The translations under genes and the position numbers were made by a program. This document shows positions 1 through 64,000 of a stretch of DNA of 64,000 nt, piece after piece. Each line of letters starts with the position of its first letter. The stretch's first letter is position 1. Source of the DNA: Deltaproteobacteria bacterium (GTDB lineage: Bacteria > Bdellovibrionota_B > Oligoflexia > Oligoflexales > CAIYRB01); the NCBI GenBank assembly GCA_016874735.1, contig VGTI01000002.1, positions 135,501-199,500 of the forward strand. The letters are read 5' to 3'. A model generated the notes under the pieces. It was not told where the DNA came from. It ran no database searches and saw only the letters and a list, made by a program, of their open reading frames with translations.

Positions 1-2
1 CG

Positions 3-317
3 GCCGAAGTCGTCACAAGCCGCCAAATCAGTCTACTTTGGTCGGGTTTTAATGCTACAGGCGATCTTCGCTACGCGCAGCGCGTCGTTGATACGATTCA
101 TCTATTTGGTGCTGACGACCCGAGCGCTCAAGAAATTGGTGAAACAGCTCTGATGAGCCTAGCAACCCATGTCATCCAACACGAGGCAGTCAGTCGCCTG
201 TGCCTCGAGCAAAGGCAAAAACACGAAGATCCCCGCACCAGGCTTCTCTTGGAAGCTATGTTGGCAGCCATCGTGAATGCAGCTGAAAAACGGGGACGCG
301 ATTCAATCAGTCACTAA
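3..317 (+). CDS. C-terminal part of an unknown protein (5' end outside window)
   Basis: An open frame enters from the left edge and ends at a TAA, giving 104 residues without a stop. The peptide is soluble-looking and mixed helical, with charged stretches such as LEQRQKHEDPRTR and a final AAEKRGRDSISH. I recognise no domain. It ends 11 bases before the probable start of the next gene, so the two are likely co-transcribed. Reading continuity and codon use support a real gene; function cannot be stated from the fragment. Confidence 0.55.
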   Translation, partial: AEVVTSRQISLLWSGFNATGDLRYAQRVVDTIHLFGADDPSAQEIGETALMSLATHVIQHEAVSRLCLEQRQKHEDPRTRLLLEAMLAAIVNAAEKRGRDSISH

Positions 318-328
318 GGATGAGCCTT

Positions 329-1006
329 ATGAGATTTCTGGCTAGTTCTAAGTACAAAGTTTTCGTACTAACCCTGTGCTGGATATTGATTGGCCTCCTA
401 CCAGACTCCGAGGCGTCTGCAGGTACAGCGGGAACAACGTCACCGTCTGAACCAACCGACTACACACTCCTTAGTCACGATCTCGACGTAACAGTCATAC
501 GTGCGGGTGCCCATAATGGAGAAAAGCCGAATAACTACGTGTTCAAGGTTACGGCTTATGGTCTGAGCAATGTGCCAGAGGAAAAAGCCAAAGACCTAAA
601 AGAAAGGAAAAAGGTCACTGCGGAACTAGGGACATTCGGTGAAACTAAATTAGACCCTCTGGCCTACTGGCGCCAAGACAGCAAGGTCAAGGACCTTAAA
701 CAGCTACGCGTCGACGGTAAAGCCGTGCGCGATCTAGTAGCAAAAACTATGTCTGAGCTGCAAATTTCAGAAAATCAAGTTGCCATACAGACAGACATCA
801 GTTTGATCGCAAAGCGCAAAAAATACTACGTACTGAATGATGATCAAGTCATCGCCACCGTCTCTTTTACACCTTTGGTCAAAACGGGGGCGGGAGTCAC
901 ATCATCCGATCAATCTTTTACCATGACAGACGACAAAGGAGCTGTGGCAAAGTTAAATGTCCACTTTAGCTCTACCGCGGGTACCGCAGAAAAAGCCGCC
1001 AAATAA
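329..1006 (+). CDS. Secreted hypothetical protein
   Basis: About 225 residues. An ATG also exists at 320, but AAGGA (316-320) is spaced 8 bases from the ATG at 329, so that start is preferred. The N-terminus (RFLASSKYK, then a hydrophobic run VFVLTLCWILIGLL and a SEASAG region) is a typical Sec signal peptide. The mature part is hydrophilic and Lys-rich, with no recognisable domain. It follows the partial gene closely and is convergent with the glutamine synthetase gene. An envelope or periplasmic location is inferred; the function is unknown. Confidence 0.7.
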   Translation: MRFLASSKYKVFVLTLCWILIGLLPDSEASAGTAGTTSPSEPTDYTLLSHDLDVTVIRAGAHNGEKPNNYVFKVTAYGLSNVPEEKAKDLKERKKVTAELGTFGETKLDPLAYWRQDSKVKDLKQLRVDGKAVRDLVAKTMSELQISENQVAIQTDISLIAKRKKYYVLNDDQVIATVSFTPLVKTGAGVTSSDQSFTMTDDKGAVAKLNVHFSSTAGTAEKAAK

Positions 1007-1044
1007 AAACCTCCCGCAGAGAGCTTTGCAACCATCCGCGGGAG
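1003..1044 (-). terminator. Intrinsic terminator of the glutamine synthetase gene
   Basis: Arms CTCCCGC (1011-1017) and GCGGGAG (1038-1044) enclose a 20-base loop. Read on the minus strand, the stem is followed by GTTTTTATTT, so it fits an intrinsic terminator for the minus-strand gene. It could also slow transcription from the left. Confidence 0.6.
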
Positions 1045-1068
1045 ATTCCTCTAGTTAGTGAGTTCTGC

Positions 1069-3255
1069 TCATTTCACCGAATGGTGGAATAGCATCTCGC
1101 GGTACTTAGGTAAGGTCCAGAGCTCATCGGCCACTTCCTGCTCCGCCCGATCTGCTGCAGCGCGAAGCTTAGCAGCCGCTGGCTTGCACTCTCTGACAAT
1201 GTGCGCAACCTTGGCTGCCTCGTCATGCGTGTCGGCAAGCTTATCGAGCGAACGCTTAAGTGCGTCACACTGCTGCAGAAGATCCGCAAATGCAGTTTCA
1301 AGCGTAGCAGTCCGACGGCCTAGAGCCGACTTCAAATTATCATTCTTAACGTCACGTTGAACGTTGTAGGTTCGCTCCAGTTGCTTTTCCACCGCTGGGA
1401 CCACATACTCGTTGATCAGTGCTACCGTAGTATCAAGCTCGATCTCCATGGTCTTGATGTATCGCTCAAGCTGTACATTGTAACGTGAGACGATCTCCTC
1501 GCGGCTTAGAACCTTAGCAGCGACTAGGAATTCCGTCGCTTTTTCATCGTTCCAGATCGCAAAGGCATCTGCGGCCGAATCAATAATCGGCAAGCTACGG
1601 CGTTTAGCCTCTTCGCGCCACTCAGCAGAATAATTGTTACCGCTAAAGAGGATATGCTTGCTCTCGCTGATAAGCTCACGAACCAGCGTAATCACCGCCT
1701 CATCGCGCGTACCAGTTTTAGCTATCAGAGCTTTAAGACGGGTCGAAGCCTCCCCCAACGCATCAGTCACAGCTGCATTAAGGACTGACATGGGCACTGC
1801 CACGTTAGCCGAGGCTCCAACTGCGCGGAACTCAAACTTATTACCGGTGAAAGCAAACGGACTAGTCCGGTTTCTATCGGTGTAGTCTTTTGAAATATCG
1901 GGAATATGACTCACGCCGAGGTTGATAATCTCACGCTCAGAGCCGCGGGCTGCTTCTCCTTGAGCAATCGTTTCGAAAATTTTCTCGAGCATAGAGCCAA
2001 GGAAGATAGAAATGATAGTTGGTGGTGCCTCGTTACCACCGAGGCGCAAGTCATTACCCGGACTCATGATCGACGATGCGAGCAGGGCCGCATGCTTATG
2101 GACAGCCCGGATCACTACTGCTGCAACCGCAAGGAAGCGCAAATTCTGGTGTGGCGTGTGACCCGGGTCAAGAAGGTTCTCACCCTTGTCGTTGGACATC
2201 GACCAGTTGCAGTGCTTACCACTGCCGTTGATTGCAGCAAATGGCTTCTCGTGCAGTAGACACATAAAACCATGACGAGCAGCCACTCGCTTCATCGTCT
2301 CCATGGCGAGTGTGTTGTGATCCGATGCAATCGACATGCTCTCAAAGATCGGCGCCATCTCAAATTGACTGGGAGCCACCTCGTTATGCCTTGTCTTGAC
2401 CGGAATGCCGAGACGGTAAAGTTCTCGCTCTAGGTCTTCCATGTAAGCAATCACACGGCTAGGTATGGAGCCAAAATAGTGGTCCTCCAACTTCTGCCCT
2501 CGAGCGGTAGGAGCACCAAGAAGCGTACGACCGGTCATCATCAAGTCCGGACGTTTGGCAGCTACTTCACGATCGATTAGGAAGTATTCCTGCTCTGGTC
2601 CCAGGGTCGCCATCACTGACTTGACGTCAACATCGCCCAGTAGCTTTAGAAAGGCGCAAGCCTCTTGAGACAAACTCTGAACCGACCTGAGTAACGGCGT
2701 CTTATTGTCCAGGGCTTGGCCATGGTAGCCAAAGAATACCGTGGGGATACACAGCGTGCGTGCTCCAGCTGCATTCTCTACGATAAATAAAGGAGACGTC
2801 GGATCCCACGCTGTATAACCACGAGCTTCAAAAGTTGAGCGCATGCCGCCCGAGGGGAAACTGGATGCATCCGGCTCACCTTGGATGAGCATGCTGCCAG
2901 TAAAGCGCTCAATCACCTTGAGCTCTGAGTGATTGGAGTGTTGAATCGAAATGAAAGAATCGTGCTTCTCCGCGGTCAAACCAGTCATCGGTTGGAACCA
3001 GTGGCAGAAGTGGGTGGCACCTTTACGAACCGACCAGTCCATGATGGCCTTAGCGATAGCATCGGCTGTCTCTTTAGACAATTTACGCCCGTGCTCAAGC
3101 GTCTTCATCAGCTCACTGAACGCATCGCGCGGCAACCGCTCGCGCATTTCACCAAGACCAAATGTCAGCTCGCCGAAATATTCGGAAATAGGCTGCGCTA
3201 GAGCATCTTTAGCACCTGATGTACCGGCAAAATTATTAATACTGTCTGCTGCCAT
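1069..3255 (-). CDS. glnN: Glutamine synthetase type III
   Basis: Makes glutamine from glutamate, ammonia and ATP. At 728 residues it has the length of the large GSIII family rather than the ~470 residues of GSI. Visible family signatures are HFCHWFQPMTG with TAEKHDSF near residues 82-101, GPEQEYFLID near 219-228 (metal-binding glutamates), RHNEVAPSQFEM near 289-300 and NGSGKHCNWS near 343-352 (ATP/glutamate site). The C-terminal part holds the long helical extension typical of GSIII. A GAGGAG Shine-Dalgarno lies about 8 bases upstream of the ATG. The gene is monocistronic: the RRM gene upstream has its own terminator, and a terminator follows at 1003-1044. No PII or regulator gene is adjacent. 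Confidence 0.95.
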   Translation of the reverse strand: MAADSINNFAGTSGAKDALAQPISEYFGELTFGLGEMRERLPRDAFSELMKTLEHGRKLSKETADAIAKAIMDWSVRKGATHFCHWFQPMTGLTAEKHDSFISIQHSNHSELKVIERFTGSMLIQGEPDASSFPSGGMRSTFEARGYTAWDPTSPLFIVENAAGARTLCIPTVFFGYHGQALDNKTPLLRSVQSLSQEACAFLKLLGDVDVKSVMATLGPEQEYFLIDREVAAKRPDLMMTGRTLLGAPTARGQKLEDHYFGSIPSRVIAYMEDLERELYRLGIPVKTRHNEVAPSQFEMAPIFESMSIASDHNTLAMETMKRVAARHGFMCLLHEKPFAAINGSGKHCNWSMSNDKGENLLDPGHTPHQNLRFLAVAAVVIRAVHKHAALLASSIMSPGNDLRLGGNEAPPTIISIFLGSMLEKIFETIAQGEAARGSEREIINLGVSHIPDISKDYTDRNRTSPFAFTGNKFEFRAVGASANVAVPMSVLNAAVTDALGEASTRLKALIAKTGTRDEAVITLVRELISESKHILFSGNNYSAEWREEAKRRSLPIIDSAADAFAIWNDEKATEFLVAAKVLSREEIVSRYNVQLERYIKTMEIELDTTVALINEYVVPAVEKQLERTYNVQRDVKNDNLKSALGRRTATLETAFADLLQQCDALKRSLDKLADTHDEAAKVAHIVRECKPAAAKLRAAADRAEQEVADELWTLPKYREMLFHHSVK

Positions 3256-3412
3256 AACGTCGTCTCCTCACTCTTCCTGAATCTAAATTGATGACTCTAA
3301 GAAACGTCAAAGAACTTGGCACTCCGCGAATACGGCAGGTTTGCGCGGCTCGTCAGATGCACCGTTGGCGGATTATGGCGAAAATACTCGGCAAAAAGCA
3401 AGTAAAATGCCG

Positions 3413-3448
3413 GAATTAAAAAAGGCGCACCCATCACGAGTGCGCCTT
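3413..3448 (-). terminator. Intrinsic terminator of the RRM protein gene
   Basis: Perfect 9-bp arms AAGGCGCAC (3422-3430) and GTGCGCCTT (3440-3448) with a 9-base loop. On the minus strand the stem runs into TTTTTTAAT, a strong U-tract. Confidence 0.9.
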
Positions 3449-3470
3449 CATCGCTATCTTAGTGTCTGGA

Positions 3471-3839
3471 TTACCAGCGATTGCCGCCGCGATCGCCACC
3501 GCGACCACCGCCGCCGAATCCGCCGCGGTCACCGCCACGGCCGCCGCCGCCGTAACCACCGCCGCCGCCGCCGCCGCCACCGCTACGTGGCGGACGCTCT
3601 TGCGCCTCGTTGACCTTGATGGTACGGCCATCAAGTTCTTTGCCGTCCATCTCACTCATAGCCGACTGGGCGTCGCTATCGGAGGCAAAAGTGATAAATC
3701 CAAATCCGCGGGAGCGACCAGTTTCACGGTCAGTGATGACCTTTGCTTCGCTGATCTGACCAAACTTCGCGAACGCTTGGCGCAGACCTTCATCGTCCGT
3801 ACCCCAGCTCAACCCACCCACAAAAAGCTTCTTAGACAT
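3471..3839 (-). CDS. Glycine-rich RNA-binding protein (single RRM)
   Basis: 122 residues. One RNA recognition motif fills residues ~4-80, with RNP2 LFVGGL (5-10) and RNP1 RGFGFITF (44-51), both with the aromatic residues that stack on RNA. It is followed by a low-complexity tail of Gly repeats with RGG-like units (GGGGRGGDRGG). This layout matches the small bacterial/cyanobacterial Rbp proteins and plant GRPs, which are often cold-induced RNA chaperones. It has its own strong terminator, so it is transcribed alone. The GC-rich tail is coded by near-repetitive GGC/GGT codons and may vary in length. Cold regulation is inference from the family; the ~270 bases upstream are AT-rich in part (around 3960) but show no clear regulatory motif. 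Confidence 0.92.
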   Translation of the reverse strand: MSKKLFVGGLSWGTDDEGLRQAFAKFGQISEAKVITDRETGRSRGFGFITFASDSDAQSAMSEMDGKELDGRTIKVNEAQERPPRSGGGGGGGGGYGGGGRGGDRGGFGGGGRGGDRGGNRW

Positions 3840-4110
3840 CCTGACTCGCTCCTCTCATCGGCATGGCTAGCGACCATGCACTCCCCTTACGTCCTGACCC
3901 GTCAGCATGCCGCTGTGGGTACCCGGTGGTGGCCACGATGACCGCCTTCATACCGGATATATGATTATCTTATAAATTGTAACTTAATTCAGTAGCCGTC
4001 TCCATCACCGCCCAAGCTCACGTAGGTGGCCTGCCCGATTTGAAATTATTTTCCCTTTATTTTCAATATCCTAGGAAAATCGCAACGTTTGGCTTAAACG
4101 GTTCCATGAT

Positions 4111-5481
4111 TCAGGAAACAACCATGGTCTTGACGTTTAGGAACTCAAAAAGACCGTGTCGCGCCAGCTCACGCCCAAATCCCGATGCGCGCACACCGCC
4201 AAATGGCAGCCGCGGATCCGACACCACCATGCCATTTATTGCAACAAATCCGGCATCCAATTCGTAGCGCGCTAGGCTCTGAGCTCGCTCTACATCGCGA
4301 CTGAAAATCGCCGCCCCAAGTCCGTAGCGCGTTTGATTGGCTAGTGCCAGGGCCTGCGCCTCGTCCTCGGCTTTAATGATCGGCGCAACTGGGCCAAAAA
4401 CCTCGTCGTTAAAAACAGGCATGACCGGCTTAATTCCCGTCATTACCGTTGGTAGATAGAAAAAACCGGAGCCCCCTTCGGATCTTCCACCGAGTTCTAC
4501 CTTGGCCCCTTGTGCCACGCTCTCATCTACTTGTTTGGTAAGATTAAGCCGCAAATCATCACGAGCCATGGGCCCAATTTGGACACTGGGATCTCGGGGG
4601 TCACCGACCTTACGCGCTTTCGTTGCGCGCACGAATAAGCTAACGAACTCCTCATAAACCTCGGATGTTACAATGAACCTCTTAGCCGCGACACAGCTTT
4701 GGCCGCTGTTGACAAACCGCGCCTCAACGCCGACACGCGCGGCCAGGCCTACGTCGGCATCTTTCAAAACCAAGTAGGGATCGCTACCACCGAGCTCAAG
4801 CACCACTTTTTTTAGGTGCCTGCCGGCGAGCTCAGCCACTGCCGAACCTGCACGTTCACTACCGGTCAAGCTCACGGCGCGGACTCTGGAATCGGCTATG
4901 ACCTCCACCAAGACCGAGTGATCAGCAACCAAGACTGAGAGCAGACCCTCTTGGCCGGCTGCCTCACGCCAAAGCTCCGCCAGAGCGAGGGCACACCCCG
5001 TGGTATTGTCGGCGTGCTTTAGGATTACCGTGTTCCCAGCTAGGGTCGCTGGTACAGCACATCGGATGACCTGCCAGTAGGGAAAGTTCCAGGGCATGAT
5101 GGCAAGCACTACTCCCAAGGGGCGATGGCACACTAAACTACGCGCGTGTTCGGTACGAACGAGCTCATCTTCAAGCATGACCTCAGCGTTTGCTGCGTAA
5201 AAGTCACAAGTCTTCGCACACTTCTCAACCTCTCCCTCAGCCTGCGCGATGGGTTTACCCATCTCCGTCGTGGCGAGAGTCGCTAACCTCGTTTTGTGGA
5301 CTCGTAGAAGCTGCGCGAGCCGCTTTAGGAACTCAACTCGTCTAGCGAGTGGTTCCTTAGACCATCTATCGAAGGTTGCTTGCGCCACTGCCACATGATG
5401 CTCCAGAGCACTAGATGTCATGTAGTCGTAATGATTTATAGTTTCGGCGCTATAGGGATTGAGTGTATAAAAGCCAGACAT
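4111..5481 (-). CDS. NAD(P)-dependent aldehyde dehydrogenase, succinate-semialdehyde type
   Basis: About 456 residues, the length of the short Sad/YneI-type succinate-semialdehyde dehydrogenases. Conserved features: the MPWNFPYWQ cofactor-binding segment, the LTGSERAG Rossmann loop, the general-base glutamate in ELGGSDPY, and the catalytic cysteine in NSGQSCVAAKRF. The C-terminal PFGGVRASGFGREL motif is typical. An ATG two codons upstream (5487) lies too close to the GGAG; the ATG at 5481 is spaced 6 bases and is chosen. It oxidises semialdehydes to acids; succinate semialdehyde is the best guess, but substrate cannot be proven from sequence. It is 58 bases downstream of the SET-domain gene, possibly in the same transcript. 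Confidence 0.88.
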   Translation of the reverse strand: MSGFYTLNPYSAETINHYDYMTSSALEHHVAVAQATFDRWSKEPLARRVEFLKRLAQLLRVHKTRLATLATTEMGKPIAQAEGEVEKCAKTCDFYAANAEVMLEDELVRTEHARSLVCHRPLGVVLAIMPWNFPYWQVIRCAVPATLAGNTVILKHADNTTGCALALAELWREAAGQEGLLSVLVADHSVLVEVIADSRVRAVSLTGSERAGSAVAELAGRHLKKVVLELGGSDPYLVLKDADVGLAARVGVEARFVNSGQSCVAAKRFIVTSEVYEEFVSLFVRATKARKVGDPRDPSVQIGPMARDDLRLNLTKQVDESVAQGAKVELGGRSEGGSGFFYLPTVMTGIKPVMPVFNDEVFGPVAPIIKAEDEAQALALANQTRYGLGAAIFSRDVERAQSLARYELDAGFVAINGMVVSDPRLPFGGVRASGFGRELARHGLFEFLNVKTMVVS

Positions 5482-5539
5482 GACCATCTCCAGACTGAAA
5501 GATCAACCGACCAACAGGTTGACCACGAAGGGCTCGTAT

Positions 5540-6163
5540 TCAGGCTGGATCACTTGCAAGGTCTGGTACCACGGTCAAATCGACTTTATCAGTAACAGCC
5601 GTCTCGACTAATCTCTGTGCAAGCAATCGCCTCTGCAGATAAGGGGAAAAATACCCGGCATAGCGTTCTTGCAACTCCGGTAATTCCCAATCACGCCCAG
5701 TAACTTTGGCACGGCAAGTCTCCGCCCCACACGAGCATGAAAATTCGTCGTAATCGCTACCATCAGACATGGCGTAGTCGTAGCAAATTTCTTCGCCGAC
5801 GCGAATACACCGCAAAGCAACCAGCGACATTTGTCCGGAAAGACCCGCATTAGGCGCGCACGAGTGATTGACGAAATCACCAACCTCAGGCCCATCCTGC
5901 GACACTAAATAAAGACTTTCTTCAACTTGAATGGCGTGACGGCGCGTCAGGGGGTTCATTGCAGCCAGTTCTTTTCTCGAGACAACTCCCCCTCCCCAAA
6001 CCACCATCAACTCGCCTGCATTGATCTGACGAGCAGCAAAGACACCGTATCCGCCTTTTTGTGGGCGCACCTTACGGACAAGCTTCGGTGATACATAATG
6101 CACCTTTTCCGTGTTTAGTGCAGCTACAGCGGTCTTGCCTTTCGTCGCCCGCATGGTGTTCAC
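5540..6163 (-). CDS. SET-domain protein lysine methyltransferase
   Basis: 207 residues. The SET core is visible: GGYGVFAA (37-44) for SAM contact, NHSCAPN (99-105) and CYDYAMS (127-133) forming the pseudoknot active site with its tyrosine. A post-SET-like CSCGAETC cluster (143-150) could bind zinc with the core cysteine. The N-terminal ~30 residues are basic. SET proteins methylate lysines of proteins; the bacterial target is unknown. Its ATG overlaps the stop of the upstream methyltransferase by 4 bases, so the two are translationally coupled. Confidence 0.88.
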   Translation of the reverse strand: MNTMRATKGKTAVAALNTEKVHYVSPKLVRKVRPQKGGYGVFAARQINAGELMVVWGGGVVSRKELAAMNPLTRRHAIQVEESLYLVSQDGPEVGDFVNHSCAPNAGLSGQMSLVALRCIRVGEEICYDYAMSDGSDYDEFSCSCGAETCRAKVTGRDWELPELQERYAGYFSPYLQRRLLAQRLVETAVTDKVDLTVVPDLASDPA

Positions 6164-6945
6164 CCGACTTTCTGGAAGACGCCAATCATGCGCCGTGATT
6201 TAGGCGAGTGATCGAGAGGTTGATTAATGGCGAAATCACCATACCAGCCTACGACCTCTAGGGACTTGGACTGAGCGGCAAGGAGACTTAACTCCTGCGG
6301 AAATAGAAGCCTCTCATCCGCTTCATCACGGACGACAATTTTCTTGCCGTTATCATCGACATGAAGTTCGAGTGCCACGTGCGCAATGCCCGTCGCTAAG
6401 TCATATTTGGGATCATTGGTCGCCCAGTGGATATCAACGGAAATGCCATCACGCTGACCGTGATAGTGGAATTTTTTGTAATGGCTAAACGACACTTCTG
6501 CCGGGTGGGACAAATCAACTATGTACAGACCCTTGGGCGTTAAATTGGCGGCAACAGCCTGGAAGTGTTTCACCAAATTATCGTTAGTGAGTAAACAATC
6601 CAGACCGTCGAACATACAGAAAGCCACGTCTACGGGTGCAGACAACTTGAAAGTTCTCATGTCGGCCTCAATCCAGCTGACCGCGGCGCCTTCTTTTTTT
6701 GCCTCGTCATTGGCATAACGGAGCATTTCTGCGCGCAGATCTAGGCCCCAAGACTTGACACCATCACGAGCAAAGCCGCGCGCATGGTAACCAGGACCAC
6801 AAGCAACATCGAGTACGGAGCTGATAGCCCCCCCGTGGTATTTAGTGTACACGTCGTTGACAAACTTAACTTCAGAGCTGACATCACGCTTAAAGATCAC
6901 ATCGTAGTACATGGCACGGTCGTAGAGGTTACAATGCTCTGCCAC
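6160..6945 (-). CDS. Class I SAM-dependent methyltransferase
   Basis: 261 residues. The Rossmann-fold motif I is VLDVACGPGYH (44-54), with the acidic end of strand beta-2 in GLDLRAEM (~68-74). The following AFCMFDGLD segment resembles the small-molecule methyltransferase group that includes glycine/sarcosine-type enzymes. There is no signal peptide. It overlaps the SET-domain gene and lies 2 bases after the deiminase-like gene, so it is probably part of one transcript. Substrate unknown. Confidence 0.82.
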   Translation of the reverse strand: MAEHCNLYDRAMYYDVIFKRDVSSEVKFVNDVYTKYHGGAISSVLDVACGPGYHARGFARDGVKSWGLDLRAEMLRYANDEAKKEGAAVSWIEADMRTFKLSAPVDVAFCMFDGLDCLLTNDNLVKHFQAVAANLTPKGLYIVDLSHPAEVSFSHYKKFHYHGQRDGISVDIHWATNDPKYDLATGIAHVALELHVDDNGKKIVVRDEADERLLFPQELSLLAAQSKSLEVVGWYGDFAINQPLDHSPKSRRMIGVFQKVG

Positions 6946-6947
6946 AG

Positions 6948-8063
6948 TCAGTTTCCTTTCCGATCATTTGATTGCGGTGACGAAATTCCGCTAGTTAAGG
7001 GAAACGGTAACGTCACACAATGAAACGCACCGCCGTTGAAAATCAGACCATCAGCAGCAATAGTGCTCACGCGATAGCCAACTTTTTCGTAAATTTTTTT
7101 AACTTTATTTTCGAACCCAGAGAGTAATCTGGCATCCGGATAGTCATCGTAGTTCCAACCGAAGCGTCGATAGCTTGGGACGATGGCGTGTCCATTCACC
7201 AATACGGCATTTGTATAGGTCCGAAATACACCGCGATAGGGAAGCGGCATGGGCACACGGACAATCTGCAAGTAACGACTCAATTCGTCTGCTTTTGCAT
7301 CAAGCAGCCGCTTTAGTCGCACTACCTCATCAGGAATGTAACCATAAAATTGTTTGGCCGCCGTCATCGTCGCATCATCAATCTGGTTAACTAATGCGAC
7401 TTGATCGCTAACGATCTTCATCCACATATCGAGATGGGCGTGGGGGGCGTCACTGATCACTACGGTCTTCCGGCAGCCAAGTCTGGTCAATTGCGCTTGG
7501 ATATCATCCCGATTTGTTATCTGCCGTTCCTGAGTCGAAGTAAAACAGTATTCCCCCCCAACTAGTAAATTCCCGCCGTCCAAAACCAAAGGTGTTGCCA
7601 AGAGGTTGAAATGCGCCGCACCTGCTAGGGATTGGGCAAACTGATTGTTCACCTGAGCTGATGGGTCATCGTAGCGAAAACTGGCAAGTTCGAACTCGGT
7701 CTTAGAGCCCGCCGCCGCCAGGATGATGGGCCCGTAGTCGCGCAACCAGATGTTCCCGTGTGGCAGGTACGTACTGTAGGAACGCGCTACAGTGGCCCGG
7801 TCGACACCCTGCGCCAACAAGGCGCCTGCTAACTGGCGCCGACTCTGGGGGGCGGTTGTTGCCAGGACGACGGCCGCTCCAGCCTTAACGATGGCCTGCA
7901 TGAGTTCTGGGGCATGGTATGAGGCCGCAAATAAGTCGGCTGACAGCATCAGTGCCGGGGTCGGGGCATACTCTGGTACCGGGCGGACAGCTTCAGTCTT
8001 GGACCAGGCCGGAGGACTCAAAAGAAGCCAACCAGCGATAATCATGCGCAGACTTCGGTCCAA
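6948..8063 (-). CDS. Exported agmatine deiminase / peptidylarginine deiminase family enzyme
   Basis: 371 residues. The guanidino-group modifying fold is shown by WLRDYGP (106-112), DGGN (162-165), HAHLDMW (208-214) and the catalytic cysteine in GGAFHC (Cys349). These are the Asp, His and Cys positions of the agmatine deiminase/PAD_porph family, which hydrolyse guanidino groups to ureido groups and ammonia. Unlike cytoplasmic AguA it begins with a hydrophobic signal peptide (MIIAGWLLLSPPAWS), so a periplasmic or outer location is expected. Start TTG at 8063 has GAAGGGA 9 bases upstream; an ATG at 8045 has no Shine-Dalgarno. First gene of the group running to the methyltransferase and SET genes. 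Confidence 0.82.
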   Translation of the reverse strand: MDRSLRMIIAGWLLLSPPAWSKTEAVRPVPEYAPTPALMLSADLFAASYHAPELMQAIVKAGAAVVLATTAPQSRRQLAGALLAQGVDRATVARSYSTYLPHGNIWLRDYGPIILAAAGSKTEFELASFRYDDPSAQVNNQFAQSLAGAAHFNLLATPLVLDGGNLLVGGEYCFTSTQERQITNRDDIQAQLTRLGCRKTVVISDAPHAHLDMWMKIVSDQVALVNQIDDATMTAAKQFYGYIPDEVVRLKRLLDAKADELSRYLQIVRVPMPLPYRGVFRTYTNAVLVNGHAIVPSYRRFGWNYDDYPDARLLSGFENKVKKIYEKVGYRVSTIAADGLIFNGGAFHCVTLPFPLTSGISSPQSNDRKGN

Positions 8064-8223
8064 GCGCGTCGTTCCCTTCAGAGTGGGTGGGCTGTCTTAA
8101 GCCGTGGGCGGCAAGGCTGGGCCTTGACAAAAAATTTAAGTCTTAACATTTAGTAAGCGATGATTCTGATTAAGAGTCAAGCCTTTCGCGCCCGACAAGT
8201 CGCGACTTGAGGCAGATACGCTA

Positions 8224-8251
8224 TTGACCGTTTCAATTTTATTCATATATA
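8224..8251 (+). promoter_or_regulatory. Sigma-70-type promoter of rplM-rpsI
   Basis: TTGACC (8224-8229), a 16-base spacer and TATATA (8246-8251) lie 35-60 bases upstream of the rplM ATG. A second TTGACA at 8124-8129 has no convincing -10 at proper spacing. Confidence 0.6.
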
Positions 8252-8285
8252 GTCCGCCGTCTATGATTCTGGGAGTGGCAGAGAC

Positions 8286-8738
8286 ATGAAGACACATAGC
8301 ATTAGACCAGTAGATATTCAGAAAAAGTGGGTAATTGTCGACGCGACAAACCAGACTCTAGGTCGGTTAGCATCGCAGGTAGCTTACGTGCTCCGCGGCA
8401 AACACAAGCCAACCTACGCACCTCATCTCGACACCGGTGACAATGTCATCGTCGTTAATTGCGCCAAGGTTAAACTGACCGGCAAAAAGTGGACGGACAA
8501 GGTGTACCATCACCATACCGGCTTCATGGGCGGTATCAAAGAAGCCTCCGCTCAGGAGATCCTAGCTAAGGCTCCGGAACGCCTCGTAGCGATTGCTGTC
8601 AAGGGCATGCTTCCAAAGACTAAGCTGGGTAGGGCTCTGACGACTAACCTGCGCGTCTACGCAGACGATCAGCATGGCCAAGACGCACAGAAGCCGGTCA
8701 AGGTTAACTTGGACCGCGCGTCCAGCGTACAGAAATAA
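8286..8738 (+). CDS. rplM: 50S ribosomal protein L13
   Basis: 150 residues, normal length. Recognised by the L13 core: WVIVDATNQTLGRLAS, LRGKHKPTYAPH, GDNVIVVNC and the VKGMLPKTKLGR motif. L13 is an early-assembly 23S rRNA-binding protein. The start has GGGAG 10 bases upstream and a promoter at 8224-8251. It is followed after 40 bases by rpsI, the usual pair. The C-terminal ~15 residues after YADDQHGQDAQKP are a short tail variable in the family. Confidence 0.98.
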   Translation: MKTHSIRPVDIQKKWVIVDATNQTLGRLASQVAYVLRGKHKPTYAPHLDTGDNVIVVNCAKVKLTGKKWTDKVYHHHTGFMGGIKEASAQEILAKAPERLVAIAVKGMLPKTKLGRALTTNLRVYADDQHGQDAQKPVKVNLDRASSVQK

Positions 8739-8778
8739 CTGTAGATTTTCCTCCTGAACGGTAAAGGGACACGATAGC

Positions 8779-9171
8779 ATGGCAGCCAAATATATCCACA
8801 CAGTCGGAAAGCGTAAGTCGGCGATTGCCCGGGTTTGGATGAAGCCCGGCAAAGGCGAGATCACCATCAATAAGCGCTCTCTCGATGAATACTACCTCCG
8901 CGCAACCTCTAAGATGGTGATTCTTCAGCCACTAGAGTTGACGGGCAGTGTTGGCCAGTTCGATATCCGCGTCAACGTCATGGGCGGCGGACTTTCGGGC
9001 CAAGCAGGTGCGATTCGTCATGCTATCTCCAGAGCCCTTGCTAATAATGATGGCGAGGCTCGCAAGATTCTGAAGAAAGCCGGCCTGATCACTCGTGACT
9101 CACGCAAGAAAGAGCGTAAGTTGCCTGGTCAACCTGGCGCTCGGAAACGCTTCCAGTACAGCAAACGCTAA
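8779..9171 (+). CDS. rpsI: 30S ribosomal protein S9
   Basis: 130 residues. The S9 signature is clear: [15 protein letters not shown] at the N-terminus, [19 protein letters not shown] in the middle and the basic C-terminal tail RKRFQYSKR, which reaches the P-site tRNA in the 30S subunit. Preceded by AAAGG (8762-8766). Second gene of the rplM-rpsI operon and followed directly by a strong terminator. Confidence 0.98.
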
Positions 9172-9184
9172 TAGCGAATCAAAA

Positions 9185-9212
9185 ACCGCTCCCTTCGGGG
9201 AGCGGTTTTTTA
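9185..9212 (+). terminator. Intrinsic terminator of rplM-rpsI
   Basis: ACCGCTCCC (9185-9193), TTCG tetraloop, GGGAGCGGT (9198-9206), then a run of T. A textbook UUCG-loop terminator, also preceded by AAAA so that it could act on both strands. Confidence 0.96.
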
Positions 9213-9230
9213 AATTTTGGGGTACTTCTC

Positions 9231-9644
9231 ATGTCTGAGAACATCGATGACCTGACGATTTCGTTTTACCAAGACGATCGCAACGTACTGAAAGAGATAG
9301 ACAAAGTGGTCCTCACGCGAGGCAACTGGACCACTATTATGTTCCTGTTTCAGGAACTGAATAAAAAGACCAACGAATACGAGGCGCCCAAGGTGTCGAT
9401 CCGTCGTTACCAAAAACGCGGTGGCATCTATAAGCAACAGAGTAAATTCAACATCTCGAGCGCAAAGCAGGCTCGCGAGATCTCAGACATATTGCTGAAG
9501 TGGTTCCCTGAGGGCTCTGACGAGGCGAAGCCTCGCAAACCCAAGGCGGTCAAAGCTCAGGCGCCGGCGCACAACGGCCCCGAGACCGATGAGACCGATG
9601 ATCAAGACGACGACGAGGAATTTACCCAGCAGTCCGACATCTAA
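9231..9644 (+). CDS. Small protein with PC4-like core and acidic tail
   Basis: 137 residues. Residues ~28-92 look like a PC4/YdbC-type single-stranded nucleic-acid-binding fold: a tryptophan-bearing first strand (GNWTTIMFLF), strands ending in KVSIRRYQKRGG, and a C-terminal helix AREISDILLKWF. This is fold-level resemblance only and moderate in confidence. The last ~40 residues change from Lys/Pro-rich to strongly acidic (DDQDDDEEF), a tail that may mask the basic surface. GGGG (9219-9222) lies 8 bases before the ATG. Monocistronic between two terminators. Confidence 0.72.
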   Translation: MSENIDDLTISFYQDDRNVLKEIDKVVLTRGNWTTIMFLFQELNKKTNEYEAPKVSIRRYQKRGGIYKQQSKFNISSAKQAREISDILLKWFPEGSDEAKPRKPKAVKAQAPAHNGPETDETDDQDDDEEFTQQSDI

Positions 9645-9671
9645 TCGGAACAAGATGCGACGTTACCGCAA

Positions 9672-10184
9672 TTAACGCCCCCACGGACGAAAAAGAGACC
9701 GCCGCCGTGGGGTGTTTTTTTTGTTACCGGGCCGAGCCTCGCCAGCAGCTGTACGGCGCTCTAGGTAACCAAGTTGTTGGCGATCGGATGCACCATGTTG
9801 GCTCACCCACCATACACCAGGGTCGATCACAACGGTTTGGACCTTAGCAGCATCTTGCGGGCCCATAAGCCGACATAAACTTTGCAGAGGCGTCCAAATA
9901 AGCTTAGCCTCCGACGGTTGAGAATAACCTACTAATTCCTTGCCGCTTTCTTGATCCCAGCTGGCAAGGAATAGGCGATCGGCCCGCGTCGAAAGCAATA
10001 GACCCGAAATGAGTAGACTAAGTTGCGTCTGTCCCGCCGGGCTAGACCATCCAGCCTGGTGGGCTCCGACAAAAAGCCATACAGTCCGAAAATTAGTCGC
10101 GATCATCTGTGCTTCAGCCGCTGCCAGGACTTGTTCTTCAGATCCGCACAGTACCCACCGGCCGACATGAGTCAGTTGACTCAC
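9672..10184 (-). CDS. Hypothetical protein with uncertain start
   Basis: 170 residues from a GTG at 10184, but there is no good Shine-Dalgarno there. The same frame stays open 62 more codons upstream to a TAA at 10368-10370, and that stretch reads like real protein (TTRDFKWLHQEAWEPSAVVAYEAL) but has no ATG, GTG or TTG. So either the gene is 5'-damaged or uses a rare start. The body has alternating hydrophobic strands (RTVWLFVGAH, ADRLFLASWD, VQTVVIDPGVWW) that recall a RecA/SulA-like alpha-beta core, but no Walker motif is present. The basic C-terminus overlaps the terminator of the opposite gene. Function unknown. Confidence 0.5.
   Translation of the reverse strand: MSQLTHVGRWVLCGSEEQVLAAAEAQMIATNFRTVWLFVGAHQAGWSSPAGQTQLSLLISGLLLSTRADRLFLASWDQESGKELVGYSQPSEAKLIWTPLQSLCRLMGPQDAAKVQTVVIDPGVWWVSQHGASDRQQLGYLERRTAAGEARPGNKKNTPRRRSLFRPWGR
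9679..9723 (+). terminator. Intrinsic terminator after the PC4-like gene
   Basis: CCCCACGG (9679-9686) pairs with CCGTGGGG (9705-9712) around an 18-base loop and is followed by TGTTTTTTTTG. It overlaps the 3' end of the minus-strand frame 9672-10184. Confidence 0.85.
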
Positions 10185-10513
10185 GGTTTTTCGTCGTCGT
10201 GTAAAAGCAGGTGGAGCGAATAGTCCCAGTGCCGCAGACTGACTGAGCGCCTCGTAGGCAACAACTGCCGATGGCTCCCAGGCCTCCTGATGTAGCCACT
10301 TGAAGTCACGGGTGGTGAGAGATACTCCTAATACCGTTTCTTGTGGTAAGATATGTGTACCCCCAGTTTAGGCTATGTCAACCTATCCAATCCGGATGCA
10401 ATCCTATCTCCTGATACCCCGATCCATAGATTGGCTTAAAGTCACCTTCGTATTACCATCTATCTCAAGACCAATCGTTCCCGAGTTTTCGCAGCTTGTC
10501 AAAGGAGGCTCCC
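10185..10513. other. Gap without an assigned gene
   Basis: The left part is the start-less upward extension of the minus-strand frame (to 10370). The right part (10371-10513) must carry the promoter and leader of the bactofilin gene. I see only weak promoter-like boxes (TTGGCT at 10431-10436 with TACCAT at 10454-10459) and no strong structure. Confidence 0.4.
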
Positions 10514-11059
10514 TTGTTCAAGGTCGACAAATCCGCAATTGCCAAGGCCAACAAAAAGCCTGTCACCGGCCGCGACACTGGCGCCGTGACCATTCTGACA
10601 AGCGGATGTCACTTCTCAGGTAAACTTTACTGCCGCGGCGCTTCTAGGGTAGGAGGGCGCATTGAGGGCCAAGTGGTATCGGAAGGGCTTCTTATTATTG
10701 AAGAAGAGGCAATCATAACGGCTGAAATAAAGGCTGAAGAGGTGATCATTCAGGGTCGCGTCGAGGGCAAACTGCAAGCCACGGGTCGCGTCGAGCTGGC
10801 ATCGACTAGCTTTTTTACCGGTGATATCAGTACCCCAGTGCTAGTGGTTCGAGAAGGAGCACAGTTCAACGGACACTCGGCCATGATCAAACGCGAGGCT
10901 CCGGTCTCGGGAAACGGTAAACAGCTGCGCCCGCTCACGAGTAATGGCGGCAAGGGAACCAACAAAAAAACGGATGGCGTGACCCCCGACGTAAACACTG
11001 ACTCCCGTATCGAGGTCCCTGTCCACTCAACTCCGGAAGTCAATGTTAGAGCCCTCTAA
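10514..11059 (+). CDS. Bactofilin family cytoskeletal protein
   Basis: About 181 residues. The start is TTG at 10514, five bases after an excellent AAAGGAGG (10501-10508); an upstream in-frame TTG at 10496 lies before that site and is unlikely. Residues ~30-125 form the bactofilin beta-helix with short repeating strands (FSGKLYCRGASRVGGRIEGQ, LIIEEEAIITAEI, VIIQGRVEGKLQATGRVEL). Bactofilins polymerise without nucleotide at the membrane and guide cell shape, stalks or wall enzymes. The disordered N- and C-termini are usual. The stop overlaps the start of the Nudix gene by 17 bases. Confidence 0.88.
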   Translation: MFKVDKSAIAKANKKPVTGRDTGAVTILTSGCHFSGKLYCRGASRVGGRIEGQVVSEGLLIIEEEAIITAEIKAEEVIIQGRVEGKLQATGRVELASTSFFTGDISTPVLVVREGAQFNGHSAMIKREAPVSGNGKQLRPLTSNGGKGTNKKTDGVTPDVNTDSRIEVPVHSTPEVNVRAL

Positions 11060-11663
11060 AGGTAACTCGGGCAGTGGTCCGGGGCTTGCCCCGGAATCTC
11101 TCCCAAGTACCATTTGGAATTTAGAGTCGGCCGAGCTTCCCTGGTCAGGATTAGCGTTAAGTCCTGCGCCTAGGGGACCCAGTGCTGTATTGGCACTCTT
11201 TGTTGCCGGACAAAATCCACGCGATCAAGCGTCGTTGGTACTCACGCGGCGCAGCACCACAGTGAGGTCGCACAAAGGTCAAATTAGCTTCGCCGGTGGC
11301 CGCTGTGATCCGATAGATGTGAGTCCATCTGCGACGGCGCTCAGAGAGGCTCACGAAGAACTGGGCCTTGCACCCGACTTGGTAAAGGTGCACGGCATGT
11401 TACCGCCTATTACTGGGTTGGACGGCGCCGCTATTTATCCGGTGGTTGGCTCGGCGAACGTCCAGCCTAACCATTTGGTGCCTGCGGCGGCCGAGGTAGC
11501 TGAGGTGTTTACGGTACCCTGGCCCCTAGTTTCTCGCAAAGCTGCAAAATCTTTCGACTTCAACCTGTTTGGTCACTGGCGTAGTTCTTGGATGTTCGAA
11601 ACACCTAGAGGCACGATTTGGGGTCTAACAGCGCTGATACTGTACCGGGCAGCGCTGGCATGA
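11043..11663 (+). CDS. Nudix hydrolase, CoA pyrophosphatase (NudL)-like
   Basis: 206 residues. The SFAGGRCDPIDVSPSATALREAHEELGL region is the NudL-type Nudix box: the first acidic ligand is Asp-like as in E. coli NudL, while the REAHEELGL core with the metal-binding glutamates is intact. The RRSTTVRSHKGQISF stretch before it is typical of CoA pyrophosphatases, which split CoA to phosphopantetheine and 3',5'-ADP. The start lies inside the bactofilin gene with no separate Shine-Dalgarno, so translation is probably coupled. The C-terminus is short but complete. Confidence 0.85.
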   Translation: MLEPSKGNSGSGPGLAPESLPSTIWNLESAELPWSGLALSPAPRGPSAVLALFVAGQNPRDQASLVLTRRSTTVRSHKGQISFAGGRCDPIDVSPSATALREAHEELGLAPDLVKVHGMLPPITGLDGAAIYPVVGSANVQPNHLVPAAAEVAEVFTVPWPLVSRKAAKSFDFNLFGHWRSSWMFETPRGTIWGLTALILYRAALA

Positions 11664-11726
11664 AGTGGGCTCTTGGTTTATAAAATATTGCGCACACTAT
11701 AATCTTCCATAACGAGGCATGGCCGT

Positions 11727-12077
11727 ATGACACGACATTCTCTGACCTTGGTTGCATTTCTGGCAGTCTTGCCTCTGGCATGTACTAAAGAGACGCAAAA
11801 TCGGATTTCCCAGAGTTTTCAGAACTGGACCGGTACTAATGGCGTCCTAGACGTGATCAGTGAGGGCAAGGTGCTCTACCGTTTTGTCAAAATTGACAAG
11901 CTCACAACTGCGACGGCGACGAATGACCCGACAACGTCACGACCATATCGCTTTGGGTACGGTGTATTTGATAAGAATTTCAACTACAAGCAGGACGAAG
12001 ACGAGAAGCGCATTTATTTTGAAGTGAGTGATCACTCCACCAACTACGTCTTCTATGAAAACCCGTACGAGGATTAA
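11727..12077 (+). CDS. Small lipoprotein
   Basis: 116 residues. Signal peptide MTRHSLTLVAFLAVLPLAC with a lipobox PLAC at Cys19. The mature 97 residues carry aromatic and acidic stretches (FDKNFNYKQDEDEKRIYFEVSD) and no known domain. It stands 64 bases after the Nudix gene with AACGAGG upstream. Probably anchored in the outer or inner membrane; function unknown. Confidence 0.75.
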   Translation: MTRHSLTLVAFLAVLPLACTKETQNRISQSFQNWTGTNGVLDVISEGKVLYRFVKIDKLTTATATNDPTTSRPYRFGYGVFDKNFNYKQDEDEKRIYFEVSDHSTNYVFYENPYED

Positions 12078-12086
12078 TTCAGCCGA

Positions 12087-12107
12087 GCGGCGGATTAAAA
12101 CCGCCGC
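12087..12107. terminator. Weak hairpin between convergent genes
   Basis: GCGGCGG (12087-12093) and CCGCCGC (12101-12107) around ATTAAAA. It sits between the lipoprotein and the convergent hydrolase gene, where a terminator is expected, but no T-run follows on either strand. Confidence 0.35.
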
Positions 12108-12119
12108 CACCGCCCCTAG

Positions 12120-12989
12120 CTACTGAACTGGCTGCTTTAGCATCGCCTCGATCAGATGACGATGATAAGGCCACGGCAGGTCGTGTCCTTGCCCCACAAC
12201 GACCTGGTAGGTCACGCGGAAGTGACCGTTGCTGACAAGCGAGTCGTGAAAAGCTTTAGCCTGGGCTAGCGGAACCGCTTTATCGTTCATCCCGTGGTAG
12301 ATGACAATGTTGCCAGGTAAACCGTTTAGGTCGTAGGCCACCGACCTGTCTTCAAAGGCCTTATCGCCACCGGCCCGCTTGATTGCCGTTAAGTCAGTGC
12401 GCAAGTACTCGTCACTAGTGGTGCGTAGCGTTTCGTCGTAGTCGTACACGCCGCCGCCTAAGATTGCCGTTTTAATACCGCCCAGCCTCTTAGCCGCGAG
12501 CGCCGCAGCCGTGGCACCTGTATCGTAACCCCAAACCACGCTAATAGGGTTAGGGATGCCTGCTGCGGTTAACGCCGCTGGGAGCACGACACTGAGGCTA
12601 AGTAGCGACTCAGCACCGATAAAGTCGGGCTCACCGTCGGATCCTCCATAGCCAGGTCTGTTGACCGTCACGACGTCGTATCCAGATGCTAAAAAAGTTT
12701 GCGCAATCCATCCCGAACAGAGCTTTTCTTTCGCAAACCCGGCACGGTCGGAGTGCATCAAAAGTGCTGTGGCCTTGGCACCCTCGGTTTTACACGATAT
12801 CCACTCGCCACGGGCCAGTTGCCCCTTGTAGGTAAATGGGACGACACTGCCTCCGGCTACAAAAGGCACCGGTGCAATATTGTCACTGATCTTATCTCTG
12901 ACCTCTAATTCTTGGTTGGCCCCCTTGGGCAAACTAGCGCAGCTTGTCAACGAGGTCACACCGAAAACTAATGCAAAAAATCGGCTCAT
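12120..12989 (-). CDS. Alpha/beta hydrolase-fold lipoprotein with Asp at the nucleophile position
   Basis: About 289 residues from the ATG at 12989 (GTGs at 12992 and 13001 are alternatives, with GAGGGGG upstream). SRFFALVFGVTSLTSC is a lipoprotein signal. The fold is shown by NRPGYGGSDGEP and by HGMNDKAVP and GQGHDLPW, which give the acid and the histidine. The nucleophile elbow reads GYDTG where serine hydrolases have GxSxG, so the nucleophile would be Asp160 (numbered from 13001), as in haloalkane dehalogenases and epoxide hydrolases. Acid Asp240 and His273 complete a plausible triad. Thirteen bases downstream of the MscS gene stop, probably the same transcript. Substrate unknown. Confidence 0.8.
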   Translation of the reverse strand: MSRFFALVFGVTSLTSCASLPKGANQELEVRDKISDNIAPVPFVAGGSVVPFTYKGQLARGEWISCKTEGAKATALLMHSDRAGFAKEKLCSGWIAQTFLASGYDVVTVNRPGYGGSDGEPDFIGAESLLSLSVVLPAALTAAGIPNPISVVWGYDTGATAAALAAKRLGGIKTAILGGGVYDYDETLRTTSDEYLRTDLTAIKRAGGDKAFEDRSVAYDLNGLPGNIVIYHGMNDKAVPLAQAKAFHDSLVSNGHFRVTYQVVVGQGHDLPWPYHRHLIEAMLKQPVQ

Positions 12990-13014
12990 CACTGACCACA
13001 CCCCCTCTAAACAC

Positions 13015-14157
13015 TCAGCCTGGGACCAGGGAAATCGGCATATTCGAATCCATGCGCAAGGTCACACCTTTCGCCGCGAATGACTCTAATATAGCAAAAT
13101 TGATCGCCTGCCTTGCATCTGCATAATCGTTAAATGCCGGACTGTGAATAAAGTATGACACATCAAATATCAGGCCAGCATTACTGATGTGAGCTAGACG
13201 ACAGCTATCGAGGCTAACCTTCGGCTGCGCCGTGATGACATTAGCGATCAGTGCAGGGATTTCGCGCAGCAAACTCAGCGGCGTGTGTGGGTGTACCGCC
13301 AGTTTCAGCTCGACGTAACGCTGCTGCATCTTTTTAAAGTTACGGATTCGGGATTTCGTTAGGTCCGAGTTGGCAAAAACAAGTAACTCTCCACCGACGC
13401 TCCGCACTCTCGTTGTCTTTAGCCCGATATGCTCCACCGTACCGCGTAAATTATCGACCGTAATGAAATCACCGGTCTCAAAGGGCTTATCAAGCGAAAT
13501 GGCAAAGGAGCTAAAGGTATCTCCAAGAATGGCTTGGGCAGCCAACGCCAGAGCGACACCGCTGATGCCAAGTCCAGTGACAAAAGTGGAGACGTTAAAG
13601 CCCGCGTTATCGAGGAAGAACAGAACCCCAGCAATCCACACACCGATGCGCACTAATGTGGCAAGATTGTTGTTAGTATTACGTACAACGGGGTCATCGG
13701 AGCGAAATCCCCCACGGTAGAATTCAATCAAAATCCTGCCGAGCTCACTAGTCAGCTGGATACCCTGCAGCGTCATCGCTCCCACGGTGATCAGGAGTAT
13801 CCAGTGGTCCAGTTTTGGGCTGAGCTCAAGTGGCTGAGCTGCTAGATAAAAGGCCAGTAATGGTAGTAAATGCGGCTTAATCCGATGCACAAGCGGCATA
13901 CCGTGAGCCCAAAGGCTACGCGGATGATCTTCGGCCAGGGTGTCCCAGCGTTTGATAAAATGCTTCCAGGTTACATAGAGAATCAGAGCATAGACGACGA
14001 AAGTGACCGCAGCCACAAGGTAGGCACCAAGAGCGTTGCCCATCACCTCGGTTTCAAACCAAGGCAAGCGACTCGACAAGTCGATATCGAAAAGACGTGC
14101 AATAGTCTCAGGCAGCGTCTTGATCTCAGCAAAATTCTGCGGCATACCAACAGCCAT
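13015..14157 (-). CDS. MscS-family mechanosensitive ion channel
   Basis: About 380 residues from the ATG at 14157 (AGAAGG 10 bases upstream; a GTG at 14175 is the longer alternative). At least four membrane segments occur in the first 210 residues (GAYLVAAVTFVVYALILYV, HLLPLLAFYLA, WILLITVGAMTL, IGVWIAGVLFFL), then the pore helix TGLGISGVALALAAQAI and the MscS core LGDTFSSFAISLDKPFETGDFI. The C-terminal beta and alpha-beta domains follow, with a DARQAINFAILESFAAKGV tail. Acts as a pressure valve against hypo-osmotic shock. Followed 13 bases later by the stop-proximal hydrolase start. Confidence 0.92.
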   Translation of the reverse strand: MAVGMPQNFAEIKTLPETIARLFDIDLSSRLPWFETEVMGNALGAYLVAAVTFVVYALILYVTWKHFIKRWDTLAEDHPRSLWAHGMPLVHRIKPHLLPLLAFYLAAQPLELSPKLDHWILLITVGAMTLQGIQLTSELGRILIEFYRGGFRSDDPVVRNTNNNLATLVRIGVWIAGVLFFLDNAGFNVSTFVTGLGISGVALALAAQAILGDTFSSFAISLDKPFETGDFITVDNLRGTVEHIGLKTTRVRSVGGELLVFANSDLTKSRIRNFKKMQQRYVELKLAVHPHTPLSLLREIPALIANVITAQPKVSLDSCRLAHISNAGLIFDVSYFIHSPAFNDYADARQAINFAILESFAAKGVTLRMDSNMPISLVPG

Positions 14158-14313
14158 GAGCGGCACCCTTCTCACTAGATCGAGCCGAGTTCATGACGTT
14201 TGACTATAGCTAACACAGCAGCCTTTGCAACGCGCATGTACTCCGGTACACTCCTCTAAGTAGCTAAGGCAGCAGGGCAATAAAGGCCTGGACTTTTTCC
14301 CGGAGCAGAAATC

Positions 14314-15552
14314 ATGGCAGTCGATGTTAAAGTGCCAGCAGTAGGCGAATCGGTTCAAGAGGCGATGATCCATAAGTGGCACAAGGCTTCGGGAGAGGCA
14401 GTCAAACGCGATGACGTGCTGATGGAGCTTGAAACTGATAAAGCAACCGTCGAGGTCACGGCTGAGACGGACGGCGTGATCGAGATTCTCAACAAAGAGG
14501 GCGACACCGTAGCTATCGGCCAGGTGGTGGCACGTATTGATGCTAGTGCTAGCCCTACCAAGGCGGCTAGCGCTGTGAAAAGTGCGCCAGCATCGACACC
14601 ACCTCCAAGCCAAACTGCTGCAAGTGGTGGAGAGCCCCCGTTGATGCCGGCAGCTCGACGCTTAGTAGAGGAAAATCGCCTAGATGCCAACACCATCCCC
14701 GGTACGGGCAAGGGTGGGCGCGTGACCAAAGGTGACGTTTTACAGCACATGGAATCGGGAGCGAGTGCTCCTAAAGTAGTGGCACCAACCTTAGCTAAGG
14801 CTCCGGTGGCCCCCCCACCTCACCTACCCGTAGCTAAGTCGTCCGCTCATGGTCGCGGTGAGCGCCGCGAACCCATGTCGATGCTGCGCCGTCGCGTCGC
14901 CGAAAGACTAGTCCAAGCGCAGAGCACGGCGGCAATTTTGACCACCTTCAATGAGGTCGATATGAAGGCCGTCATGGACCTGCGCAAGCAGTATAAGGAC
15001 GGCTTTAAGGACAAACATGGGATCGGCCTCGGCTTCATGAGCTTCTTCGTCAAGGCGGCGATCGAGGCCCTAAAGACTTTCCCGGCTATCAATGGCTGGA
15101 TTGAGGGTAACGAAATCGTCTACCACGACTACTACGACATCGGCGTTGCCGTGTCGGGTGATCGGGGATTAGTTGTGCCGGTGATCCGTGACGCCGACAA
15201 GCTGAGCATGGCTGAAGTTGAGCAGTCGATCGCCCACTATGCGGGCAAAGCACGCGACGGCAAGATCTCGGTCGACGACCTGTCCGGCGGCACTTTTACC
15301 ATCTCGAATGGCGGAACTTTTGGCTCGTTGCTCTCCACGCCTATTCTCAACCCACCGCAGAGCGCGATCCTAGGTATGCATAAGATTGAGGAGCGTCCGA
15401 TCGCCCTCAACGGTCAGGTTGTGATTAGGCCGATGATGTACCTAGCGTTGTCGTATGATCACCGCATCGTCGACGGTAAAGAAGCGGTTCAGTTCCTTGT
15501 CAAAATCAAAGAGATGGTCGAGGACCCGACCCGTCTCCTCTTAGGAGTATAA
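14314..15552 (+). CDS. sucB: 2-oxoglutarate dehydrogenase E2 (dihydrolipoyl succinyltransferase)
   Basis: 412 residues. Lipoyl domain 1-78 with the lipoylated lysine in ETDKATVEV (Lys43), an Ala/Pro-rich linker, the E1/E3-binding domain ~110-150 ([10 protein letters not shown]...[11 protein letters not shown]), a second linker, and the catalytic domain from ~180 with SYDHRIVDG (His383, Asp387). The [26 protein letters not shown] motif marks the succinyl branch. It transfers succinyl from E1 to CoA. First gene of a sucB-lpd-sucA operon, 6 bases before lpd. GGAGCAG precedes the ATG. Confidence 0.96.
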
Positions 15553-15558
15553 AGAACC

Positions 15559-16965
15559 ATGGCGGATCAGGACTTTGATGTCATCGTAATCGGCTCAGGG
15601 CCGGGTGGCTATGTTTGTGCGATAAGAGCAGCGCAGCTAGGACTGAAAACAGCGTGTGTTGAGTATGAAGCCACACTTGGCGGAACCTGTCTCAACGTTG
15701 GGTGTATTCCCAGTAAGGCATTGCTTCAGTCTAGTGAGCATTTTGCCCACACGCAGCACGAGCTCGGTAAGCATGGCATCAAAGTTGACAACGTCACACT
15801 CGACTTGCCGACGCTACTCGGGCGCAAGGACGATGTCGTCAAGAGCCTGACACAAGGGATCGCTGGACTGTTCAAGAAGAACAAAGTGACCTGGTTGAAA
15901 GGCCGCGGCAGCTTCGTCAATGCATCCACCGTCAAAGTGACGGCCGCCGACGGTAGCACTGCAGATTACAAAACCAAACACGTGGTCATTGCAACGGGCA
16001 GTAAGCCGATTGAGATCTCACCGGCTAAATTTGACCGGAAACTCATCGTAAGCTCTACGGGCGCCTTGAAGCTCCCGCAAGTGCCTAAGCACCTAATTGT
16101 CATTGGCGGTGGTGTCATCGGGCTTGAGATGGGTAGTGTGTGGATGCGCCTCGGAGCCAAAGTGACGGTTATCGAGGCAGCTAGCTCAATTCTAGCGGGG
16201 CTGGATGGCGAACTTGGCAAAGGTCTGATGAAAATTCTCCAAAAAGAAGGGATGACCTTCCATTTGGATACCAAGCTCACTGGGACGAAGACCGGTAAGG
16301 ACAGTGTCACTGCAACCTGCCAAAAACCCGATGGTTCTACGCTAGAAATCAAAGGCGACCAAATGCTGGTGGCGGTCGGTAGACGCGCCAACACCGAGGG
16401 TCTCGGACTTGAGAACCTTGGTGTTACCCTAGAAGCCGGTGGAAAAGTGCCGGTAGATGGCCATCTTAGGACCCCAGTGCCCAACGTATGGGCGATCGGT
16501 GATGTGATCAAAGGACCCATGCTGGCGCACAAGGCCGAGGATGAGGGTATTGCAGTCGCCGAGTGGATTGCTGGCAAGGCGGGACATGTCAATTATGAGG
16601 CCATCCCCTGGGTAGTTTACACTTGGCCAGAGATTGCTGCCGTGGGCCTAAGTGAAGAAGCTGCTAAAGAGCAGGGCCTAGCGGTCAAAGTTGGCAAGTT
16701 TCCATTTTTAGCCAACGGAAGGGCTAAAGCTCTTGGCAATACGGATGGATTCGTTAAGATTGTGGCCGATGCCAAAACCGACCGTATCGTCGGAGCGCAC
16801 ATCTTGGGGCCCAACGCCTCCGAGCTGATCGCCGAACTCGCTGTCGCCGTGGAGTTTGGGGCCAGTGCGGAAGATATTGCCCGGTCCACTCACGCCCATC
16901 CAACTCTAGCGGAGTGTATTAAAGAAGCCGCACTTGGTGTCGATAAACGAAGTATCCATATCTGA
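15559..16965 (+). CDS. lpdA: Dihydrolipoyl dehydrogenase (E3)
   Basis: 468 residues, normal length. FAD-binding IGSGPGGY (11-18), the redox disulfide GGTCLNVGCIPSK (Cys44/Cys49), NAD-binding IGGGVIGLEMGSVW, and the C-terminal His-Glu pair in HAHPTLAE (His447/Glu452). It reoxidises dihydrolipoamide in the 2-oxoglutarate (and perhaps pyruvate and glycine cleavage) complexes. Six bases after sucB and 41 before sucA. Confidence 0.97.
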   Translation: MADQDFDVIVIGSGPGGYVCAIRAAQLGLKTACVEYEATLGGTCLNVGCIPSKALLQSSEHFAHTQHELGKHGIKVDNVTLDLPTLLGRKDDVVKSLTQGIAGLFKKNKVTWLKGRGSFVNASTVKVTAADGSTADYKTKHVVIATGSKPIEISPAKFDRKLIVSSTGALKLPQVPKHLIVIGGGVIGLEMGSVWMRLGAKVTVIEAASSILAGLDGELGKGLMKILQKEGMTFHLDTKLTGTKTGKDSVTATCQKPDGSTLEIKGDQMLVAVGRRANTEGLGLENLGVTLEAGGKVPVDGHLRTPVPNVWAIGDVIKGPMLAHKAEDEGIAVAEWIAGKAGHVNYEAIPWVVYTWPEIAAVGLSEEAAKEQGLAVKVGKFPFLANGRAKALGNTDGFVKIVADAKTDRIVGAHILGPNASELIAELAVAVEFGASAEDIARSTHAHPTLAECIKEAALGVDKRSIHI

Positions 16966-17006
16966 CGCCTGTAGCTGAGGCGTCACCGGGTTAAAGGACC
17001 TTAGTC

Positions 17007-19823
17007 ATGACGCAACAAGACGCCTCGGGCTCACCTCGCTTCAGTTTCGCAACTGGCACCAACATCGCTTACATCGAGCAGCTGTACGCAGCGTTCAAGA
17101 AGGATCCAGCGAGCGTGGACGCCAGCTGGCGGCAGTTTTTTGAAGGCTACGAGTTTGCGGTGCTTGGTGACAAATTAGGCGCCGCAAGTGGCGGCGGCGG
17201 TGGAGAAAGTCCTTATACTGCGCGTGTCGAGGCGTTTATCAACGCTTACAGACGGCTTGGACATCTCTCGGCACACTTAAATCCACTCGCACCTGCTCCC
17301 GACATCGCCAAAGACATGCAACCGGAAGCACATGGACTTAAGGACGTCGATACAGCACAGGTGTTTTCGCCTGCCAATTTGCCTCAAACTGCGATGTCTT
17401 TTAAAGATATCTACACCCTCCTCACAGATACCTATTGCCGACGTATTGGTGCTGACTACCGCGAAATCAACGATATTGGCATTGTCACCTGGTTGCAGGA
17501 GCAGATGGAGGGTTGTCGTAACCAGCCTCCGGTCAGTGCTGAGGTCAAGCGCCGTATTCTGCACAAATTAACGCGGGCTGAAGGCTTCGAGCAGTTTCTC
17601 GGGCGTCGCTATATCGGTACCAAACGATTTTCGCTTGAAGGCGCGGACACACTTATTCCCCTTTTGGACCTGCTCGCAGCGGACGGAGCGAAGGCCGGCA
17701 TTGACGAATTCTGTTTGGGTATGGCGCATCGCGGCCGCCTCAACGTGCTCGTCAACTTCCTCGGTAAAAGCTACGAGCTCATGCTGAAAGAATTCGAAGG
17801 CACCGAATACAATGCCTACGATATCGATGGTGACGTGAAATATCACATGGGGTTCGCGAGCGAAGTCGCCACCATGTACGGCGACCGTATGCGGCTTTAT
17901 TTATCACCAAACCCGAGCCATCTGGAAATTGTGAATCCCGTCGTCGAGGGTTTTGTACGCGGACGTCAGCATCTCCTCAATGACGCCGAACGCCACAAAA
18001 TCATGCCTATCTTGATGCACGGTGATGCGTCTTTCATGGGTCAAGGCACGGTGTCTGAGACTCTGAATTTGTCGGGTCTCGTCGGTTACACCACAGGTGG
18101 TACCGTTCACATCGTCATCAATAACCAAATTGGCTTTACCACGGATCCGCAGGACAGCCGCTCGACCACCTACAGTTCTGACATTGCTAAGATGGTGCGC
18201 GCACCCGTATTGCACGTCAATGCTGACGATCCAGAAGCAGTCATATGGTGTGGCAAGATAGCGTTGGCATACCGTCAGAAATTCCAGCGTGACATCATCA
18301 TTGACCTCGTGGGTTATCGCCGCCACGGCCACAACGAGGGTGACGAGCCTGCGTTCACGCAGCCGCTGATGTACAAAACCATCGCTGCACATCCCACTGT
18401 GCTGAAACAATACGCTGATAAGTTGATCAAAGAGGGGACCGTCGATGCTGCTTACGTAGAAAAAGAAGTCAGCGAGTTCCGTGACCGTATGCAGGCAGCC
18501 TATGATGCTGTTCACGGCAAGAAAGCGCCGCAAGTACCGGCCCCTGTGATTCCAGCCTCTTTGCAGAAAACTCTGACCTACAAAAAGGCGAGCCGGGAAG
18601 ACGTAGCCGAGCCGGTAGCCACGGGAGTTAAGGCTGCTTTGCTAAAGGCGATCGTCGCCGACATCACCAAGATCCCGAGCGGATTCACACTCAATCCGAA
18701 GTTAGTAAGGCTACTAGAAAACCGTCAAAAGATGGTCGAAGGTCAAGGCGCCATCGATTGGGGTCTCGGCGAATTACTCGCTCTTGCGTCATTGGCGCTC
18801 GAGGGACGCCATGTACGATTCACCGGTCAAGATGCTCAGCGCGGCACCTTTACCAGTCGCCATGCAGTCTATACCGACTTCCAGACCAACCAGCGTTACG
18901 AATCGCTGAATCACCTGGGTGCTAAACAAGCCTCAGTTCATGTCATCAATAGCCCACTCTCGGAGCAAGGCTGTCTAGGGTTTGAGTTTGGCTATTCCGT
19001 TGCTGAACCCGAGTCACTGGTGATCTGGGAGGCTCAATTCGGCGACTTTGCCAATGGCGCCCAAATCGTGATCGATCAGTTCCTTTCAGCATCCGAGGCG
19101 AAGTGGAAACAAACAAGTAGTCTGGTAATGCTCTTACCGCACGGCCACGAGGGCCAAGGCCCCGAGCACTCCAGCGCTCGACCAGAGAGATTCTTGCAGC
19201 TTTGCGGCAATTTGAATATGCAGGTGGCGATTCCTACGACTCCTGCACAGCATTTCCACGCGCTGCGACGTCAGCTACATCGTGAATTCCGCAAGCCTCT
19301 CATCGTGATGACACCCAAGAGCTTGCTTAGGGAGCCGCTTTGCGTCTCCGCACTTGCCGATTTCGAAGCAGGATGCTTCAAAGAGATTCTCGATGACACA
19401 GTGGTCAATCACAGCGCTGTCGAGCGTGTCATTTTCTGCTCCGGTAAAGTCTACTACGACCTTATCAAAGCCCGCAGTGAACAGAGTCAATTTGCTAACG
19501 CTCCCATCGTCAGACTGGAACAACTGTATCCGTTCCCCTACGGCCAAATGGAATCACTGCTCGCCAGCTATCCACGCCTACAAGAAATCATTTGGACGCA
19601 GGAAGAACCGCAAAACATGGGCGGCTGGAACTTTGTCCGCGGTAGGCTACTCGAGGTGCTTAAGCCCCATCAAAAGCTGAATTACGTCGGCCGTAAGAAC
19701 AGCGGCACACCTGCTGAGGGCTCAGGTAAGGCCCATGAAGCCGAGCAAAAGCGCATAATCAACGATGCTCTGAGCAGGGCGGTCGGCATTGTTACGAAGC
19801 AAGCCGCGGCCACTGGCAAATAA
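17007..19823 (+). CDS. sucA: 2-oxoglutarate dehydrogenase E1
   Basis: 938 residues. The N-terminal segment NIAYIEQLYAAFKKDPASVDASWRQFF is the E2-interacting start of OdhA/SucA. The thiamine diphosphate domain has GMAHRGRLNVL, LHVNADDPEAVI and DIIIDLVGYRRHGHNEGDEPAFTQP; the C-terminal transketolase-like half contains VRFTGQDAQRGTFTSRHAV, LPHGHEGQGPEHSSARPERFLQL and EEPQNMGGW. It decarboxylates 2-oxoglutarate and succinylates the lipoyl group of E2. It is last in the operon here, after E2 and E3, the reverse of the common sucA-sucB order. Confidence 0.97.
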   Translation: MTQQDASGSPRFSFATGTNIAYIEQLYAAFKKDPASVDASWRQFFEGYEFAVLGDKLGAASGGGGGESPYTARVEAFINAYRRLGHLSAHLNPLAPAPDIAKDMQPEAHGLKDVDTAQVFSPANLPQTAMSFKDIYTLLTDTYCRRIGADYREINDIGIVTWLQEQMEGCRNQPPVSAEVKRRILHKLTRAEGFEQFLGRRYIGTKRFSLEGADTLIPLLDLLAADGAKAGIDEFCLGMAHRGRLNVLVNFLGKSYELMLKEFEGTEYNAYDIDGDVKYHMGFASEVATMYGDRMRLYLSPNPSHLEIVNPVVEGFVRGRQHLLNDAERHKIMPILMHGDASFMGQGTVSETLNLSGLVGYTTGGTVHIVINNQIGFTTDPQDSRSTTYSSDIAKMVRAPVLHVNADDPEAVIWCGKIALAYRQKFQRDIIIDLVGYRRHGHNEGDEPAFTQPLMYKTIAAHPTVLKQYADKLIKEGTVDAAYVEKEVSEFRDRMQAAYDAVHGKKAPQVPAPVIPASLQKTLTYKKASREDVAEPVATGVKAALLKAIVADITKIPSGFTLNPKLVRLLENRQKMVEGQGAIDWGLGELLALASLALEGRHVRFTGQDAQRGTFTSRHAVYTDFQTNQRYESLNHLGAKQASVHVINSPLSEQGCLGFEFGYSVAEPESLVIWEAQFGDFANGAQIVIDQFLSASEAKWKQTSSLVMLLPHGHEGQGPEHSSARPERFLQLCGNLNMQVAIPTTPAQHFHALRRQLHREFRKPLIVMTPKSLLREPLCVSALADFEAGCFKEILDDTVVNHSAVERVIFCSGKVYYDLIKARSEQSQFANAPIVRLEQLYPFPYGQMESLLASYPRLQEIIWTQEEPQNMGGWNFVRGRLLEVLKPHQKLNYVGRKNSGTPAEGSGKAHEAEQKRIINDALSRAVGIVTKQAAATGK

Positions 19824-19861
19824 GGCCTCAATTCTGGGTGGTTAAACACCTGTGACCGACT

Positions 19862-19890
19862 TTGGAAAAATCGCTAAAGTTCAACATAAA
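19862..19890 (+). promoter_or_regulatory. Possible promoter of the 159-residue gene
   Basis: TTGGAA (19862-19867), 17 bases, CATAAA (19885-19890). It matches the sigma-70 consensus only moderately. Confidence 0.35.
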
Positions 19891-19919
19891 TACTGCCGAT
19901 ACCCGACCTTAGCAGCAGG

Positions 19920-19941
19920 CACCTCCTGCGCTAGGGAGGTG
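19920..19941 (+). promoter_or_regulatory. Hairpin that pairs the Shine-Dalgarno sequence
   Basis: CACCTCC (19920-19926) is perfectly complementary to GGAGGTG (19935-19941) across an 8-base loop. The right arm contains the Shine-Dalgarno of the TTG-initiated gene at 19946, so the folded mRNA would hide its ribosome site. Confidence 0.55.
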
Positions 19942-19945
19942 AGGC

Positions 19946-20425
19946 TTGAACAAGATCGAGCGACTGCCACCGGAAAAGATTGAGCCAGAGCCTGAAATTG
20001 AGGTTTATCACTCGCTAACGGCGACTGACTTCGCGGCAAACAAAAATTACCTGCAACACCAGCCTTACGCCATCGTGCTACCTTGGGACGTCAAATGGAA
20101 GTCTGTCCCGAACATGCCGACCTACCCGCAGGCCCTGATTGAGGACGCACGCCTCACTCATAACACCAAGATGAAGCTCAAGATGATCATTACGGATCCG
20201 AACTACTTCAAGCGTATCTGGATGCAGGACAGCCGCGCGCAATACGTAGAAAACTATGTCGCACAGCTGCAAGTCAGAAACAAGTACTTCGAGCGCCTTC
20301 AGCTTGAGCACATTGACCTGCAGATGGACCTCGTCGCACAAGCTAGGATCTTGCAGCATCAACAGATACTCGAGGCCCGCGCCCTCATCGATAAGATTCG
20401 CTTGAGTCGCCGCCACCAGCGCTAA
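19946..20425 (+). CDS. Hypothetical cytoplasmic protein
   Basis: 159 residues from TTG at 19946, with GGGAGG (19934-19939) 6 bases upstream. The N-terminus is Pro/Glu-rich (PPEKIEPEPEIEV); the C-terminal half (~95-159) is a charged amphipathic helix likely to form a coiled coil (ENYVAQLQVRNKYFERLQLEHIDLQMDLVAQARIL). A YPQALIEDARLTHNTKMKLKMIITDPNYF segment precedes it. No signal peptide or known domain. It stands 122 bases after sucA with its own possible promoter. Translation may be controlled by the hairpin over its Shine-Dalgarno. Confidence 0.72.
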   Translation: MNKIERLPPEKIEPEPEIEVYHSLTATDFAANKNYLQHQPYAIVLPWDVKWKSVPNMPTYPQALIEDARLTHNTKMKLKMIITDPNYFKRIWMQDSRAQYVENYVAQLQVRNKYFERLQLEHIDLQMDLVAQARILQHQQILEARALIDKIRLSRRHQR

Positions 20426-20555
20426 GCTGAGTGGCTGAACTCATGAGCCCAGGTCCAGTTAAGTCAGATCGGCTCGGGTCGACTCGACTAAACGGCTGAC
20501 AGCCTTTAAAATATCCCCAGGATTTATTTTCCTTTTAATTGTTGGAGCAGGACTT

Positions 20556-22178
20556 ATGCGGATGCCACTCATTCGTGGTCTGGCCATTTGCGCCCTAAGC
20601 CTCGCGATTCATGGGTGCCGCTCGACAACCAGCAAACCTATGGCTGTAGAAGCTACCGTCGGCGTCAATCTAGGCGATCATTTGCGCTGGCTTGGCTATG
20701 CCAAGCCAGCTGAGGCGCAAGTTAAAATCCCCGCAACTCTCGACCTGGCACGGGTGCAAAGCAGTGGCAACATCAGTAAGTACCGAGGCATCATGCGGCT
20801 CAGCCTAGGCGGCTTTTCTGGCCACGAATACGACACCCTATATTTCAACGATATCTCTCACGATCCCGTCACAGGAACCTTGATATTTTCAGGTGGTCCA
20901 GACGACATTGAAATTGCTGGCGCTACTGCGACTGAGCAGCTGCTTAGTGCCCAGATGAAAATGAGCGATAAGAAAAGAGATGTCGCCATCGAGCTCATAC
21001 CAGAGCAACAGATGGTAGGGCCGGACGCAAGTAACTTAATTTTTGCCGGCCTACCTGTCATTCCTCCCATCACGGGATCCTACTCAGCTAATTGTCCGGG
21101 GCAATTTAGCACCATCCAAATAGAGGCGAGCAAATGGCGCAAAAAGGTCGGCGACGGATTGTTCTCTGATGTACGCCTGGCCGGTCGCAGCGGTAAACCT
21201 GAGACCGAGGTCTGTGGTGCTGATCGCATCTGTCTCAAAGAAAGTTTTGCCGCAGGATCCGTCGATCCGATTGCAGGTTTGGTTTCTCTTGGGAACAACA
21301 GCCTCAGCCGTCACTGCTCCCTCAACAATAATCAACTGATTTGTGACGGCTGTGTAGCCACATATGATCCTATCTCGCAATATGCGCAACTCATCGGCTC
21401 AGGTGAATACAGTCGCCATCCGCGATTGGCGCATGTGCAGCCGAGAGGTGACAATGGCGACGATCCCGACTTGCCGCAATTTGGTGAGTATTATGGATTC
21501 CTTCATCACGAGACCACCAACACTTATCAGCTAGTAGCCCTAGATTTAAATCCTACAGCTAACCTGCACGCCGCTGCCACACAGGCCGTCAGCGGCGGGC
21601 AAAAAATGAGCGCGGTCGGGACTCTTTACTTTGGCGAGGGTGATTCCAATGAATTTATCAGTTACCACTTTAAACCAAGCACTTGGGAGAGCCGCGCCCC
21701 ACTGATCCTGGATAGTAATGGGGAGGCTCTCGTGATCATAGACTCATGGACGGATGGCATTCTGAGTGGCTACTGGTATGCCAAGTCATTTGGTCGCGTT
21801 GGAAGTATCGAGCTACAGATCGGCACCGTACCGTCACTGCCACGAGGTAGCCACCTAATGAATCGTGTTTCGGGTCGCTACAAAGATAAAGATAGCGAGT
21901 TTGAGGTCATGACGACGGCGAATATTTCGGAAGATCCAAATGACTTCTACCCACTAAAGGTCACTGGCTGGGCACGTGATCCGGACGAAAAGTCCCGCCG
22001 CCGCAATATTGTAGACGGTAGTTTTGACTTCTATACCGGGTCTTTTGCTCTGAGACTCGATGACGGCAGGACGATTATCGGCCGTAGTGCCGACGCAACC
22101 AGTATTCACTGGCCCCCACGGAATCGCTACGGTGTCCCAATGATAGGAAGAATGCAGCAGTTTAAATTTCAGCCGTGA
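20556..22178 (+). CDS. Large hypothetical lipoprotein
   Basis: 540 residues. Signal peptide MRMPLIRGLAICALSLAIHGC with a lipobox cysteine at position 21. The mature part is beta-rich: FDFYTGSFALRLDDGRTIIGR, and repeated short GxYxxxxD/E motifs (GSYSANCPGQF, SGRYKDKDSEFEV). There are several Cys residues clustered at ~185-270. No family recognised. GGAGCAGGA lies upstream of the ATG. Monocistronic by spacing. Probably an outer-membrane-anchored protein; the role is unknown. Confidence 0.78.
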   Translation: MRMPLIRGLAICALSLAIHGCRSTTSKPMAVEATVGVNLGDHLRWLGYAKPAEAQVKIPATLDLARVQSSGNISKYRGIMRLSLGGFSGHEYDTLYFNDISHDPVTGTLIFSGGPDDIEIAGATATEQLLSAQMKMSDKKRDVAIELIPEQQMVGPDASNLIFAGLPVIPPITGSYSANCPGQFSTIQIEASKWRKKVGDGLFSDVRLAGRSGKPETEVCGADRICLKESFAAGSVDPIAGLVSLGNNSLSRHCSLNNNQLICDGCVATYDPISQYAQLIGSGEYSRHPRLAHVQPRGDNGDDPDLPQFGEYYGFLHHETTNTYQLVALDLNPTANLHAAATQAVSGGQKMSAVGTLYFGEGDSNEFISYHFKPSTWESRAPLILDSNGEALVIIDSWTDGILSGYWYAKSFGRVGSIELQIGTVPSLPRGSHLMNRVSGRYKDKDSEFEVMTTANISEDPNDFYPLKVTGWARDPDEKSRRRNIVDGSFDFYTGSFALRLDDGRTIIGRSADATSIHWPPRNRYGVPMIGRMQQFKFQP

Positions 22179-22415
22179 GCAAAGGCGTCGGTGGCTGATA
22201 GCAAAACGCACCGAGCAAGTGCGGATGGCAGACTTCAACCTCATCCGACCTCAGAGCGTAGCTTCCTCAAGTAGCTTTCGTCTTTGGTGCGGGGGGACCT
22301 GAAAGACCAACATCCACACTTACGGTGCGGCTCGCGCTTAGTCAAAAAACTAAGCACGATTTATATAGCGTAACTGAGCTTGAAGTGAGCGTCTACAGGC
22401 AGATGCCTACAAGGC

Positions 22416-22754
22416 TCATGCTGAGCGAGCAACTTTGCCTGTGGACTTGCCCTTGGACTTCGCCGCCACTTTGGCCGGAGTCTTGGCCTTGGCCGGTGCT
22501 GCTGCCTTGTGTGACGGCGCCATGTGTGCGCAGCACTGAATATCCCAGCCCTTGGCAGTAGCGGCTTTAAAGCTCGACGGTGCACCGTAAGCCCACTCCT
22601 CACGGGTGGTAAACCGTCGTGCCACGCGCTGACAGGTCTCGAGCGTCCAACGACTCTTTTTCTTCTCGCGTCGCATATGCTCTGCTGGAGTGGAGCTTAC
22701 AGTCTCTTCGGTGGTCTCAACCGCCTTGGTTTCGTTTTTCTTCTTCTCAGCCAT
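22416..22754 (-). CDS. Small basic protein with histone-H1-like tail
   Basis: 112 residues with AAGGAGG before the ATG. Residues ~34-78 form a compact block, W-T-E-C...ARRFTTREEW...APSSFKAATAKGW...CCAHM. A spaced W/C/ARRF/W/A..GW/HM pattern of this kind is familiar from short modules in phage nucleases and from regularly spaced DNA-associated modules. The last ~33 residues are Ala/Lys/Pro-rich (KAAAPAKAKTPAKVAAKSKGKS), like bacterial H1-type nucleoid proteins. So DNA or RNA binding is likely, but the exact role is inference. The N-terminal 30 residues are charged. No operon partner. Confidence 0.72.
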   Translation of the reverse strand: MAEKKKNETKAVETTEETVSSTPAEHMRREKKKSRWTLETCQRVARRFTTREEWAYGAPSSFKAATAKGWDIQCCAHMAPSHKAAAPAKAKTPAKVAAKSKGKSTGKVARSA

Positions 22755-22955
22755 GATCCCTGCCTCCTTAATTCCCGCCTACATGTGGGCGAGCTATGGC
22801 AGGTATCGTCGCCAGCGCCTTAGACTTGAGACGCCGAGGACACAAAGCCGCTAACTATCAAATACTATGTACTTATTTTTTTAACCTTCGCTAAACTTCA
22901 AAGGCCTAACCGAGTGTCGGGAAGGCCTCGTAATAATGATTTTTTGTTTATCAAC

Positions 22956-23669
22956 TTAGAGTTGTGGCAAAAGACTTTCAATGATTCCATGCCGTTTAGC
23001 GATGTTCACCAAAGTACCGTCACGCAACATCGTGTGCAGGATGGCATCAATCTCAGCACAAAGCTGTATAAGTACTTTAGGCATGTAAATGGCAATATCA
23101 TGGCGCGCGAGCTCGGCCCAAAGATCTAATTGACCATGACGCAGTATCGTCGCTGCCTCAAGACTATCCGTCATGATGCAATCAGCGCCGTTATCGATTA
23201 AAGTTGCTAGGTTTAGATTATCGCGCGTTGTTAAAATATTCATTGTAGGAAAACTACGACGCGCTAGTCCCTCTAGATAACCACCATGGTTGACGCCAAG
23301 GGTTAGCTTCGACTCCGTAAGATCTACTGGTCTCGGTACCGATTTAGGCCCGAGCACCACAGCGCGATTCCTAAGATAGGGCCTCGTAAACAGTCCAAAC
23401 TTTCTCCGTTCAGATGTGACGGTAATACCGGAAACGATGACGTCAAAAGCAAGATCTGAGGGTAACTCTGGCTGTGCACAGATCTGCTCGAGTGCTGAGA
23501 ACTCGCTCCAGGAGAAACCACGAAATTCGACGCCCTTACCTAACTTAGCAGCAATCAGTTGGGTCAGATCGATGTCAAACCCATGATAGCCGCTCGATGT
23601 CGTCATGGTGAATGGCGGATAGTCACCACTCGTAGCAACCCGAAGCAAATTTGAGTTGGGGTGAGTCAC
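22956..23669 (-). CDS. Cyclohexadienyl dehydratase (PheC)-like solute-binding-fold protein
   Basis: About 237 residues from GTG at 23669, which has AGAGGAG at good spacing; a longer GTG start at 23729 is less supported. The family-3 solute-binding fold is seen in LLRVATSGDYPPFTM, GYHGFDIDLTQLIAAKLG, DVIVSGITVTSERRKFGLFTRPYL and CIMTDSLEA. The GD-Y-PF, SGI-ERR and MTD-EA pattern matches PheC-type cyclohexadienyl/arogenate dehydratases more than amino-acid binding proteins. No signal peptide is present with either start, so it should be cytoplasmic, fitting an enzyme of phenylalanine synthesis rather than a transport receptor. No ABC transporter genes are adjacent. Confidence 0.75.
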   Translation of the reverse strand: MTHPNSNLLRVATSGDYPPFTMTTSSGYHGFDIDLTQLIAAKLGKGVEFRGFSWSEFSALEQICAQPELPSDLAFDVIVSGITVTSERRKFGLFTRPYLRNRAVVLGPKSVPRPVDLTESKLTLGVNHGGYLEGLARRSFPTMNILTTRDNLNLATLIDNGADCIMTDSLEAATILRHGQLDLWAELARHDIAIYMPKVLIQLCAEIDAILHTMLRDGTLVNIAKRHGIIESLLPQL

Positions 23670-23763
23670 GTCTGGTACTCCTCTGAACAGGAGGGGAGAA
23701 TCTAATCCTGAGGCTAGATACGATCGCACACCAATGAGGCGATTACCAGAGAGGTCAAACGCA

Positions 23764-23799
23764 AGAAGTCCCTGGCTGCTTGCACATCCAGGGACTTCT
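23764..23799 (-). terminator. Hairpin downstream of tRNA-fMet
   Basis: Arms GAAGTCCCTGG (23765-23775) and CCAGGGACTTC (23788-23798), an 11-bp perfect stem, lie just beyond the CCA end of the tRNA. On the minus strand only TTGCGTTTG follows, so the U-tract is weak, but the position fits a terminator. Confidence 0.6.
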
Positions 23800-23805
23800 G
23801 TATTT

Positions 23806-23882
23806 TGGTAGCGGGGGCACGATTTGAACGTGCGATCTTCGGGTTATGAGCCCGACGAGATACCAGGCTTCTCCACCCCGCG
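23806..23882 (-). tRNA. Initiator tRNA-fMet (CAT)
   Basis: 77 bases, CCA encoded. The minus-strand sequence starts CGCGGGGTGGAG with the unpaired C1-A72 position, has GTCGGGCTCATAACCCGAAG in the anticodon arm with the three G-C pairs next to the loop that mark initiators, GTTCAAATC in the T-arm and ends CTACCA. Anticodon CAT. Confidence 0.97.
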
Positions 23883-24022
23883 GTAGTGACCTCAGTAGGT
23901 GGTACTTATAAGCCTGTCGCCCCCCACCGTCAACATAATTCACTGCGACATCACTTTTTGACTCCGCCTCGGATTTACACTTGCGCAGAAGCCCCTTGCT
24001 GGATTAACCACTTAGTTCCGAT

Positions 24023-24112
24023 GGAGAGATGGCCGAGTGGCTGAAGGCGCACGCTTGGAAAGCGTGTTTACTCTAACAGGTAACGTGGGTTCGAATCCCA
24101 CTCTCTCCGCCA
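24023..24112 (+). tRNA. tRNA-Ser (GGA)
   Basis: 90 bases with CCA encoded. Acceptor GGAGAGA pairs with TCTCTCC, anticodon loop CTTGGAAAG gives GGA, long variable arm (TTTACTCTAACAGGTAAC) as in class II serine tRNAs, T-arm GGTTCGAATCC. Confidence 0.97.
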
Positions 24113-24263
24113 CCCGCACTATATATCAGTAATCACTTTCCATTTTATGACCCCGGCGCTAACGGCGCGCACGATTGATGAGTGCTGGCATGCCATCGGT
24201 AGTCGCTGGTCTGCAACATCTACACGCGCTTCCTTGCTCGCAGTATCCAGGCATCGCTATCGT

Positions 24264-24923
24264 TCACTCGCGAATCACTAGCCGATCGGGGAGCTCGTTG
24301 GTGGTATCGATAGCCTTGGGAAAGTACGGCCGGATGATAGCACCGCTGCGCGCAATAGCCTGACATAAGCCGTCTTTAAGGGTGCCGTTACGTAGTCCCC
24401 CAGTGACCAGATCACAGACCTCTTGCCAGGTTTCCGGCGGATGTTTCGCCCCGATCGCATGGTCAGCCAAAACCACGGCACGATGTTCATCCATGGATAA
24501 GAAAATCAATATGCCAGTGGAGCGTTTGGTGCGACCTATACCCTCATTGTAGAACTCAGCTTTAGCACGCTGCCACACGAGGCGGTCAATCTCGGGATTG
24601 GGGGTAATCAGGCGAATCACAAAACCCGTAGTCCCTAGCCACAACCCAAGCCATGCTAGCGCCGTTGCAAGGGCAGCCAACAGGAGCCAGTGATGTTGCG
24701 AACCCACAATCAGGGCGACTGGAGCCGCCAAAAGCCAGAGACTTAGGACACACAAGGAGCCGCCGTGACTAACGGGAACCGATCTCCGTACAATGAAGGG
24801 TACAATTTCTCCATCGGTGTCCGCTTCTGCCTGATGGATAGCACGAACCACTTGGTCGATGTCATCATGCACAAGTTTTGATTTCAGCCACTTGGGAATG
24901 CTTGGGACTGCATTTGTTACCAT
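24264..24923 (-). CDS. TPM-domain membrane protein
   Basis: 219 residues. The N-terminal ~55 residues and the block RTKRSTGILIFLSMDEHRAVVLADHAIG resemble a split TPM (YgcG/Psb32) domain, with two membrane segments (LCVLSLWLLAAPVALIVG and HWLLLAALATALAWLGLWL) between. TPM proteins are membrane-linked and sometimes acid-phosphatase-like; exact function is not known. Its ATG overlaps the stop of the preceding TPM gene (ATGGTAA), so it is translationally coupled. Third gene of the lemA-TPM-TPM operon. Confidence 0.85.
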   Translation of the reverse strand: MVTNAVPSIPKWLKSKLVHDDIDQVVRAIHQAEADTDGEIVPFIVRRSVPVSHGGSLCVLSLWLLAAPVALIVGSQHHWLLLAALATALAWLGLWLGTTGFVIRLITPNPEIDRLVWQRAKAEFYNEGIGRTKRSTGILIFLSMDEHRAVVLADHAIGAKHPPETWQEVCDLVTGGLRNGTLKDGLCQAIARSGAIIRPYFPKAIDTTNELPDRLVIRE

Positions 24924-25678
24924 CGCCCGGACGCACCTCCACCAGAGAACCCACCGCCACCGCCTGAAAATCCTCCACCACCAAAACCACCGCCTCCCGA
25001 AAAGCCACCGCCTCCAAAGCCACCGCCGCCCCAGGAGGTGGGACCTGAGCGTCTATATCCAGAGCGCAAACCACCACCCGGACCACCGCCACTGAGGGAA
25101 CGCAGCCAAATAAATACGAAAATGACGAGCCAAATCAAAAATGGCATCGACCACCCACGACGAGACGCGTCGGGTTGCGGCTCCCCGCCAAACACGAAGT
25201 CTGGATCGGTGTACTGGAGTATGGCACCAACACCAGCAATCACACCGCCATCGATATCAGATGCCCGAAACCTGGGGACTATGACGCGATCGATAATGCG
25301 GCGTGAATAGGCGTCAGTGAGTTGTCCCTCAAGTCCTTGGCCTACCTCAATACGCACTGCACGCTCTTTGGCAGCGATGAGTAAGAGTATGCCGTTATCC
25401 TTGGTGGCTGAGCCTAGTTTCCACGCGTCGGTGACCTGAATGCTTGCCTGTTCTATGGGCAAACCATGTAACTCATCGACAGTCAGTACTACAATTTGAC
25501 TACCGCCCTGCTCACGCAGGGCACGTAGCCTCTGAGACAGAAAAGTTTCCGATTGGGGCTCAAGCAAATGCGCCGTATCCACCACTGGGCCAGTCAGCGG
25601 CGGCACGACAAAGTCCGGAGACGCATCAGCCACTTGACTGAACATCGTCACCATTATGGAGAAAAACCAAGCCCTCAA
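24917..25678 (-). CDS. TPM-domain protein with Gly-rich C-terminus (YgcG type)
   Basis: 253 residues from TTG at 25678, overlapping the lemA stop by 4 bases, with GAAGG 7 bases upstream. Signal peptide (MRAWFFSIMVTMFSQVADAS), then TPM domain ~28-165 with GPVVDTAHLLEP, QIVVLTVDEL, DNGILLLIAAKERAVRIEVGQGLEG and the IIDRVIVPRF end. A membrane helix near 175-195 (MPFLIWLVIFVFIWL) is followed by a low-complexity Gly/Ser/Phe tail (GGGGFGGGGFSGGGG). This is the standard YgcG layout, often found beside LemA. Confidence 0.9.
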   Translation of the reverse strand: MRAWFFSIMVTMFSQVADASPDFVVPPLTGPVVDTAHLLEPQSETFLSQRLRALREQGGSQIVVLTVDELHGLPIEQASIQVTDAWKLGSATKDNGILLLIAAKERAVRIEVGQGLEGQLTDAYSRRIIDRVIVPRFRASDIDGGVIAGVGAILQYTDPDFVFGGEPQPDASRRGWSMPFLIWLVIFVFIWLRSLSGGGPGGGLRSGYRRSGPTSWGGGGFGGGGFSGGGGFGGGGFSGGGGGFSGGGASGRW

Positions 25679-26268
25679 AACTGAACCTTCGGCGCTATCT
25701 CAACTGCTTTTTGTTCAGACTCGCTGAGAGACCACTGTGGCATTTTTTCAAAATGGTAAAGTAGCGCGTTTGTCCAGCTCGTTGGCGGCACGGTAATTAG
25801 GTTGTTGAATGCCTTGATTGTTTCAATGTGCCGCTGCCGGGCGATCGTAATGCGGTTCTCTGTACCCTCGAGTTGTGCCTGCAAGTCGCGAAAGTTTTCG
25901 TTGGCTTTTAGTTCGGGATAGCGTTCCGTCACCACCATAAGACGACCGAGTGCCTGACTGAGTTGACCCTGAGAGTCTTGAAACTCTTTAAGCTGTTGTG
26001 GTGTCACCCGACTCGGGTCGATGTTCACCGCGGTAGCTTTGGCGCGCGCCTCAACGACCGCCGTCAAGGTCTCCTGCTCGTGGCCAGCGTAGCCCTTGAC
26101 GACTTCCACCAGATTCGGAATCAGGTCAGCGCGGCGCTTGTACTGATTTGTGATTTCCGCCGTCGTCGCCTCGACGTCATTCTTGGCTTGTGGGATCTGC
26201 TGCCAGCCGCATCCACTCAAGAAAAGAGTCGTCATTAGAGCCAGGGGGGCGAGCGAATTCCTAAACAT
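25675..26268 (-). CDS. lemA: LemA family protein with lipoprotein signal
   Basis: 197 residues. Lipobox LSGC at Cys20, then the LemA helical bundle: QIPQAKNDVEATTAEITNQYKRRADLIPNLVEVVKGYAGHE and the ENRITIARQRH...FNNLI motif, both family hallmarks. Function of LemA is not settled; membrane stress and organisation have been suggested. First gene of the lemA-TPM-TPM operon, with the TTG start of the next gene inside its stop. Confidence 0.92.
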   Translation of the reverse strand: MFRNSLAPLALMTTLFLSGCGWQQIPQAKNDVEATTAEITNQYKRRADLIPNLVEVVKGYAGHEQETLTAVVEARAKATAVNIDPSRVTPQQLKEFQDSQGQLSQALGRLMVVTERYPELKANENFRDLQAQLEGTENRITIARQRHIETIKAFNNLITVPPTSWTNALLYHFEKMPQWSLSESEQKAVEIAPKVQF

Positions 26269-26510
26269 GTTAACTCCACGATCAGTGATTTAGTCATGGC
26301 TCACGGCGGTCGCTACCAGCATGAAAAGCATTCACCGTACACCGATACCACTTTGGCAACATACCATAAGCACTAAGAAAAAACATTAGCTCCCAATCCA
26401 GAACAGGGCAATACGACTTAACCCAAACTTAAACTCAGGTTTTCGCTCTCCCTTGCCGATATACTCAGTGGCAGACCTCGGTGGCTTTGCTTCAATTCCC
26501 GGAGCGCATC

Positions 26511-26762
26511 ATGACGAGACATATCTTGGCGATCAGTCTAGGACTTGCCGTTTTGTCCTCTTGCTACGACCAGGCATCCCAGACCGAGTCGCCGCAGCGC
26601 AGTGCTTCCGGCCGCAAAGTAAACAGCCCGGCTTCGTCAGATGCCTCGAAATCGGTAGACGATACCGTCGAGACTAGTATTGCCGAACCGCACGAGCACG
26701 ACGACGCTCCGGTTGATTTAAAGAAAAAGAGAAGTCACCGGAGACAACAGTACAAACTCTAA
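26511..26762 (+). CDS. N-terminal half of a probable lipoprotein-cupredoxin (frameshifted)
   Basis: 83 residues from the ATG at 26511 (GGAG 6 bases upstream). MTRHILAISLGLAVLSSC is a lipoprotein signal with a lipobox ending at Cys18. A Ser/Asp/Glu-rich linker follows (PASSDASKSVDDTVE, PHEHDDAPVD), then a short basic end (KKKRSHRRQQYKL) that looks out of frame. Six bases after the stop starts the cupredoxin-like frame, which has no Shine-Dalgarno of its own and whose upstream -1 frame gives a natural Pro/Thr linker. I therefore read both as one protein interrupted by a -1 frameshift near 26717-26760. Confidence 0.6.
   Translation: MTRHILAISLGLAVLSSCYDQASQTESPQRSASGRKVNSPASSDASKSVDDTVETSIAEPHEHDDAPVDLKKKRSHRRQQYKL
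26717..26723 (+). promoter_or_regulatory. TTTAAAG slippery-type heptamer
   Basis: T TTA AAG lies in the reading frame of the upstream lipoprotein and has the X XXY YYZ form used for -1 ribosomal frameshifting. A -1 slip here leads directly into the cupredoxin frame, whose last upstream stop (TGA 26714-26716) ends just before it. Programmed use is a hypothesis. Confidence 0.35.
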
Positions 26763-26767
26763 CACCC

Positions 26768-27085
26768 ATGAATCCGCCGCCATCTACGCCCGCTACCAAC
26801 ACGCAACCTAATGTCGTAGAGTTCAAAATTAAGGCAGGGACCGGCAATGGACCATGGAACGATGCCGCTACCACGATAAACCTCAAAGTCGGTCAGAGCC
26901 TAAAGATCACCAACGAGGATACGGTTGATCATTTGCTCCACACTGGTGGTGCCCCGTTTCCGCATGCACGCAATCCTATCAAGCCGGGTACTTCCGTCAC
27001 CTTCCAGGTAACGAAAGCATTTGCCGGTCCGATGCTTTATGATCACATCACGGCAGGTAAGGTGTTTATCGTAGCGGCGCCTTGA
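26768..27085 (+). CDS. Cupredoxin/plastocyanin-like domain (C-terminal half)
   Basis: 105 residues. The beta-sandwich pattern is typical of plastocyanin-like domains: VVEFKIKAG, TINLKVGQSLKITNEDTVDHLLHTGG, and the C-terminal PGTSVTFQVTKAFAGPMLYDHITAGKVFIV. Candidate ligands are His in TVDHLLH and YDHITAG. The cysteine normally found in the C-terminal ligand loop is absent, so a type 1 copper site is doubtful. No Shine-Dalgarno precedes the ATG. Probably the mature domain of the lipoprotein starting at 26511. Confidence 0.7.
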   Translation: MNPPPSTPATNTQPNVVEFKIKAGTGNGPWNDAATTINLKVGQSLKITNEDTVDHLLHTGGAPFPHARNPIKPGTSVTFQVTKAFAGPMLYDHITAGKVFIVAAP

Positions 27086-27142
27086 TGATCCCGGCCCACC
27101 ATGTTTTAATCTAAAAAAATTCGGAAACATACGGGAGCTGCA

Positions 27143-27523
27143 ATGACAGCTGAGATTTCAAGACCGGCTCTTTGGGTTGGACGTTTTTTTTCTGGTTCTG
27201 TCGGAATTCTATTACTCCTTGACGCTGTGATGAAATTCGTAAAACCAGCGCAAGTGGTGGATGCAACTCTAGCGCTGGGACTGACGGAATCCACCATCCT
27301 ACCTTTGGGCGTCGTTCTCCTACTAAGCACCTTGCTTTATCTCGTACCGCGCACCTCGTTCATAGGAGCTATTCTACTTACGGGCTATCTGGGAGGAGTT
27401 GTGTGTATTCACTTACGCAACGCCCACGGCCCATTTGAACTCAGCCTACCCGTCGTATTTGGCATCCTACTATGGGCAGGACTTTACTTAAGGAACCCTG
27501 ACTTGCGACGATTGGTGGCCTAA
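27143..27523 (+). CDS. DoxX-like membrane protein
   Basis: 126 residues with four hydrophobic helices (GILLLLDAVMKFV, ILPLGVVLLLSTLLYLV, FIGAILLTGYLGGVVCIHLR, LPVVFGILLWAGLYL). The GILLLLDAVMKF, TGYLGG and IHLRN segments match the DoxX-like family of small inner-membrane proteins. GGGAG lies upstream of the ATG. The stop TAA is directly followed by a TTG start (TAATTG), coupling it to the next frame. Function of the family in this setting is unknown; location between a cupredoxin and a barrel suggests an envelope redox or metal role, as inference. Confidence 0.82.
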   Translation: MTAEISRPALWVGRFFSGSVGILLLLDAVMKFVKPAQVVDATLALGLTESTILPLGVVLLLSTLLYLVPRTSFIGAILLTGYLGGVVCIHLRNAHGPFELSLPVVFGILLWAGLYLRNPDLRRLVA

Positions 27524-27622
27524 TTGACAGCTGCAAAAGACATCCTTAGGTTACTTGTCATCTTTGCTGCTTTACTCGCGTCGATGCAGGTTCAGGCTGA
27601 AGACTCCCACAAAGAGCGCTAA
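27524..27622 (+). other. Signal-peptide-coding segment out of frame with the barrel gene
   Basis: From TTG 27524 the frame codes a 32-residue peptide with a perfect signal sequence (DILRLLVIFAALLASMQVQA) and then stops at TAA 27620-27622. The long barrel frame that follows lacks a signal peptide and is +1 relative to this frame. GGTGG precedes the TTG. The shift must lie between about 27603 and 27620, in GACTCCCACAAAGAGCGC. Confidence 0.6.
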
Positions 27623-28862
27623 GAATCTCTCGCGCCTTTATATTGGTACCGCAGGTGGTATCGGTCGTGCACCATACACTCTCGTTGGGTTACGGGCAGG
27701 CTGGAAGTACGGCATCTTTACGCCGGTCGAGCTAGGCGTGGGTCTGGTTGGTCCCAGGGTATGGGCTTTTTCGCCCCCCGCAGTGTTCATGCAAGCCGTT
27801 GACATTGGCTTTGGACGCGTCGAATGGGGAGTATCCTACCATCGAGGTCTGGGCAAGCGACCTATTGCTTACACACGCACCAATGAGACCTTGTCAGATG
27901 AGGAACGAAGTCGTTTTGGTGCCCCTAAATGCAATGACATCGAGTGCCGCGTGTCGCCAGTAGTCCTAGACCGTAAGACCGACTTCGCTCTGCTCTATAC
28001 GCACATTGGCTTTGGCATCCAGCACGAGATTGAAAACCGTGTGAAAATCGCGGCGACCCTAGGTTACTCCTACTTAGCTCGTGCTCATATCGGTGTCGAA
28101 AACGAAGCCGGCGACGAGACTATCGGGCAACAACGTGGTGTCCTCGGCAATGATGGATACTATTATGACACCATCATCGGCGAACACGACAGTGGCCTTT
28201 ACGCTCAATTTGGAATTGATGTGCCGCTTGACGCCTCGCTTATGAGAAGCCTCTCAGTATTAAAGCCATCTCCCGAAGAGACCAAACCAGATGAAGGAAG
28301 CTCCGCCAAGGCCCGCGAGGGAAAAAGGTTTGCGGTCTCCATTTCTTCCGATTCTGGAATTCTATTGACGCGATTCATAACGCCACAAACAAATATTGGC
28401 CTCGCATTCACCGCAAACGATAGCAGCGGAGAAGCAGCGCGCAGAGGTATATTGGACGCAGAAAGTGCGGCTAAACTTTCCGACACACGCCTCTCTTATC
28501 GAGACACCAGGATTGAGGCGCGTCACTTTATAGGCAACTCAGCAAACATAGCCCTTGAATTCGGAGCCGCCAGTGAAATAGCGAGTTACCGCACTACGAA
28601 CGATGAAGCGTCAGGTCAAGTGGCTGGACGTTATCTTTACACGTCAGCTTTGATTGGCAATGCGTGGTCATGGGAGAATGGATTTATCATGGCCGTGGAC
28701 TGGATCAGGATGTATGTTCCGTTCGGTGCCGTGATTAAGGAAACTTACGCACATCCAGATGCCCATACAGCTGAAGAGGATAAGTTTCATAATGATGCAA
28801 AGCAATCAGCGAAGAGTATAAACCCAACTTTTCTATCGTTTCGCGCCGGATGGATGTTTTAG
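27555..28862 (+). CDS. Outer-membrane beta-barrel-like protein, frameshifted at its N-terminus
   Basis: The open frame gives 435 residues, but its first ~23 (SSLLLYSRRCRFRLK) are the out-of-frame reading of the signal peptide coded at 27524. From SRLYIGTAGGIGRAPYTLVGLRAGWKYG on, the sequence shows alternating amphipathic strands, Gly and aromatic residues and a terminal aromatic (RAGWMF), the features of an outer-membrane barrel. A loop around 245-265 is charged (SPEETKPDEGSS). No TonB box or plug is visible. Expression as a full protein needs a +1 shift or correction. It converges on the LamG gene with 13 bases between. Confidence 0.65.
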   Translation: MSSLLLYSRRCRFRLKTPTKSAKNLSRLYIGTAGGIGRAPYTLVGLRAGWKYGIFTPVELGVGLVGPRVWAFSPPAVFMQAVDIGFGRVEWGVSYHRGLGKRPIAYTRTNETLSDEERSRFGAPKCNDIECRVSPVVLDRKTDFALLYTHIGFGIQHEIENRVKIAATLGYSYLARAHIGVENEAGDETIGQQRGVLGNDGYYYDTIIGEHDSGLYAQFGIDVPLDASLMRSLSVLKPSPEETKPDEGSSAKAREGKRFAVSISSDSGILLTRFITPQTNIGLAFTANDSSGEAARRGILDAESAAKLSDTRLSYRDTRIEARHFIGNSANIALEFGAASEIASYRTTNDEASGQVAGRYLYTSALIGNAWSWENGFIMAVDWIRMYVPFGAVIKETYAHPDAHTAEEDKFHNDAKQSAKSINPTFLSFRAGWMF

Positions 28863-28875
28863 ACGTTTAATTTGC

Positions 28876-30954
28876 TTATTTCACCCACAGGGTGAGCGTC
28901 GTACTTGCATCAGGCCAAGACCACCTCGAGACAGTGCTTAACGGATGCCAATGGAAGCCGTTCGTACCGTTACAGCACGCGTGGTATATATTCTCCGATA
29001 GCGTCTGATTGCCGGTGCAAGCACAGGTATAAGCAAGGTTGGAGTATCCTGGACTCCAGTGTGCCCCAGCATTGCCCATAGTTGCGTCGTCAGACAGGCC
29101 GTAATAGCTCCGAAGCCTTGAAATTGGAAATGTATCGGTACTCTTTATGTTTACAGAGTATGCTGGTGCCAGGATACGCACCGTGCTGCTATTTTGAGCG
29201 AGCGCTGGAAGTATGGTCGCGTTTAAAAGTCCAGGGGTCGTTGGCGCAAGCAGGCTACTTGCTACAGGGGTCGATGCATTTGAGTTTGTGGCCGCTACGA
29301 GCGTCCACCCCCCACCATCAGTCGTCATATCGCAGTAGACGCTCGTCGCCCCTAAGGTACCGGTAATGCCATCCGGATCGACGGTATAAACACCGTCGCC
29401 CACAGATTTACCGGTGTTGAGAAGTTCGGCACAGGTTTTTGCCGGCATGCCAAGATTGTATTTGTTACTAAGGTAATACTCGAGTCGGTGACGCTCGGCA
29501 TCGGTGATAGCGCGGTCGTAAATGATTGCCTCGGCGATATCACCGTAATAATAGGGATTACCACCCCCCGTATGACGGTAGGCCACGTTGAATTTACCCG
29601 AGCTTATAGACGGAGGCGAGTAGGCTGTAGTCGACTGAAGCACCAAGCCATCACGATAAAGTACGTAACTCGAGGTGGTGGACCGAATGGCGATCACGTG
29701 AGGTCCGAGCACTGTCTCATCAACTGGTGATACCGTGGCGGCATTCCTATAGCCAAAGTCGGATCCATTGTGCCACCGCTTGGCTGCCGATTCGTTGTAG
29801 TCAATCGCGTCGAACACAAAGCCATCTGCACTCTGCACAGACAGAGGACATCCCGCACTGGCCGTGCCAGTTGGTGTTAGCGTGGCCAAAGTGGTGACGA
29901 CCACCATAGTCTTTCCTGTTACCGTGCCCGTATAGTTGCCCTGCAAAAAATGTCCGGCGCCATTAAAACGCAGTACTGGCTTACCGTTAATTTGATTAGT
30001 CCTAAAAATAGGCTGGCTAGATCCGGTGGCTTGAGATACTGCAAATCCATTGCCACTCGCATCGGTCCAAGTTGCAACCGGGCTTCCATCTGCAACTCCG
30101 CTGATGCCGTCGGCACGTAACCATAGCTTTAAATTTGGAATCGAAGCTGGTCCCGCCACATCGTAAAATTGCTGCACAGGTGGTACAAATGACGTCGTAT
30201 AAAGGGCCTTGCCCTTAGTAATCCGAAGATCGTCGATATTGCCGTTAAATGGATAGTAGTAACAGCACTGATACTGCCCAATGTAGAGGTCGACGTTGCT
30301 TGCAAAGCGAGCCGCTGACGATACAATACTTGCTACGTTGTTGCCATCTAACCACAAAGTATGGGTATTTCCCATTCTAGTGTAAGCGGCATGGTGCCAA
30401 CGACCATCGGTAACCCCACTACCTCCAGTGAGTGCAAAATCATTCAAATTTAGATCTGCGAGAGCTAAAGCTAACTTGCCTGTGCTCTCCACACCAAATA
30501 TGGTATGTGATGCCGTATTGCTGCCGTCCCACATACCCACTATAGTCTGACTAGTTGCTGACGAGGTCTTGATAAAGGCTTCGATAGTGAAGTCATTAGT
30601 CCCCATCGCATAGACATCGCTTTGGCTTGCCTTGACGTAATTGCCGGAGGTGCCCGGTAGACTCAAACTGGCCGTCCCTTGCACAGCCGTGGCCGTTGAC
30701 AATTTCGCCGTACCGACGGTAGTGATCATCCCTCCTACAGAATCGAGCACAGTCGTAGCGTTATTGGCACCGTCCATGTGCAACATAAGTACAGGCATCG
30801 TAGTGGAGTTGTCGCCATTAGTCGCGTTTGCGCCATGCATCAGTCCAAGCTGCGGGAAAGCCAATGCGGTGGCAGCCACAACCAAAGGCGGCGCAACTAG
30901 TAACCAGCGCCGAGACGGCCACCAATTACTGGTAATTCTTGCCCGCAGACGCAT
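28876..30954 (-). CDS. Two LamG-like domains plus fibrinogen-C-terminal-like domain, surface lectin candidate
   Basis: About 692 residues from ATG 30954 (GGGAG 8 bases upstream; ATG 30972 is longer). Numbering from 30972: hydrophobic export segment or anchor ~22-50; first concanavalin-like/LamG domain ~60-270 (DFTIEAFIKT, GRWHHAAYTR, IDDLRITKGKALY); second ~280-510 (LKLWLRADGIS, WTDASGNG, AEAIIYDRAITDAERH); fibrinogen-like domain from ~513 with CAELL...VYCDMTTDGGGWTLV. A Cys-rich end follows (YTCACTGN, HACCNGTNGFHWHP). Both LamG and fibrinogen-related domains bind glycans, so a surface recognition role is likely. Its start lies inside the end of the fibre gene, so the two are co-expressed. 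Confidence 0.85.
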   Translation of the reverse strand: MRLRARITSNWWPSRRWLLVAPPLVVAATALAFPQLGLMHGANATNGDNSTTMPVLMLHMDGANNATTVLDSVGGMITTVGTAKLSTATAVQGTASLSLPGTSGNYVKASQSDVYAMGTNDFTIEAFIKTSSATSQTIVGMWDGSNTASHTIFGVESTGKLALALADLNLNDFALTGGSGVTDGRWHHAAYTRMGNTHTLWLDGNNVASIVSSAARFASNVDLYIGQYQCCYYYPFNGNIDDLRITKGKALYTTSFVPPVQQFYDVAGPASIPNLKLWLRADGISGVADGSPVATWTDASGNGFAVSQATGSSQPIFRTNQINGKPVLRFNGAGHFLQGNYTGTVTGKTMVVVTTLATLTPTGTASAGCPLSVQSADGFVFDAIDYNESAAKRWHNGSDFGYRNAATVSPVDETVLGPHVIAIRSTTSSYVLYRDGLVLQSTTAYSPPSISSGKFNVAYRHTGGGNPYYYGDIAEAIIYDRAITDAERHRLEYYLSNKYNLGMPAKTCAELLNTGKSVGDGVYTVDPDGITGTLGATSVYCDMTTDGGGWTLVAATNSNASTPVASSLLAPTTPGLLNATILPALAQNSSTVRILAPAYSVNIKSTDTFPISRLRSYYGLSDDATMGNAGAHWSPGYSNLAYTCACTGNQTLSENIYHACCNGTNGFHWHPLSTVSRWSWPDASTTLTLWVK

Positions 30955-33900
30955 AGTAGACGCTCCCGTCATAGAACATAGTCACAAAATCAACCGCACC
31001 CGAAATCGTACTCACGGAGTAGGGGATTCCGCCAGGCCATTTTACGCTAGCCGGCCACACAATATTGCGAGCATTGGCGCCCTGAATAATCTTAATACCG
31101 TATGATGCGCCTGCAACCGGGTTGGACATCGTGAGAGTCACATTACCCGTCGCACTCGCGAGGTCGACTACCTGCAGGTTACCTGCATTCCAATCTAATG
31201 TTTGCGTGGTTGCGGTTGGTACACTATTGGCCGGCATTGCCACAGCAACCTGGCCGGACACATGGAGCTTGGCCGTGGGAGAGGCAAAACCGACTCCCAA
31301 GTTGCCGCTCGCATCCAGTCTGATACCACTAGAGGCATTAGCCCAAGGCACAATGACAAATCCACCACCGGGATTCCCAATCGAACCGCCGCCGTAAATC
31401 AAACCTCTGTCACCCAAGGTAGTCATGCTGTTAAAGGCACCTTGGCTAAGATTTGCGCGAAGTGCAACAAAAGCGCTGTTGTTCCCGGTCAATGTCAGAC
31501 CTGAGTTGGTCACGCCGGTGTATAAATGCAAGTAGTCTCCGGGAGTCGCTGTACCGATGCCGATAGTGCCGTTACCGGTAATCCTCAGGCGCTCGGTATT
31601 ATTTGTCTTAATCGCCATATCGTTACTGGCATTGTCGTAATGTATCACACCGTAACCGTTATTGGTTGCCGAGCTGAACTTCAGTTGTGATGCACCGCTA
31701 TCGCCGCTCACTACGTTGATCGCATTCCAATAGCCAGCTCCACCGGTGCTGCTCACGACTAAAGCATCGCCAGAGACAAAGGTGGGATTCGATGTGCCTG
31801 TTCTCTGGACATGCAGCGAGGCTCCTGGATTCGTGGTCCCAATCCCTACGCTCCCACCTGGGCCTTGAAGAATCAAATTCCTGACGTTGATGCCGCTCTC
31901 TCTCGCGTAAATCCACCCAAAGTTATTGGTCGTGTCGAACCCCAAAGTCAGGCCACGAGCAGAGTTGGTGGACCCCGTCAGCGTGAGCTGAGCATAGTCA
32001 ATATTGGTACTGGTGTAATCGTAGGCCACTTGCAATGACGACGCTGATGCCGTGGTCCCGACGCCTACATTGCCACTGGTCGTCAGGGTAGTAAACGCGC
32101 CCGAGCTTGCGGTCGTGGCACCAATCGCTCCTGGCGCCGCCCAGTTGATTGAGGGAACCGGAGAACTTACCCAAGTGCCTCCGCTAGAGGTCAGAACGTT
32201 GCCAGAGTTGCCTGGTGCAACGGTTTGCAATGCACTTCCGCCGTTACCCAAAACAACTGAATTAGACGCTAAACTTGACACGCCCGTACCACCGTTAGCT
32301 ACGGCTAGAGTCCCCGACGTTATCATCGCCGCGCTGTGAGGCGGAATGTCAGCCGCGACTAAGGAAGTGCCAGAAGTGACGCGCCCTTTGACGTCATAGG
32401 TCACTTTGGTCGAAGTACCTGCGGCTGCAACCGTTGATAGAGTCGCAGTGGCAGTTCCTGCGGCAAAACCCGAGGTAGTGATATCTCCACTGAGCGAGGT
32501 GATATAACTGCCTGCCGGCTGTTTTGCATTAAATGCTGCGTAATCTGCGTTTGAAATCAAACCAGCTGTGACGTTAGCCGCCGAGGCCATCGGGATATTA
32601 AGTGTATGGATGTTACTCGTGGATACCCAGGCAGGGACCGTGCCAGTGGTACCAGGGTTCCCAAAGGACTGACTAGCTCCACTCAGCCCGTTGAGCGTCG
32701 CGATAGCGGCACCCACGGCACCGACTGTCTGGACGGCAGTGCCATCCCAGTATCTCAACTGGTTAGATGTCGCATTGAACCATGTTTTGCCTTTATCCGC
32801 GACAGTAAGGCCTACCGGGTCAGTTGTATTGTTGCTAAAGGCCAAGGTCTTCGACGCAGCCATCTGAATATTACCGGTGCTGTTAATATCAAATCCGCCA
32901 GCGTTTAGTGCGCCAGTTAAGGTATCACCCGCTTTATTGAACGGCGTATAACCAATAGCGTTTTGCTTAGCGTTAAATGTGCTCCAATCTGCGGAGCTTA
33001 GATACCCACTGCTTGATCCACTAGACTGACCAATGCCGATCGTTCCAGTGACGGTGCTATAAGTGATCGGCGCACTGCCAGAAAGTGAAGATATGGCCCG
33101 CGCTGGTGTAAAGTACTGATTGGTGCCCTCAGTCACTACAGTCGTATTCAGCGTCTGCCAGGTCTTGTCACCGCGGTAATACTGCGTGTTGGTGCCTGCA
33201 GCGACAGTAGATTCTTTAGCGGCGAGATCCGCGGTGAGTCCGCTGATCTTGGACTGAGCGATGGCAGCACCAACGGCGACGTCAGCATCGACAATGGTCG
33301 CAGCGCTTTGTGCCGCAGTGAGCCGACCCTGCGCATCGACGGTGATATTGGCGCGTGTGTAGCTGCCTGGTATGACGGCAGTGTCACTGAGGCTGATGGT
33401 GCCTGTTGCCGTGATAGGTCCACCAGTGAGACCAGTGCCTGTAGTGATATTGGTGACGGTGCCGCCGGAGGCTAATTTGGTGTAGGCGCCACCATTTTGC
33501 GAGATTTTGAATTCGTTGTCGGTTTGGTCGAAGTAGATTTTGCCTTGGCCCGCAGCGCTCAAATTGGGCGCTGCACTTGCTGCTTGCAAAATCACAGGAG
33601 CTGTCAGTGACGAGACCGATAGGCTATTAAACGTAGGCGATGCTGAGGTGCGGATATCCTGAGCCGTATCCAGCGTGATGGACCCGGCCCCGCTTGCAAT
33701 GCTAACACCGGCTTTGGCGCCCTGATTCAAAGTACCGAGAGCAAAGTTACCTGCGTTACCGATGAGTAACTGTCCGTTAGATGGCGCGGTGTTAAGACCC
33801 GTACCACCGTTAGCGACATTCAGAGTCCCAGAAGTTATGAGGCCTGCACTGTGAGGTGGTAAGTCCGCCGCAGCGAGCGATGTTCCGGTGGTGATACGGC

Positions 33901-36091
33901 CGTAAGCATCGGTGGTCACCTTTGTATAGGTGCCTACTGTGCCGGTGACTGGCAGACTTACCGTTGCCGTTGTACCCACGGTGGATACTTGCATGCCGTT
34001 TCCAGCGGTGACATTGCCGACTTTAGTATTAAACGTCGTATAGTCTGCTGTCGAAATAAGACCTGCAGCCACCCCAGCGCTTGAGGCAAGGGGGATGTTT
34101 AAGGTATGAGTCCCAGCACTGGAGACCCAGTTGGGTGCAGTGCCCGAAGACCACCCGGTGGCCAAGGTTTGGCTATTATTTGTCTGCCCGTTGAAGCTTT
34201 GCAGCCCTGATCCTGCTACGCCAAGCGTTTTAACAGTGGCTCCGTCCCAATACTTGAGCTCGTTACTGGTGCTGTTAAACCACATTTTGCCTTCGTCAGC
34301 GTCACCACTTAGTGCTGGATCCGAGGCGTTGGGGCTGAGACCAAAGACTTTGGCACTGGCCATGACCAGGTTGCCAGAAATTGTGTCGCCGGCTTTGTTT
34401 AGCGGAACGTAACCGAGCGCATTCTGCTTATTGTTAAACGTGGTCCAATCGGCTGAGCTCAAATACCCATTGGTAGTACCGCTACCTTGAGAAATCGCAA
34501 TATCACCAGTGGTGAAGTTGTAGCTCACTGGTGCTGTGGCCGTGAATACGCCTTTAGCTCTGGCTGCGGTGAAGTACTGATTGGTCCCCTCAGTGACAGC
34601 GTCAGAATCAAGTGCCTGCCAAGATTTATCACCGCGCCAGTATTGTGACGTCGTGCCACCGGCAATGGTTGGCTCTTTGCTGGCCAGCGATGTGCCTAGG
34701 CCGCTAATCTTTGTCTGGGCGATGTTCGCTACTGCGTCGATATCTGCGTCCGTAATGGCAGGGCCGCTACTTGCTGCCGTGAGTCGTCCTTGTTGATCGA
34801 CGGAAATCGTTGCTCGGTTGAAGGTGCCAGGTGTGACGTTAGTGTTTGCAAGTTCGATGGTACCCGATCCAGTGATAGGGCCACCAGTAAGACCCACACC
34901 GGTATTGATTGATGTGACGCTACCAACTGCAGGCGCAGTCCACGAGGCTAGACCGTTGGCATCACTGGTGAGGACTTTACCCGCACCGGGCGAGCCACCT
35001 TGGATTTTGATCTGACCGATGACGTCGAGTTTAGCTGAGGGCTCAGTGGAGCCGATGCCTAAGTTGCCGCTATTGACGATGTCTTTGCCACCGACATTCC
35101 ACGCTCCGATAAGTGGCACCGATCCATCTTGGCGGAGCGCTGACGTATCAACGTAGCTCTTGGATGCTGCATCACTCGCGTCAGCAGGCGTGGCGAGACC
35201 AGTAAGGGTCTTGCCGTTCATATTGATTGTGCCACCGAGAGTATCGCCAGCCTTGTTTATCGGCGTGAATCCAAGAGCATCTTGTTTTGTGTTGAAATTA
35301 CTCCAATCTCCTGAACTCAAATAACCCGAAGCTGTGCCGCTAGCCTTAGCGATACTAATATTGGGTGCTGTTCCTGCCCCCGCGACGGTGATGGGTGCGA
35401 CACCGCTTAGTTCGGTCACAAAGCCCGTAGCCTGGGCAACATCAGCGGCGATCCACTTGCCGTTGCTATATGTAAGTACCTGCTTATCAGTCGGTGCAGC
35501 ATTAGCTTCGTTCTTGGCGACTAACTGGGTGGCGTCGATTTTTTTCCAAGTAAAGCCACCGCGACCATCGCTAGTCATGACACTGCCGTCGGTCGCTCCG
35601 CTATCCATTTTAATGCGGAGCTTGCCACTCGTGTCACTATAGTCAAAATGACTCTCGTCCACCGGGATGCGCAGCGCCAATGGCGTGTATATGTAGCGTT
35701 GGCGGGGATAAGTTTTACCGCCAGCACTAATCTCGATATAGACTGCGCTGGTACCGTTACCAAACACTGCAGCAAGATCGGGGCCTGAAAAGGGAAGATC
35801 GATGGCGAAGAGGCCGTTGCTTAGATTGATGCCAGGCTTGCTGATGCTGCGCCCGCGCTGCTCGCCTTCAGTGGCAGCGCTCCAGAAGCTCACCTCGATA
35901 TCTACCGCGCCCTCAACGGGAGCGCCGTTGGCTTGCGTGAGGCGTCCTGCGTAATTCATGCTAAAAGTTTCTTCTCCAACTGCGCGAGATGATTCCGCAA
36001 GGAGAGCAACAAACACAACACCAACGAGGCACGCAATACCGCGCGCAGCGGCAGCGATCGTACTCTGCGATTTGGCGTTTACAGTGCCCAT
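30926..36091 (-). CDS. Giant phage-tail-fibre-like surface adhesin
   Basis: About 1,721 residues from the ATG at 36091; a TTG at 36145 is the longer alternative and neither has a strong Shine-Dalgarno. A signal peptide (GIACLVGVVFVALLAESSRA) is followed by a domain with NYAGRLTQANGAPV and YPRQRYIYTPLALRIP, as at the N-terminus of Bdellovibrio fibre proteins. Then come repeated tail-fibre motifs: SGYLSSxDWxxFNxKQ, GYxPxNKAGDT, NVANGGTG, and GIGTxxPxAxLHV. The C-terminal ~90 residues (SNPVAGASYGIKIIQ, VWPASVKWPGG, FYDGSVYYASAGKN) are a typical phage fibre tip. Likely trimeric and displayed at the surface for prey, host or surface contact (inference). Overlaps the LamG gene by 29 bases. Confidence 0.9.
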   Translation of the reverse strand: MGTVNAKSQSTIAAAARGIACLVGVVFVALLAESSRAVGEETFSMNYAGRLTQANGAPVEGAVDIEVSFWSAATEGEQRGRSISKPGINLSNGLFAIDLPFSGPDLAAVFGNGTSAVYIEISAGGKTYPRQRYIYTPLALRIPVDESHFDYSDTSGKLRIKMDSGATDGSVMTSDGRGGFTWKKIDATQLVAKNEANAAPTDKQVLTYSNGKWIAADVAQATGFVTELSGVAPITVAGAGTAPNISIAKASGTASGYLSSGDWSNFNTKQDALGFTPINKAGDTLGGTINMNGKTLTGLATPADASDAASKSYVDTSALRQDGSVPLIGAWNVGGKDIVNSGNLGIGSTEPSAKLDVIGQIKIQGGSPGAGKVLTSDANGLASWTAPAVGSVTSINTGVGLTGGPITGSGTIELANTNVTPGTFNRATISVDQQGRLTAASSGPAITDADIDAVANIAQTKISGLGTSLASKEPTIAGGTTSQYWRGDKSWQALDSDAVTEGTNQYFTAARAKGVFTATAPVSYNFTTGDIAISQGSGTTNGYLSSADWTTFNNKQNALGYVPLNKAGDTISGNLVMASAKVFGLSPNASDPALSGDADEGKMWFNSTSNELKYWDGATVKTLGVAGSGLQSFNGQTNNSQTLATGWSSGTAPNWVSSAGTHTLNIPLASSAGVAAGLISTADYTTFNTKVGNVTAGNGMQVSTVGTTATVSLPVTGTVGTYTKVTTDAYGRITTGTSLAAADLPPHSAGLITSGTLNVANGGTGLNTAPSNGQLLIGNAGNFALGTLNQGAKAGVSIASGAGSITLDTAQDIRTSASPTFNSLSVSSLTAPVILQAASAAPNLSAAGQGKIYFDQTDNEFKISQNGGAYTKLASGGTVTNITTGTGLTGGPITATGTISLSDTAVIPGSYTRANITVDAQGRLTAAQSAATIVDADVAVGAAIAQSKISGLTADLAAKESTVAAGTNTQYYRGDKTWQTLNTTVVTEGTNQYFTPARAISSLSGSAPITYSTVTGTIGIGQSSGSSSGYLSSADWSTFNAKQNAIGYTPFNKAGDTLTGALNAGGFDINSTGNIQMAASKTLAFSNNTTDPVGLTVADKGKTWFNATSNQLRYWDGTAVQTVGAVGAAIATLNGLSGASQSFGNPGTTGTVPAWVSTSNIHTLNIPMASAANVTAGLISNADYAAFNAKQPAGSYITSLSGDITTSGFAAGTATATLSTVAAAGTSTKVTYDVKGRVTSGTSLVAADIPPHSAAMITSGTLAVANGGTGVSSLASNSVVLGNGGSALQTVAPGNSGNVLTSSGGTWVSSPVPSINWAAPGAIGATTASSGAFTTLTTSGNVGVGTTASASSLQVAYDYTSTNIDYAQLTLTGSTNSARGLTLGFDTTNNFGWIYARESGINVRNLILQGPGGSVGIGTTNPGASLHVQRTGTSNPTFVSGDALVVSSTGGAGYWNAINVVSGDSGASQLKFSSATNNGYGVIHYDNASNDMAIKTNNTERLRITGNGTIGIGTATPGDYLHLYTGVTNSGLTLTGNNSAFVALRANLSQGAFNSMTTLGDRGLIYGGGSIGNPGGGFVIVPWANASSGIRLDASGNLGVGFASPTAKLHVSGQVAVAMPANSVPTATTQTLDWNAGNLQVVDLASATGNVTLTMSNPVAGASYGIKIIQGANARNIVWPASVKWPGGIPYSVSTISGAVDFVTMFYDGSVYYASAGKNYQ
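32218..34918 (-). repeat. Long internal duplication in the fibre gene
   Basis: Residues ~410-790 and ~898-1310 (numbered from 36145) share the same ordered motifs: TGxGLTGGPITxxGTI, VDxQGRLTAA, IAQxKISGL, QYxRGDKxWQ, VTEGTNQYFTxARA, SGYLSSADWxTFN, NKAGDT, WFNxTSNxLxYWDG, HTLNIPxAS, TKVTxDxxGRxTxGTSLxAADxPPHSA and VANGGTG. These are diverged tandem copies of a ~400-residue block. Confidence 0.85.
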
Positions 36092-36372
36092 CCGATCCAA
36101 CCAAACACTTTGAGAGGTGGACGAAATGTCCCTCTTTTCCCTCAAAAGCGGGGTTCGACGCTGCTTGAGCGGATCTTTAAAAGTATTTTTTTGACCCTAT
36201 GATTTCAGCAGCTTACAACGCTGTTTGCGATCGCTAGTTTTTGTAGGCAGGGATTGTTTTGGCCAGAGATAAAGTCCGAGCAAAGTCAGAGGGTTGCAGA
36301 AAACTCAAAATTCTTCAAAAATTCGGGCACTTAGACCACTCGAAAAAGGAGGCGATTGACCACGAGCTTGGC

Positions 36373-36391
36373 AAAGCCTCATCCCTGAGGC
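36373..36391 (-). terminator. Weak hairpin after the Cys-rich gene
   Basis: GCCTCA (36376-36381), TCCC, TGAGGC (36386-36391). On the minus strand it is followed by TTTGCC, a poor U-tract. It sits 9 bases beyond the stop of the Cys-rich gene. Confidence 0.35.
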
Positions 36392-36399
36392 GCTTTCAC

Positions 36400-36777
36400 T
36401 CACTGATTAACGTACTGCAGACAACCATTGGTGCAACGGAATGTTCCAGCACCCTGACCCCACGGCGTACCAACTTGGCCCTCGGAGTAACCGACGAAGG
36501 AACATGTTCTGCCGTCGCGGTTGTAAGCGTAGCAGTTATTGCCCGATCCTGACGATCCACCTGATGACCCACCGCCTGTCCAACCTGGATCTACATGACC
36601 GTTACCGTAGTCAACTGCCGATACGCATGGGACGTAGGCCGAATCCCAGCTACCTGGCCAGAGGCACTCTTCTGACCATTCCTGCGCGTGAGCCATCCCG
36701 GCCACAAAGACCGAAGATACTAGTGCGCCCTTAACTAATCTCGCCATCGATGCCACAACAACTAAATCTTTTACCAT
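36400..36777 (-). CDS. Secreted small Cys-rich protein
   Basis: 125 residues. Signal peptide ending GALVSSVFVAGMAHAQ, then ~90 mature residues with six cysteines (EECLW, VPCVS, NNCYAY, RTCSF, FRCTN, GCLQ), able to form three disulfides, and a Gly/Ser linker (GGGSSGGSSGSG). AAAGG lies 9 bases before the ATG. No family recognised. It is ~250 bases upstream of the fibre gene on the same strand; a shared surface or prey-contact role is speculation. Confidence 0.7.
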   Translation of the reverse strand: MVKDLVVVASMARLVKGALVSSVFVAGMAHAQEWSEECLWPGSWDSAYVPCVSAVDYGNGHVDPGWTGGGSSGGSSGSGNNCYAYNRDGRTCSFVGYSEGQVGTPWGQGAGTFRCTNGCLQYVNQ

Positions 36778-36897
36778 GATTTACCGCCTTTCTTTAAAAC
36801 GTGGCGGTGATGTAGCAAAGCAATAGCTCCCGCAAAAGTTAAAAAACCAAAACTGTAACTTATTTTTTTTCGATACCGACACACTAGGCAATCATGG

Positions 36898-36931
36898 TTT
36901 CCTGCGAGACATTAGATGCTATCTCGCAGGA
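36898..36931 (-). terminator. Hairpin downstream of htpX
   Basis: TCCTGCGAGA (36900-36909) and TCTCGCAGGA (36922-36931) form a perfect 10-bp stem with a 12-base loop, 26 bases after the htpX stop. There is little T-tract on the minus strand, so it may be a terminator or an mRNA 3'-end stabiliser. Confidence 0.5.
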
Positions 36932-36956
36932 GTTTGATCTAAGTTCGATACACCGT

Positions 36957-37844
36957 TTAATTTTGCTGCAACTTACGGATGCGCTCAGCAAGCGGCGGAT
37001 GCGTCGAGAACAGCGCCAGTATTCCTGCGCGGCCTCCAGCAGAAATCTGAAACGCAGCTATCGACTGTGGTGCGCCCTCCGGCACTTCTGCCGTGCGTTG
37101 CAAAGACTGCAAAGCTGCAATCATTTTGCCGCGTCCTACGAGATCAGCACCACCACCGTCAGCACGGTATTCGCGGTAACGCGAAAATGCTGCTACCGCC
37201 ATCATACCGAGGAGGCTAAACACGACTTCAAAAAGGATCACCGTTACGTAACGAACTAGACCCCGTTTTTCGGAGTCAACCAGCTGTCCTGCCGCGAAAC
37301 CAATGACCCTGGCAAAGAACATCACAAATGCATTAACCACGCCCTGCAGCAATGTCATCGTGACCATGTCGCCATTAGCGATGTGCGCCACTTCGTGAGC
37401 GAGCACACCCTCCAGCTCTTGTTTTTGCATATTGCGCAGGAGACCTGTTGACACCGCCACAAGGGCCCTGGATTTAGTCGGACCCGTCGCAAAGGCGTTA
37501 GGACTGTCGCTGTCGTATACCCCGACTTCTGGCGTCCCAGGTAGACCAGCTTGGCTCGCCAGGCGTGCGACCGTAGCTTGCAACCAGCGGGCATCCGGAC
37601 TCGCATCCGTCTCGGAAATCACTTTGACGCTCATCATCCATTTAGCCATGACTCTGGAAAGCCCGAGAGAAATCAGAGCACCACCAAATCCCCAAACCAG
37701 GCAAAACGTCAACAATGACTGATAATCGATGCCCTGTGCCGTTAGGTAAGGGCTTACTCCCAGGAGTGAGAGGACGGTCGAAATGGTGACCACGATCAGC
37801 ATGTTCACCATCAAAAAGAGAAACACTCGTTTCATAAAAGCCAT
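36957..37844 (-). CDS. htpX: HtpX-type membrane zinc protease
   Basis: About 295 residues from ATG 37844 (AGGAG upstream); an earlier in-frame start at 37862 lacks this site. Two N-terminal membrane helices (VFLFLMVNMLIVVTISTVLSL and LLTFCLVWGFGGALISLGL), the zinc motif HEVAHIANGD (HExxH), a further hydrophobic region and the downstream glutamate in REYRADGGGADLVGR, then FSTHPPLAERIRKL. This is the M48B HtpX layout, an inner-membrane quality-control endopeptidase acting with FtsH. Length matches the family. Transcribed alone. Confidence 0.95.
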   Translation of the reverse strand: MAFMKRVFLFLMVNMLIVVTISTVLSLLGVSPYLTAQGIDYQSLLTFCLVWGFGGALISLGLSRVMAKWMMSVKVISETDASPDARWLQATVARLASQAGLPGTPEVGVYDSDSPNAFATGPTKSRALVAVSTGLLRNMQKQELEGVLAHEVAHIANGDMVTMTLLQGVVNAFVMFFARVIGFAAGQLVDSEKRGLVRYVTVILFEVVFSLLGMMAVAAFSRYREYRADGGGADLVGRGKMIAALQSLQRTAEVPEGAPQSIAAFQISAGGRAGILALFSTHPPLAERIRKLQQN

Positions 37845-37968
37845 AATTACTCCTATCCACAAATTGCCGGTCGTGACCTGTGGGTTAGCTGGCCACCCGC
37901 ATCAGTATGGTTATCGGCTCGTTTGTTAATTATCTTAAATAGATACTTATGATATTTTTATTTGTTTT

Positions 37969-38006
37969 AAACAAAGTAAGTGGCAGGTCGCTATTCGACC
38001 CGCCAC
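37969..38006 (-). terminator. Terminator-like hairpin on the minus strand
   Basis: GTGGC-A-GGTCG (37980-37990) pairs with CGACC-C-GCCAC (37996-38006) with one mismatch and a 5-base loop. The minus-strand continuation TTACTTTGTTT is moderately U-rich. It lies in the gene-free stretch 37845-38373 and may protect htpX from antisense or readthrough transcription. Confidence 0.45.
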
Positions 38007-38060
38007 CTCCACGCCGGGATTGGCACAGCCGCTACCGTCTCGTCCGATCCCGCGTACGGA

Positions 38061-38066
38061 TATAAG
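38061..38066 (+). promoter_or_regulatory. -10 box for the candidate small RNA
   Basis: TATAAG (38061-38066) is one base off the TATAAT consensus and would place the transcription start at about 38073, exactly at the 5' arm of the long terminal stem. No convincing -35 element is seen at 16-18 bases. Confidence 0.35.
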
Positions 38067-38072
38067 CCAAGG

Positions 38073-38245
38073 AAAAAGCAGGGGCTTTGAGCTTAAGGCA
38101 GGCTCTCGTAGCAAAGATACATAGGACACTTAAGGCTAGAGTGCTGAAGATACTGGAGGACATGCTCCCCATACTGATTCCTTTCTCAACTCAGTGGCAG
38201 CGCCAGAAGTGCTGCCTTGAGAGAAATATGGGGCTGCTTTTTGTT
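38073..38245 (+). ncRNA. Candidate structured small RNA
   Basis: About 173 bases without a credible gene. The ends pair: AAAAAGCAG (38073-38081) with CTGCTTTTT (38234-38242). Inside, CCCCATA (38167-38173) pairs with TATGGGG (38227-38233), CTCAA/TTTCTC (38182-38189) with TTGAGAGAAA (38217-38226), and GGCAGC (38196-38201) with GCTGCC (38211-38216). The 3' end CTGCTTTTTGTTTTG is a U-tract. The layout (long-range closing stem, bulged inner hairpin) recalls 6S-like RNAs by size only; no family sequence is recognised. It could also be a leader of the downstream DksA-like gene ending in an attenuator. Confidence 0.45.
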
Positions 38246-38373
38246 TTGTCAAAATCGATAAAGAATAAATTTCAATTTGCTTTTTCCGAACAAACTCCTA
38301 GCAGCACACTGTGGCAAATCGCGCTGGCACGCATGATGCAGTGTTACATGACGAGAGAGTCAAGGAGTTTAAC

Positions 38374-38892
38374 ATGCTCACACGCTCACAACTGAAGACC
38401 TTCCTGTCCGCGCTTACCACTAAACGGACTGAGGTTCTTGAGGCCATGAACACTGCTAAACAGCATGCCCTCATTGACCTGTCGCAAGATGCGACCGGAG
38501 ATTTGAGTCACTTGCGGCTCCATCCAGCCGATCTCGGAGCGGACGCTGCTGATCAACATACCGAGCTCATGATTACTAACATGGAAGCCACGGCACTGAG
38601 CCAGATCGATGAGGCCATCGGGCGGCTGCACGAGGGGCGCTACGGGGTGTGTGAGGCATGCAATCAGGAAATTGCGCTTGAGAGACTGAAAGCGATTCCG
38701 GAGACTGCTTTTTGCCTATCGTGCGAATCTGCGCGGGAGGAAGCAGGGGGGTCGCGCCCACACAAGGTGCTGGAAAACCATGTTAACCCTGCTACCTATG
38801 AAAGTGGCGAGGTTGATCTCACAGATCAGCGCGCGCGGATGATAGCTCATGAGCAGGCCTTACGCGAGTCTGGCGAGCCATTGCTACCCTGA
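38374..38892 (+). CDS. DksA/TraR-family zinc-finger protein
   Basis: About 172 residues from ATG 38374, with AAGGAG 6 bases upstream; the longer in-frame extension to 38311 has no such site. N-terminal coiled coil (QLKTFLSALTTKRTEVLEAMNTAK...) and a C4 zinc finger CEACNQEI...FCLSC, in the TraR/DksA order. DksA-type proteins enter the RNA polymerase secondary channel to modulate transcription. The tip residues cannot be judged with certainty. A longer C-terminal tail (~45 residues, VDLTDQRARMIAHEQ) differs from E. coli DksA. The candidate small RNA lies just upstream. Confidence 0.85.
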   Translation: MLTRSQLKTFLSALTTKRTEVLEAMNTAKQHALIDLSQDATGDLSHLRLHPADLGADAADQHTELMITNMEATALSQIDEAIGRLHEGRYGVCEACNQEIALERLKAIPETAFCLSCESAREEAGGSRPHKVLENHVNPATYESGEVDLTDQRARMIAHEQALRESGEPLLP

Positions 38893-38961
38893 CCTCTTGC
38901 CGGCTTGGACCCGTTCGCGACATGAGCTAGTATCATCACTGGACTAAGTGGTGGAGTTAGC

Positions 38962-40341
38962 ATGCGCGTTGCCGTGGTCGGGGCATCTGGATTTGTCGGT
39001 CGAGCCCTCATCAAATATTTGCTCGATCACACCGATCACGAGGTGGTTGCTCTTAGCCGGACGCCCCTGCAGCTCGATCATCCTCGGGCACAAGGTCGCT
39101 ATCATGCCGTCAGCTGCGACCTCCATAATTCCCTGCAACTAGAGCATGCACTCAACGATATCGATGCGGCGTATTACCTAGTGCATTCGATGTTGCCGGG
39201 AGCACGATTAAATCAGGGTAGCTTTGCCGATTTTGATCTGAGTCTCGCTGATAATTTTGCACGCACCGCACGTATGCGTGGCGTCAATCATGTCATCTAC
39301 CTGAGCGGACTAGCTCCAACTGGGGCTACGATATCCGAACACCTTTTGAGTCGGTTAGAGGTTGAAACCGCACTGCGATCCTATGTCCCGACAGTGACCT
39401 GCCTTCGCGCAGGTATGATCGTTGGACCACAAGGATCATCCTTCACGATGATGGTGAGGCTGGTGCAACGCCTCCCGCTTATGGTTTGTCCCGCGTGGAC
39501 GCGCAACAGTTGCCAGGTGGCAGTTCTCGATGATGTAGTCCGCTGCTTGGCACAATGTTTGGAGCATGCAGAGCTGCAAGGCCGCACCTTTGATCTTGGC
39601 GCTAAGCCTGCCGTAAGTTACCGCGAAATGCTCGAGACCACCGCTAAGCTGCTCGGTAAGAGGCGTACCTTTCTCAATGCACCACTCTTCACCATCGGCC
39701 TCAGTAGACTGTGGGTCAGTTTAGTCACCGGCGCACCCAAGGATTTAGTTTATCCGCTGATCAGTAGTCTAAGGGAGTCCATGTTGGTGCGACCCGACCA
39801 TCAGTGGCCCCATGAACAACCGCCACTCAAAGACTTTGTCACTGCCGCACGGGAGAATTTGCCCGAGGTACTCGCCGCAGTAGAAAAACCACATGCCTTC
39901 AGGGGCACTAAACCATCTCGCGAGAGCACGGTCCGCTCGATTCAGCGCCTACCGCTTCCGCGCGGCAAAACCGCGGAGTGGGTCGCTGAACGCTACCTTG
40001 CGATGTTACCTAAGCTATTTCCACTGCTGATCAAGGTGCGTCGGCATGATGGACGTATTTTCTTACAGCTAACATTCCTGCCTATAACGCTCTTAGTGTT
40101 GCGTCACAGCCCAGAGCGCAGCTCGTCGGATAGACAACTTTTTTATGTGGTAGGGGGGGCGCTTGTATCGCGCCACAACCGTCGTGGTCGCCTGGAATTG
40201 AGAGAAACACTCGGCGGCCAAGCTTGCCTGGCCGCCGTGCATGATTTTGTCCCAGCGTTACCGTGGATCATCTACCGATGGACTCAAGCGGAGGTTCATC
40301 GCTGGTTTATGTACAGACTCGCCAAGGCCATTAAGTCTTAG
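38962..40341 (+). CDS. NAD(P)-binding NmrA/complex I NDUFA9-like protein
   Basis: 459 residues. N-terminal Rossmann motif VVGASGFVGRAL (4-15), then AYYLVHSM, HVIYLSGLAP and TCLRAGMIVGPQGSSF, as in the atypical SDR (NDUFA9/YwnB-like) group with a C-terminal DUF2867-type region. The C-terminal ~100 residues are partly hydrophobic (FLQLTFLPITLLVL) and basic. GGAG lies 7 bases upstream of the ATG. The end overlaps the convergent glutathione peroxidase gene by 11 bases. Cofactor binding is likely; substrate unknown. Confidence 0.82.
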   Translation: MRVAVVGASGFVGRALIKYLLDHTDHEVVALSRTPLQLDHPRAQGRYHAVSCDLHNSLQLEHALNDIDAAYYLVHSMLPGARLNQGSFADFDLSLADNFARTARMRGVNHVIYLSGLAPTGATISEHLLSRLEVETALRSYVPTVTCLRAGMIVGPQGSSFTMMVRLVQRLPLMVCPAWTRNSCQVAVLDDVVRCLAQCLEHAELQGRTFDLGAKPAVSYREMLETTAKLLGKRRTFLNAPLFTIGLSRLWVSLVTGAPKDLVYPLISSLRESMLVRPDHQWPHEQPPLKDFVTAARENLPEVLAAVEKPHAFRGTKPSRESTVRSIQRLPLPRGKTAEWVAERYLAMLPKLFPLLIKVRRHDGRIFLQLTFLPITLLVLRHSPERSSSDRQLFYVVGGALVSRHNRRGRLELRETLGGQACLAAVHDFVPALPWIIYRWTQAEVHRWFMYRLAKAIKS

Positions 40342-40888
40342 CGTCGGCAAGTGCAGCTTCGATCGCCTTGGTTAACTCGCCATCGCTAGGTGAAACGCCC
40401 GAGGAAAAACGGCCGATCACTTCGCCACGACGATTAACTAAAAACTTCTCAAAGTTCCACTGCACATCGCCAGTCTTCGACGCATTAGCGACCAAATACT
40501 TGTAGACCGGATGGCGTTCATTCCCGTTCACGTGCGTCTTTTTGAACATAGGGAATTTGACACCGTAATTTAGCTCGCAGAATTTAGTGATGCCCTGGCC
40601 GTCAAGATCCTCTTGATGAAAGTCATCACTAGGAAACCCTAAAACCACTAGACCACGGTCTTTGTACTGATCGTATAGCTTCTGCAAACCACCATACTGG
40701 GGTGTGTAACCGCACTTAGAAGCCGTATTGACGACAAGTACAACCTTTCCACCGTAACTTTTGAAGGGCACTGACTCGCCCTTCAGGTTCGTTGCCTCTA
40801 GATCAGTAAACTTGGAAGACTTAGACTCAGCCGCAAGTACAGTGTTGCCTGCTAGAATAACGGAGCATAGCATTGCTAAGAGTCGCAT
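40331..40888 (-). CDS. Exported glutathione peroxidase-like thiol peroxidase
   Basis: 185 residues. Signal peptide MRLLAMLCSVILAGNTVLAAES, then the GPx fold with the peroxidatic cysteine in VNTASKCGYTPQY (Cys59), the GFPSDDFHQED loop and WNFEKFLVN with the conserved Trp and Asn. The usual GFPCNQF motif is GFPSDDF here; a second cysteine in FCELNYG may resolve through thioredoxin, as in bacterial GPx. It likely removes peroxides in the periplasm. The 3' end overlaps the convergent gene. Confidence 0.9.
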   Translation of the reverse strand: MRLLAMLCSVILAGNTVLAAESKSSKFTDLEATNLKGESVPFKSYGGKVVLVVNTASKCGYTPQYGGLQKLYDQYKDRGLVVLGFPSDDFHQEDLDGQGITKFCELNYGVKFPMFKKTHVNGNERHPVYKYLVANASKTGDVQWNFEKFLVNRRGEVIGRFSSGVSPSDGELTKAIEAALADAKT

Positions 40889-41039
40889 AAGATTCTCCAG
40901 TCCTAAATTTCATGGATCGAATGTCTACTCTGATCTTAGACATCAGTATTTACTAAAGCCACCTACATTTTAGTTATTTACACAAGTCACCATGGAGCTA
41001 TTCTCATCAATGCGAGTTTAGTCGCCGGAGAAGTTAAAG

Positions 41040-42029
41040 ATGACCGCAAGTAGGGGACGCGTTGCCGTAATCGGCGCTGGGGTTGCAGGACTTACATGTG
41101 CACACTACCTAGAGCAAAAGGGGTGGGCTATCGATGTTTACGACAAGAGCCGCGGTATGGGGGGACGCCTCTCTGCCAAACGGGTCGATGGTTTGGGGAC
41201 CGTAGACCTGGGAGCGCAATTCTTTACCGTGCAAACGCCGGAGTTTAGTAGTTTCATCGAGCGCGCCACGAAAGCGGGATTGGTCCAACCTTGGGCAGCA
41301 CGCGTGTCTTACATCGGACCCAACGGAGTCGAGCCTGCAACGCAACAAACCCGTTGGCTGGGCGTGCCTGCCATGAACTCCTGGCTAGAGCTCCTCTGGC
41401 CCAGATCCAAGATCAGATTCGATTACACCGTTGAAAAGCTGGTTCGCACACCGGAAAAGTTATGGCGCCTCAATAACTCAGATGCGTCGTACGATTACGT
41501 GATCCTGGCACTGCCACCGGCCCAGGCTGCCGCCCTAGCTGTTGGCACTGAGCTCGAGGTAGCACTTAGTCAGATCACGATGAATCCATGCTGGGCCGGT
41601 CTGGCCATATTCGAAGCGCCCCTGGAGGTTGATTTTGACGCCGCCTTTGTCCGCGTTGGTGGTCTGGATTGGATAGCTGCCAATCATCGCAAACCCGGTC
41701 GCACGGTGCACCCGGCGGCATGGACCCTACATGCCGGCCCTCTGCTTTCGCGTCAAATTTTGGAGCTAGCTCCAGAGGAGGTGAAACCGCACTTGCTCGA
41801 GGCCCTAGCCACGGCTCTTGGTCGTCAACTACCCAAGGGTCAGGTTGCACTGGTACACAAGTGGCGCTACGCCTCGCCTGCAAGTCCGGGATCCCCTGGC
41901 ATCCTCTGCAGCTCTGACGCAGCATTAGGTGCAGGTGGCGACTGGGCTGTTGGTGGCCGCGTCGAGGGTGCCTTCACAGCAGGCCGTCTTTTGGCCGCGG
42001 CGGTGGAGCAGCGGACTCCTCAATCTTGA
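41040..42029 (+). CDS. FAD-dependent oxidoreductase, renalase/amine-oxidase-like
   Basis: 329 residues. FAD-binding VIGAGVAGLTCA (GxGxxG 12-17) and the GMGGRLSAKR stretch (39-48) typical of renalase-like flavoproteins, VDLGAQFFTV after it, and a C-terminal FAD motif GDWAVGGRVEGAFTAGRLLA. No signal peptide. The length fits bacterial renalase-like proteins that act on NAD(P)H isomers or related compounds; the precise substrate is unknown. It ends 69 bases before tRNA-Ser. Confidence 0.87.
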   Translation: MTASRGRVAVIGAGVAGLTCAHYLEQKGWAIDVYDKSRGMGGRLSAKRVDGLGTVDLGAQFFTVQTPEFSSFIERATKAGLVQPWAARVSYIGPNGVEPATQQTRWLGVPAMNSWLELLWPRSKIRFDYTVEKLVRTPEKLWRLNNSDASYDYVILALPPAQAAALAVGTELEVALSQITMNPCWAGLAIFEAPLEVDFDAAFVRVGGLDWIAANHRKPGRTVHPAAWTLHAGPLLSRQILELAPEEVKPHLLEALATALGRQLPKGQVALVHKWRYASPASPGSPGILCSSDAALGAGGDWAVGGRVEGAFTAGRLLAAAVEQRTPQS

Positions 42030-42098
42030 GGTGTAATGGATACGCGTTCATCTTTTTCCTTTGAAAGCTTCTTCAATAGGACTATAACTCGAGGCCCT

Positions 42099-42188
<90 letters not shown>

Positions 42189-42331
42189 CCCCCCCTAAAA
42201 TAAATCATGATTTCAGTCTGTTATCACAAGCCACGGGCTTTAACCGGCTCCCTATGCGAGCCGTTCTGTGGCCGTCAAGTTGCGCTGGTAAAATCTCGAT
42301 CAAATTGGTAGACATTTACGCCGGCAACCCT

Positions 42332-42341
42332 ACCCTAGGGT
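42332..42341 (+). promoter_or_regulatory. Palindrome upstream of sufB
   Basis: ACCCTAGGGT, a perfect 10-base palindrome, ends 27 bases before the sufB ATG. It might be an operator, but it does not match a site I can name. Confidence 0.25.
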
Positions 42342-42368
42342 CCACGATACTGGGACTTGGAGGTCAGC

Positions 42369-43814
42369 ATGACGTCTGACGCGGCTAAACAGTCGTTCTC
42401 AAACCGCGAATATAAATATGGTTTTGTCACCGAGGTCGAGGCCGAAGCCTTCCCCAAGGGGCTGGACGAGAATGTCATTCGTCGTCTCTCGCAGGTCAAA
42501 AACGAGCCCGAATTTGTCCTCGAGTTCCGCCTAAAGGCCTTCAAGCATTGGCAAAAGATGACGGAGCCTAAATGGGCTCACGTAGACTACGCTCCCATCG
42601 ATTTCCAGGACATCCGCTACTATTCGGCACCAAAGAAAAAAGCTCCGGGCCCCAAGAGTTTGGACGAGGTCGATGCTGAGATCATCGCTACCTTTAATCG
42701 TCTTGGCATTCCGCTGGCCGAACAAAAACGGCTGACTGGTGTGGCAGTGGATGCTGTCTTTGATTCTGTATCGGTTGCCACCACTCACAAGGATGAGTTG
42801 GCTAAACACGGTGTCATTTTCTGCTCCTTCTCAGAAGCCGTACGGGAACATCCCGAACTGGTCAAAAAGTGGCTCGGTAGCGTTGTTCCCTACAAAGACA
42901 ATTACTACGCCGCCTTGAACTCTGCCGTGTTCAGCGATGGCTCATTTGTTTACATCCCTAAAGATGTGCGATGTCCGCTCGAGTTATCGACTTACTTCCG
43001 CATTAACGCGGCCGAAACCGGCCAGTTTGAACGAACGCTTATCATCGCGGAGGAAGGCAGCTACGTCAGCTACCTCGAAGGGTGCACAGCGCCCATGCGT
43101 GATGAGAATCAGCTACACGCAGCAGTCGTTGAGCTCGTGGCCCTAAAAGATGCCGAGATTAAGTACTCGACTGTGCAGAACTGGTACGCCGGAGACAAAG
43201 ACGGCAAGGGCGGGATCTTCAACTTCGTGACTAAGCGTGGCCTCTGTCTTGGCGATCGCTCGAAGATTTCGTGGACTCAGGTAGAAACAGGTTCGGCGAT
43301 TACGTGGAAATACCCCAGTGTTATTCTGCAGGGTGACTATTCACGTGGCGAGTTTTACTCGGTAGCACTCACCAACAATAAGATGCAGGCTGATACTGGC
43401 ACCAAGATGATTCATATTGGTGCCCATACCACTAGTAAGATTGTCTCGAAGGGCATATCGGCTGATGAGTCGATCAATAGCTATCGCGGTCAGGTGAAAA
43501 TACTGCCATCTGCGACCAACGCACGCAATTTCTCACAGTGCGACTCCATGTTGGTTGGCAGTAAGTGCAGCGCTAATACCTACCCTTACATTGAAGTTAA
43601 GAATCCAACTGCGCGCGTCGAGCACGAAGCCAGTACGTCAAAGATCAGCGCGGAGCAGGTATTCTACCTCAAATCGCGTGGCCTCGATGATGAGGCGGCA
43701 ATCAGTTTGCTGCTCAATGGGTTTTGCAAGGAAGTGTTCAAAGAATTGCCTCTGGAGTTTTCCGTCGAGGCGGTGCGCCTACTAGAAATGAAGCTCGAAG
43801 GGAGCGTAGGTTAA
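42369..43814 (+). CDS. sufB: Fe-S cluster assembly protein SufB
   Basis: About 481 residues from ATG 42369 with GGAGG at proper distance; a TTG at 42357 is in frame but lies on the Shine-Dalgarno. Recognised by [58 protein letters not shown] and [29 protein letters not shown]. It is the scaffold subunit of the SufBCD complex, with the conserved cysteine in YLEGCTAP and a Glu/His region at the SufD interface. First gene of the suf operon, 1 base before sufC. Confidence 0.97.
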
Positions 43815-43815
43815 G

Positions 43816-44568
43816 ATGTTAGAGATTCGCGATTTAAAAGTTGAAGTGGACGCAAAGAGTATCCTCAAGGGACTAAATCTCACCGTGAACGAGGGTGAGG
43901 TTCATGCCATTATGGGCCCGAACGGCTCAGGCAAGAGCACTCTGTCGAAGGTCATTGCCGGTCACCCTGACTACACCGTGACTGGCGGGGATGTGCTTTT
44001 TGATATCAATTTTAAGCCCAAGAGCCTCCTTGAGCTGAGCCCCGATGAGCGCGCCCGTGAGGGTATCTTCCTCGCCTACCAATATCCGGTCGAAGTTCCG
44101 GGTGTTAATAACGCTGAGTTCCTCCGTGCTGCTTTCAATGCTGCATGCCGTCACCAAGGTGGCGAGGAGATGGATCCTCTGGATTTTGACAGTTTCCTGC
44201 GGGAAAAGGTTCGCTTTCTCGGCATGAACGAGAAGTTCATTGAGCGTCAACTCAACGTTGACTTCTCCGGCGGCGAGAAAAAGCGCAACGAGATTCTTCA
44301 GATGGCAGTGCTGTCACCGCGGCTTGCGATCTTGGACGAGACGGATTCGGGCTTAGATGTCGATTCGCTGCGCCTCGTATCGGAAGGCGTCAATAAGTTG
44401 CGCAATGAGAATAACGCCATAGTCCTGATCACGCATTATCAGCGCATCTTGAACTACATCGTACCCGACCACGTCCATGTCCTTGCCGGTGGGCGCATCA
44501 TCAAGAGCGGTGACAAGAGTCTTGCGCTTGAGATTGAAGAACGCGGCTACGACTGGCTACTCAACTAA
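43816..44568 (+). CDS. sufC: Fe-S assembly ATPase SufC
   Basis: 250 residues. Walker A GPNGSGKST, Q-loop YQYPVEVPGV, ABC signature FSGGEKKRNE and Walker B LAILDETDSGLD. The NAEFLRAAFNAA and the ETDSGLD (with Thr-Asp) motifs are SufC-specific. It powers conformational change of SufB-SufD. GTAG precedes the ATG; sufD follows after 12 bases. Confidence 0.97.
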   Translation: MLEIRDLKVEVDAKSILKGLNLTVNEGEVHAIMGPNGSGKSTLSKVIAGHPDYTVTGGDVLFDINFKPKSLLELSPDERAREGIFLAYQYPVEVPGVNNAEFLRAAFNAACRHQGGEEMDPLDFDSFLREKVRFLGMNEKFIERQLNVDFSGGEKKRNEILQMAVLSPRLAILDETDSGLDVDSLRLVSEGVNKLRNENNAIVLITHYQRILNYIVPDHVHVLAGGRIIKSGDKSLALEIEERGYDWLLN

Positions 44569-44580
44569 GGTGGGCACCTG

Positions 44581-45882
44581 ATGCAAGCGCTAACAGAGCA
44601 ACACAGCCCATTTGCTGCAGCCTTCGGTAAGTGGCAAAGTCTACGCAAGGCTCCCGCTTGGGTGGCTGAACTGCAACTACGGGCCTTTGACGCGTATCGG
44701 ACCGACGGGCTACCTACACGCAAACACGAAGCCTGGAAGTACGTCAGCCTCAGAACCTTGAATGAGGTTGAGTTTGGCGTCGCTCCCGTTCTTCTTGACA
44801 TTCGCGACGTTAAAGCTGAGATCAGCAGGCTGCTGCGGCCGGAATACCACAATCTAGTATTCGTCAACGGTCATCTAGCCGGAGATCTCAGTGATCCTTT
44901 ACATTTAGACGGGTTGATCTTTGCTCCCATTGCCGACGCCTTTGAGTCAGAAGCGTCCCTGCTCCGTCCATGGATTGAGCGTACCCTCACGCGGGGCGAC
45001 GCGTTTACCCAGCTAAACACAGCATTTCTTGGCAACGGCCTCCTCATTAAAATAGCCGCTGACTCGACGCTAACGAAGACTCTGCATCTGATTCACGTGA
45101 ATACAGCTGAAGCTCACCTGAGCCAAACAGCACTGCGCCATCTTGTGCATGTCGCTCAGGGTGCATCTCTCAGCCTGGTAGAAACCCACGTGACATTGGG
45201 AACTGAGACCAAAGTCTTTACCAATAGCCTCCTCGAGGCCTCCGTCGAGACTAATGCCACATTGAAACTGTCTCGCATTGATCACCAAGGAGCCGCGGCC
45301 CTGCATATCGGTCGTGCGCACGTTGAGCTCGGCGCGCGCGCCACTCTCGAGTCATTTTGTTTTTCCAGCGGTGGCAAACTGAGTCGCCATGATCTCGATG
45401 TTAGCCTTTGTGGAGAGGGTGCAGAGGCCACGCTGAATGGGCTTTACCTAACTAAAGCTGGTCAAGTGATTGATAATCACACGACTATGCGGCACCTAGT
45501 ACCAAACGCCGTCAGTCGTCAGCTATACAAGGGTATCCTAGACGGTGATAGTAGGGCCGTTTTTAACGGTAAAGTGGTCGTGAGCCGCGATGCACAAAGC
45601 ACAAGTGCGCAGCAACTAAACCGCAACCTCCTACTTAGTGATGACGCCGAAATAGACACGAAGCCTGAGCTCCTGATCGACGCTGATGACGTCAAGTGCG
45701 CGCACGGCGCCAGCATTGGACAGCTGACGGACGATCAGATCTTTTACCTGCGTAGTCGAGGACTCGGGCTGGAAGAGGCGCGGCGACTCCTGACTATGGG
45801 ATTTGCCGACGAGGTGCTTTACAAAGCTCCTGTGATTCGTGAATGGTTGAGACCGTTGATTGCAGAGGAGTATTTTGTATGA
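44581..45882 (+). CDS. sufD: Fe-S assembly protein SufD
   Basis: 433 residues. SufD-type: N-terminal helical part with RKHEAWKYVSLRTL, a beta-helix core with SRIDHQGAAALHIGRAHVELGARA, and the C-terminal NGKVVVSRDAQSTSAQQLNRNLLLSDDAEIDTKPELLIDADDVKCAHGASIGQL...LRSRGLGLEEARRLLTMGF. The conserved His in CAHGAS is present. Forms SufBC2D with SufB and SufC. Its stop overlaps the sufS ATG (ATGA). Confidence 0.96.
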   Translation: MQALTEQHSPFAAAFGKWQSLRKAPAWVAELQLRAFDAYRTDGLPTRKHEAWKYVSLRTLNEVEFGVAPVLLDIRDVKAEISRLLRPEYHNLVFVNGHLAGDLSDPLHLDGLIFAPIADAFESEASLLRPWIERTLTRGDAFTQLNTAFLGNGLLIKIAADSTLTKTLHLIHVNTAEAHLSQTALRHLVHVAQGASLSLVETHVTLGTETKVFTNSLLEASVETNATLKLSRIDHQGAAALHIGRAHVELGARATLESFCFSSGGKLSRHDLDVSLCGEGAEATLNGLYLTKAGQVIDNHTTMRHLVPNAVSRQLYKGILDGDSRAVFNGKVVVSRDAQSTSAQQLNRNLLLSDDAEIDTKPELLIDADDVKCAHGASIGQLTDDQIFYLRSRGLGLEEARRLLTMGFADEVLYKAPVIREWLRPLIAEEYFV

Positions 45883-47114
45883 CCCTCGCCACCTCCAAAG
45901 AGTTCAACATCAACGCCATACGGCGAGACTTTCCGATCCTCGCTACGACGGCAAGGGGCCGCCCGCTCGTTTATTTGGACAACGCTGCTACGACGCTCAA
46001 GCCCACGCCCGTTGTTGATGCTGTAGAGAGGCATTTGCTGCTTGGTGCATCGAACGTACACCGTGGCGTTCATTATCTAAGTGAAAAAGCGACTGCCGAG
46101 TTCGAAGCATCACGTGAAAAAGTGCGAGCCTTTCTGAACGCACGGGAAAAAGCAGAAATCATCTTTACTGCTGGCACTACGGCCAGCATTAATCTGGTCG
46201 CTAACAGCTACGGGTCAACGCTCAAGGCTGGGGACGAGATTGTCATCAGCGCCATGGAGCATCACTCTAATATCGTCCCTTGGCAGATGCTCTGTGAGCG
46301 CCAGGGGCTCGTACTCCGTGTGGCGCCAATCAATGATCGCGGTGAGCTCCTTATGGACGAGTTCGCTGAGTTAATTGGTAGTCGCACCCGCCTGGTGGCG
46401 GTTGTAGCCGTATCTAATGCACTTGGTACAGTCAATCCGATCCAGGACATTATCGACCTTGCACACAGTCGCGATGTGCCTGTGCTACTGGACGCAGCTC
46501 AAGCAGTTGCTCACATGCCTATCGATGTCCAGGCTTTGGGTGTCGACTTTGTCGCCTTTTCATCGCACAAGCTCTTTGGGCCAACTGGGCTAGGTGTGCT
46601 TTACGGAAGACGCGAGATACTAGACCGCATGCCGCCTTTCCTAGGCGGTGGGGATATGATCAAATCCGTAACCTTTGCTAAGACACTATATGCTGATCTA
46701 CCGGCTAAATTTGAAGCTGGTACCCCTGATATCGCCGGCGTTATCGGACTTGGCGCTGCCATCGATTACGTCCAAAATGTGGGTTTAGACCAAATTGCGG
46801 CGGCCGAGGCCGCGTTGCTCGCATACGGCACGGAGCGTCTTGAGGAACTCGACGGCCTTAGGTTAATCGGTCAAGCAGCGCACAAGACAAGTATCCTTGG
46901 CTTCGTCTTGGACGACATCCACCCACACGACATTGGGACTTTGCTAGACCAAGAGGGCATTGCAATTCGTGCTGGTCATCACTGTACACAACCGCTGATG
47001 GATCGCTTCAAGGTCCCGGCGACAGCTAGAGCAAGCCTTGCATTTTATAACACCAAGGACGAGATTGACACTCTTGTGACGGCGATCGTCAAAGTGCAAA
47101 GGCTGTTCGCATGA
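45879..47114 (+). CDS. sufS: Cysteine desulfurase SufS
   Basis: 411 residues from the ATG at 45879, with GAGGAG upstream and overlapping the sufD stop. PLP lysine in SSHKLFGPTG (Lys231), YLDNAATTLKP, AMEHHSNIVPWQ and the catalytic cysteine in RAGHHCTQPLM (Cys369). Releases sulfur from cysteine and passes it on, in this layout probably via SufU, whose gene follows. Overlaps sufU by 4 bases. Confidence 0.97.
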   Translation: MTLATSKEFNINAIRRDFPILATTARGRPLVYLDNAATTLKPTPVVDAVERHLLLGASNVHRGVHYLSEKATAEFEASREKVRAFLNAREKAEIIFTAGTTASINLVANSYGSTLKAGDEIVISAMEHHSNIVPWQMLCERQGLVLRVAPINDRGELLMDEFAELIGSRTRLVAVVAVSNALGTVNPIQDIIDLAHSRDVPVLLDAAQAVAHMPIDVQALGVDFVAFSSHKLFGPTGLGVLYGRREILDRMPPFLGGGDMIKSVTFAKTLYADLPAKFEAGTPDIAGVIGLGAAIDYVQNVGLDQIAAAEAALLAYGTERLEELDGLRLIGQAAHKTSILGFVLDDIHPHDIGTLLDQEGIAIRAGHHCTQPLMDRFKVPATARASLAFYNTKDEIDTLVTAIVKVQRLFA

Positions 47115-47575
47115 GTTCGCAGACCGATCTGTACCAGCAGGTAATTCTGGAGCACAATAAAAAGCCACGCAATTTTGGTAAACCAGCGCATCACACCCAC
47201 GAAGCCGAGGGGTTCAATCCCCTGTGTGGCGACCACTTATGGGTTTACTTGCAAATTAACGCTGCTGGCGACGGTAGTGAGGTCATTAGCGACGCCGCGT
47301 TCGAGGGCAGTGGTTGTGCGATATGCAAGGCCTCGGCATCAATGATGACCATGGCGCTTAAAGGCCAGTCGCCAGAGGCTGCCAAAACGCTATTCCACGA
47401 ATTTCAGAGCCTGCTCAAAGGCACACTGAATCCTGATACCGACGCCCATCAACTCGGCAAGCTTAAGATCTTTTCTGGTATTTGGCAGTACCCAGCACGG
47501 GTCAAGTGTGCCGCTCTTGCCTGGCATGCTCTGAATGGTGCTCTTAACAATCAAAAGACTGTATCGACCGAGTGA
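47111..47575 (+). CDS. sufU: SufU sulfur-transfer / IscU-like protein
   Basis: 154 residues. NPLCGD (Cys39, Asp41), GSGCAICKAS (Cys69) and RVKCAALAWHA (Cys133) are the zinc/sulfur ligands. The spacing insertion between the last two (~60 residues) is typical of SufU rather than IscU. SufU is zinc-bound and accepts persulfide from SufS in Gram-positive and some Gram-negative systems. Coupled to sufS by ATGA. Good confidence that it is the SufU type. Confidence 0.93.
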   Translation: MSSQTDLYQQVILEHNKKPRNFGKPAHHTHEAEGFNPLCGDHLWVYLQINAAGDGSEVISDAAFEGSGCAICKASASMMTMALKGQSPEAAKTLFHEFQSLLKGTLNPDTDAHQLGKLKIFSGIWQYPARVKCAALAWHALNGALNNQKTVSTE

Positions 47576-47582
47576 GACGTCT

Positions 47583-48155
47583 ATGACCAACGTGGCTGAC
47601 AACCTACAGATTCGTACCCAACGGACTCCCAATCCTAATGCTTGGAAGTTTATTCTGTCCGCGCCGATAAAACGCGAGGGGAAGGTTTCCTACAGTGAAA
47701 TGGCCGAATGTGACCATGTGCCTATGGCCACTGCATTGCTCCGTCTCGCCAATGTGACTCAAGTGCACTTCTTCGAAAATGTCATCACGTTGACGCAAAA
47801 CGGCGCTTCGGAATGGACGGCATTATCGCAAAGTGTGCAGGACGTAATTCGCTACTGTATCGGAGAGCATGATGCAGACTTTGTCGAATCCGTGTCGAAA
47901 CCCAAGAAACTAGAGCGTTCCGCGTTACCCATAGAACTTCAGCATCTGGAAGAGATCCTCGATCGGACCATACGCCCGGGACTGCAGGCCGATGGCGGTG
48001 ATATTGAGGTCCTCGAGCTAGACGGCAACATCCTGACAGTTCGCTATCAAGGCGCCTGCGGTAGTTGCCCTAGTGCTATGATGGGCACCCTACAAGGTAT
48101 CGAAAGTATCCTGCGCACGGAGTTCAATCCTTACCTGGAGGTGGTGGCAGTATGA
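47583..48155 (+). CDS. Nfu-type Fe-S carrier with N-terminal Nfu-N domain
   Basis: About 190 residues from ATG 47583. N-terminal ~85 residues match the Nfu N domain (QRTPNPNAWKFIL, HFFENVITLT), followed by a short linker and the NifU C-terminal domain with LQADGGDIEVLEL and the cluster-binding CGSC (159-162, context GACGSCPSA). It carries [4Fe-4S] clusters to target enzymes. Its stop overlaps the next gene by 4 bases. Confidence 0.92.
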   Translation: MTNVADNLQIRTQRTPNPNAWKFILSAPIKREGKVSYSEMAECDHVPMATALLRLANVTQVHFFENVITLTQNGASEWTALSQSVQDVIRYCIGEHDADFVESVSKPKKLERSALPIELQHLEEILDRTIRPGLQADGGDIEVLELDGNILTVRYQGACGSCPSAMMGTLQGIESILRTEFNPYLEVVAV

Positions 48156-48571
48156 GTCAACTTCAATCAGTCGTCATCAGCACCAAGGCCGACGGCAGCT
48201 GGCAGGCCGTTCATGTCCCATCGGGCAAAGTGGCCCACGGTCTTACCAAAGACGAGGCCGAGGAAGGCATGCGCGCCTTACTTGGCATGTCTGAGCAGGG
48301 TGCTTTTGTCGAGCCGCTAACCAGTGATCGCTTCAGTGGCCTAGCCAAAGAGATTGCGGAGTTTCTCGAGGGTCAGGTTTCAGACATGCTGGCCTTCCAC
48401 TCAGGCTTTGCCCGTCTCGAGGCCTTTGAGAGTGGTATCGCCCACATCCGGCTAGGGGGCGGCTGCCAAGGCTGCCCGTCGTCGACGCTAACGCTCATGA
48501 ATGGGGTTCAGCAGCAGCTGCAAGAACGATTTGGCGAAGACAGCATAATCGATATCGTCCCGGTGGTTTAA
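48152..48571 (+). CDS. Second Nfu-like protein, divergent NifU C-terminal domain
   Basis: 139 residues. The last ~70 residues are a NifU-like domain with GGGCQGCPSSTLTLMNGVQQQL (CxxC at 105-108). The first ~65 residues (SVVISTKADGSWQAVHVPSG) do not match a family I know. It resembles NfuA-like carriers with a different N-terminus. ATGA overlap with the preceding Nfu gene; regulator gene follows. Two carriers side by side in one operon is notable. Confidence 0.85.
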   Translation: MSQLQSVVISTKADGSWQAVHVPSGKVAHGLTKDEAEEGMRALLGMSEQGAFVEPLTSDRFSGLAKEIAEFLEGQVSDMLAFHSGFARLEAFESGIAHIRLGGGCQGCPSSTLTLMNGVQQQLQERFGEDSIIDIVPVV

Positions 48572-48599
48572 GCCCCCCAATTTGAGGTCGGATGCACTG

Positions 48600-49094
48600 A
48601 TGAATGTCACCTCGAAAAGCCGCTACGCGCTCAAGATCATGATGGATCTCACTGAGCACTACAGTGCCGATGGCGATTTGGTGATTCAACGTACTGATAT
48701 TGCCTCCCGCCAGGGTGTCCCGCTCGACTACATGGACCATATTCTCAGTCGTCTCAAAGAGGGTGGACTCATCCAGAGCACCCGCGGGCGTGGCGGCGGC
48801 TACCGGCTGGCGGTTCCACCACAAAGGCTGTCTGTACTGGATATCTTTACAGCGGTTGAGGATGTTTTCGAGCCTGTTCGGTGCCTAGAGGATGCCTCCG
48901 CCTGCGGGGCTGAACACGTTTGTGGCGCTAAAGACGCCTGGGGTATCATTTCAAGCGCGATTCGTGGCGCACTTTCTGGCATTATATTGTGGGATTTGGT
49001 CCATCAGAGGGGACTGACTAAGGGGCTTGAATTCTTGAATGTCGCCCCCCAAGAATGTCGGGCGCCAAAACGACGCGCAGGAGGCACGAGCTAG
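48600..49094 (+). CDS. IscR/Rrf2-family Fe-S-sensing regulator
   Basis: About 164 residues from ATG 48600. N-terminal winged helix (SKSRYALKIMMDLTEHY, YMDHILSRLKEGGLIQSTRGRGGGYRL) and a C-terminal cysteine trio Cys95-x6-Cys102-x5-Cys108 for an Fe-S cluster. E. coli IscR has His107 three residues after its third Cys; here the matching position is Lys111 (CGAKDAW). It sits at the downstream end of the suf operon and probably controls it. The Shine-Dalgarno is weak (GAGG about 13 bases upstream). The C-terminus is basic. Confidence 0.88.
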   Translation: MNVTSKSRYALKIMMDLTEHYSADGDLVIQRTDIASRQGVPLDYMDHILSRLKEGGLIQSTRGRGGGYRLAVPPQRLSVLDIFTAVEDVFEPVRCLEDASACGAEHVCGAKDAWGIISSAIRGALSGIILWDLVHQRGLTKGLEFLNVAPQECRAPKRRAGGTS

Positions 49095-49097
49095 CAT

Positions 49098-49583
49098 ATG
49101 AAGCACCAACAAGGCGAAGAGCAGTCGTTCATTACCACCAAAGCTGCCGAATTTTTGGCCTGGGCGCGCAAGAACTCGCTGTGGCCCTATCCTTTCGGCA
49201 CCGCCTGCTGCGGCATCGAGTACATGGCCGTTGTGGGTCCCAAGTACGACATCGCACGCTTCGGCGCTGAGGCTGTCCGTTTCTCACCTCGTCAGGCCGA
49301 TCTAATGATCGTTGCCGGCACCATTACCGAAAAGATGGCACCGGTTATCAAGAAGGTTTGGGATCAAATGGCCGAGCCCAAATGGTGCATTGCCATGGGA
49401 GCCTGTGCCTCCAGTGGTGGCTTCTACCGGGCCTACCATGTGCTCCAGGGTGTCGATAAGGTGATCCCAGTAGATGTGTACATCGCTGGATGCCCCCCCA
49501 CTCCTGAAGCAGTTTTGGCAGGTCTCATGACCCTGCAGGACAAAATCGTCGAGAAGGCGGTCGGTGCAAAGAAGCAGGCCTAA
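49098..49583 (+). CDS. nuoB: NADH-quinone oxidoreductase subunit B (solitary)
   Basis: 161 residues. Contains the cluster N2 ligands: Cys37-Cys38 (TACCGIEYM), Cys103 (GACASSGG) and Cys132 (AGCPPTPE). Typical NuoB motifs [23 protein letters not shown] and [12 protein letters not shown]. It is a peripheral-arm complex I subunit, normally encoded within a nuo operon; here no nuoA, C or D is adjacent. It follows the regulator by 3 bases at the end of the suf group. Whether it serves complex I or a related hydrogenase-like unit cannot be told. Confidence 0.92.
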
Positions 49584-49594
49584 TCGGCCTACTT

Positions 49595-50629
49595 CTAAAA
49601 CCCATGAGCCGTCAGGGCATCTACCAGAGAGGCTGCGAGTTCAGGATCGTCATTTGACGGTACGACGCGCGCATAACGCTTAAAGCCAGAGGCCAAAGCT
49701 AACTCTCTGTAGGTGTGATCCATCTCATAAAGAGTCTCGATATGGTCAGCAGTAAAGCTAATCGGCACCAATAGCACCGCCCCGCCTCGCTCACGTCCAA
49801 GTCGCTCGATAGTCTCATCGGTATAGGGCTTTACCCACTCAACCGGCCCCACACGGCTTTGAAACGACAGGTCCCAGAGCACATCTGATTGCGGAAAGCG
49901 CTGCTTGAGCCATACCTCACCGCGGCGCTTCAACTCATTAAAGTGGGCGTGCGTCTCGGTCACATAGGGATCGCCCCTATTGTGGTATTTGACAGGAATC
50001 CCGTGCGCTGAAAAGACGACGGTCAGTGGTTGCGACGGTTCAGAGGTCAGGAGTGGCTCCAGTCCTTGCTGTAATCTCTGATAGGTATGCGCGAGGTAAC
50101 GCGGCGTCTGCCACCATGAGAAAATTCTCGTTGTCGGAATATGCCGGTGCCCAAGATGAGCCTCCACAGCCAAGTCAAAATCACGCAGTGAGCTCACCGT
50201 GGTGCTGTGGCAAAGATGTGGATAGAGCGTCACCATGAAAATACGACTACCGGCAAAATCGATACTGCGGACCGTTTCCTCTGCAGTCGGTGCCGTATAT
50301 CTGTTGATCACAACGACCTTGGTATTAGGCCTCATTTGTCGCAACGCGGTCTGCAAATGCTCAGCCTGTGCCGCAGTCATCTTATTGATCGGCGAGTAGC
50401 CAATCTTGGCATATTCTGCCGATGATTTTGGTGCTCGCTTGGTAGCAATGCGTCGCGCCAAAAATCGCCGGAATCGCGCCGGAAGTGGCGCTCTGATGAT
50501 AAAGGGATCCTCGAACAGGCGTCGCAAGAATGGCTCAACCTCCGGATCCGAGGTAGGACCACCAAAGTTAAGAAGAACCACAACATGGGGTACGTCGCGC
50601 CAAGGATCTGTTGTAAGCTGGTTGGTCAA
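49595..50629 (-). CDS. hemH: Ferrochelatase
   Basis: About 345 residues from an internal TTG at 50629 with GAAGG upstream; the longer TTG start at 50665 is less supported. The family motifs are HVVVLLNFGGP, the iron-binding FSAHGIPVKY (His), SFQSRVGPVEWVKPYT and ADHIETLYEMD (Glu). Inserts Fe2+ into protoporphyrin IX as the last step of protoheme synthesis. Convergent with nuoB and just downstream of apaG on the minus strand. Confidence 0.95.
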   Translation of the reverse strand: MTNQLTTDPWRDVPHVVVLLNFGGPTSDPEVEPFLRRLFEDPFIIRAPLPARFRRFLARRIATKRAPKSSAEYAKIGYSPINKMTAAQAEHLQTALRQMRPNTKVVVINRYTAPTAEETVRSIDFAGSRIFMVTLYPHLCHSTTVSSLRDFDLAVEAHLGHRHIPTTRIFSWWQTPRYLAHTYQRLQQGLEPLLTSEPSQPLTVVFSAHGIPVKYHNRGDPYVTETHAHFNELKRRGEVWLKQRFPQSDVLWDLSFQSRVGPVEWVKPYTDETIERLGRERGGAVLLVPISFTADHIETLYEMDHTYRELALASGFKRYARVVPSNDDPELAASLVDALTAHGF

Positions 50630-50648
50630 AGCGATATCACCTTCGCAT

Positions 50649-51041
50649 TTAATTGGGTCGTGCAAGTTGATCGGGACTATCTAAGGAAAACGCTGGTATC
50701 GCTACGATGATCAGGTCCCCGTTCTCACTTGTCATGTCATAGGTACCGACCATGATACCTGAAGCGGTCGGCAGATTGGCAAAACTGCTGTAATTAAAAG
50801 TGGCACCTGGCGGTATCAGTGGCTGATTGCCCACAACTCCATCACCCTTGACATCTGTTGTTTGACCAAAAGCATTGGTAATGCGCCAATGGCGACGAAG
50901 AAGACGCACCGATGCAGTGCTATGGTTGCTAATAGTAACCTCGTAAGTCCATACATAAACACCTGATTCAGGTTGCGAATGATCGGTAAGAAAGGCAGGT
51001 TGTACCGTGACTTCGATAGCATTAGTGATCTGACTGTACAT
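50649..51041 (-). CDS. apaG: ApaG-domain protein
   Basis: 130 residues. Immunoglobulin-like ApaG fold with the signature VWTYEVTISNHSTASVRLLRRHWRITNAFG, VKGDGVVGNQPLIPPGATFNYSSF and GTYDMTSENGD. ApaG has been linked to Co2+/Mg2+ and Ap4A phenotypes; its biochemical role is uncertain. It precedes hemH by 19 bases and is likely co-transcribed. Confidence 0.92.
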   Translation of the reverse strand: MYSQITNAIEVTVQPAFLTDHSQPESGVYVWTYEVTISNHSTASVRLLRRHWRITNAFGQTTDVKGDGVVGNQPLIPPGATFNYSSFANLPTASGIMVGTYDMTSENGDLIIVAIPAFSLDSPDQLARPN

Positions 51042-51126
51042 GCTGCGTGCTCTCTAAGCCGTAGTAGTCTATGTTGCAGGACCGTCACCCTACTTTAATC
51101 AGTTGCAGCAAAAGCGCAAGGGACGC

Positions 51127-51948
51127 ATGGCAAAGAAACCCACTGTTACAGGCAAAAACCTACCAGAATTCGACAAGTACTATCATTACCGGGAGAGCGT
51201 GCAATCACCAGATGCCGATGCAGCCTTTCTAGAGGAAATCTACCGCCGAGCTAGAGGGCGCAATCCCACTGTTTTTCGCGAGGATTTTTGCGGCACCTTC
51301 GCCAATTGCTGCGCATGGGTAAAACGCAGCAGCAAAAATAGAGCCTACGGCCTCGATCTTGATCCTGAGCCGATCAATTACGGCAAAAATCATTATCTCA
51401 CTGAGCTGACAGCAGAACAGCAAAAGCGTGTTCATATCGAGTTACAGAACGTCCTCGGACGTAACCTACCACGAGCCGACGTCATTTGTGCGCTGAACTT
51501 CTCGTACTTCATTTTCAAGGAACGTCAGGTTCTTAAAAAGTATTTCACAGCCTGTCGCAAATCCCTGAATCCTAAAGGTGTATTTGTTATTGATGCGTTT
51601 GGAGGACCAAAGTGCCAAGAGGCCAATGAGGAGGTCAGCGAAAACGGCAACCCACCTTTTGACTACTACTGGGACCAAGACTCCTTTGATCCGCTTACTC
51701 ACGAGGCGGTGTTTCACATCCATTTCAAGCGCAAGGGCGAAAAGAAAAGGCTCAATGTCTTTACCTACGATTGGCGCATGTGGACGCTTCCCGAGCTGCG
51801 AGATTTGCTTCTCGAGGCCGGTTTTAGCCGCGTAGAGTACCTCTGGGAAGGCACCAATGAACATGGCGAAGGTGACGGTGACTTCAAAGCCGTGAATAAA
51901 GGTGAGGAATGTGAAGCCTGGGTCGCATACCTTGCCGCTTACGCCTGA
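51127..51948 (+). CDS. Class I SAM-dependent methyltransferase
   Basis: About 273 residues from ATG 51127. Motif I region VFREDFCGTFANCCAW departs from the classic GxGxG, but AYGLDLDPEPIN, ADVICALNFSYFIFKE and KGVFVIDAFGGPK show the fold, with the acidic residue after strand beta-2. The unusual EDFCGT signature and the DYYWDQDSFDP block are distinctive and seen in a hypothetical methyltransferase group. No membrane part. Substrate unknown; convergent with dapD. Confidence 0.8.
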   Translation: MAKKPTVTGKNLPEFDKYYHYRESVQSPDADAAFLEEIYRRARGRNPTVFREDFCGTFANCCAWVKRSSKNRAYGLDLDPEPINYGKNHYLTELTAEQQKRVHIELQNVLGRNLPRADVICALNFSYFIFKERQVLKKYFTACRKSLNPKGVFVIDAFGGPKCQEANEEVSENGNPPFDYYWDQDSFDPLTHEAVFHIHFKRKGEKKRLNVFTYDWRMWTLPELRDLLLEAGFSRVEYLWEGTNEHGEGDGDFKAVNKGEECEAWVAYLAAYA

Positions 51949-51991
51949 AGTTGCAAGAGGCGATCGGTTGAGACCGCCTCAGTTCACCCAT

Positions 51992-53014
51992 TTAATTATG
52001 GGAGTGCAAATCCTGATTGAGTTCAATGGACTTTTTATTAGGTAGACACTCAATAGCACCATCTTGAGAGTTGCGGCGGAAGAGAAGTCCGCTGCGACCA
52101 ACAAGCTCGCTCGCTTTGAGTTTACGCGTCACTTCGCCATCTTTATTTAGAACGCGCACTTTGCTAGCGGCCGTCAAATACAGTCCGGCCTCGATTGTAC
52201 AATCATCGCCGAGAGGGACGCCTAGGCCAGCGTTAGCCCCCAGGAGACAATTCTTACCGAGCGAAATCGGCGTAGAGTTGCCCCCGGACAATACACCCAT
52301 GGTGCTAGAGCCACCACCGAGGTCGGTACCAGCTCCAATCCAAACACTTGAAGAAATGCGCCCTTCAACCATATTGGGGCCCTCACATCCCGCATTGAAG
52401 TTCACGAAGCCCTCATGCATGACCGTGGTACCCGATCCTAGATAAGCTCCCAAACGAACTCTTGAAGCATCCGCAATGCGCACGCCTGACGGCAATACGT
52501 AGTCTGTCATCTTGGGGAATTTATCTACCATGTGCACAGTTAACGGCACTCCCTTCATCCGACAGGCCAATTGAAGCTCCGGCAACTCTGCTACATCCAC
52601 GGGTCCCAGGCTCGTCCATGCCACGTTGGGCAGTATCTTGAAGATTCCAGTCAAATTAATCGCATTAGGACGTACAAGACGATGCGACAAAAGGTGGAGT
52701 TTCAAATATGCCGCGGGAACATCGGAAGGGGCCGTATCCTCGCCAAGAAAAACCGCACAAAGCGGCGAATCTGTCGCTACGAGAGCAGCGTAATCTGGAT
52801 CGATGACGGCCAATGCCTTACGCTGATCAGCATTCAATTCAAGGGATTGCTCTCCACCCTGGTAACCGAATGCTTCAGCGAATGCTGCAACCTCGAGACC
52901 AACCGGATGCAATACCGGCTGAGGATAAAGAACTTCGATCCAATCGCCGTTTTTGTTCTGGGTGCCAACCCCAATGCCGAAGGCAAATAAAGACTCTGTT
53001 TTACTTATAGTCAT
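51992..53014 (-). CDS. dapD: Tetrahydrodipicolinate N-succinyltransferase
   Basis: 340 residues. The C-terminal left-handed beta-helix is clear (VRIADASRVRLGAYLGSGTTVMHEGFVNFNAGCEGPNMVEGRISSSVWIGAGTDLGGGSSTMGVLSGG). The longer N-terminal part (~170 residues) is typical of the long-type DapD. It converts tetrahydrodipicolinate to N-succinyl-2-amino-6-ketopimelate in lysine and peptidoglycan precursor synthesis. Three bases after the thymidine kinase stop, so co-transcribed with it. Confidence 0.93.
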   Translation of the reverse strand: MTISKTESLFAFGIGVGTQNKNGDWIEVLYPQPVLHPVGLEVAAFAEAFGYQGGEQSLELNADQRKALAVIDPDYAALVATDSPLCAVFLGEDTAPSDVPAAYLKLHLLSHRLVRPNAINLTGIFKILPNVAWTSLGPVDVAELPELQLACRMKGVPLTVHMVDKFPKMTDYVLPSGVRIADASRVRLGAYLGSGTTVMHEGFVNFNAGCEGPNMVEGRISSSVWIGAGTDLGGGSSTMGVLSGGNSTPISLGKNCLLGANAGLGVPLGDDCTIEAGLYLTAASKVRVLNKDGEVTRKLKASELVGRSGLLFRRNSQDGAIECLPNKKSIELNQDLHSHN

Positions 53015-53017
53015 GAC

Positions 53018-53605
53018 TTATAACTCCTGCGAATTCCAAGCCTCAGGCAGCCGAGAACTATAGCACTTGGCGCACGTCGGCAGATATTTCTCTTCACTCC
53101 CAAGATCGACCACCGGACCGGTCAAACTTGGCACACCATTCACTAACTTCAGGTTGAATACTGCTTTGCGATTGCAGTAGGCACAAGTGGTCTTAACCTC
53201 AGAAATCTCATCCGCTAGTTCCATCAGGCGGCGACTACCGGGAAACAAGCGGGTCCGGAAATCACCGCGCAGCCCATAGCAAATGACTGGTACATCTAGT
53301 GCTGTAGCAATATGCCGCAACTTCTCGATCACCGACTCACTCAAAAACTGCACCTCATCCACTAAGATGCAGTCGGCAAGCGACAGACGATCCTCGGGCA
53401 AGTCACCAACAGAAGACACGAGATAATCTGCGTCACGCGTTAAACCGGCGCGCGAGGTGACCGCATTCTCCCCAAATCGAGTATCAAGAGCCGGCTTTAC
53501 TACGAGCACAGTCTTGTTCTGCTGGGAGTATGAATGAGCCACTGCCAGTAAATTAAGGGTCTTAGCACTACCCACTGAACCGTAGCGAAAGTACAGTTTT
53601 GCCAT
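53018..53605 (-). CDS. tdk: Thymidine kinase
   Basis: About 195 residues from ATG 53605 (AGGTGGAG upstream). Type II TK: P-loop GSVGSAKT (9-16), LVDEVQFL (Walker B, 82-88), ICYGLRGDFRT (lasso), and zinc pairs CAYC (141-144) and CAKC (178-181). The P-loop has Ala in place of the usual Gly before Lys (AKT rather than GKS). Salvages thymidine to dTMP. Precedes dapD; preceded by a PilZ gene after 49 bases. Confidence 0.9.
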   Translation of the reverse strand: MAKLYFRYGSVGSAKTLNLLAVAHSYSQQNKTVLVVKPALDTRFGENAVTSRAGLTRDADYLVSSVGDLPEDRLSLADCILVDEVQFLSESVIEKLRHIATALDVPVICYGLRGDFRTRLFPGSRRLMELADEISEVKTTCAYCNRKAVFNLKLVNGVPSLTGPVVDLGSEEKYLPTCAKCYSSRLPEAWNSQEL

Positions 53606-53654
53606 GTGCTCCACCTGTCTCTAGTGGCGCCATTTAAGCACGAGGCGAAACTGA

Positions 53655-53999
53655 TTACAACTCGTTGTACTTTTGGAGGAGGATACGCTGCTCCTCCATA
53701 ATGTAGGCTAGAGGAATGGATCTTTTAAGATGCAAACTACAAGTCAACTCTAGCGGCATGATCCGGATAATCTTGCCCTCGATAGCAACGCGCTTTCCGG
53801 ATCGAAATACCAACGTACCCTTGACGACCTGGTTCTCGATATGTCCATGCTGCGCCGGTAGGAGAAAGCGAATGCCTCGCTCCGACACGTCAAGCACCTT
53901 ATAAACAACCTTACCGACTTGTAGCTGTGGTCGTTCTAATTCGGGGTAATTGATTCTGTAGTGCTCGCGCTGATTTTGCTCAATATCACTCTTAGCCAT
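53655..53999 (-). CDS. PilZ-domain protein
   Basis: About 114 residues from ATG 53999 (start choice supported by GGGGTCGAG upstream). PilZ features: REHYRINYP near the N-terminus (RxxxR) and DVSERGIRF (DxSxxG), the c-di-GMP-binding pair, in the usual order, followed by VVKGTLVF and the basic strand KGKIIRIMP-like end. Such single-domain proteins respond to c-di-GMP; target unknown. Lies between the ABC1 kinase and thymidine kinase genes on the minus strand. Confidence 0.82.
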   Translation of the reverse strand: MAKSDIEQNQREHYRINYPELERPQLQVGKVVYKVLDVSERGIRFLLPAQHGHIENQVVKGTLVFRSGKRVAIEGKIIRIMPLELTCSLHLKRSIPLAYIMEEQRILLQKYNEL

Positions 54000-54027
54000 T
54001 TCTCGACCCCGCAATCAGAAGACCATT

Positions 54028-55332
54028 TCAGTCAAGATTTGCAGCCAGCCCACGGTCCAAAAACTGCATCATCTCAACCTCAACATCCAGGTCCTTGAGC
54101 AAGTGATACATGCCGCTGAGTTTTCTGTTGAGAAAGATCAATTGATGCGGTGGCGCTGAATGCTTGACGCTCAAGGCAAATTTTGCCGCAAGATCCCGAA
54201 CCGATTTCAGCCAATCATCATTACGAAACTTAAATGGCTGAAACTGTGGCTGCATCATCTGCGTGACGAGCATGATCAATTCGCGAAAATGGGCCAGGGT
54301 CTCCAGCGATTCCTCCCGAGAGAGATAACCTTGATCCAGAGTGACAGCGATTACATCGTCGAAATTATGGGTCATGATGCCATGGATAATCCGGCGTAAT
54401 ATGCGCCTAAATTCTGTCGGGAATAAATTAGTCGCACCAAAATCAAGAAGCACCAATTCGCCAGAGTCTGGCCGGTACAGAAAATTGCCAAAGTTTGGAT
54501 CAGTCTGCATGATCCCATGCGTCATCAGCTCATCTATTAAAAGATTCAATATGAGAGTGGCAAAATGCTGGGCTTCAGCCTTCGCTGGCTTGGTACTAAT
54601 CCAGTCCGCAATACGGACACCGCTCTCGTAAGAAAGGCAAAGCACTTTGGATGACGTAAAGTCATGAAAAACAGTGGGAATGACATAACCTTGACTTGCA
54701 ATTGCATGCCTATAAGCATCGGCATTTGCCGCCTCTAGTCGGTAATCAGCCTCGCGCTTTAGACTTGCAGCGATTGCAGCGAAAATAGGGTCCATGTCCA
54801 CTGGTGTTCCGCGCAGTTGAATTGCCATTGAGACCAACTTACGCAAAACGTTAAGATCGGAGTCTATACTGTTCGCTACGCCAGGAAACTGTACCTTGAC
54901 CGCAACATCCTGATTATTCAGGCGCGCCTTGTGTACCTGCCCGATCGAGGCAGCTGCAATAGGCTCAGGAGAAATATCTTCAAGCATGGACAGTCGCTCA
55001 GCTCCCAGCTCGCGGCCGAGAATGTACCGGACTTGATCGAAAGGCATGAACGTACCGCTGTCGTGAAGCTGTCTCAGGATAGCTACCACCTCTGGCGGCA
55101 GGATATCGCTAAACTCGAGACTAACTAACTGCCCCGCCTTCATGGCTGCACCCTTGAGCTGGCCCAGAGTAGCTACGAGCTCTTCCGTTTGCTTGATGCG
55201 ACTGGCTAACTTTGAGTCCTCTGCCCCCATGCGCCCAGCAACCTCACGCACAGCAATCTTAGCCCCCGAAAAGAGAAGGCGGCTGGTTCGTGCAAATACA
55301 CTTTGAGGAATCTTGTCGCTACGTTTTGCCAT
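54028..55332 (-). CDS. ABC1/UbiB-family atypical kinase
   Basis: 434 residues. The ABC1 signature is present: LKGAAMKAGQLVSLE (KxGQ motif), AAASIGQVHKARL (Ala-rich loop), VAVKVQFPGV (catalytic Lys), READYRLEA, MQTDPNFGNF (catalytic Asp) and LLDFGATNLF (metal-binding Asp). UbiB-type proteins act as ATPases in ubiquinone synthesis. No membrane helix is visible at the C-terminus. First of the minus-strand genes after the lipoprotein terminator, probably upstream of the PilZ gene. Confidence 0.9.
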   Translation of the reverse strand: MAKRSDKIPQSVFARTSRLLFSGAKIAVREVAGRMGAEDSKLASRIKQTEELVATLGQLKGAAMKAGQLVSLEFSDILPPEVVAILRQLHDSGTFMPFDQVRYILGRELGAERLSMLEDISPEPIAAASIGQVHKARLNNQDVAVKVQFPGVANSIDSDLNVLRKLVSMAIQLRGTPVDMDPIFAAIAASLKREADYRLEAANADAYRHAIASQGYVIPTVFHDFTSSKVLCLSYESGVRIADWISTKPAKAEAQHFATLILNLLIDELMTHGIMQTDPNFGNFLYRPDSGELVLLDFGATNLFPTEFRRILRRIIHGIMTHNFDDVIAVTLDQGYLSREESLETLAHFRELIMLVTQMMQPQFQPFKFRNDDWLKSVRDLAAKFALSVKHSAPPHQLIFLNRKLSGMYHLLKDLDVEVEMMQFLDRGLAANLD

Positions 55333-55378
55333 TTAAAGGACCACGCTGATGGAAAGAGCTGTGAACTGTCAGCATAGC

Positions 55379-55424
55379 AAAAAAAAGACCACCGCAGGAA
55401 GAGGATCACCCTCCGCCTGCGGTG
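55379..55424 (-). terminator. Intrinsic terminator of the Pro-rich lipoprotein gene
   Basis: CACCGCAGG (55390-55398) and CCTGCGGTG (55416-55424) form a 9-bp stem; the minus strand continues with GTCTTTTTTTTG. Strong terminator. Confidence 0.92.
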
Positions 55425-55443
55425 TCGTGAGACAAATTAAGAA

Positions 55444-57006
55444 TTAGTTGCTTATGGTTACACTCTTCAACGACGATCCTAAGCCTCCCGAAGCGGGGTC
55501 AGCTATAGTGAGTGTTGCAGTACCAGCAGTAGCGTCCTTGTAGAAAAGGCTAGCCTGAGTAGCACCGATTGCGAGATTAAAAGCTGTCATACTTGTCGTG
55601 CAGCTAGCATCCGCATAGAAAGTACCTGTAGCTGAGCTCGAGCTGACGTTCAGTAAACGAAGTGCTGAGAATGAGGCTTGCTGGTCGTTGGCGTCCAGAA
55701 TCAGTGCCAACAACGAGCTACACTCGTTTACTTTCGCGTTTAGTATGGCCGTAGCCCAGGCAATTTTGGCAGGAGTAGATGAGGTCTGGCCTGCGGCAGC
55801 ACCCATCACAGAAGACGCCATAGTCAGATTGGCATCCGGACTCGACACTGTCAAAGTCGGACCACCAGCTGCGGTGTCTTTGTAGTAAACCGTCACATCG
55901 GTTGCACCCTTAATGAGGCTGACCGCAACTACTGGGGTACCCGCACAGCCACTGTCAGTGTAGAACGATCCGGTAGCAGCACTGGAAGCAAAGCTGAGAG
56001 AAATGGTCGAGGCTAACGGTGCCGGTCCCTTGTCGCCTTCTTGTGTTTCTACCCTAACTGCAGTGCAAACTCCAGGAGCGGCCATCGGCAGAGCATCAAG
56101 GAAAGCTAGTTTGGTGGCGCCTTTCACAACGTTCACGGATAGACCACCGTTCGTGGACGTCACTGGTTGCATCACGATGTTTGCCACAGATACCTTGTCC
56201 GCACTGATTGTGACGGTGCTCGAACCCTGTTGCAGAGGTACACCGTTCTCGTCTTCCCAAAGGACGAGGATAGTATAGGTACCAGCAGGGACACCGTGAA
56301 AGTTTAGGGTTTCCGATTGAACGTACGGTTGTTGTACGTTCATAACGACGCAAGACGGATCGGCAGGCACGTAGCCACCGTTAACGGTAGAGCCTGTCGG
56401 ATCTGGCGCAGGAGCTGGTTCAGGCGCTGGCGCAGGAGCTGGTTCAGGCGCTGGCGCAGGAGCTGGTTCAGGCGCTGGCGCAGGAGCTGGTTCAGGCGCT
56501 GGTGCAGGACTTGGCGCCGGTGTGTTGTAATAATTATTGGTGATGTTGTTCGTCACTGTGATCGGACCGATATTGGTAGTCGCGACCAAGTTGAATATCT
56601 TAGCTAATACTGCGTCTAGTGTACCCGAATGGCCGAACATGCCGGTAGCATACCAACCACCAGACTGGCGCCCCCTGTAATCTTTGCGCTTAGTCTTTTG
56701 GCCGTCAGTTAACGCGATGGTGTTGGCCCCGGTAGTCCCGCTACCAGTGCCAGTCGTAATATCAATGTCTGCGGGCTCGGCATTTGGTGTCGGGACCTTG
56801 CACTTGGCCTCGTCAAGGAGTACCACCTGAACCTGGGTGACTCCGGCGGGTGCAATGGCTTCGCTGAGCGATAGCACGCCTACTGATCTGGCTTTTTTGT
56901 TTTCATTGGTTTTTTTAACCAGAGGATGGCAAGCAGCCAATGCAAGTAATATCGCTAAACTTTGAGTACGGCGGAAACGAGAGGTAGGTACAGACTTCAA
57001 TCGCAT
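55444..57006 (-). CDS. Lipoprotein with Pro/Ala/Glu repeat and duplicated C-terminal domains
   Basis: About 520 residues from ATG 57006 (AAAGGG 6 bases before; the longer frame to 57051 lacks support). Signal peptide ends LLALAAC. An N-terminal ~150 residues (including the NITNNYYNTP region) lead to a PAPAPEPA repeat coded by a 24-bp tandem repeat. The C-terminal half has two related domains, ATGSFYTDSGCAG...TVYYKDTAAGG and ATGTFYADASCTT...LFYKDATAGT, each with a cysteine. A secreted or surface protein; function unknown. Confidence 0.82.
   Translation of the reverse strand: MRLKSVPTSRFRRTQSLAILLALAACHPLVKKTNENKKARSVGVLSLSEAIAPAGVTQVQVVLLDEAKCKVPTPNAEPADIDITTGTGSGTTGANTIALTDGQKTKRKDYRGRQSGGWYATGMFGHSGTLDAVLAKIFNLVATTNIGPITVTNNITNNYYNTPAPSPAPAPEPAPAPAPEPAPAPAPEPAPAPAPEPAPAPDPTGSTVNGGYVPADPSCVVMNVQQPYVQSETLNFHGVPAGTYTILVLWEDENGVPLQQGSSTVTISADKVSVANIVMQPVTSTNGGLSVNVVKGATKLAFLDALPMAAPGVCTAVRVETQEGDKGPAPLASTISLSFASSAATGSFYTDSGCAGTPVVAVSLIKGATDVTVYYKDTAAGGPTLTVSSPDANLTMASSVMGAAAGQTSSTPAKIAWATAILNAKVNECSSLLALILDANDQQASFSALRLLNVSSSSATGTFYADASCTTSMTAFNLAIGATQASLFYKDATAGTATLTIADPASGGLGSSLKSVTISN
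56405..56500 (+). repeat. 24-bp tandem repeat (4 copies)
   Basis: Unit GGCGCAGGAGCTGGTTCAGG plus CGCT occurs four times exactly, then degenerates (GGTGCAGGACTTGG). On the minus strand it codes A-P-E-P-A-P-A-P. Copy number can change by slippage. Confidence 0.95.
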
Positions 57007-57128
57007 TTCAAACCCTTTCCAAGAAGACAGCAGATGGATCTCCCACCACAACAGGAGCGCTGTCGTATCGGCATTTTCACAATAAAACTTTAGATGTTTT
57101 CTCTAAACACCGATCACATCGGTCTTTT

Positions 57129-58379
57129 TTAGGATCTAATGACCTTTATCGGATCGGTCGTCGCAGCCCGCATCGCAGGATAAATCCCGGCCAGCAGACC
57201 AGCCGCCATCAGGGCAACGACAATGCCAAGTACCTGATTGACACTTAAGCGACAACCAATGACCTGATCGACGATGGCGAACGAGTTGCCTTTTTTTTCA
57301 CCAATAAATTCACTTATATCGATGCCGCGGTCATGTAGATACCGGTACATGGGGACGGCTCCGAGAGCTCCTATCGCCAGTCCGATACACCCCAAAAGCA
57401 TGCCCTCCCAGGCCACCATACCGACGACACCCAAAGGCGGCATTCCCGTTGCAAGCATGATACCGAATTCACGACGTCGCTCTATGATGTTTAGCATCAT
57501 GGCATTCAGCACACCGATGCCGATAATGAGCGAGGCAAACACTAACAGAACACCATACAGCGTGCTGTCAACATCGATGATTTGTGCTACCTGCGGAAAA
57601 TTTTCTCGCCAATAAGCTACATGCGATTTAGCGGCAACGGACTTCATCAGGCGCCGCTCCACGGGTGATACGAGACGCGGCGAAACAGCGTCAGCTTCGG
57701 CGTTTACCGCAATGAACGACGTTTCATTGCTCTCGAAACCAAGCGTTTTCTGCAGGGTTGACAGCTGCATTAAGACCAGATGCCCATCAGCATCAGGACT
57801 ACCAGTTTCAAAGACCCCACTCACGTGCAATACATTTGACACCATCTGACCTATAGCATCGGTAGTGGTGAATATCAATCGATCACCAAACTTTAAACCA
57901 AGCTGAGTCATCATTAACGACCCAACTAAACAGTCATCTGCAACTGAAGGCTGTAGCCGAGCGCCTCCTTTCATAGCTCCCAACATCAAATTATTCGAGG
58001 CATTCTCGTATCGCGTATCGATACCGACAAGCTGTGCACCAGTGCTGTTCTTGGCCGTGTACACCACAGCAGCCACTGCCGTTCTGGGACTAGCCGATTG
58101 GATTCCTGGCGCCTTTTTCAAGGATTGCAACAAGGACTCGTCGAATTTTATCCGACTTGATGGCATGGGATCTGCCAAAAATCCCGGTTCGCTAATACTA
58201 ATCACTCCGTAACCACTCTTAGCCGCATTAGCAATCAACCTATCGTAGACATTTTGGCGGGTACCGATTAGCACCGTCGAGACGCAGGCACCAAGAGCGA
58301 CGGACAAGGCCGTGACGATCGTGCGGCGCGGATTACGCGTAATGTTGCGAGTACCAATACGAATGATCTCTTGGATCAC
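57129..58379 (-). CDS. FtsX-type ABC transporter permease
   Basis: 416 residues from GTG 58379 (GGAG 6 bases upstream). N-terminal membrane helix after RNITRNPRRTIV, a large periplasmic domain (~50-260) and three C-terminal helices with the FtsX motif (LIIGIGVLNAMMLNIIERRREFGIMLATG and PAMRAATTDPIKVIRS). LolC/MacB-type permease. Its partner permease is immediately upstream (58402-59634). No ATPase gene is adjacent. Confidence 0.9.
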   Translation of the reverse strand: MIQEIIRIGTRNITRNPRRTIVTALSVALGACVSTVLIGTRQNVYDRLIANAAKSGYGVISISEPGFLADPMPSSRIKFDESLLQSLKKAPGIQSASPRTAVAAVVYTAKNSTGAQLVGIDTRYENASNNLMLGAMKGGARLQPSVADDCLVGSLMMTQLGLKFGDRLIFTTTDAIGQMVSNVLHVSGVFETGSPDADGHLVLMQLSTLQKTLGFESNETSFIAVNAEADAVSPRLVSPVERRLMKSVAAKSHVAYWRENFPQVAQIIDVDSTLYGVLLVFASLIIGIGVLNAMMLNIIERRREFGIMLATGMPPLGVVGMVAWEGMLLGCIGLAIGALGAVPMYRYLHDRGIDISEFIGEKKGNSFAIVDQVIGCRLSVNQVLGIVVALMAAGLLAGIYPAMRAATTDPIKVIRS

Positions 58380-58401
58380 TTATCACTCCAGGAAGATTTG
58401 T

Positions 58402-59634
58402 TTATCCTGCACGCAGGGCTTTTATTGGCTCCATACGCGCGGCATCGACACCTGGGTACAAACTGAAGGCAAGAAGGGCGACAAACATGAAGACTACGGG
58501 TGCAAAAATTTCTATGGGCCCTAAACTCGGATAGAGAATCGGCTTTAGTGTGATACCTGCCATCGACCATTGGTCATAGAAAAACCGTAGATCGAGACCA
58601 TAGCGGCGTAAAAAAAGAGCGATTGGAATGCCAACAGACCACGCTGCAATGGCGTTGAACGCTCCAATCCACGCGGATTCTGCAATGATTAGACCCAAAA
58701 CCTGCTTAGGCGTCATACCAAGAGCGGTCATCGTACCGAACTCAACAAGGCGATCATAAATAGTCATAAACACAATATTTACTATGATACCGCCGAGTGA
58801 CAGATAAATAAAAGCAAACAAAAATTTGCTCGAAATCGATAGAACATCTAGCATTTTTGACACAACTGGCTTTAACTCACGCCACGTCTTAACTTCTGCA
58901 GCCGGATATGTACGCTCAACTACAGACTTCAATTTAGAGGTCGCTATTTTTAGCGATATCGATTTGTCTATTCGCTTGAGTGCTACTTCGTGTACACCGG
59001 CTTGCAGACGGAAAAACTGTTGAAATGAAGCACTCGGCAAATAGACCGCTCGAGTGTCTATTTCGTCATTCACAGTACCCAGTATACCGCGGATGCGAAA
59101 GACGCCATTTGCCGCCGAACCATCAGCGGCTTGTGCGAGTAATACCACATTGTCGCCCGGATTAAGATGGAGGCGCCGTGCTAAGGTGCGACCTATGACC
59201 AGCTCGTTTGCTGAGTCGGGAGCAAACCAATTCCCATCACGAATATTTTGGTCTAGCTCCGTGACTTGCGGCTCATGATTTAGGTCTACGCCCCTCAACT
59301 GAACCCCACTGGACTGGTCTCCAGCGCCCATGAGTCCAAAGCCGTACCATCGGGGCGCAGCCTTAAAGCCAACTTTTGCAAACTGCATTTGCCAGTTCTC
59401 TATGTATGGTATCGTTTTATAGAGATCTGGATTATCCACGTAGCCAGGCAAATGTAACTGAAGCTCACCGACATCGAGATCAGTGGCAGTTCTTTGAAGC
59501 AGCTCTTCGAGACCGGTATTGAGACCGCCCCACACCAGCATCGTTGCGGTAACTGCACCGATCCCAGCCACCTGCATGAGTGTCCGTCGTCTGGCACGGC
59601 CTAAGTTTCTTAGAGCAAAAACGATTAGATTCAT
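58402..59634 (-). CDS. FtsX-type ABC transporter permease
   Basis: 410 residues. Same architecture: helix after RNLGRARRRTLMQ, large soluble domain, and C-terminal block NIVFMTIYDRLVEFGTMTALGMTPKQVL with PGVDAARMEPIKALRAG. The pair may act as a heterodimer exporting or extracting a lipid or lipoprotein. 22 bases precede the second permease. The LolA-like gene lies 16 bases upstream. Confidence 0.9.
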   Translation of the reverse strand: MNLIVFALRNLGRARRRTLMQVAGIGAVTATMLVWGGLNTGLEELLQRTATDLDVGELQLHLPGYVDNPDLYKTIPYIENWQMQFAKVGFKAAPRWYGFGLMGAGDQSSGVQLRGVDLNHEPQVTELDQNIRDGNWFAPDSANELVIGRTLARRLHLNPGDNVVLLAQAADGSAANGVFRIRGILGTVNDEIDTRAVYLPSASFQQFFRLQAGVHEVALKRIDKSISLKIATSKLKSVVERTYPAAEVKTWRELKPVVSKMLDVLSISSKFLFAFIYLSLGGIIVNIVFMTIYDRLVEFGTMTALGMTPKQVLGLIIAESAWIGAFNAIAAWSVGIPIALFLRRYGLDLRFFYDQWSMAGITLKPILYPSLGPIEIFAPVVFMFVALLAFSLYPGVDAARMEPIKALRAG

Positions 59635-59650
59635 GGCGAGCGAGCCCCAT

Positions 59651-60451
59651 TTATAGGGATTTAAGGCGCTCTAGTGAGAAGAAGCCGGAATCAAACTTAA
59701 CACCGTGACGTATAGCCTCGTACACCATTTCCGTATGCTCACCGGGAAGATCAGCTGGAGTTACGAGAATCTTTGATGGCACCATTTTACCACCGATTTT
59801 TTTGAGATCGGAGAAACTCAGAGTTCTCACTTTGGTGCCACGCTCGTCGTAAAAAATCTGACTCTGCGGAATGCGACGCTCCTTCTCGACGATCATCCGA
59901 ATCTTCGACCAAACCACAGCCGTTCCCTTTTTCGGCACTAAATCGACTGTCCAAATGTTGGCGGAACCCTTCTTTTTGGTCTCCACAATGGTACCGTCAT
60001 AGTCTCGTGCGAGATAAGCCGAGTGAACGAGGTCCTCGTTAGAAAAGTGACTGCCCATCCAACTCGCGCTACGTAGCGCAGCACTCACCTTCACCGTCTT
60101 ATCAACATTTGGCAGGTAGTTGTACATGTCAGAGCCAAGGCGAAGGGTAACCGTGCCTTTTTCTGACGGAGGATAATTGATTTTGACGACTGCTTTATCC
60201 GCCCCTGATGTCCAATAAGTCAATTTTAGCGTTCGGTCATAGTGGGACGTCTTCACTGACATCGTCATGTCAGCCGATGATTTTGCAGAGAACCAAAGAT
60301 TGTCTACACCATCCAACACTTTGCCTAGTTCCGCGATATCAGCCTTGGTCGGTTTGCCGTCCGCCAGTGCAATTTCACTGGCGGCAATAAGTACAGCACC
60401 GCAAATCACTGCGATTAGGGTTGTCACGTACCTGCGCAGGAGGCCAGTCAT
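59651..60451 (-). CDS. LolA-like outer-membrane lipoprotein-sorting protein
   Basis: About 267 residues from ATG 60451 (GGGG upstream); ATG 60493 is the longer alternative. Signal peptide TLIAVICGAVLIAASEIALA. The mature half-barrel pattern (SADMTMSVKTSHYDRTLKLTYWTSG, SEKGTVTLRLGSDMYNYLPNVDKTVKVS, WSKIRMIVEKERRIPQSQIFYDERGTKVRTLSF) matches the LolA-like family of outer-membrane lipoprotein-sorting proteins often found with FtsX permeases. It probably carries a lipid or lipoprotein across the periplasm. Divergent from the barrel gene. Confidence 0.85.
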   Translation of the reverse strand: MTGLLRRYVTTLIAVICGAVLIAASEIALADGKPTKADIAELGKVLDGVDNLWFSAKSSADMTMSVKTSHYDRTLKLTYWTSGADKAVVKINYPPSEKGTVTLRLGSDMYNYLPNVDKTVKVSAALRSASWMGSHFSNEDLVHSAYLARDYDGTIVETKKKGSANIWTVDLVPKKGTAVVWSKIRMIVEKERRIPQSQIFYDERGTKVRTLSFSDLKKIGGKMVPSKILVTPADLPGEHTEMVYEAIRHGVKFDSGFFSLERLKSL

Positions 60452-60610
60452 TGACCCCAGTCGAAAGCGAGAGAGCAAGTTTGATAACAGCATAAACTAC
60501 CGATTTAGAAGATTTCTTTATACAATAAGACATTCTGCAAAGTTGTACAAGACCGGCCGCCGCATAGGGGCTTGTCACTAGCGGCCAGCAATACCCAGGA
60601 CGAGGCTTAC

Positions 60611-61858
60611 ATGGCAGCAAAATTTATTCACTGCTTGGTCCTGAATGCCGCCTGGTTGGGAGTGAGTAGCGCTGCCTTGGCTCGAACCAGCGTTGATCAG
60701 CAGGTGAGCCTTAGAACATTTTCTGGTTACTTACAAAATCCCAACGGTAGCGAAAGCCTTTATCCCGCTAAGTCTGATCTAAACCAGCAGGTGATTCTCC
60801 GCGACAGCGTCAAAATCAAGCCTAATCGCAGCGTTCGCTTCGAGATCAACGCCTTTGGTTTGCTCATAGGATCTTCATCGAAGAGCTCATTGGTACAGAC
60901 CCTTCTCAATGCGTCGGATGAGACGAACCGCACGGCTGACCTAGAGCGCCATTGGCACAACAGCACAAATTCTGACGGCTACCTCACGCTAGATCGCTTA
61001 AACGTCAGCCTACGCCTCGGCCATGCGGATCTGACAATTGGGCGATTTCCCGTCAATTTATCGACGATGTTTGTTTTCGTTCCAAATGATTTTTTTGCCC
61101 CCTTCCGCGCCTTTGACTACTACAGAGAGTTCAAGCCTGGTGTTGATGGCGCCCGCTTTGATGTAGCCCTGGGTCGTAGGGGGCAATTATCGGTCTTAGG
61201 ACTGGCTGGGTTCCAATCCTACGGTGTCACAAGTCGAACCGGCAGTGAAACTAAACCCTCACGCAATTACTCACCCATTAATGCCTCGGCACTAGTTCGT
61301 GGCACCTACGCGCTACGTCGCTTTGAGCTTGGTTTTTTGGGAGGAAAAGTCGGTCCGAGCCTGCTCGGCGGGTTCTCGCTCCAGGGCGAACTTGGCAACT
61401 TTGGCATCAGAGCCGAGGGTAATCAACGAGCAAACCAGATAAGCAAACAGAAAACCCTTGCCGTAGCGGGAGGCCTAGACTACCGACTCACCTCGAAGTT
61501 TGCTGTCCAGATGGAGCAATACTTTAACGGTGGGGGACTGCGAAAAGCCAGTGAATTGGTTGATGAGGAAAGCCCCGGGTTCACTTCGCCAACCCTCCAG
61601 CTTGGCCGCCTCTACACAGCACTCACAGGAATCTACGACATCACCGGCGTCCTCAATCTCAAAACCTTACTAATAATTAACGATAGCGATCAATCGATGC
61701 TCGGGAATTTGTATCTCACTTACTCCGTTGCAGCTAATGCCAATCTGGTTGTGGCGCTGATGGTGCCTCGCGGCAAACCACCTGAGGAAACCACACCGGT
61801 GACCGAATACGGCCTATATCCAACAGTTCTTTCGATACAGACCGCCGTTTACTTTTGA
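60611..61858 (+). CDS. Exported outer-membrane beta-barrel-like protein
   Basis: About 415 residues from ATG 60611 (GGACGAGG 5 bases upstream; the longer frame at 60572 lacks this). Signal peptide KFIHCLVLNAAWLGVSSAALA. Many short alternating strands (VRFEINAFGLLIG, LNVSLRLGHADLTIGRFPV, FAVQMEQYFNGG), ending in VLSIQTAVYF with a C-terminal aromatic residue. The divergent LolA-like/permease operon on the other side suggests a joint function in envelope transport, as inference. No known family named. Confidence 0.75.
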   Translation: MAAKFIHCLVLNAAWLGVSSAALARTSVDQQVSLRTFSGYLQNPNGSESLYPAKSDLNQQVILRDSVKIKPNRSVRFEINAFGLLIGSSSKSSLVQTLLNASDETNRTADLERHWHNSTNSDGYLTLDRLNVSLRLGHADLTIGRFPVNLSTMFVFVPNDFFAPFRAFDYYREFKPGVDGARFDVALGRRGQLSVLGLAGFQSYGVTSRTGSETKPSRNYSPINASALVRGTYALRRFELGFLGGKVGPSLLGGFSLQGELGNFGIRAEGNQRANQISKQKTLAVAGGLDYRLTSKFAVQMEQYFNGGGLRKASELVDEESPGFTSPTLQLGRLYTALTGIYDITGVLNLKTLLIINDSDQSMLGNLYLTYSVAANANLVVALMVPRGKPPEETTPVTEYGLYPTVLSIQTAVYF

Positions 61859-61863
61859 ACAGT

Positions 61864-62790
61864 CTAGCGAGCGCTCTGCTGCTGCATGTACTTCACAAGG
61901 TTTGATGCGATCTTCTGTACCGCGTCTTGTACCTTTTCTGACTGTTTTTGATCATCAGCACTGATTTTCACTACGAGTATCTGATAGCCGCTGTTGTTAT
62001 AGTCAAGCACTGCGTTCAGGATTTGGTAGCTTTTTACCGTTTTGATCGATTTTTGCAGCATGGATGCATAGAGATAGCCAGCGTCACTAATTTTGTAGTG
62101 GTCCATCTGATATTTGAAGATCGTCTCTACAGTCACCTTGGGAAAAGCGTTCACCTCGGCGCTTGAATTAGTGTCGATAACCCAACCACGAGTCCAGCTC
62201 GGGTCGCCGTTCGAACTCGCCGCGGTTACAGCTATCGCGCTATCTTTGGGCTTACTTCCTTGGGCTTGGATTTTACCTTTTTCAGTATCGACGGTCCCGT
62301 CTCGCGGCCCAACATTGTTATAGTGGGTCGCGGCATTAATCGGCATCTTGATCGCGACAGCGAAAAACGCGGACACCGTACCATTGTCGGTACCCAGCTT
62401 GCCGATGAGGTTGAGAGCTGGCTCCCCAGCCCCCGTATAGGCGTTGGGTATCAGGGTGTTCACTAAAAAATCCGTAGGGGCGCCGGTGGCGCAGATTTGT
62501 TTAAAGTGATCCGCCAGCTGACCTGACACCGCTCCGACTGTGGCAGCACTCGTGCACCAAGCGGTCAGTGTCGGGACTTTTTCTTTTTCGGCAACGGCAG
62601 TGATTTTAACTGGCCTGTTGCAGAGCCCATCGTCGCACTCTCCCACCGGAATTTCCTTCGGGGGCTTGCGCGGCGGCTTACCACTGGGCTTTTTGGGGCT
62701 CGAGCTAGCCTCCGGCTCGGAGTTGCAAGCAAACGTCAGCAGCGCACTCACAAAGGCATAACTCAATTTTCTGCACCAGGCGGAAATCAT
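61864..62790 (-). CDS. Hypothetical lipoprotein
   Basis: About 308 residues from ATG 62790 (AGAGG upstream; a longer in-frame start at 62826 is less likely). Lipobox LLTFAC (cysteine after SALLTFA), a Pro/Lys/Ser-rich linker (SPKKPSGKPPRKPPK), then an unrecognised mixed domain with WTRGWVID and a C-terminal coiled helix (SEKVQDAVQKIASNLVKYMQQQ). Several cysteines in the N-terminal mature part (CDDGLCN, WCTSAA, QICAT). Converges on the barrel gene with 5 bases between. Confidence 0.7.
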   Translation of the reverse strand: MISAWCRKLSYAFVSALLTFACNSEPEASSSPKKPSGKPPRKPPKEIPVGECDDGLCNRPVKITAVAEKEKVPTLTAWCTSAATVGAVSGQLADHFKQICATGAPTDFLVNTLIPNAYTGAGEPALNLIGKLGTDNGTVSAFFAVAIKMPINAATHYNNVGPRDGTVDTEKGKIQAQGSKPKDSAIAVTAASSNGDPSWTRGWVIDTNSSAEVNAFPKVTVETIFKYQMDHYKISDAGYLYASMLQKSIKTVKSYQILNAVLDYNNSGYQILVVKISADDQKQSEKVQDAVQKIASNLVKYMQQQSAR

Positions 62791-62953
62791 CTCTAGAATC
62801 CTCTTACAATGTTGCAGCACACACACGTATCGGCATTTCGGGCCGAAAACTTTAGGTAATTCGGAAAAATTCGAGAATATCGCTTTTTTAGTTGCCTACC
62901 TGTCGGGGTTATTTTAAAAATCAGGTCCCGTTCAGGCGGGGTTAAGACACGAT

Positions 62954-63040
62954 GCGAGCGTGTTGGAATTGGTAGACAAGCCGGTCTCAGAAGCCGGTGC
63001 CCGCAAGGGTGTGGAGGTTCAAGTCCTCTCGCTCGCACCA
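62954..63040 (+). tRNA. tRNA-Leu (CAG)
   Basis: 87 bases, CCA encoded. Acceptor GCGAGCG pairs with CGCTCGC, anticodon arm CCGGTCTCAGAAGCCGG gives loop CTCAGAA and anticodon CAG, class II variable arm, T-arm GGTTCAAGTCC. Confidence 0.97.
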
Positions 63041-63063
63041 GTAACAATTCAATTTTACTGATA

Positions 63064-63099
63064 AAACCCAGGTGGCGGCGACGTCGACCTGGGTTTTTT
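63064..63099. terminator. Bidirectional terminator between tRNA-Leu and the HAD gene
   Basis: AAACCCAGGT (63064-63073) pairs with ACCTGGGTTT (63087-63096). On the plus strand TTTTTTAA follows; on the minus strand the A-rich left side gives a T-run, so it can end both units. Confidence 0.9.
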
Positions 63100-63116
63100 A
63101 ATGTTATTTCGGCTGC

Positions 63117-63746
63117 TTAAGCTGGTATCGGCATACCTAGCTGGCGTAACTCCTGCCTTAGATCAACCCCATCAACGAACTGAACCGTCGTGATGCCCAA
63201 CTGCCGCGCAGCTTCAACGTTCCGCGTGACATCGTCAATGAAGACCGCAGATGCGGCATCGATTTGATAGCGCTCCAGTAGACGCTTGTAAATCCGTGAA
63301 TCTGGCTTCACTAAGCCCTCTTCACCGGATACCACGACACCATCAAACCAGGTCAGGAAGGGAAACAACTTCTTTGCCGGATAAAAGGTCTCGGCCGACC
63401 AATTGGTCAGAGCGTGAACCCTGTAGCCCAGCCGTTTTAGGTCGGCCAACACCTCGACATTGGCGTTGATGGGCTCCCCCAAGGTTTCAAACCAGCGCTC
63501 ATGATAGGCACGGATGAGTTCCGCATGATCGGGAAACTCAGCTATGCGTTCGGCCACCGCCGCGGCGAAAGACTGTCCCGCATCAAGCCGATCGTTCCAA
63601 GCAGGGTTGCATACGTTAGCAAGAAACCACTCCATCCCCTGTACATCTTCACCGAAGATTTTTCGATATAAGTTACGTGGATCCCAACGAATCAACACAT
63701 TGCCAAGGTCAAAAATCACTTGGTGCCCAGTGGGTGGCTGAAACAT
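63117..63746 (-). CDS. HAD-superfamily hydrolase, YihX-like
   Basis: About 209 residues from ATG 63746. Motif I FDLGNVLIRWD (with G in place of the second Asp of DxD, as in this subgroup), motif II LTNWS, motif III lysine in GLVKPDSRIY and motif IV VFIDDV. The cap of ~70 residues lies after motif I. Typical of YihX/alpha-D-glucose-1-phosphate-like or 2-haloacid phosphatases; substrate unknown. Downstream of the EcsC gene on the same strand. Confidence 0.87.
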   Translation of the reverse strand: MFQPPTGHQVIFDLGNVLIRWDPRNLYRKIFGEDVQGMEWFLANVCNPAWNDRLDAGQSFAAAVAERIAEFPDHAELIRAYHERWFETLGEPINANVEVLADLKRLGYRVHALTNWSAETFYPAKKLFPFLTWFDGVVVSGEEGLVKPDSRIYKRLLERYQIDAASAVFIDDVTRNVEAARQLGITTVQFVDGVDLRQELRQLGMPIPA

Positions 63747-63781
63747 GCGGCAGTACACTCCCGTTAATTCTAAAAACCAAA

Positions 63782-64000
63782 TTAAGTCCCGATTTGGCGC
63801 CTCGATGCCGCATCGTAGGCCTCGCGCACGACAGCCTGTCCGTACTGCTTTTCCAGGCGCTTAAGGCCGAATGCATAATAGGCAATGTTACTGTAATAGT
63901 CATTAAACATGCCATTGATCGCGGCACCACCGGCGGCACCCACAAGGGGCATACTCTGGGCAATAAATTTTTCGCCCACTAACACATTCATTCGCGCCCC
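63782..64000 (-). CDS. EcsC-family protein, C-terminal part (truncated by window)
   Basis: The frame enters from the right edge (…GARMNVLVGEKF) and ends at 63782, giving 72 residues. VGAAGGAAINGMFNDYYSNIAYYAFGLKRLEKQYG is typical of the C-terminus of EcsC proteins (Gly/Ala helix then FG.RRLE.KYG). An ATG at 63991 is probably internal. Function of bacterial EcsC-family proteins is uncertain. Confidence 0.7.
   Translation of the reverse strand, partial: GARMNVLVGEKFIAQSMPLVGAAGGAAINGMFNDYYSNIAYYAFGLKRLEKQYGQAVVREAYDAASRRQIGT

Follow-up and report, generated by a model that had tools for sequence, protein, structure and literature searches.

A fibre gene overlapping the gene of a secreted lectin-like protein

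Two overlapping genes lie on the minus strand of the 64,000-nucleotide stretch of DNA that we analyzed (hereafter, the window), which belongs to an uncultured Deltaproteobacteria bacterium (Table 1). The first ORF (positions 30926-36145) opens at a TTG and encodes 1,739 aa. Its first in-frame ATG, at position 36091, lies ahead of a signal-peptide-like sequence and yields a protein of ~1,721 aa, in agreement with the exported fibre of ~1,720 residues proposed in the first-pass annotation. The second ORF (28876-30972) overlaps the first by 47 nt when read from its first ATG and by 29 nt from ATG 30954, which is preceded by a Shine-Dalgarno-like GGGAG; the overlap between fibre stop and partner start described previously holds from either codon.

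Table 1. Features of the fibre and partner genes in the window.
Feature	Position	Strand	Remarks
MAT-like fibre gene	30926..36091	-	start ATG 36091; ORF open from TTG 36145
Fibre signal peptide	35981..36091	-	read by eye from translation; presumed cleavage after ..ESSRA
Fibre N-terminal domain (NYAGRLTQANGAPV..YIYTPLALR..), residues 61-200	35546..35965	-	
Phage tail-fibre-like shaft repeats	31331..35545	-	
Last beta-helix capping-loop module (DASGNLGVGFASPTAKLHVSG)	31253..31330	-	as in Bd2133
C-terminal domain (proposed dock), residues 1644-1739	30929..31216	-	~95 residues; KWPGG subtype
Secreted partner (proposed tip adhesin), 692 aa	28876..30954	-	ATG 30954; SD GGGAG
Partner signal peptide (ending ..SRRWLLVAPPLVVAATALA)	30859..30954	-	cleavage by eye, two residues after automatic call
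Proposed docking peptide, mature N-terminus FPQLGLMHGANATNG	30814..30858	-	
LamG domain (PF13385), partner residues 109-253	30214..30648	-	E 4.3e-23
Second LamG-like stretch, partner residues 274-507	29452..30153	-	
Fibrinogen-like GGGW core, partner residues 513-559	29296..29436	-	

The architecture of the fibre resembles that of the mosaic adhesive trimer (MAT) family of Bdellovibrio bacteriovorus, in which a signal peptide is followed by a conserved beta-rich N-domain of ~130 aa (PMC10769870). Here the corresponding domain spans ~140 aa, its AlphaFold2 model is mainly beta (single chain, pLDDT 83), and the likeness is one of architecture. About 46 copies of this domain are scattered over the source genome, compared to 21 MATs in B. 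bacteriovorus HD100 (PMC10769870); it is expanded across the genus, and a phylum-level search for it returned only genomes of the source's own class. As noted in the first-pass annotation, the shaft is made of repeats of the phage tail-fibre type. The capping loop SGNLGVGFASPTAKLHV in its last module matches the Bdellovibrio fibre Bd2133 (8ond, E 1e-5) and, less strongly, further fibre chains from Bdellovibrio, and was the sole convincing match when solved structures, which for these fibres comprise the tips, were searched with the last 134 fibre residues; the same motif occurs in the phage-fibre shafts of MATs. Diverse C-terminal tips within a large paralogous family are common to both systems, and S74 members, present among MAT fibres, are found elsewhere in the source genome.

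The fibre differs from MATs at its end. In all six MATs whose tips have been solved, the fibre chain itself includes the adhesin (PMC10769870), whereas no adhesin domain was recognized on the window fibre itself, which terminates in a phage-type domain. The term fibre tip used in the first-pass annotation would imply an adhesin on the fibre chain, where none was recognized. Residues 1638-1727 match the phage tail-fibre family phrog_9017 (E 4.6e-10); modelled as a single chain, the domain folds as a phage tail-fibre tip (pLDDT 88.8) and its fold matches phage tail-fibre terminal domains with E values down to 1e-13. Forty percent identity is shared with the terminal domain of an IMG/VR phage (L121). 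By both sequence and fold the phrog_9017 domain, which is represented by at least 319 models in BFVD, is thus a direct relative, carried here on a secreted bacterial fibre instead of a phage one. We found no account in the open-licence literature of what this domain does in phages.

LamG and fibrinogen-like domains are instead found on the separate partner, as anticipated from its lectin-like appearance. The fibrinogen-like C-terminal domain is recognized by PF00147 (E 8e-6) and by NCBIfam GGGWT_bact (E 1.9e-17), and the second LamG-like stretch is 55% identical to a partner-type protein from another locus (L043:8157-10637). The partner signal peptide may be of the Tat type.

Shaft repeats and a terminal domain of phage type could denote a prophage or tailocin remnant, the two proteins being virion fibres. 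This origin is highly improbable given that both fibre and partner carry signal peptides, that the neighbouring genes inspected are of cellular type (M48 peptidase, DoxX, TPM, LemA), and that the N-domain copies are dispersed over the genome and expanded across the genus.

Bacterial fibres ending in the phage-type domain are mostly followed by a secreted partner

We searched for secreted same-strand ORFs between -60 and +130 bp of fibre ends, scanning contigs for the terminal domain with a closer subset of the alignment, as the initial alignment was too diverse. Such an ORF follows 22 of the 24 fibres that end in the domain and have enough downstream sequence, versus 1 of 20 other fibres, the latter all from the source genome (Fisher 3.8e-9); paralogues among the fibres are not independent of one another. 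Within the source genome alone, the proportions are 8/9 and 1/20 (p 1.8e-5). A 25th case is L096, in which a partner starts at gap 0 just ahead of the contig end. The two fibres lacking a downstream partner are L039, which has a divergent partner-like gene upstream, and L109, which has a toxin-antitoxin-like pair.

The pairing is also seen elsewhere in the genus, in a further family within the order, and in phages; a class-level search for the domain gave zero positive genomes beyond the order-level search. The two genes are not paired in the window alone, which is the outcome that the first-pass annotation required: in a second genome (L102), a fibre with this tip subtype is likewise followed by a LamG plus fibrinogen-like partner. 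The L025 fibre is 87% identical to the window fibre over the N-terminal region, and this close sibling has a different dock subtype and a different partner. Partner bodies comprise LamG, fibrinogen-like, FN3 plus Gly-rich, Gly_rich_2, SBBP and Rax2-type propellers, bacterial Ig, and a Cys-rich body without a Pfam family. In two bacterial fibres (L043 and L097) the terminal domain lies internally, and in L118 it is fused with LamG in a single chain. Tandem or orphan partner genes were observed at L025, L039 and L043.

Partners with unrelated bodies have similar mature N-termini

The mature N-termini of partners with unrelated bodies share a short aromatic/Gly motif that is absent from controls. 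The window peptide, FPQLGLMHGANATNG, which falls outside the clearest motif matches, can be compared with FPFQLLQQGS (L102) and FPLGIPLRGS (L107); the L036 peptide, non-cognate to the window dock, is GYYNLQGFLIRRCES. Using automatic cleavage calls, N-termini of partners with dissimilar bodies had a mean Smith-Waterman score of 16.0, compared to 13.04 ± 0.28 (maximum 13.9) for 300 draws of other secreted proteins. With peptide boundaries set by hand, dock similarity correlated with peptide similarity (Mantel r 0.33, p 0.0002); the effect was weak when only dissimilar bodies were considered (r 0.18, p 0.03).

A parallel arrangement exists in some phages, where proteins that begin with MIVYPFSFIK, MIVYPHSYLK, MILYPLAFIS or MITFPVSLLS are encoded 0-6 bp downstream of the terminal domain. 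These MI(V/L)YP.. or similar starts precede LamG, Gly-rich or fibrinogen-like bodies; where a family was found, it was LamG or Gly_rich_2 plus Fibrinogen_C, with LamG partners following the phage version of the domain at L135, L169 and L180. Given the tight packing of phage genes, we took only the downstream N-termini, and not adjacency by itself, as evidence; these resemble the bacterial motif more closely than do the N-termini of other genes on those contigs (p 0.005). In phages the gene after the domain is often unrelated (L137, L144, L153), which indicates that a fibre ending in it need not have a partner.

Surface-protein operons are common, and since both products are secreted, the locus might be an ordinary adhesin operon encoding two co-expressed lectins with no mutual binding. 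Against this, such neighbours occur at 1 of the 20 other fibres of the same genome, the N-termini of partners resemble each other even where the bodies do not and vary together with the dock, and phages display a parallel arrangement, which together make a plain operon rather unlikely.

A proposed two-component fibre tip

We consider a two-component fibre tip likely at this locus: the terminal domain would serve as a dock, and the partner as an exchangeable adhesin attached through its N-terminus. The earlier suggestion that the second protein may assemble with the fibre tip is, at the sequence level, well supported by dock-type-dependent pairing, its recurrence and the common N-terminal motif. 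The first gene would supply a secreted MAT-like fibre without a recognizable adhesin of its own, and the overlapping second gene a secreted LamG/fibrinogen-like adhesin. Removal of the partner signal peptide would expose the aromatic/Gly-rich N-terminus FPQLGLMHGANATNG, so that the partner probably plugs onto the fibre end by its first dozen residues and, once docked, would cap the fibre. We infer physical docking and its stoichiometry, display at the surface, binding to other cells and prey recognition.

The best explanation is that the pair would work like gp37-gp38 of T2 and S16, in which the adhesin has its own gene, caps the end of the fibre by attaching through a hydrophobic N-terminal part, and is exchangeable by a swap of this part (PMC6851490, PMC12892980). 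In both systems the partner gene is directly downstream of the fibre gene (overlapping it by 29 nt in the window; 22/24 over all loci), and Gly-rich bodies occur in gp38 and in some partners here. However, the attachment of gp38 relies on a three-helix bundle containing Trp residues (PMC6851490, PMC12892980), instead of the short peptide proposed here, and our pairs consist of two secreted bacterial proteins with partner bodies of several kinds. No gp38 family was found among the Pfam or PHROGs matches of the partners scanned, and the systems are not homologous by any test made. Tail spikes of Dhillonvirus, Traversvirus and Littlefixvirus likewise lack a receptor-binding end of their own, and proteins encoded downstream were modelled at the trimer tip (PMC12309495). 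These are other phages than ours, their partners are immunoglobulin-like or hand-like, and the passage on spike tips reports no common N-terminal peptide (PMC12309495).

Chaperones are often encoded immediately after phage tail-fibre genes (PMC9608196, PMC12892980), and the partner, linked as it is to one type of fibre end, could be a fibre-specific assembly chaperone such as T4 gp38, Tfa or Pam3 gp25, which would fold the fibre end and then leave. Two Gly-rich partners match phrog_863 'tail fiber assembly' (E ~1e-9), over the Gly-rich part only. Yet a chaperone would be expected to form one protein family per client domain, whereas the partners have several unrelated bodies, mostly of lectin or adhesin type; some of these types, such as Fibrinogen_C (L045) and FGE (L049), are also found in cis, on fibres that lack this terminal dock, and the window partner has no Tfa match. 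We therefore regard a dedicated chaperone as unlikely. The two roles are compatible, as a tip adhesin may also aid assembly.

Our searches of the open-licence literature found the pairing of this terminal domain with a downstream partner nowhere. What is new is a fibre without a recognized adhesin of its own whose type of terminal domain is tied to a separate secreted partner. Under the two-component model, because docks of one kind are shared by many paralogous fibres whose adhesin bodies are unrelated, specificity could be altered by exchanging the small downstream gene, usually together with a matching dock, with shaft and anchor retained. The pairing across related genomes and phages suggests that bacteria can alter fibre binding through a swap of the tip protein alone. 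Chances are about even that this reflects a general 'dock and cartridge' system of phages and bacteria, in which one terminal domain would accept many unrelated adhesins via a short N-terminal peptide, and a bacterium with dozens of fibres would alter specificity by swapping or stacking small cassettes.

MAT fibres are a leading candidate for prey recognition by predatory bacteria. If some MAT-like fibres have separate, peptide-docked adhesins, tips could be swapped without in-frame recombination with the fibre gene. Many fibre-adjacent secreted LamG, fibrinogen-like and Gly-rich proteins of unknown role would then gain a partner and a test, and the same rule would predict unrecognized receptor-binding proteins in some phages with tail fibres ending in this common domain.

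Fibre repertoire and terminal domain

The genome that contains the window (G000) is a fragmented draft assembly (4.65 Mb, 166 contigs, 97% complete) in which contig ends fall within fibre genes in many cases. The nearest named relatives of the organism are uncultured MAGs, two of them bearing names that appear to denote lakes (Lac Pavin, Loclat). Pfam searches returned no match for the window fibre or for the 125-aa secreted protein encoded upstream; the capping-loop motif of the fibre matches that of Bd2133, a solved Bdellovibrio mosaic adhesive trimer (MAT) protein. In all Bdellovibrio MAT members, a beta-rich domain of ~130 aa comes directly after a signal peptide (PMC10769870), and the window fibre has at the equivalent place a 140-aa domain with a mainly beta model, a likeness of architecture and model. 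Given about 46 copies of this N-domain (6 to 47 per genome across six genomes of the genus) and the varied ends of complete fibres (full Fibrinogen_C, FGE/C-type-lectin-like, S74 chaperone and others), the G000 fibres are a MAT-like repertoire, bigger than the 21 MATs of B. bacteriovorus HD100 (PMC10769870). Two giant uninterrupted frames on contigs C18 and C20 (L218-L223; 15,097 and 12,490 codons), which begin with the same N-domain and continue with phage-fibre-like repeats (few exact; 92-94% of 8-mers distinct), are extreme-length members of this family.

One ~95-aa domain, the proposed dock, ends seven initially found fibres, including that of the window, whose end PHROGs labels 'tail fiber protein'. 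A profile search added two further G000 fibres, as well as fibres in G014-G017, which are four more genomes of the genus, and in G012, from another family in the same order. The window domain belongs to a KWPGG subtype and shares 40% identity with a phage domain from IMG/VR. Its AlphaFold2 model (pLDDT 88.8; only single chains were folded) retrieved at least 319 phage models by Foldseek at E ≤ 1e-3, and among solved structures weak matches only, to a phage tailspike and T4 gp10.

Coordinates of fibre-associated features
Feature	Location	Strand	Remarks
Fibre ORF	window 30926-36145	minus	1,739 codons; ATG at 36091
Partner ORF	window 28876-30972	minus	698 codons; ATG at 30954
Small secreted protein	window 36400-36777	minus	125 aa; Gly/Ser/Cys-containing; 254 bp upstream of fibre ORF
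Second fibrinogen-like protein	L025:2528-4364		in tandem; same QFNAGMFV N-terminus; not directly behind dock fibre
Partner-like secreted protein	L039:18159-19052		divergent; not directly behind dock fibre
LamG protein (QTGPGAMLKP)	L043:8157-10637		upstream; formylglycine-enzyme-like repeats by eye; not directly behind dock fibre
'ARQVGKT' P-loop-type ATPase genes	L054:5772-7106, L061:5934-7118, L033:7673-8923, L047:11478-12794		directly upstream of fibre genes
Toxin-antitoxin-like genes	L025:1577-2414, L029:17129-17443, L040:9449-10001, L041:4079-4562, L048:5239-5634, L109:431-1157		beside fibre genes; named by eye (nucleotidyltransferase/HEPN-like, HipAB-like, BrnTA-like, PIN/Phd-like)

Secreted partners of fibres that end in the proposed dock

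The window partner matches LamG (E 4e-23), Fibrinogen_C (E 8e-6) and the NCBIfam family GGGWT_bact (E 2e-17); GGGAG precedes its ATG, from which it overlaps the fibre ORF by 29 nt. A partner was scored where an ORF of at least 150 aa on the same strand started at -60 to +130 bp and had a signal peptide by a simple heuristic; fibres with 600 bp or more of sequence behind them were counted. By this fixed rule, a partner follows 22 of 24 dock-terminal fibres versus 1 of 20 others (G000 alone: 8/9 versus 1/20); the 20 others all belong to one genome, and the paralogues compared do not count as independent cases. The sole control 'partner' is a lipoprotein-like ORF behind a fibre with a seemingly frameshifted end. 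At L096, left out of the 24 for short downstream sequence, the partner starts at gap 0. The two dock-terminal fibres lacking a partner by the rule are those of L109, where a toxin-antitoxin-like pair comes next, and L039, where a divergently oriented upstream gene is partner-like and has sequence similarity to the L046 partner. The partner-like proteins of L025, L039 and L043 are possibly spare cartridges, that is, exchangeable adhesins.

Partner bodies are diverse (LamG, fibrinogen-like, FN3 with Gly-rich, Gly_rich_2, SBBP and Rax2-type propellers, bacterial Ig), some being Cys-rich and without a Pfam family. Their starts after the signal peptide are alike (QFNAGMFVRAP, QFNALMFMKTQ, QVGHGAFLKPR, QFAPGAFLKPR, QIGFSPMMMSG, GYYNLQGFLIRR, GYYNGFGWSTT, FPQLGLMHGAN (window), FPFQLLQQGS, FPLGIPLRGS). 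With automatic cleavage calls, N-termini of partners with dissimilar bodies score a mean of 16.0 per pair, versus 13.04 ± 0.28 for other secreted proteins (maximum 13.9 in 300 draws). With hand-set peptide boundaries, peptide similarity tracks dock similarity over all pairs (Mantel p 0.0002) and over dissimilar-body pairs only (r 0.18, p 0.03).

The same terminal domain ends tail fibres on IMG/VR contigs, often with a protein of short conserved start directly next (MIVYPFSFIK, MIVYPHSYLK, MILYPLAFIS, MITFPVSLLS, MPLGFKGNIL, M(S/T)IPFNFSFW); several other phages with the domain have no such neighbour. Pfam recognises LamG (L135, L169, L180), Gly_rich_2 with Fibrinogen_C (L136) and FG-GAP (L182) in these phage bodies. 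The N-termini of the downstream phage proteins are nearer to bacterial partner N-termini than are the N-termini of other genes of the same contigs (p 0.005). In the bacterial locus L118, terminal domain and LamG form a single chain.

Comparison with gp37-gp38 and proposed mechanism

In phage S16, a gp37 trimer is capped by one gp38 via hydrophobic N-terminal contacts (PMC6851490), and whether gp38 is compatible with gp37 is determined by its N-terminus (PMC12892980). We do not class the window partner as a gp38 member because the partners scanned gave no gp38 family among their Pfam or PHROGs hits and because the proposed attachment part is unlike that of gp38. A structural hint for N-terminal peptide docking may come from the Bd2133 tip trimer, of another fold than the window's, whose crystal holds one N-terminal-derived hexapeptide in a trimer-interface pocket (PMC10769870). 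The best-supported interpretation is that the adhesin, made separately from the fibre, would be held at the fibre end through its mature N-terminus. The window system would then work like gp37-gp38.
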